Assembly (NCBI GenBank): GCA_021786265.1
Contig: JAJYNP010000262.1
Span: 1 to 10,033 of the forward strand
Reading direction: 5' to 3'
Origin: Chloroflexota bacterium
GTDB lineage: Bacteria > Chloroflexota > Limnocylindria > Limnocylindrales > CSP1-4
DNA length: 10,033 bases
A program made the translations under genes and the position numbers. Below are positions 1 to 10,033 of this stretch, piece by piece (position 1 is the first letter of the stretch; each line of letters opens with the position of its first letter). The notes under the pieces were generated by a model that ran no database searches, was not told the DNA's origin, and worked only from the letters and a program-made list of their open reading frames with translations.

Positions 1-559
1 GAGCGCACGGCGGCACGAGCGCCGCAACGTTGCGGACGACGAAGAGCTCGTCCGGCCCGGCATCGCAGATCGTCTCCGGTGCCGACCGTGAGTCGGAACA
101 CGCGATCACCATCGCCGATGGTCGCTGGCCCTCTTCTGCCAGACGGCGATAGCGTTCCGCATCCGCGGCGAAGCGGTTGGCGCGGAAGCGTCGGTAGCCG
201 TCCGTCAGCGCGGTCGGGAAGGGGCCGGGCGTCTGGTCTGGCGAGGGCCGACGATCCATCGCCAACGGCCCGCCGCGGCGCGGCTCGGCCTGGGGCCGCG
301 GTGTGGCCTGGACCGTGGCTCGGCCGGGGGTCGCGCCTCCGCCGCCCGAGTGATCCGCTCGCGCCTCAGGGTTCCCGGCCGTCGCCATGACTCCGGCCCA
401 GGCGCAGCCGGGGCAGCGGAGATGCAGGTGCTCGGGCCAGGGCTCCGTCGGGGCTTCCCCGGGGACCGGGTGCGCCTCGCGGCAGAGCCGCTCGACCTGG
501 AGCTGGATCCCGCACGCGGGGCAGGGCGTGTCGTGGTCGAAGGGGAGGAGCTCGGGCAT
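1..559 (-). CDS. Zinc-ribbon-like N-terminus fused in frame to beta-carbonic anhydrase (partial, 3' end off window)
   Basis: This frame is open from the ATG at 559 to the window edge (186 codons seen, no stop) and its third codon positions are almost all G or C. Residues ~13-55 hold two Cys pairs, CPACG and CPGC, spaced like a zinc ribbon. A Gly/Pro/Ala-rich linker follows to about residue 100. Residues ~118-186 match the start of a beta-class carbonic anhydrase (CO2 + H2O to bicarbonate): TDGYRRF, then ACSDSR (C154, D156, R158, the first zinc ligand and the Asp-Arg dyad), then ELFVVRNVAALVPP. The second ligand pair (HxxC) would lie outside the window. No Shine-Dalgarno precedes ATG 559. ATG 259 (residue 101) would give an ordinary-length carbonic anhydrase without the ribbon, and also lacks a good RBS. 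The carbonic anhydrase call is firm; the fusion is an inference from the uninterrupted frame. Confidence 0.82.
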   Translation of the reverse strand, partial: MPELLPFDHDTPCPACGIQLQVERLCREAHPVPGEAPTEPWPEHLHLRCPGCAWAGVMATAGNPEARADHSGGGGATPGRATVQATPRPQAEPRRGGPLAMDRRPSPDQTPGPFPTALTDGYRRFRANRFAADAERYRRLAEEGQRPSAMVIACSDSRSAPETICDAGPDELFVVRNVAALVPPCA

Positions 560-600
560 CACCGGGGCGCGGGCCGCGGAGTCCGGCTGCGGGCTGCGGA

Positions 601-618
601 GCACCGGAAACCCGGTGC
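601..618 (-). terminator. Perfect 7-bp hairpin between tRNA-Gly and the carbonic anhydrase gene
   Basis: GCACCGG and CCGGTGC pair perfectly around a 4-base loop. The hairpin lies about 50 bases downstream of the tRNA 3' end and upstream of ATG 559. No T-tract follows, so it is at best an imperfect terminator or an RNA-processing structure for the tRNA transcript. Confidence 0.3.
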
Positions 619-668
619 GCAACGCTGGCGGCCGCCGCGACGTGCTGCTGGGGTCGTGCCAGAGGGAA

Positions 669-744
669 TGGAGCGGGAGACGGGATTCGAACCCGCGACA
701 TCTTGCTTGGGAAGCAAGCACTCTGCCAACTGAGTTACTCCCGC
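669..744 (-). tRNA. tRNA-Gly (anticodon CCC)
   Basis: The minus strand folds into a standard 76-nt cloverleaf. The acceptor stem is GCGGGAG/CTCCCGC with discriminator T and an encoded CCA (669-671). The anticodon stem CTTGC/GCAAG encloses the loop TTCCCAA, so the anticodon is CCC, reading GGG codons. The T-arm carries GGTTCGAATCC. The acceptor sequence is typical of bacterial tRNA-Gly. It is transcribed away from the GAF-GGDEF locus and towards the carbonic anhydrase gene. Confidence 0.97.
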
Positions 745-760
745 TCGGCGGAGCAGCCAG

Positions 761-789
761 AGTCTACCGACGGCTCCGGAGGCCGTCAA
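761..789 (-). promoter_or_regulatory. Sigma70-type promoter of tRNA-Gly
   Basis: On the minus strand TTGACG (plus 784-789) is followed, after exactly 17 bases, by TAGACT (plus 761-766). The -10 ends 16 bases before the tRNA 5' end, leaving a leader of about 10 bases. It overlaps the RBS (GGAGG, 778-782) of the plus-strand GAF-GGDEF gene, so the two genes share this 48-bp divergent region. Confidence 0.75.
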
Positions 790-1418
790 CGCATGCCGGT
801 CGAAGCGCGCCTCAACACCATGGCCCCATAGCGGTTGTTGAACGCCCCGAACGCATCGAGATCGAACATGATCGCGGCGAGGGGCGCTCGTTCGGCTTCC
901 GCCACGCGCGCCCGGGCGGCAGCAAGTTGGGCGAGCGCCTCGTCGAAGTAGCGGCGGTTGTGGAGTCCGGTCAGCCCGTCGCGGATGGCGAGCTCCGCCA
1001 CCTCGCCGTGGAGCCAGGCGGCGGCGATGGCCAGGGTCGCCTCGTTGGCCAGCAGCGAGAGCGCTTCGAGCTCGAGCTCGAGCTCGCGGAACGGCTGCTC
1101 CGCATCCACCCGGGCCAGCGCGAGCGCCCCGATCGGCTCGCCGTCGCGCAGCAGCGGGAGCCCCAGGGCCCAGGCATAGCGGCGCGCCGCATTGTGCGCG
1201 GCGACGGCCGGCGGGAAGGCCTCGCCCGCGTAGTCGGCGACCTGCACCCGGGCCCGCTCCCTGATGCCTCGCCCCGAGAGGCTCTCGCCAGGCCGAGTGA
1301 CGTGGCCCACCGATCCGGCGCTGCCCTGCTCCGCCCGGACCACGAAGTCCCCGTTCCGGCGGTCCGGCACGACGAGCCCCACGAGATCGGCCGGCACCAC
1401 GCCATCGAGCCTATGCAC
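786..1418 (-). pseudogene. Inverted fragment: GAF domain plus N-terminal half of GGDEF
   Basis: On the minus strand the frame reads, from about GTG 1418, PADLVGLVVPDRRNGDFVV and the rest of a GAF domain. A Glu/Leu-rich helix and then IRDGLTGLHNRRYF, MFDLDAFGAFNNRYG follow. That is the conserved first half of a GGDEF domain, with the metal-binding Asp of FDLD. The frame leaves homology right after RYG and runs into an unrelated tail, ending at TGA 788-786. Upstream of 1419 the same frame is merely antisense to the other half of GGDEF, and no RBS precedes GTG 1418, so independent expression is doubtful. This is the segment that appears inverted. Confidence 0.8.
822..829 (+). repeat. Left arm of the inversion repeat (GGCCCCAT)
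   Basis: The arm reads GGCCCCAT. The reverse complement of the right arm is GGTCCCCAT, so the two match except for one missing T. Homology to the GAF-GGDEF gene switches strand here. The missing base is also what puts the restored gene out of frame by one. Confidence 0.65.
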
Positions 1419-1763
1419 GATGGGGACCCAGCCGGCGATCAGGTGCTGCGTACCTTCGGGGCGCTCCTTGCCCGACGCTTCCGCAGTTCCGAACTCCTCG
1501 CACGCTACGGCGGCGAGGAGTTCGTGGCGGTGCTGCCAGGGGCCACCCGGGCGGCGGCCTGCGCGATCGCCGAGCCGGTCCGGCGGGCGCTCGCGGCCAC
1601 CCCGATCGAGCCGATCGCCGGGGAGCGTGTGTCGGTCACGGTGTCCGCTGGCTGCGCGGTCCCCGAAGGCCCCGACGTGCGGCCCGAGGCGCTCATCATA
1701 GCGGCCGATGTCGGGCTCATCATGGCCAAGCGGGCCGGCCGCAACCGGGTGGGCGCCGTCTGA
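1413..1763 (+). pseudogene. Plus-strand fragment: C-terminal half of GGDEF domain
   Basis: From ATG 1413 the frame gives 116 residues: DPAGDQVLRTF, RRFRSSELLARYGGEEF (GGEEF codons 1509-1523), and the terminal AGRNRV seen at the end of GGDEF domains. It lacks the first half of the domain, including the metal and substrate residues of FDLD, so it cannot be a working cyclase. The longer open frame extending leftwards to 387 runs through the tRNA gene and antisense to the GAF region and is not a real N-terminus. No convincing RBS precedes ATG 1413. Confidence 0.8.
1420..1428 (-). repeat. Right arm of the inversion repeat (ATGGGGACC)
   Basis: ATGGGGACC is the inverse of the left arm. Joining AACCGCTATGGGG from the left end of the segment to ACCCAGCCGGC on the right flank gives RYGDPAGD in frame, the expected GGDEF sequence. 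No longer homology is visible between the arms, which is short for a classical site-specific invertase site. Confidence 0.65.
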
Positions 1764-1777
1764 CCAGCCCGAGGCTC

Positions 1778-1803
1778 GGCCGTGGGCCGCCGTGCCCGCG
1801 GCC
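1778..1803 (+). terminator. GC-rich hairpin 14 bases after the GGDEF stop
   Basis: GGCCGTGGGC pairs with GCCCGCGGCC (10 bp, one G-U wobble) around a 6-base loop, directly after the GGDEF stop codon at 1761-1763. There is no T-tract, so it is a candidate terminator of the weak high-GC type. Confidence 0.45.
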
Positions 1804-1815
1804 CGGGATCCCTGA

Positions 1816-1838
1816 CACCGATGCGGCACGCTTCGGTG
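1816..1838 (+). terminator. Second hairpin in the GGDEF-operon intergenic region
   Basis: CACCGA-T-GCG and CGC-T-TCGGTG form a 9-bp stem with one T-T mismatch and a 3-base loop, 12 bases after the first hairpin. As a tandem pair the two may insulate the sugar operon from upstream transcription. No T-tract follows. Confidence 0.35.
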
Positions 1839-1908
1839 GGTCTGGCCTCGGTCGCATCCCGGCAACAGCATTCACCCGCTTGACTCGCGAGCGCACAATA
1901 TACGCAGT

Positions 1909-1933
1909 TGTTCGAACACGTTCTGTGATCACA
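1909..1933 (+). promoter_or_regulatory. Double palindromic operator upstream of the sugar operon
   Basis: Two perfect 10-bp palindromes, TGTTCGAACA (1909-1918) and TGTGATCACA (1924-1933), lie 15 bp apart centre to centre, about 85-110 bp before the operon start. An imperfect copy of the second (GTGAATCAT, 1944-1952) follows. TTCG/CGAA half-sites are known in operators of DeoR/GlpR-type repressors, and the operon encodes one. That link is inference. Candidate promoter hexamers overlap the palindromes (TTCGAA 1911-1916, 17 bases, TATGGT 1934-1939), and a TTGACT at 1880 has no well-spaced -10; none is convincing alone. Confidence 0.55.
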
Positions 1934-2017
1934 TATGGTTCCAGTGAATCATAGACGTGACATTGCGCAGTCCGCGCCTCGGGGCCGAGGACGCGGGAAC
2001 CCACTGGAGGGGCATCC

Positions 2018-3382
2018 ATGCAGCGACCGCGACGGGCATGGCCAACCATTCTGGCCGCCGCAACCCTGGCCCTGGCGGCCTGTTCGGGCAGCGCGACGAG
2101 CGCGCCCAGCGAGGGATCTGCAGCCTCGGCGCCAGCGCCGGCCGGGTCGGCCGCCGCGTCCGCCCCGGTCCACCTCACGATGTGGCAGCAGTGGGGCGGC
2201 GGGCACGAGGAGGCAGCGCTCAAGCAGATCATCCAGGACTATGAGGCGCTCCACCCCAACGTCACGATCGACGAGGTGCCGGTCACCGACGACTCGAAGA
2301 TCCTGACCGCCATCAGCGGCGGCAACCCGCCCGACATCATCGACCTGGTTTCGTCCCTACCCCTCGGCGAGTGGGCCTCGAAGGGGGCGCTCATGCCGCT
2401 CGATTCGCTGATCACCCAGTCAGGGATCGACACCAGCGTGTACGTGCCGGCCGCGCTGCAGGCCATGACGGTGAACGGCAAGATCTACGGGCTCCCCTTC
2501 ATGGACTTCAACGTCGGGCTCGTCTACAACAAGGCGCTGTTCGCGGCGGCGGGGCTGGATCCTAAGAGTCCTCCCAAGACGATTGAAGAGCTCACCCAGG
2601 ACGCCTACAAGCTCACCAAACAAGATGCCAGCGGGCGGATCACCCAGCTGGGCTTCCTGCCCGAGTACCCGGGCCCGTCAAATGGGCAGGTGTGCACCCT
2701 AGAGGACACCGGCTGGCTGTTTGGCGGCGGCTGGTACGACCAGTCGAGCGGGAAGGTCACCGCGAACCTGCCGCAGAACATCAACGCTCTCGCCTGGGAG
2801 ACCAGCTTCTACCAGAAGTACGGCGCCCAGAACATGGCGAATTTCCTACAGTCGGCAGGTGCCTACCTAACTGCCCAGGATCCACTCGAGTCGGGCAAGC
2901 TGGCCATGGTGTACGACGGGCCGTGGGCTATCGCCTTCGCCCAGTCGAACGTGCCGGATCTCGCCAAGAACCTCGCCGCCGCGCCCTTCCCGGCGCCCGC
3001 GGCGATGCCCCAGCTCACCGGCACGAGCTTCATCGACTCCAACCCGCAGGTGATCCCGGCGGGCTCCAAGCACGCGGCAGCGGCGTTCGACTTCATTCGG
3101 TACGAGACCACGAACCCGCAGGTCACCGCCACCTTCGCCCAGCTCATCCAGAACCTGCCGCAGCTCAAGCAGACGCCCTCCTTCCCGCTGGCGAACGACC
3201 CGAACTTCCAGGTCTTCATCAAGGAGGCCAACTCCTCCAACGCCCACGTGTGGCCGCAGCTCCCCTTCTCCACCGAGTACGGGGTCAAGCTCTGCGAGGC
3301 GCAGCAGGCGGCGCTGTACGGGAAGTCCACCCCCCAGGCGGCGCTGGACAACCTACAGTCGCAGATGGCTGCAGCCCACTAG
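2018..3382 (+). CDS. Sugar ABC transporter substrate-binding lipoprotein (CUT1, family 1)
   Basis: This 454-aa extracellular lipoprotein would capture a sugar and deliver it to the two permeases that follow. Residues 1-22 are a lipoprotein signal peptide with lipobox LAAC (C22). An Ala/Ser/Pro linker runs to ~50, and the mature fold begins at VHLTMWQQWGG. The family-1 solute-binding signature GLPFMDFNVGLVYNKALF is at 158-175, and NPPDIIDL lies upstream of it. Length is normal for CUT1 binding proteins. The start is set by GGAGGGG (2006-2012) five bases before ATG 2018. It is the first gene of the operon, behind the palindromic region. The ligand cannot be read from sequence; the neighbouring SIS and ROK genes suggest a sugar or amino sugar. 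Confidence 0.93.
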   Translation: MQRPRRAWPTILAAATLALAACSGSATSAPSEGSAASAPAPAGSAAASAPVHLTMWQQWGGGHEEAALKQIIQDYEALHPNVTIDEVPVTDDSKILTAISGGNPPDIIDLVSSLPLGEWASKGALMPLDSLITQSGIDTSVYVPAALQAMTVNGKIYGLPFMDFNVGLVYNKALFAAAGLDPKSPPKTIEELTQDAYKLTKQDASGRITQLGFLPEYPGPSNGQVCTLEDTGWLFGGGWYDQSSGKVTANLPQNINALAWETSFYQKYGAQNMANFLQSAGAYLTAQDPLESGKLAMVYDGPWAIAFAQSNVPDLAKNLAAAPFPAPAAMPQLTGTSFIDSNPQVIPAGSKHAAAAFDFIRYETTNPQVTATFAQLIQNLPQLKQTPSFPLANDPNFQVFIKEANSSNAHVWPQLPFSTEYGVKLCEAQQAALYGKSTPQAALDNLQSQMAAAH

Positions 3383-3400
3383 ACACGCGCTGATCTCACG

Positions 3401-4312
3401 ATGACCTTGCGAACAGGAACGCCGAGGGCGGCCCGCCAGGTTGCAGCCGCCCTCCCCTTCCTGACGCCCTGGCTGATCGGGCTCCTCGGGCTCATCGTCA
3501 TCCCGGTCGCCCTGGTCGTGTACTGGAGCTTCACGGACTTCAGCCTGCTCCAGGCGCCCCACTGGGTGGGTGCCCAGAACTACCAGAACCTGGTGACCGA
3601 CCCGACCTTTTGGACCTCGGTCGGCAACACCCTCTACATCACGCTCATCGGGGTGCCGGCGGGGGTGGTGATCGGGCTCGGCACGGCGCTCCTCCTGAAC
3701 CGGGACGTGTTCGCCCGCGACTGGCACCGAGCGGCCATCTTCCTGCCCGCGATCGTACCGCCGGTGGCGGGCGCGATCATCTGGATCTGGATCCTGAACC
3801 CCGACTACGGGCTGCTCAACGCGGTCCTCTCGGTGTTCCACGTGCCGCCGCTCGGGTGGCTGGGGGACCCCTCATGGGCCAAGCTCGCGGAACTCCTCAT
3901 CGTGCTCTGGGGCTCCATCGGCCAGATCATGATCGTGTTCTTGGCGGGGCTCAAAGAGGTCCCCGAGCAGCTCTACGAGGCAGCGTCGATCGACGGCGCC
4001 TCCGCCTGGGACCGCTTCCGACACATCACCCTGCCCATGCTCGGCCCGGTGCTCTTCTACAACGTGGTGGTGGGCGTGATCTTCTACCTGCAGTTCTTCG
4101 AGCAGGCCTTCGTGATCACCTCGAAGGACCTCGGCGCGCCGGTCAACTCCACCCTGTACTACACGATCTACCTCTATGAGAACGCCTTCGACTTCCTGAA
4201 GATGGGCTACGCGGCGGCCATGGCCTGGGTGCTGTTCTTGACCACCCTGGCCGTCACGGTCCTCTTCTTCGCGTTCCAGCGCCGGCTCGTCTTCTACGCG
4301 GGGGAGGATTGA
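3401..4312 (+). CDS. Sugar ABC transporter permease (UgpA/MalF type)
   Basis: This 303-aa inner-membrane permease forms half of the CUT1 channel. Six hydrophobic segments are visible, at roughly residues 17-44, 73-98, 110-133, 160-185, 211-234 and 267-291. The cytoplasmic EAA loop that docks the ATPase is well conserved: EAASIDGASAWDRFRHITLP from residue 193. It follows the binding-protein gene by 18 bases and overlaps the next permease by one base (TGATG), so translation of the two is probably coupled. No strong Shine-Dalgarno precedes ATG 3401; coupling from the upstream gene may compensate. Confidence 0.93.
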   Translation: MTLRTGTPRAARQVAAALPFLTPWLIGLLGLIVIPVALVVYWSFTDFSLLQAPHWVGAQNYQNLVTDPTFWTSVGNTLYITLIGVPAGVVIGLGTALLLNRDVFARDWHRAAIFLPAIVPPVAGAIIWIWILNPDYGLLNAVLSVFHVPPLGWLGDPSWAKLAELLIVLWGSIGQIMIVFLAGLKEVPEQLYEAASIDGASAWDRFRHITLPMLGPVLFYNVVVGVIFYLQFFEQAFVITSKDLGAPVNSTLYYTIYLYENAFDFLKMGYAAAMAWVLFLTTLAVTVLFFAFQRRLVFYAGED

Positions 4313-5214
4313 TGGTCGGCGTGGCACGGACCCTCCGGAGTGCGGGTGGGGCGCGTCGAGGCAACCTCGGGCACTGGGCCCGTCGCGGGTTGCTGCAGGT
4401 CACCCTCGTGGTCACCTCGGTCATCTTCCTGCTGCCCCTGCTCTGGATGGTCTCGAGCTCGCTCAAGGGAAACGGGGAGATCTTCGTCTTCCCGCCCGAG
4501 CTGCTGCCAGCCCACCCACAGTGGGGCAACTACGCGCAGGCGATGAGCTACATCCCGTTTGGGACCTACTTTCTCAACAGCGCGCTCGTCTCGGCCGCCA
4601 CGGTCGCCGGTACCTTGGTCTCCTGTGTCCCGGCCGCCTACGCCTTTTCGATCCTGCGCTGGCCGGGACGGGACCTGGTCTTCCGCCTGGTGTTGGCGAC
4701 CATCATGCTGCCGTTTCCGGTGGTCATGGTCCCCCAGTACCTCATCTTCCGGAACCTGGGCTGGCTGGGCACGTTGCTGCCCCTCGCGGTGCCGCCGTTC
4801 CTGGGCGCGTTCATCACCCCCTACTTCGCCTCCAGCCTCGCCATCTTCCTGCTGCGCCAGTTCATGCTCGGGCTGCCGCGCGACCTGATCGACGCCGGGC
4901 GGATCGACGGGGCCGGCGACTGGCGTCTGCTCTGGCATGTGGTTGTGCCGCTCTCGAAGGGCAGCATCGTGACCGTCATCCTCTTTTCGTTCCTGACCAG
5001 CTGGACTGCCTTCGTGGCCCCGCTCATCTTTCTCACCAAGGGCAACCTCTTTACCCTGTCGCTCGGGCTGCAGCAGTACCAGAGCCTGCACTTCACCGCC
5101 TTCAACTACCTGATGGCCGCGTCGTTCGTGTTCTGCCTGCCGGTGCTGGTGGCATTCGTACTTGCCCAGCGCTACTTCGTGCAGGGCATCTCGCTCACCG
5201 GCACCAAGGGATAG
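4312..5214 (+). CDS. Sugar ABC transporter permease (UgpE/MalG type)
   Basis: This second membrane subunit has 300 aa with about six hydrophobic segments. The N-terminal LLPLLWMVSSSLKGNGEIF is typical of MalG-type permeases (helix 1 followed by the SLK periplasmic start). The EAA loop at residues 194-214 is divergent, DAGRIDGAGDW with Gly for the second Ala of EAA, but the RIDGA core is present. GGGGAGG (4301-4307) sits four bases before ATG 4312. A TTG at 4309 would be too close to it, so ATG 4312 is chosen. The ATG overlaps the previous stop. No ATP-binding subunit gene lies in the window; CUT1 importers often borrow a shared MsmK/UgpC-type ATPase encoded elsewhere. Confidence 0.93.
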   Translation: MVGVARTLRSAGGARRGNLGHWARRGLLQVTLVVTSVIFLLPLLWMVSSSLKGNGEIFVFPPELLPAHPQWGNYAQAMSYIPFGTYFLNSALVSAATVAGTLVSCVPAAYAFSILRWPGRDLVFRLVLATIMLPFPVVMVPQYLIFRNLGWLGTLLPLAVPPFLGAFITPYFASSLAIFLLRQFMLGLPRDLIDAGRIDGAGDWRLLWHVVVPLSKGSIVTVILFSFLTSWTAFVAPLIFLTKGNLFTLSLGLQQYQSLHFTAFNYLMAASFVFCLPVLVAFVLAQRYFVQGISLTGTKG

Positions 5215-5224
5215 GAGGCCAGCC

Positions 5225-6001
5225 ATGGACGCCACCGAGCGGCACCAACTGATCCTCGAACAACTGGCCACGCGCGGGGAAGTCAGCGTAGAGGAAGTCA
5301 GCCAGCGAGCCGGCGTCTCGCCCATGACGATCCGCCGCGACCTCGATGAACTCGATCGTTTGGGCGCTGTCAAACGAGTGCGAGGGGGCGCGGTCAGCGT
5401 ACTGTCTCGCGGCTACGAGCCGCCTTTCGCGGCACGGGCCAAGCTTCATGTCGAGGCCAAGGAGCAGATCGCGGCAGCGGCAGCCGAACGAGTCCACGGG
5501 GGCCAGACGCTCATACTGGACGCAGGGACCACCACCCTCGCCCTCGCGCGCCGCCTACGCGGCGTGCACGGCCTCACGGTAGCCACCCCCAGCCTGCGCA
5601 TCGCGAGCGTCCTCGCCGATGAACGTGACACCAGGGTGATCATCGTCGGCGGGGTGGTACGGGCCGGCGAGCATTCGGTGGTGGGTTCACACGCCGTTGA
5701 GCACCTCGCGCAACTGCGCTTCGATCGCTGCTTCCTCACCATCTCGGGGGTCGAGGCGCGCAGCGGGCTCACCGAGTGGAACCTCGATGACGCGGCAACG
5801 AAGACGGCCGCCATCGCCAGCAGCCGCGAGTGCGTGGTGCTAGCGGACGCGAGCAAGCTGGGCAAGGTGGCCTTCGCGCGGGTCGCACCGCTCGAACAGA
5901 TCGACCTGCTCATCACCGATGCCGCTGCCGTCGCCGACCAGCTCACGCCACTTCGCGCCGCTGGTCTGTCGGTGCTCGTGGCGGGCGTCGACATCCCCTG
6001 A
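5225..6001 (+). CDS. DeoR-family transcriptional regulator of the sugar operon
   Basis: The product is a 258-aa cytoplasmic regulator. Residues ~5-57 are a DeoR-type winged helix-turn-helix: VEEVSQRAGVSPMTIRRDLDEL, then the wing with VKRVRGGAV. Residues ~75-235 form the DeoR C-terminal sensor domain, related to sugar-phosphate isomerases. It has the phosphate-binding DAGTTT (99-104), VIIVGG, and the late DASKLGKVAFARV motif. Family members are mostly repressors released by a phosphorylated sugar intermediate. AGGAGG (5213-5218) overlaps the preceding stop and lies six bases before ATG 5225. Its place inside the operon suggests autoregulation through the palindromes at 1909-1933. The specific effector is unknown. 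Confidence 0.92.
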   Translation: MDATERHQLILEQLATRGEVSVEEVSQRAGVSPMTIRRDLDELDRLGAVKRVRGGAVSVLSRGYEPPFAARAKLHVEAKEQIAAAAAERVHGGQTLILDAGTTTLALARRLRGVHGLTVATPSLRIASVLADERDTRVIIVGGVVRAGEHSVVGSHAVEHLAQLRFDRCFLTISGVEARSGLTEWNLDDAATKTAAIASSRECVVLADASKLGKVAFARVAPLEQIDLLITDAAAVADQLTPLRAAGLSVLVAGVDIP

Positions 6002-6021
6002 GGGAGGCCTTTGCCTTGGGA

Positions 6022-7038
6022 ATGACGAACTACGTCGCCGAGATCCGCGATCAGCCGGCCCGCCTCGCCGCGCTCCTCGAGAGTGACCCAGCGCGGGCTG
6101 TGGGATCGCTCAGGCTCTCCCGCTTTCGGCGCGTGGTGCTGAGCGGGATGGGAGCCTCTCATTACGCGACCTACCCGGCGTGGCTCGCCCTCGTGGCCGC
6201 CGGCGCGCCGGCCTGGTGGCTGGAGGCCGACGAGCTGCTCCACCACGCGTCAGGACTGCTGGGGCCCGACACGCTGCTCTGGCTCACCTCCCAGTCGGGA
6301 TGCAGCGCGGAGATCCAGGCCCTCGTGGACGGAGACGGACGACGAGCTCGGGCGCTCATCGCGGTCACCAACGACCCGGCGAGTCCCCTGGCAGCCGCTG
6401 CCGATGTGCTCGTGGAGACACTCGCCGGCCCCGAGGAGGCCGTCAGCACGAAGAGCTACACGAACTCCCTCGTCGCCGCACTGCTCCTCGCGCATGGGCT
6501 CCTCGGAGCGCCGGACCCACGAGGCGAGCTGGTCTCCGGCCTGGCAGCGCTCGAGAGGCTTCTCGGTGCAGGATGGGAGGACGCCCTCGACGCGACCGAG
6601 CAAGCGATCGGGGCGCCCCGGCACGTGGTGGCGCTCGCCCGGGGTGCCGCGCTGCATGCCGCCTGGACCGGGGCCCTGGTCCTGAAAGAGGCGGTCCGCC
6701 TGCCAGCAGAGGGGATGAGCGCCGGGCAGTTCCGCCACGGCCCGCTCGAACTTGCCGGACCGAGCCTCGGGGCGGTCATGCTCGAGGGCCCGTCGGGCAC
6801 GGCCGCGCTCAACCGCGCCCTCGCCGAGGAGCTGGTAGCCGCGGGCAGCCGCGTGGCCTGGATCGGCGGCCCTGCTCCGCGCGGGACGCTCCCGCTCCCC
6901 ACCCCGGCCGCCCACGGCCTGGGCGTCCGGGCGACCGAGGTCGTGCCCTTCCAGCTCGTGTCGGTGGCCCTGGCCCGGCGGCTCGGGATTGAGCCCGGCG
7001 AGTTCGTCCACTCGAGCAAGGTGACCCTGAGCGAGTGA
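6022..7038 (+). CDS. Double-SIS-domain sugar-phosphate isomerase/deaminase (AgaS / NagB-II / GlmS-C-like)
   Basis: The product is 338 aa with two SIS folds and no glutaminase domain, so it is not a GlmS synthase. The first SIS (residues ~35-170) has GMGASHYA and the phosphosugar loop SQSGCSAE (90-97). The second (~205-320) has LKEAVRLPAEGM (K222, E223) and GQFRHGPLE (H239), the region holding catalytic residues in GlmS-type isomerases. The C-terminus ends in SKVTLSE, as in this family. Likely reactions are deamination or isomerisation of an amino-sugar 6-phosphate, or deglycation of a fructosamine 6-phosphate; sequence alone does not decide. ATG 6022 is 14 bases from GGGAGG (6002-6007). TTG 6016 in the same frame has an 8-base spacing and may be the true start. 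The stop overlaps the next gene by four bases (GTGA). Confidence 0.88.
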   Translation: MTNYVAEIRDQPARLAALLESDPARAVGSLRLSRFRRVVLSGMGASHYATYPAWLALVAAGAPAWWLEADELLHHASGLLGPDTLLWLTSQSGCSAEIQALVDGDGRRARALIAVTNDPASPLAAAADVLVETLAGPEEAVSTKSYTNSLVAALLLAHGLLGAPDPRGELVSGLAALERLLGAGWEDALDATEQAIGAPRHVVALARGAALHAAWTGALVLKEAVRLPAEGMSAGQFRHGPLELAGPSLGAVMLEGPSGTAALNRALAEELVAAGSRVAWIGGPAPRGTLPLPTPAAHGLGVRATEVVPFQLVSVALARRLGIEPGEFVHSSKVTLSE

Positions 7039-7979
7039 ACGAACCGCTCGAGCCGGTCGTCGCGGGAGTCGATCTCGGCGGCACCAACGTGCGCGTCGGC
7101 CTAGTGACCGCCGCGGGGGCGATCCGCGCGTTCCGCACGGCGTCGTTTGATGCGAGGCGGGGCGCGGGACCCGGCCTGCGACGCATCGCGGCCCTCGTGC
7201 GCGCCTGCCTGCACGCGGCGGGCGACCTGCCTCTGGTCGCCCTCGGGATCGGGGCCACCGGACCGCTCGACTCGCGCTCCGGGCGCATCCGCAACCCCTA
7301 CACCCTCCCCACCTGGGCGGACGTCGACGTCCGGGGTCCGCTCGAAGCCGAGCTCGGCGTCCCGGTGCGCCTTGAGAACGACGCGGTGGCGGCCGCGCTG
7401 GGCGAATGGTGGCAGGGTGCCAGGCAGGGCGCTCAGTGCATGGCCATGGTGACCTTCGGGACCGGAATTGGGGTGGCCGTGGTGCGGGCAGGGGAACCCT
7501 ATCGCGCAGCCGGCGAGGCCCACCCGGCGGCGGGGCACTTCCTCGTGGATCCGTCCGGTCCGCGCTGCTACTGCGGGACCCAGGGGTGCTGGGAGCCACT
7601 CGCCGCCGGTCCGGCCCTGGAGCGTCTGGCCCAAGCGAGTGGAGACCCCGACCTCGCGGGCGCCACCGCCGCGGACGTGGCGCGGCTGGATCACGCCGGC
7701 CACCCGGGCGCCCGCCGGATCGTGGCCGCGGCCTCCCGGCATGCCGCCCTGGGGCTCGTCAACGTGGTGGCTGCCTATGCACCGGAGGTGATCGTGCTCG
7801 GCGGCGGCGCCATGGGGGCCTATCGGCGCCACCTCGAGGAGATGCGGGCCGTCGTGGGCGGGTCACAACCCTATCTGCCGCCCGGGGACACCCGGATCGT
7901 CGAGGCGCTGCTGGGCGATCACGCCGGCGTGCTGGGGGCGGCGTATGGCGCGCTGCGACTCGAAACGGGGGTGCCATAG
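7035..7979 (+). CDS. ROK-family sugar kinase
   Basis: This is a 314-aa cytoplasmic kinase starting at GTG 7035, which overlaps the SIS stop (GTGA), so the two are almost certainly co-translated. It has the ROK landmarks in order: N-terminal phosphate loop VDLGGTNVR, GIGATGPLD, the catalytic Asp in ENDA (D116), FGTGIGVAVV, and the ROK zinc site with H168 and C178, C180, C185 (GHF...CYCGTQGC). EP follows that site. ROK enzymes with this zinc site are usually hexokinases for glucose, N-acetylglucosamine, N-acetylmannosamine or similar, making the 6-phosphate. The N-terminus has no DNA-binding domain, so it is a kinase and not a NagC/XylR-type repressor. It probably phosphorylates the sugar brought in by the ABC importer, feeding the SIS enzyme. 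Confidence 0.92.
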   Translation: MNEPLEPVVAGVDLGGTNVRVGLVTAAGAIRAFRTASFDARRGAGPGLRRIAALVRACLHAAGDLPLVALGIGATGPLDSRSGRIRNPYTLPTWADVDVRGPLEAELGVPVRLENDAVAAALGEWWQGARQGAQCMAMVTFGTGIGVAVVRAGEPYRAAGEAHPAAGHFLVDPSGPRCYCGTQGCWEPLAAGPALERLAQASGDPDLAGATAADVARLDHAGHPGARRIVAAASRHAALGLVNVVAAYAPEVIVLGGGAMGAYRRHLEEMRAVVGGSQPYLPPGDTRIVEALLGDHAGVLGAAYGALRLETGVP

Positions 7980-8006
7980 AACTGATGTGGGTCGCCGCAT
8001 AGCGAC

Positions 8007-8038
8007 CGTCAAAAGGAGGGGTCTATCGAGTTTTGACG
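8007..8038 (+). repeat. Inverted repeat CGTCAAAA / TTTTGACG in the leader of the BMP gene
   Basis: Perfect 8-bp arms (8007-8014 and 8031-8038) flank a 16-base centre that contains AGGAGGGG. The repeat lies between the ROK stop and the BMP start. It could be an operator or an RNA hairpin; AT-rich arms stand out from the GC-rich surroundings. The SD-like centre has no start codon at proper spacing. Confidence 0.4.
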
Positions 8039-8085
8039 TCCGCCGCCTGTCCCAGACACCGACCTTCACCGCAGGGAGATGGCAC

Positions 8086-8607
8086 ATGGACACCGTTCGA
8101 GGGAGGCGCCTATCCCTGCTGGCCACGCTCGCCAGCATCGCGCTCTTGGCCACCGCCTGCAGCAGCGCGGCGACGAGCGCACCGGCGGCCTCGAGCGGCC
8201 CGGCACCGGGGTCGGCTGCTGCCACGGCCGCGAGCGTCGCCCCGGTCGCGCCAAGCGTCGCGGCATGTAGGCTCCCCACCTCGGGGGCACCTGCCGCGAG
8301 CACGGCCGCCGCGGCGGCGAGTGGTGCCCCGGTCGCCTCGACCCCGCTCAAGGTGGCCCTGGTAGCCCCCAGCGCCCGCAACGGCCTGAGCTGGACCCAG
8401 ACCATGGTGGCCGCGCTGCAAAGCCTCCAGCAGCGCGACAACCTGCAGATCGCCATCTCGGACAACCAATTCGTGGTCTCCGACGCGGGTAACATCATCG
8501 GCAGTACGCGACCGAGGGCTACAACCTGATCATCGCCCACGGGTCACAGTACGGGTCCACCATTCAGCAGCTGGCCCCGCAATTCCCCAAGGTCTCGTTC
8601 GCGTGGG
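8086..8607 (+). pseudogene. BMP-family (Med/TmpC) lipoprotein, frameshifted and truncated by an IS
   Basis: ATG 8086 follows GGGAG (8074-8078) by seven bases. Residues 1-25 are a lipoprotein signal with LLATAC (C25); an Ala/Ser/Pro-rich linker runs to about residue 83. The mature part, LKVALVAPSARNGLSWTQTMVAAL, is the start of a BMP periplasmic-binding domain (purine-nucleoside or sugar-binding lipoproteins). After DAGNII (to ~8499) the reading frame shifts by one base. In the shifted frame QYATEGYNLIIAHGSQYGST and FPKVSFAWVSG continue the family pattern, while the original frame stops at 8527-8529. The gene then ends exactly at the insertion sequence, after about 174 of the usual 350-400 residues. 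The remaining half is not in the window. Confidence 0.85.
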
Positions 8608-8627
8608 TGTCGGGTGCCTTTATTCGG
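8608..8627 (+). repeat. Left terminal inverted repeat of the IS
   Basis: TGTCGGGTGCCTTTATTCGG. It matches the right end (reverse complement) at 17 of 20 positions and lies three bases outside the transposase stop codon at 8631-8633. Confidence 0.85.
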
Positions 8628-8630
8628 CCG

Positions 8631-9705
8631 TCATGCCGCGACCTCGTATTCGTGGATCAAGCCGCCCAGCCGATCATGCCGCAGGACCTGGGCTGGAGAC
8701 GCTCGCGCCGCGGGGAGCGGGGTGGGCGGGGCTGCGGGCGGACGGAGTCCGAGATTGCGGTGCGGGCGGTGCGCGTTATAGTGCGCCACGTACTCGCGTA
8801 CGACGGCCTCCAGTTGCCGGCGCTGCACGATCACGATCCAGTCGAGGCACTCCCGCCGAAAGGTGCCGATCCAGCGCTCGCAGATCGCGTTCGCCCTGGG
8901 CGCCTGCACCGGCGTCTTGATCACCCGCAGGCCTTCCCCACGGAACACGGCGTCGAACGAGCCCGCGAAGACCGCATCCCGGTCGTGGATGAGGAACTTC
9001 CGTTCAGAAAGCGCATCGCCCAGTCGGCTCGCGAGGTTGCGCGCCTGCTCAGGTCACCCACGCTGCGGTGGGATGAGCGGTGACCCCGGCGAGGTGCACC
9101 CGACGCGTGTCGAGCTCGATGAAGACGAGCACATACAGGCGGCGGAAGAAGACCGTGTCGACGGTGAGGAAGTCCGCCGCCAGCATATGCCTCGCCTGCG
9201 ACCGCAGGAAGTCGCGCCAGCGCAGGCCGAAGCGCCGACCCGCAGGATCCAGCCCAGCTTGGGCGAGGACCCGGCGGATCGTCGTGGCCGCGACCCGCAT
9301 CCCCAGCCCCTGCAGCCCGCCCCCGATCCGCAGGTACCCCCAGCGCGGGTTCTCCGGGGCGAGCCGGACGATCAGCGCGACGAGCGCAGGATCGAGAGGT
9401 GGACGACCGCGACCCCGCCTCTTGTACGTCCAGCGCCGTGCCACCAGCCGACGGTGCCAGCGCAGCAGAGTCTCGGGCGAGGCGAAGAAGCCGGACCAGC
9501 GCCGTCGGGGAAGCAGCCGTCAGGCCGCGGCAAGGAAGATCCGATCGGCAGCGCAAAGCTCGGGCCGTGCGACCTGGCGACGCAGGATCGATAGCTCGTG
9601 GCGCAGCACGACGATCTCGGGGTCCTTGGAGCGCCCCGACCGAAAACGCAGGGCCACGAGCTCGAACGTGCGCCGGACCAGCAGATAGAGCAGCGATACG
9701 AGCAC
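8631..9705 (-). pseudogene. DDE (rve integrase core) transposase, broken by an in-frame stop and a frameshift
   Basis: Read from ATG 9705 the gene spans about 358 codons, the usual size for this group. The N-terminus (EIVVLRHELSILRRQVARP) is the helical leader common to these transposases. TGA 9520-9522 interrupts the frame after FLAAA. The same frame then resumes with RLLPRRRW, ETLLRWHRRLVARRW and the HTH region PRWGYLRIGGGLQGLG. The catalytic core begins at AADFLTVDT (first Asp) and IELDTRRVHLAGVT. An extra base near 9051 shifts the frame after HPTAAWVT. The new frame holds EQARNLASRL, LIHDRDAVF (second Asp) and RANAICERW (Glu, 34 residues between). It ends with YNAHRPHRNLG and the stop at 8631-8633. 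All three DDE residues survive, but no single frame encodes them. Confidence 0.88.
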
Positions 9706-9841
9706 GCGGTAAGTGCCTCCGGTTTGGGGCGATCAAGGTACCGCGATGGCCACGGCGTCGACAGTGCGGAACTCGTCTACCACGTGGCCGTGGTCGGCGT
9801 CAGTCTGTCGATCATCGCCGCACGGATCATCGACCCCGCAA

Positions 9842-9861
9842 TCGGATAAAGGCACCCCACA
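9842..9861 (-). repeat. Right terminal inverted repeat of the IS
   Basis: Its reverse complement is TGTGGGGTGCCTTTATCCGA, differing from the left end at three positions. It marks the element boundary about 135 bp upstream of the transposase start. Confidence 0.85.
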
Positions 9862-10033
9862 GGCTCCAGGTCCACCTGAACGAAGCAGCCAAGGCCGCCG
9901 CCCGCTCCAAGGGCACCTATCTCCGCGGCCCAGTACGCTCGCCTGCGACCCCGCCCGGGCCACGCCAAGGCCACCATCGCCGTCGAACACTTGATCCTCG
10001 TCGCCGCCTACCACATCCTCGACCGCGGCGTCC
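9862..10033 (+). pseudogene. IS110-family transposase, C-terminal fragment (frameshifted, runs off window)
   Basis: Directly after the IS end the plus strand encodes LQVHLNEAAKAAARSKGTYL. After one extra base near 9921-9925, AAQYARLRPRPGHAKATIAV and EHLILVAAYHILDRG follow. This is the end of the transposase_20 domain of IS110-type serine/DEDD transposases (EAA...TYL..QY.RL...G..KA..AV.H.IL..AYH.L). Everything upstream of it, including the DEDD nuclease domain, is missing. The residual element is cut exactly at the other IS's right end and has no start of its own. Confidence 0.8.

Follow-up and report, generated by a model that had tools for sequence, protein, structure and literature searches.

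A GAF-GGDEF diguanylate cyclase gene on a contig from a Chloroflexota bacterium lies in two halves on opposite strands. As the explanation we lean towards a one-time, microhomology-associated inversion in a gene that was 5'-truncated and dispensable. The gene, beside one for tRNA-Gly, was probably first shortened by loss of upstream coding sequence, which in the relatives examined encodes another GAF domain and/or MASE1. An inversion of 590 bp (830–1419) between two 6-bp inverted repeats would then have hit it, splitting the catalytic domain across the strands so that this copy would give no complete GGDEF domain. A single illegitimate event at the short inverted repeats, by fork template switching or by microhomology-directed rejoining, is the likely mechanism. 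As a one-time event, the locus presents a short inversion with both halves still readable, and its main use is as a test case for deciding, in contigs from metagenomes, between an inverton and a decaying gene.

Layout of the split gene

The window, meaning the whole stretch of 10,033 nucleotides that was analysed, begins with a partial carbonic anhydrase gene (minus strand), followed by a tRNA-Gly(CCC) gene at 669–744 (minus strand, identified with ARAGORN) and the split GAF-GGDEF gene. Beyond the cyclase is a sugar ABC-transport operon encoding a solute-binding protein, two permeases, a DeoR regulator, a SIS protein and a ROK kinase. The right end is occupied by a broken lipoprotein gene and then by transposase pieces.

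In Pfam comparisons the GAF domain and positions 1–52 of the GGDEF profile match the minus strand (786–1424, 37 bits), and positions 51–161 of the GGDEF profile match the plus strand (1419–1763, 74.4 bits). The plus-strand part carries the RYGGEEF motif and the stop codon. The first-pass annotation had described GGDEF halves on opposite strands and an inversion of about 830–1419 inside a GAF-GGDEF gene; the first is confirmed in the sequence given, and the second is supported by the right junction. When 830–1419, the minus-strand segment of 590 bp with the GAF domain and profile positions 1–52, is turned in a script, the right junction rejoins and a single GGDEF match of 123.1 bits covers positions 1–161 of 161. 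As sequenced, no single strand carries a complete GGDEF domain with a GG[DE]EF motif; one is present only with the segment turned. That the halves belong to one gene is favoured by their meeting point, at positions 52 and 51 of the profile, and by the joined protein, which is 69% identical to the database protein P0001, with 97% of the query covered.

Neither half contains an internal stop codon. The other frames in the same stretch hold only 0 to 9 stops, so the open halves say little about the age of the event, stops being scarce in this DNA. The G+C content by codon position is similar in both halves to that of the neighbouring genes. Within the GAF domain, at 1066–1086, a GAGCTC run is repeated and gives two extra residues (ELELELEAL) compared with aligned relatives.

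Junction repeats and left flank

At the junctions, a script located an inverted repeat that is exact over 6 bp, with CCCCAT at 824–829 as its left arm and ATGGGG at 1420–1425 as its right arm (both read on the plus strand). The 9-bp repeat put forward previously needs a base that is absent from the sequence. In pairs of breakpoints drawn at random in 2000–8000, 400–800 bp apart, inverted identity of at least 6 bp occurred in 634 of 200,000 trials. The junction microhomology exceeds this random-breakpoint expectation. Inverted 6-mers were also found at 171 of 198,896 position pairs in 700–1800 (400–800 bp spacing), so a 6-bp repeat alone marks nothing. The junction repeat may perhaps resemble the fim repeats of E. 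coli.

The left flank of the inversion (793–829, plus strand) had been read as a short N-terminus (MPVEARLNTM), preceded by a ribosome-binding site and joined to the GAF domain. This reading is not confirmed. The residues of the supposed N-terminus do not resemble those of relatives at that place, and the stretch taken for the ribosome-binding site overlaps a probable promoter of tRNA-Gly. In the sequence as given, the left end of the turned segment does not share the frame of the ATG at 793, because the base needed for the 9-bp repeat is absent. The gene length of 323 codons plus stop is arithmetic on an altered sequence, the left side being frame-shifted as given. The site in question, on the minus strand at 761–789 (TTGACG, 17-nt spacer, TAGACT), is the probable promoter of tRNA-Gly(CCC). 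It is the sole sigma-70-like site in 600–2020 in a scan that accepted spacers of 16–18 nt, and shuffled sequences (n = 50) gave a mean of 0.0. By eye, the tRNA-Gly gene in the closest genome found (G074) is preceded by TTGACG, 15 nt and TAGAAT, a spacer that falls outside the 16–18 nt of the scan.

The proposed N-terminus was also compared with a profile of the equivalent positions of 73 relatives, in blocks of 8, 12, 16 and 20 residues. In the frame of the first-pass annotation, 67–89% of window positions score equally well, and in the frame as sequenced 34–73% do. The adjoining IVHRLDGVVP ranks at the top of 17,404 window positions. Its first five residues alone are equalled by 2.4% of positions, so short residue blocks have limited power in this profile.

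An alignment had hinted that the left flank could be a linker before the GAF domain, and this candidate was rejected. Scored against a gapless profile that was built from 34 sequences with the frame rule of the tblastn comparison of relatives' upstream parts (see below), its best ranks are poor, at 238th of 16,515 window positions (14 residues), 427th of 15,509, 533rd of 15,323 and 941st of 13,633. Other frames of the flank outranked it in three of the four blocks, the best being 41st of 13,633 for the longest block.

Relatives and the state of the window copy

The turned protein resembles GAF-GGDEF diguanylate cyclases of Chloroflexota. P0001 (GAF-GAF-GGDEF) shares 69% identity over the turned protein and the GGEEF motif. 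Four loci, L139 (MASE1-GAF-GGDEF), L145 (MASE1-GAF-GAF-GGDEF), L146 and L147 (both with long N-terminal extensions, in frames of 682 and 531 codons), share 56–59% identity over the turned protein. These relatives lie on a single strand and are extended upstream (by GAF and/or MASE1 in P0001, L139 and L145), whereas in the window copy 590 bp are turned around and a search for upstream domains found none. Among the matches listed, P0011, P0030, P0033, P0034, P0038 and P0040 bear Chloroflexota, Chloroflexi or Limnocylindria/Limnocylindrales names, and the more distant P0053, P0083 and P0086 carry the names of Baltobacteraceae, Sulfotelmatobacter and Binatus.

A tblastn comparison did not find the upstream parts of P0001 and of the relatives' loci in the window. 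The best E anywhere is 0.010, and the only match in the left flank has an E of 0.39. Three of the 21 loci (L170, L178 and L181) had no usable frame and were dropped from this comparison. With the segment turned, the product would therefore probably still be a truncated protein. Short relatives without upstream domains, as listed, are P0003 (302 aa), P0004 (328 aa) and P0011 (302 aa). P0011 is named as partial, and at locus L147 a protein almost the same as P0004 has a longer reading frame. The window gene may also be a naturally short form of the cyclase, as P0003 may be. From relatives at 56–69% identity, we infer that the truncation preceded the inversion.

In the order, no close sister with the gene was found among 126 genomes searched at E up to 1e-80; four of them matched, with at best 59% identity. 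The same was true of the class (177 genomes, E up to 1e-60), with 37 matches in 36 genomes, again at best 59% identity; one of these 37 carries an internal TAA. As such thresholds could miss split genes, the halves were queried separately in the 177 genomes, with E up to 1e-25 for the N-half and up to 1e-16 for the C-half. The entry point to this survey was L001, a Chloroflexi MAG. The N-half occurs at 55 places in 51 of the 177 genomes and the C-half in 83 genomes. Fifty-four of the 55 N-halves continue into a C-half on the same strand, and the remaining one (G090:C367) stops at a contig edge. None of the 55 was found followed by an opposite-strand C-half. The adjacent same-strand C-half was matched by eye for 50 of them, and four of the other five were confirmed on fetched sequence, one having a masked stretch between its two halves. 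With 54 N-halves uninverted, the uninverted order is very probably ancestral. Comparison with homologous loci, a check suggested at the outset, found no inverted homologue among these N-halves of the class.

The closest genome found, G074, is collinear with the window over 1878–8607 at 87–88% identity. Its best matches to the cyclase reach only 40–43% identity (E 1.7e-28 and 1.2e-27). As G074 keeps the operon at 87–88% and has no closer cyclase match, the gene looks dispensable. Sequence to the left of 1878 was not found in G074 apart from the tRNA, which is on another contig, and short matches. The collinearity starts at 1878, and the gene order between the cyclase and the sugar operon differs.

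Constraint on the window copy was considered in an alignment of 120 proteins, from which P0002 had been excluded beforehand. Thirty-one were dropped for gaps, leaving 89 near-full-length proteins including that of the window. Among 89 columns with at least 85% conservation, the window copy differs at 10 (median 3), and it ranks 13th of the 89 proteins, tied with two others. The departures include an invariant aspartate replaced by E, at a position we take to be the I-site, and a 95% conserved H replaced by D beside the breakpoint. Twelve proteins depart more often, and all of these are lower in the list (P0091–P0120) and more distant. The near relative P0003 departs at 9 conserved columns, so the departures give only a hint of relaxed constraint on the window copy.

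Artefact, switch or chance

The main rival to a one-time inversion is an assembly chimera, in which read or amplification chimerism, or faulty assembly of a metagenome contig, would have produced the inversion or linked the cyclase to the tRNA-Gly flank. We consider this unlikely, at a level that still calls for serious attention. The near-identical database entries P0002 and P0121 correspond to the two halves in inverted order, and each is known from one contig of 10,389 bases, as an artefact would be. The left flank is unlike native upstream sequence, and the alignment of the lipoprotein gene with G074 has a gap of one base near 8497, a small indel where the coding DNA of this contig is conserved in other respects; both points also fit an artefact. 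However, P0002 counts two member sequences, though on one contig, and the operon's main reading frames are open (2018–7979) in a stretch that is collinear with G074. An artefact would also have to make two junctions 590 bp apart both wrong while sharing the same 6 bp, and assembly graphs at the usual word lengths are not confused by a repeat as short as 6 bp. The preferred reading, a one-time inversion, takes the contig to represent real DNA and the event to have occurred once. The first-pass annotation had added, as a caveat to its own proposal of a switch, that a one-time rearrangement or an assembly inversion could account for the locus, and this caveat describes it better than the switch does.

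Intragenic inversions are a known class, and Chanin et al. are said to have described intragenic invertons in Nature in 2024 (as referenced in PMC11868660). The window is like these in that the inversion lies within coding sequence, but it has repeats of 6 bp, no recombinase found in the window and no sign of reversibility. The switch that had been proposed is a reversible intragenic inverton, with an invertase flipping 830–1419 to turn the cyclase on and off, and we judge it improbable. The inversion is balanced, with both breakpoints within one inverted repeat, and the right junction rejoins exactly, as a switch would predict. The arms, however, are exact over only 6 bp, and the repeats of invertible sites are put at 10–40 nt in one report (PMC11892184) and, in another, at typically 10–20 nt, often with mismatches (PMC5903667). 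With the segment in the other orientation, the right side of the gene is restored, but the left side is out of frame in the given sequence and unlike relatives, and the left flank there is a probable tRNA promoter. No recombinase family was detected in the 16 window stretches scanned against Pfam. An invertase encoded elsewhere in the genome is possible, as the latter report allows for invertons (PMC5903667). Furthermore, no other orientation is present among the listed protein-database matches, and none of the 55 N-halves in the class was found followed by an opposite-strand C-half.

The protein-database search with the full-length query (7,996 candidates scored) returned no un-inverted relative above 69% identity among the best 120 of 1,735 hits. 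The C-terminal query (492 candidates, 23 hits) also returned none. The missing un-inverted allele is an absence at the sensitivity of these searches and no proof.

A parallel that favours the switch is pdcB of Clostridioides difficile, a c-di-GMP enzyme under inversion control whose recombinase is likewise unidentified in the account given (PMC9286219). The element that inverts there measures 174 bp, has imperfect 19-bp repeats and sits 840 bp upstream of the gene, and both of its orientations occur (PMC9286219). The window inversion instead cuts the coding sequence. In a true switch, inversion within the gene itself would directly control a c-di-GMP enzyme, in contrast to pdcB and similar switches located upstream. 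The more specific proposal, that this bacterium inverts the cyclase coding sequence between minimal repeats with a recombinase encoded elsewhere and that the OFF form was assembled, seems to us more improbable still.

For the one-time inversion that we prefer, a possible precedent is found in yeast, where template switching between short inverted repeats is described as turning the spacer (PMC8604942). The likeness is that a spacer between short inverted repeats has been turned in both cases, but that paper concerns yeast and the window is a bacterial contig. Two unrelated GGDEF fragments adjoining by chance can scarcely be credited, since, although both are GGDEF pieces and the gene order left of 1878 differs from G074, their ends abut at positions 52 and 51 of the profile and they join into a protein 69% identical to P0001 over 97% of the query.

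In viral contigs, neither version of the right junction has an exact match; 58 loci match at identities of 29–45%. In plasmids, four records cover 4–7% of the query, in addition to one tRNA match.

At the right end of the window, the lipoprotein gene (8086–8607) is named from its start, and a Pfam scan of its first 147 residues at E up to 0.01 gave no match. The alignment to G074 extends through it to 8607, with the one-base gap near 8497 among others, and ends there, just before transposase-bearing sequence. On the minus strand at 8631–9705 is an apparently broken transposase of the IS481/IS3 kind in separate frames, at 8631–8948 (with rve_3), 9049–9444 and 9520–9705 (without a match). The Pfam scores of the pieces in 8631–9444 are below the curated cut-offs. 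For the frame at 9049–9444, the five plasmid matches listed are from Streptomyces at 50–54% identity, and Streptomyces accounts for 39 of the 51 records with a match.
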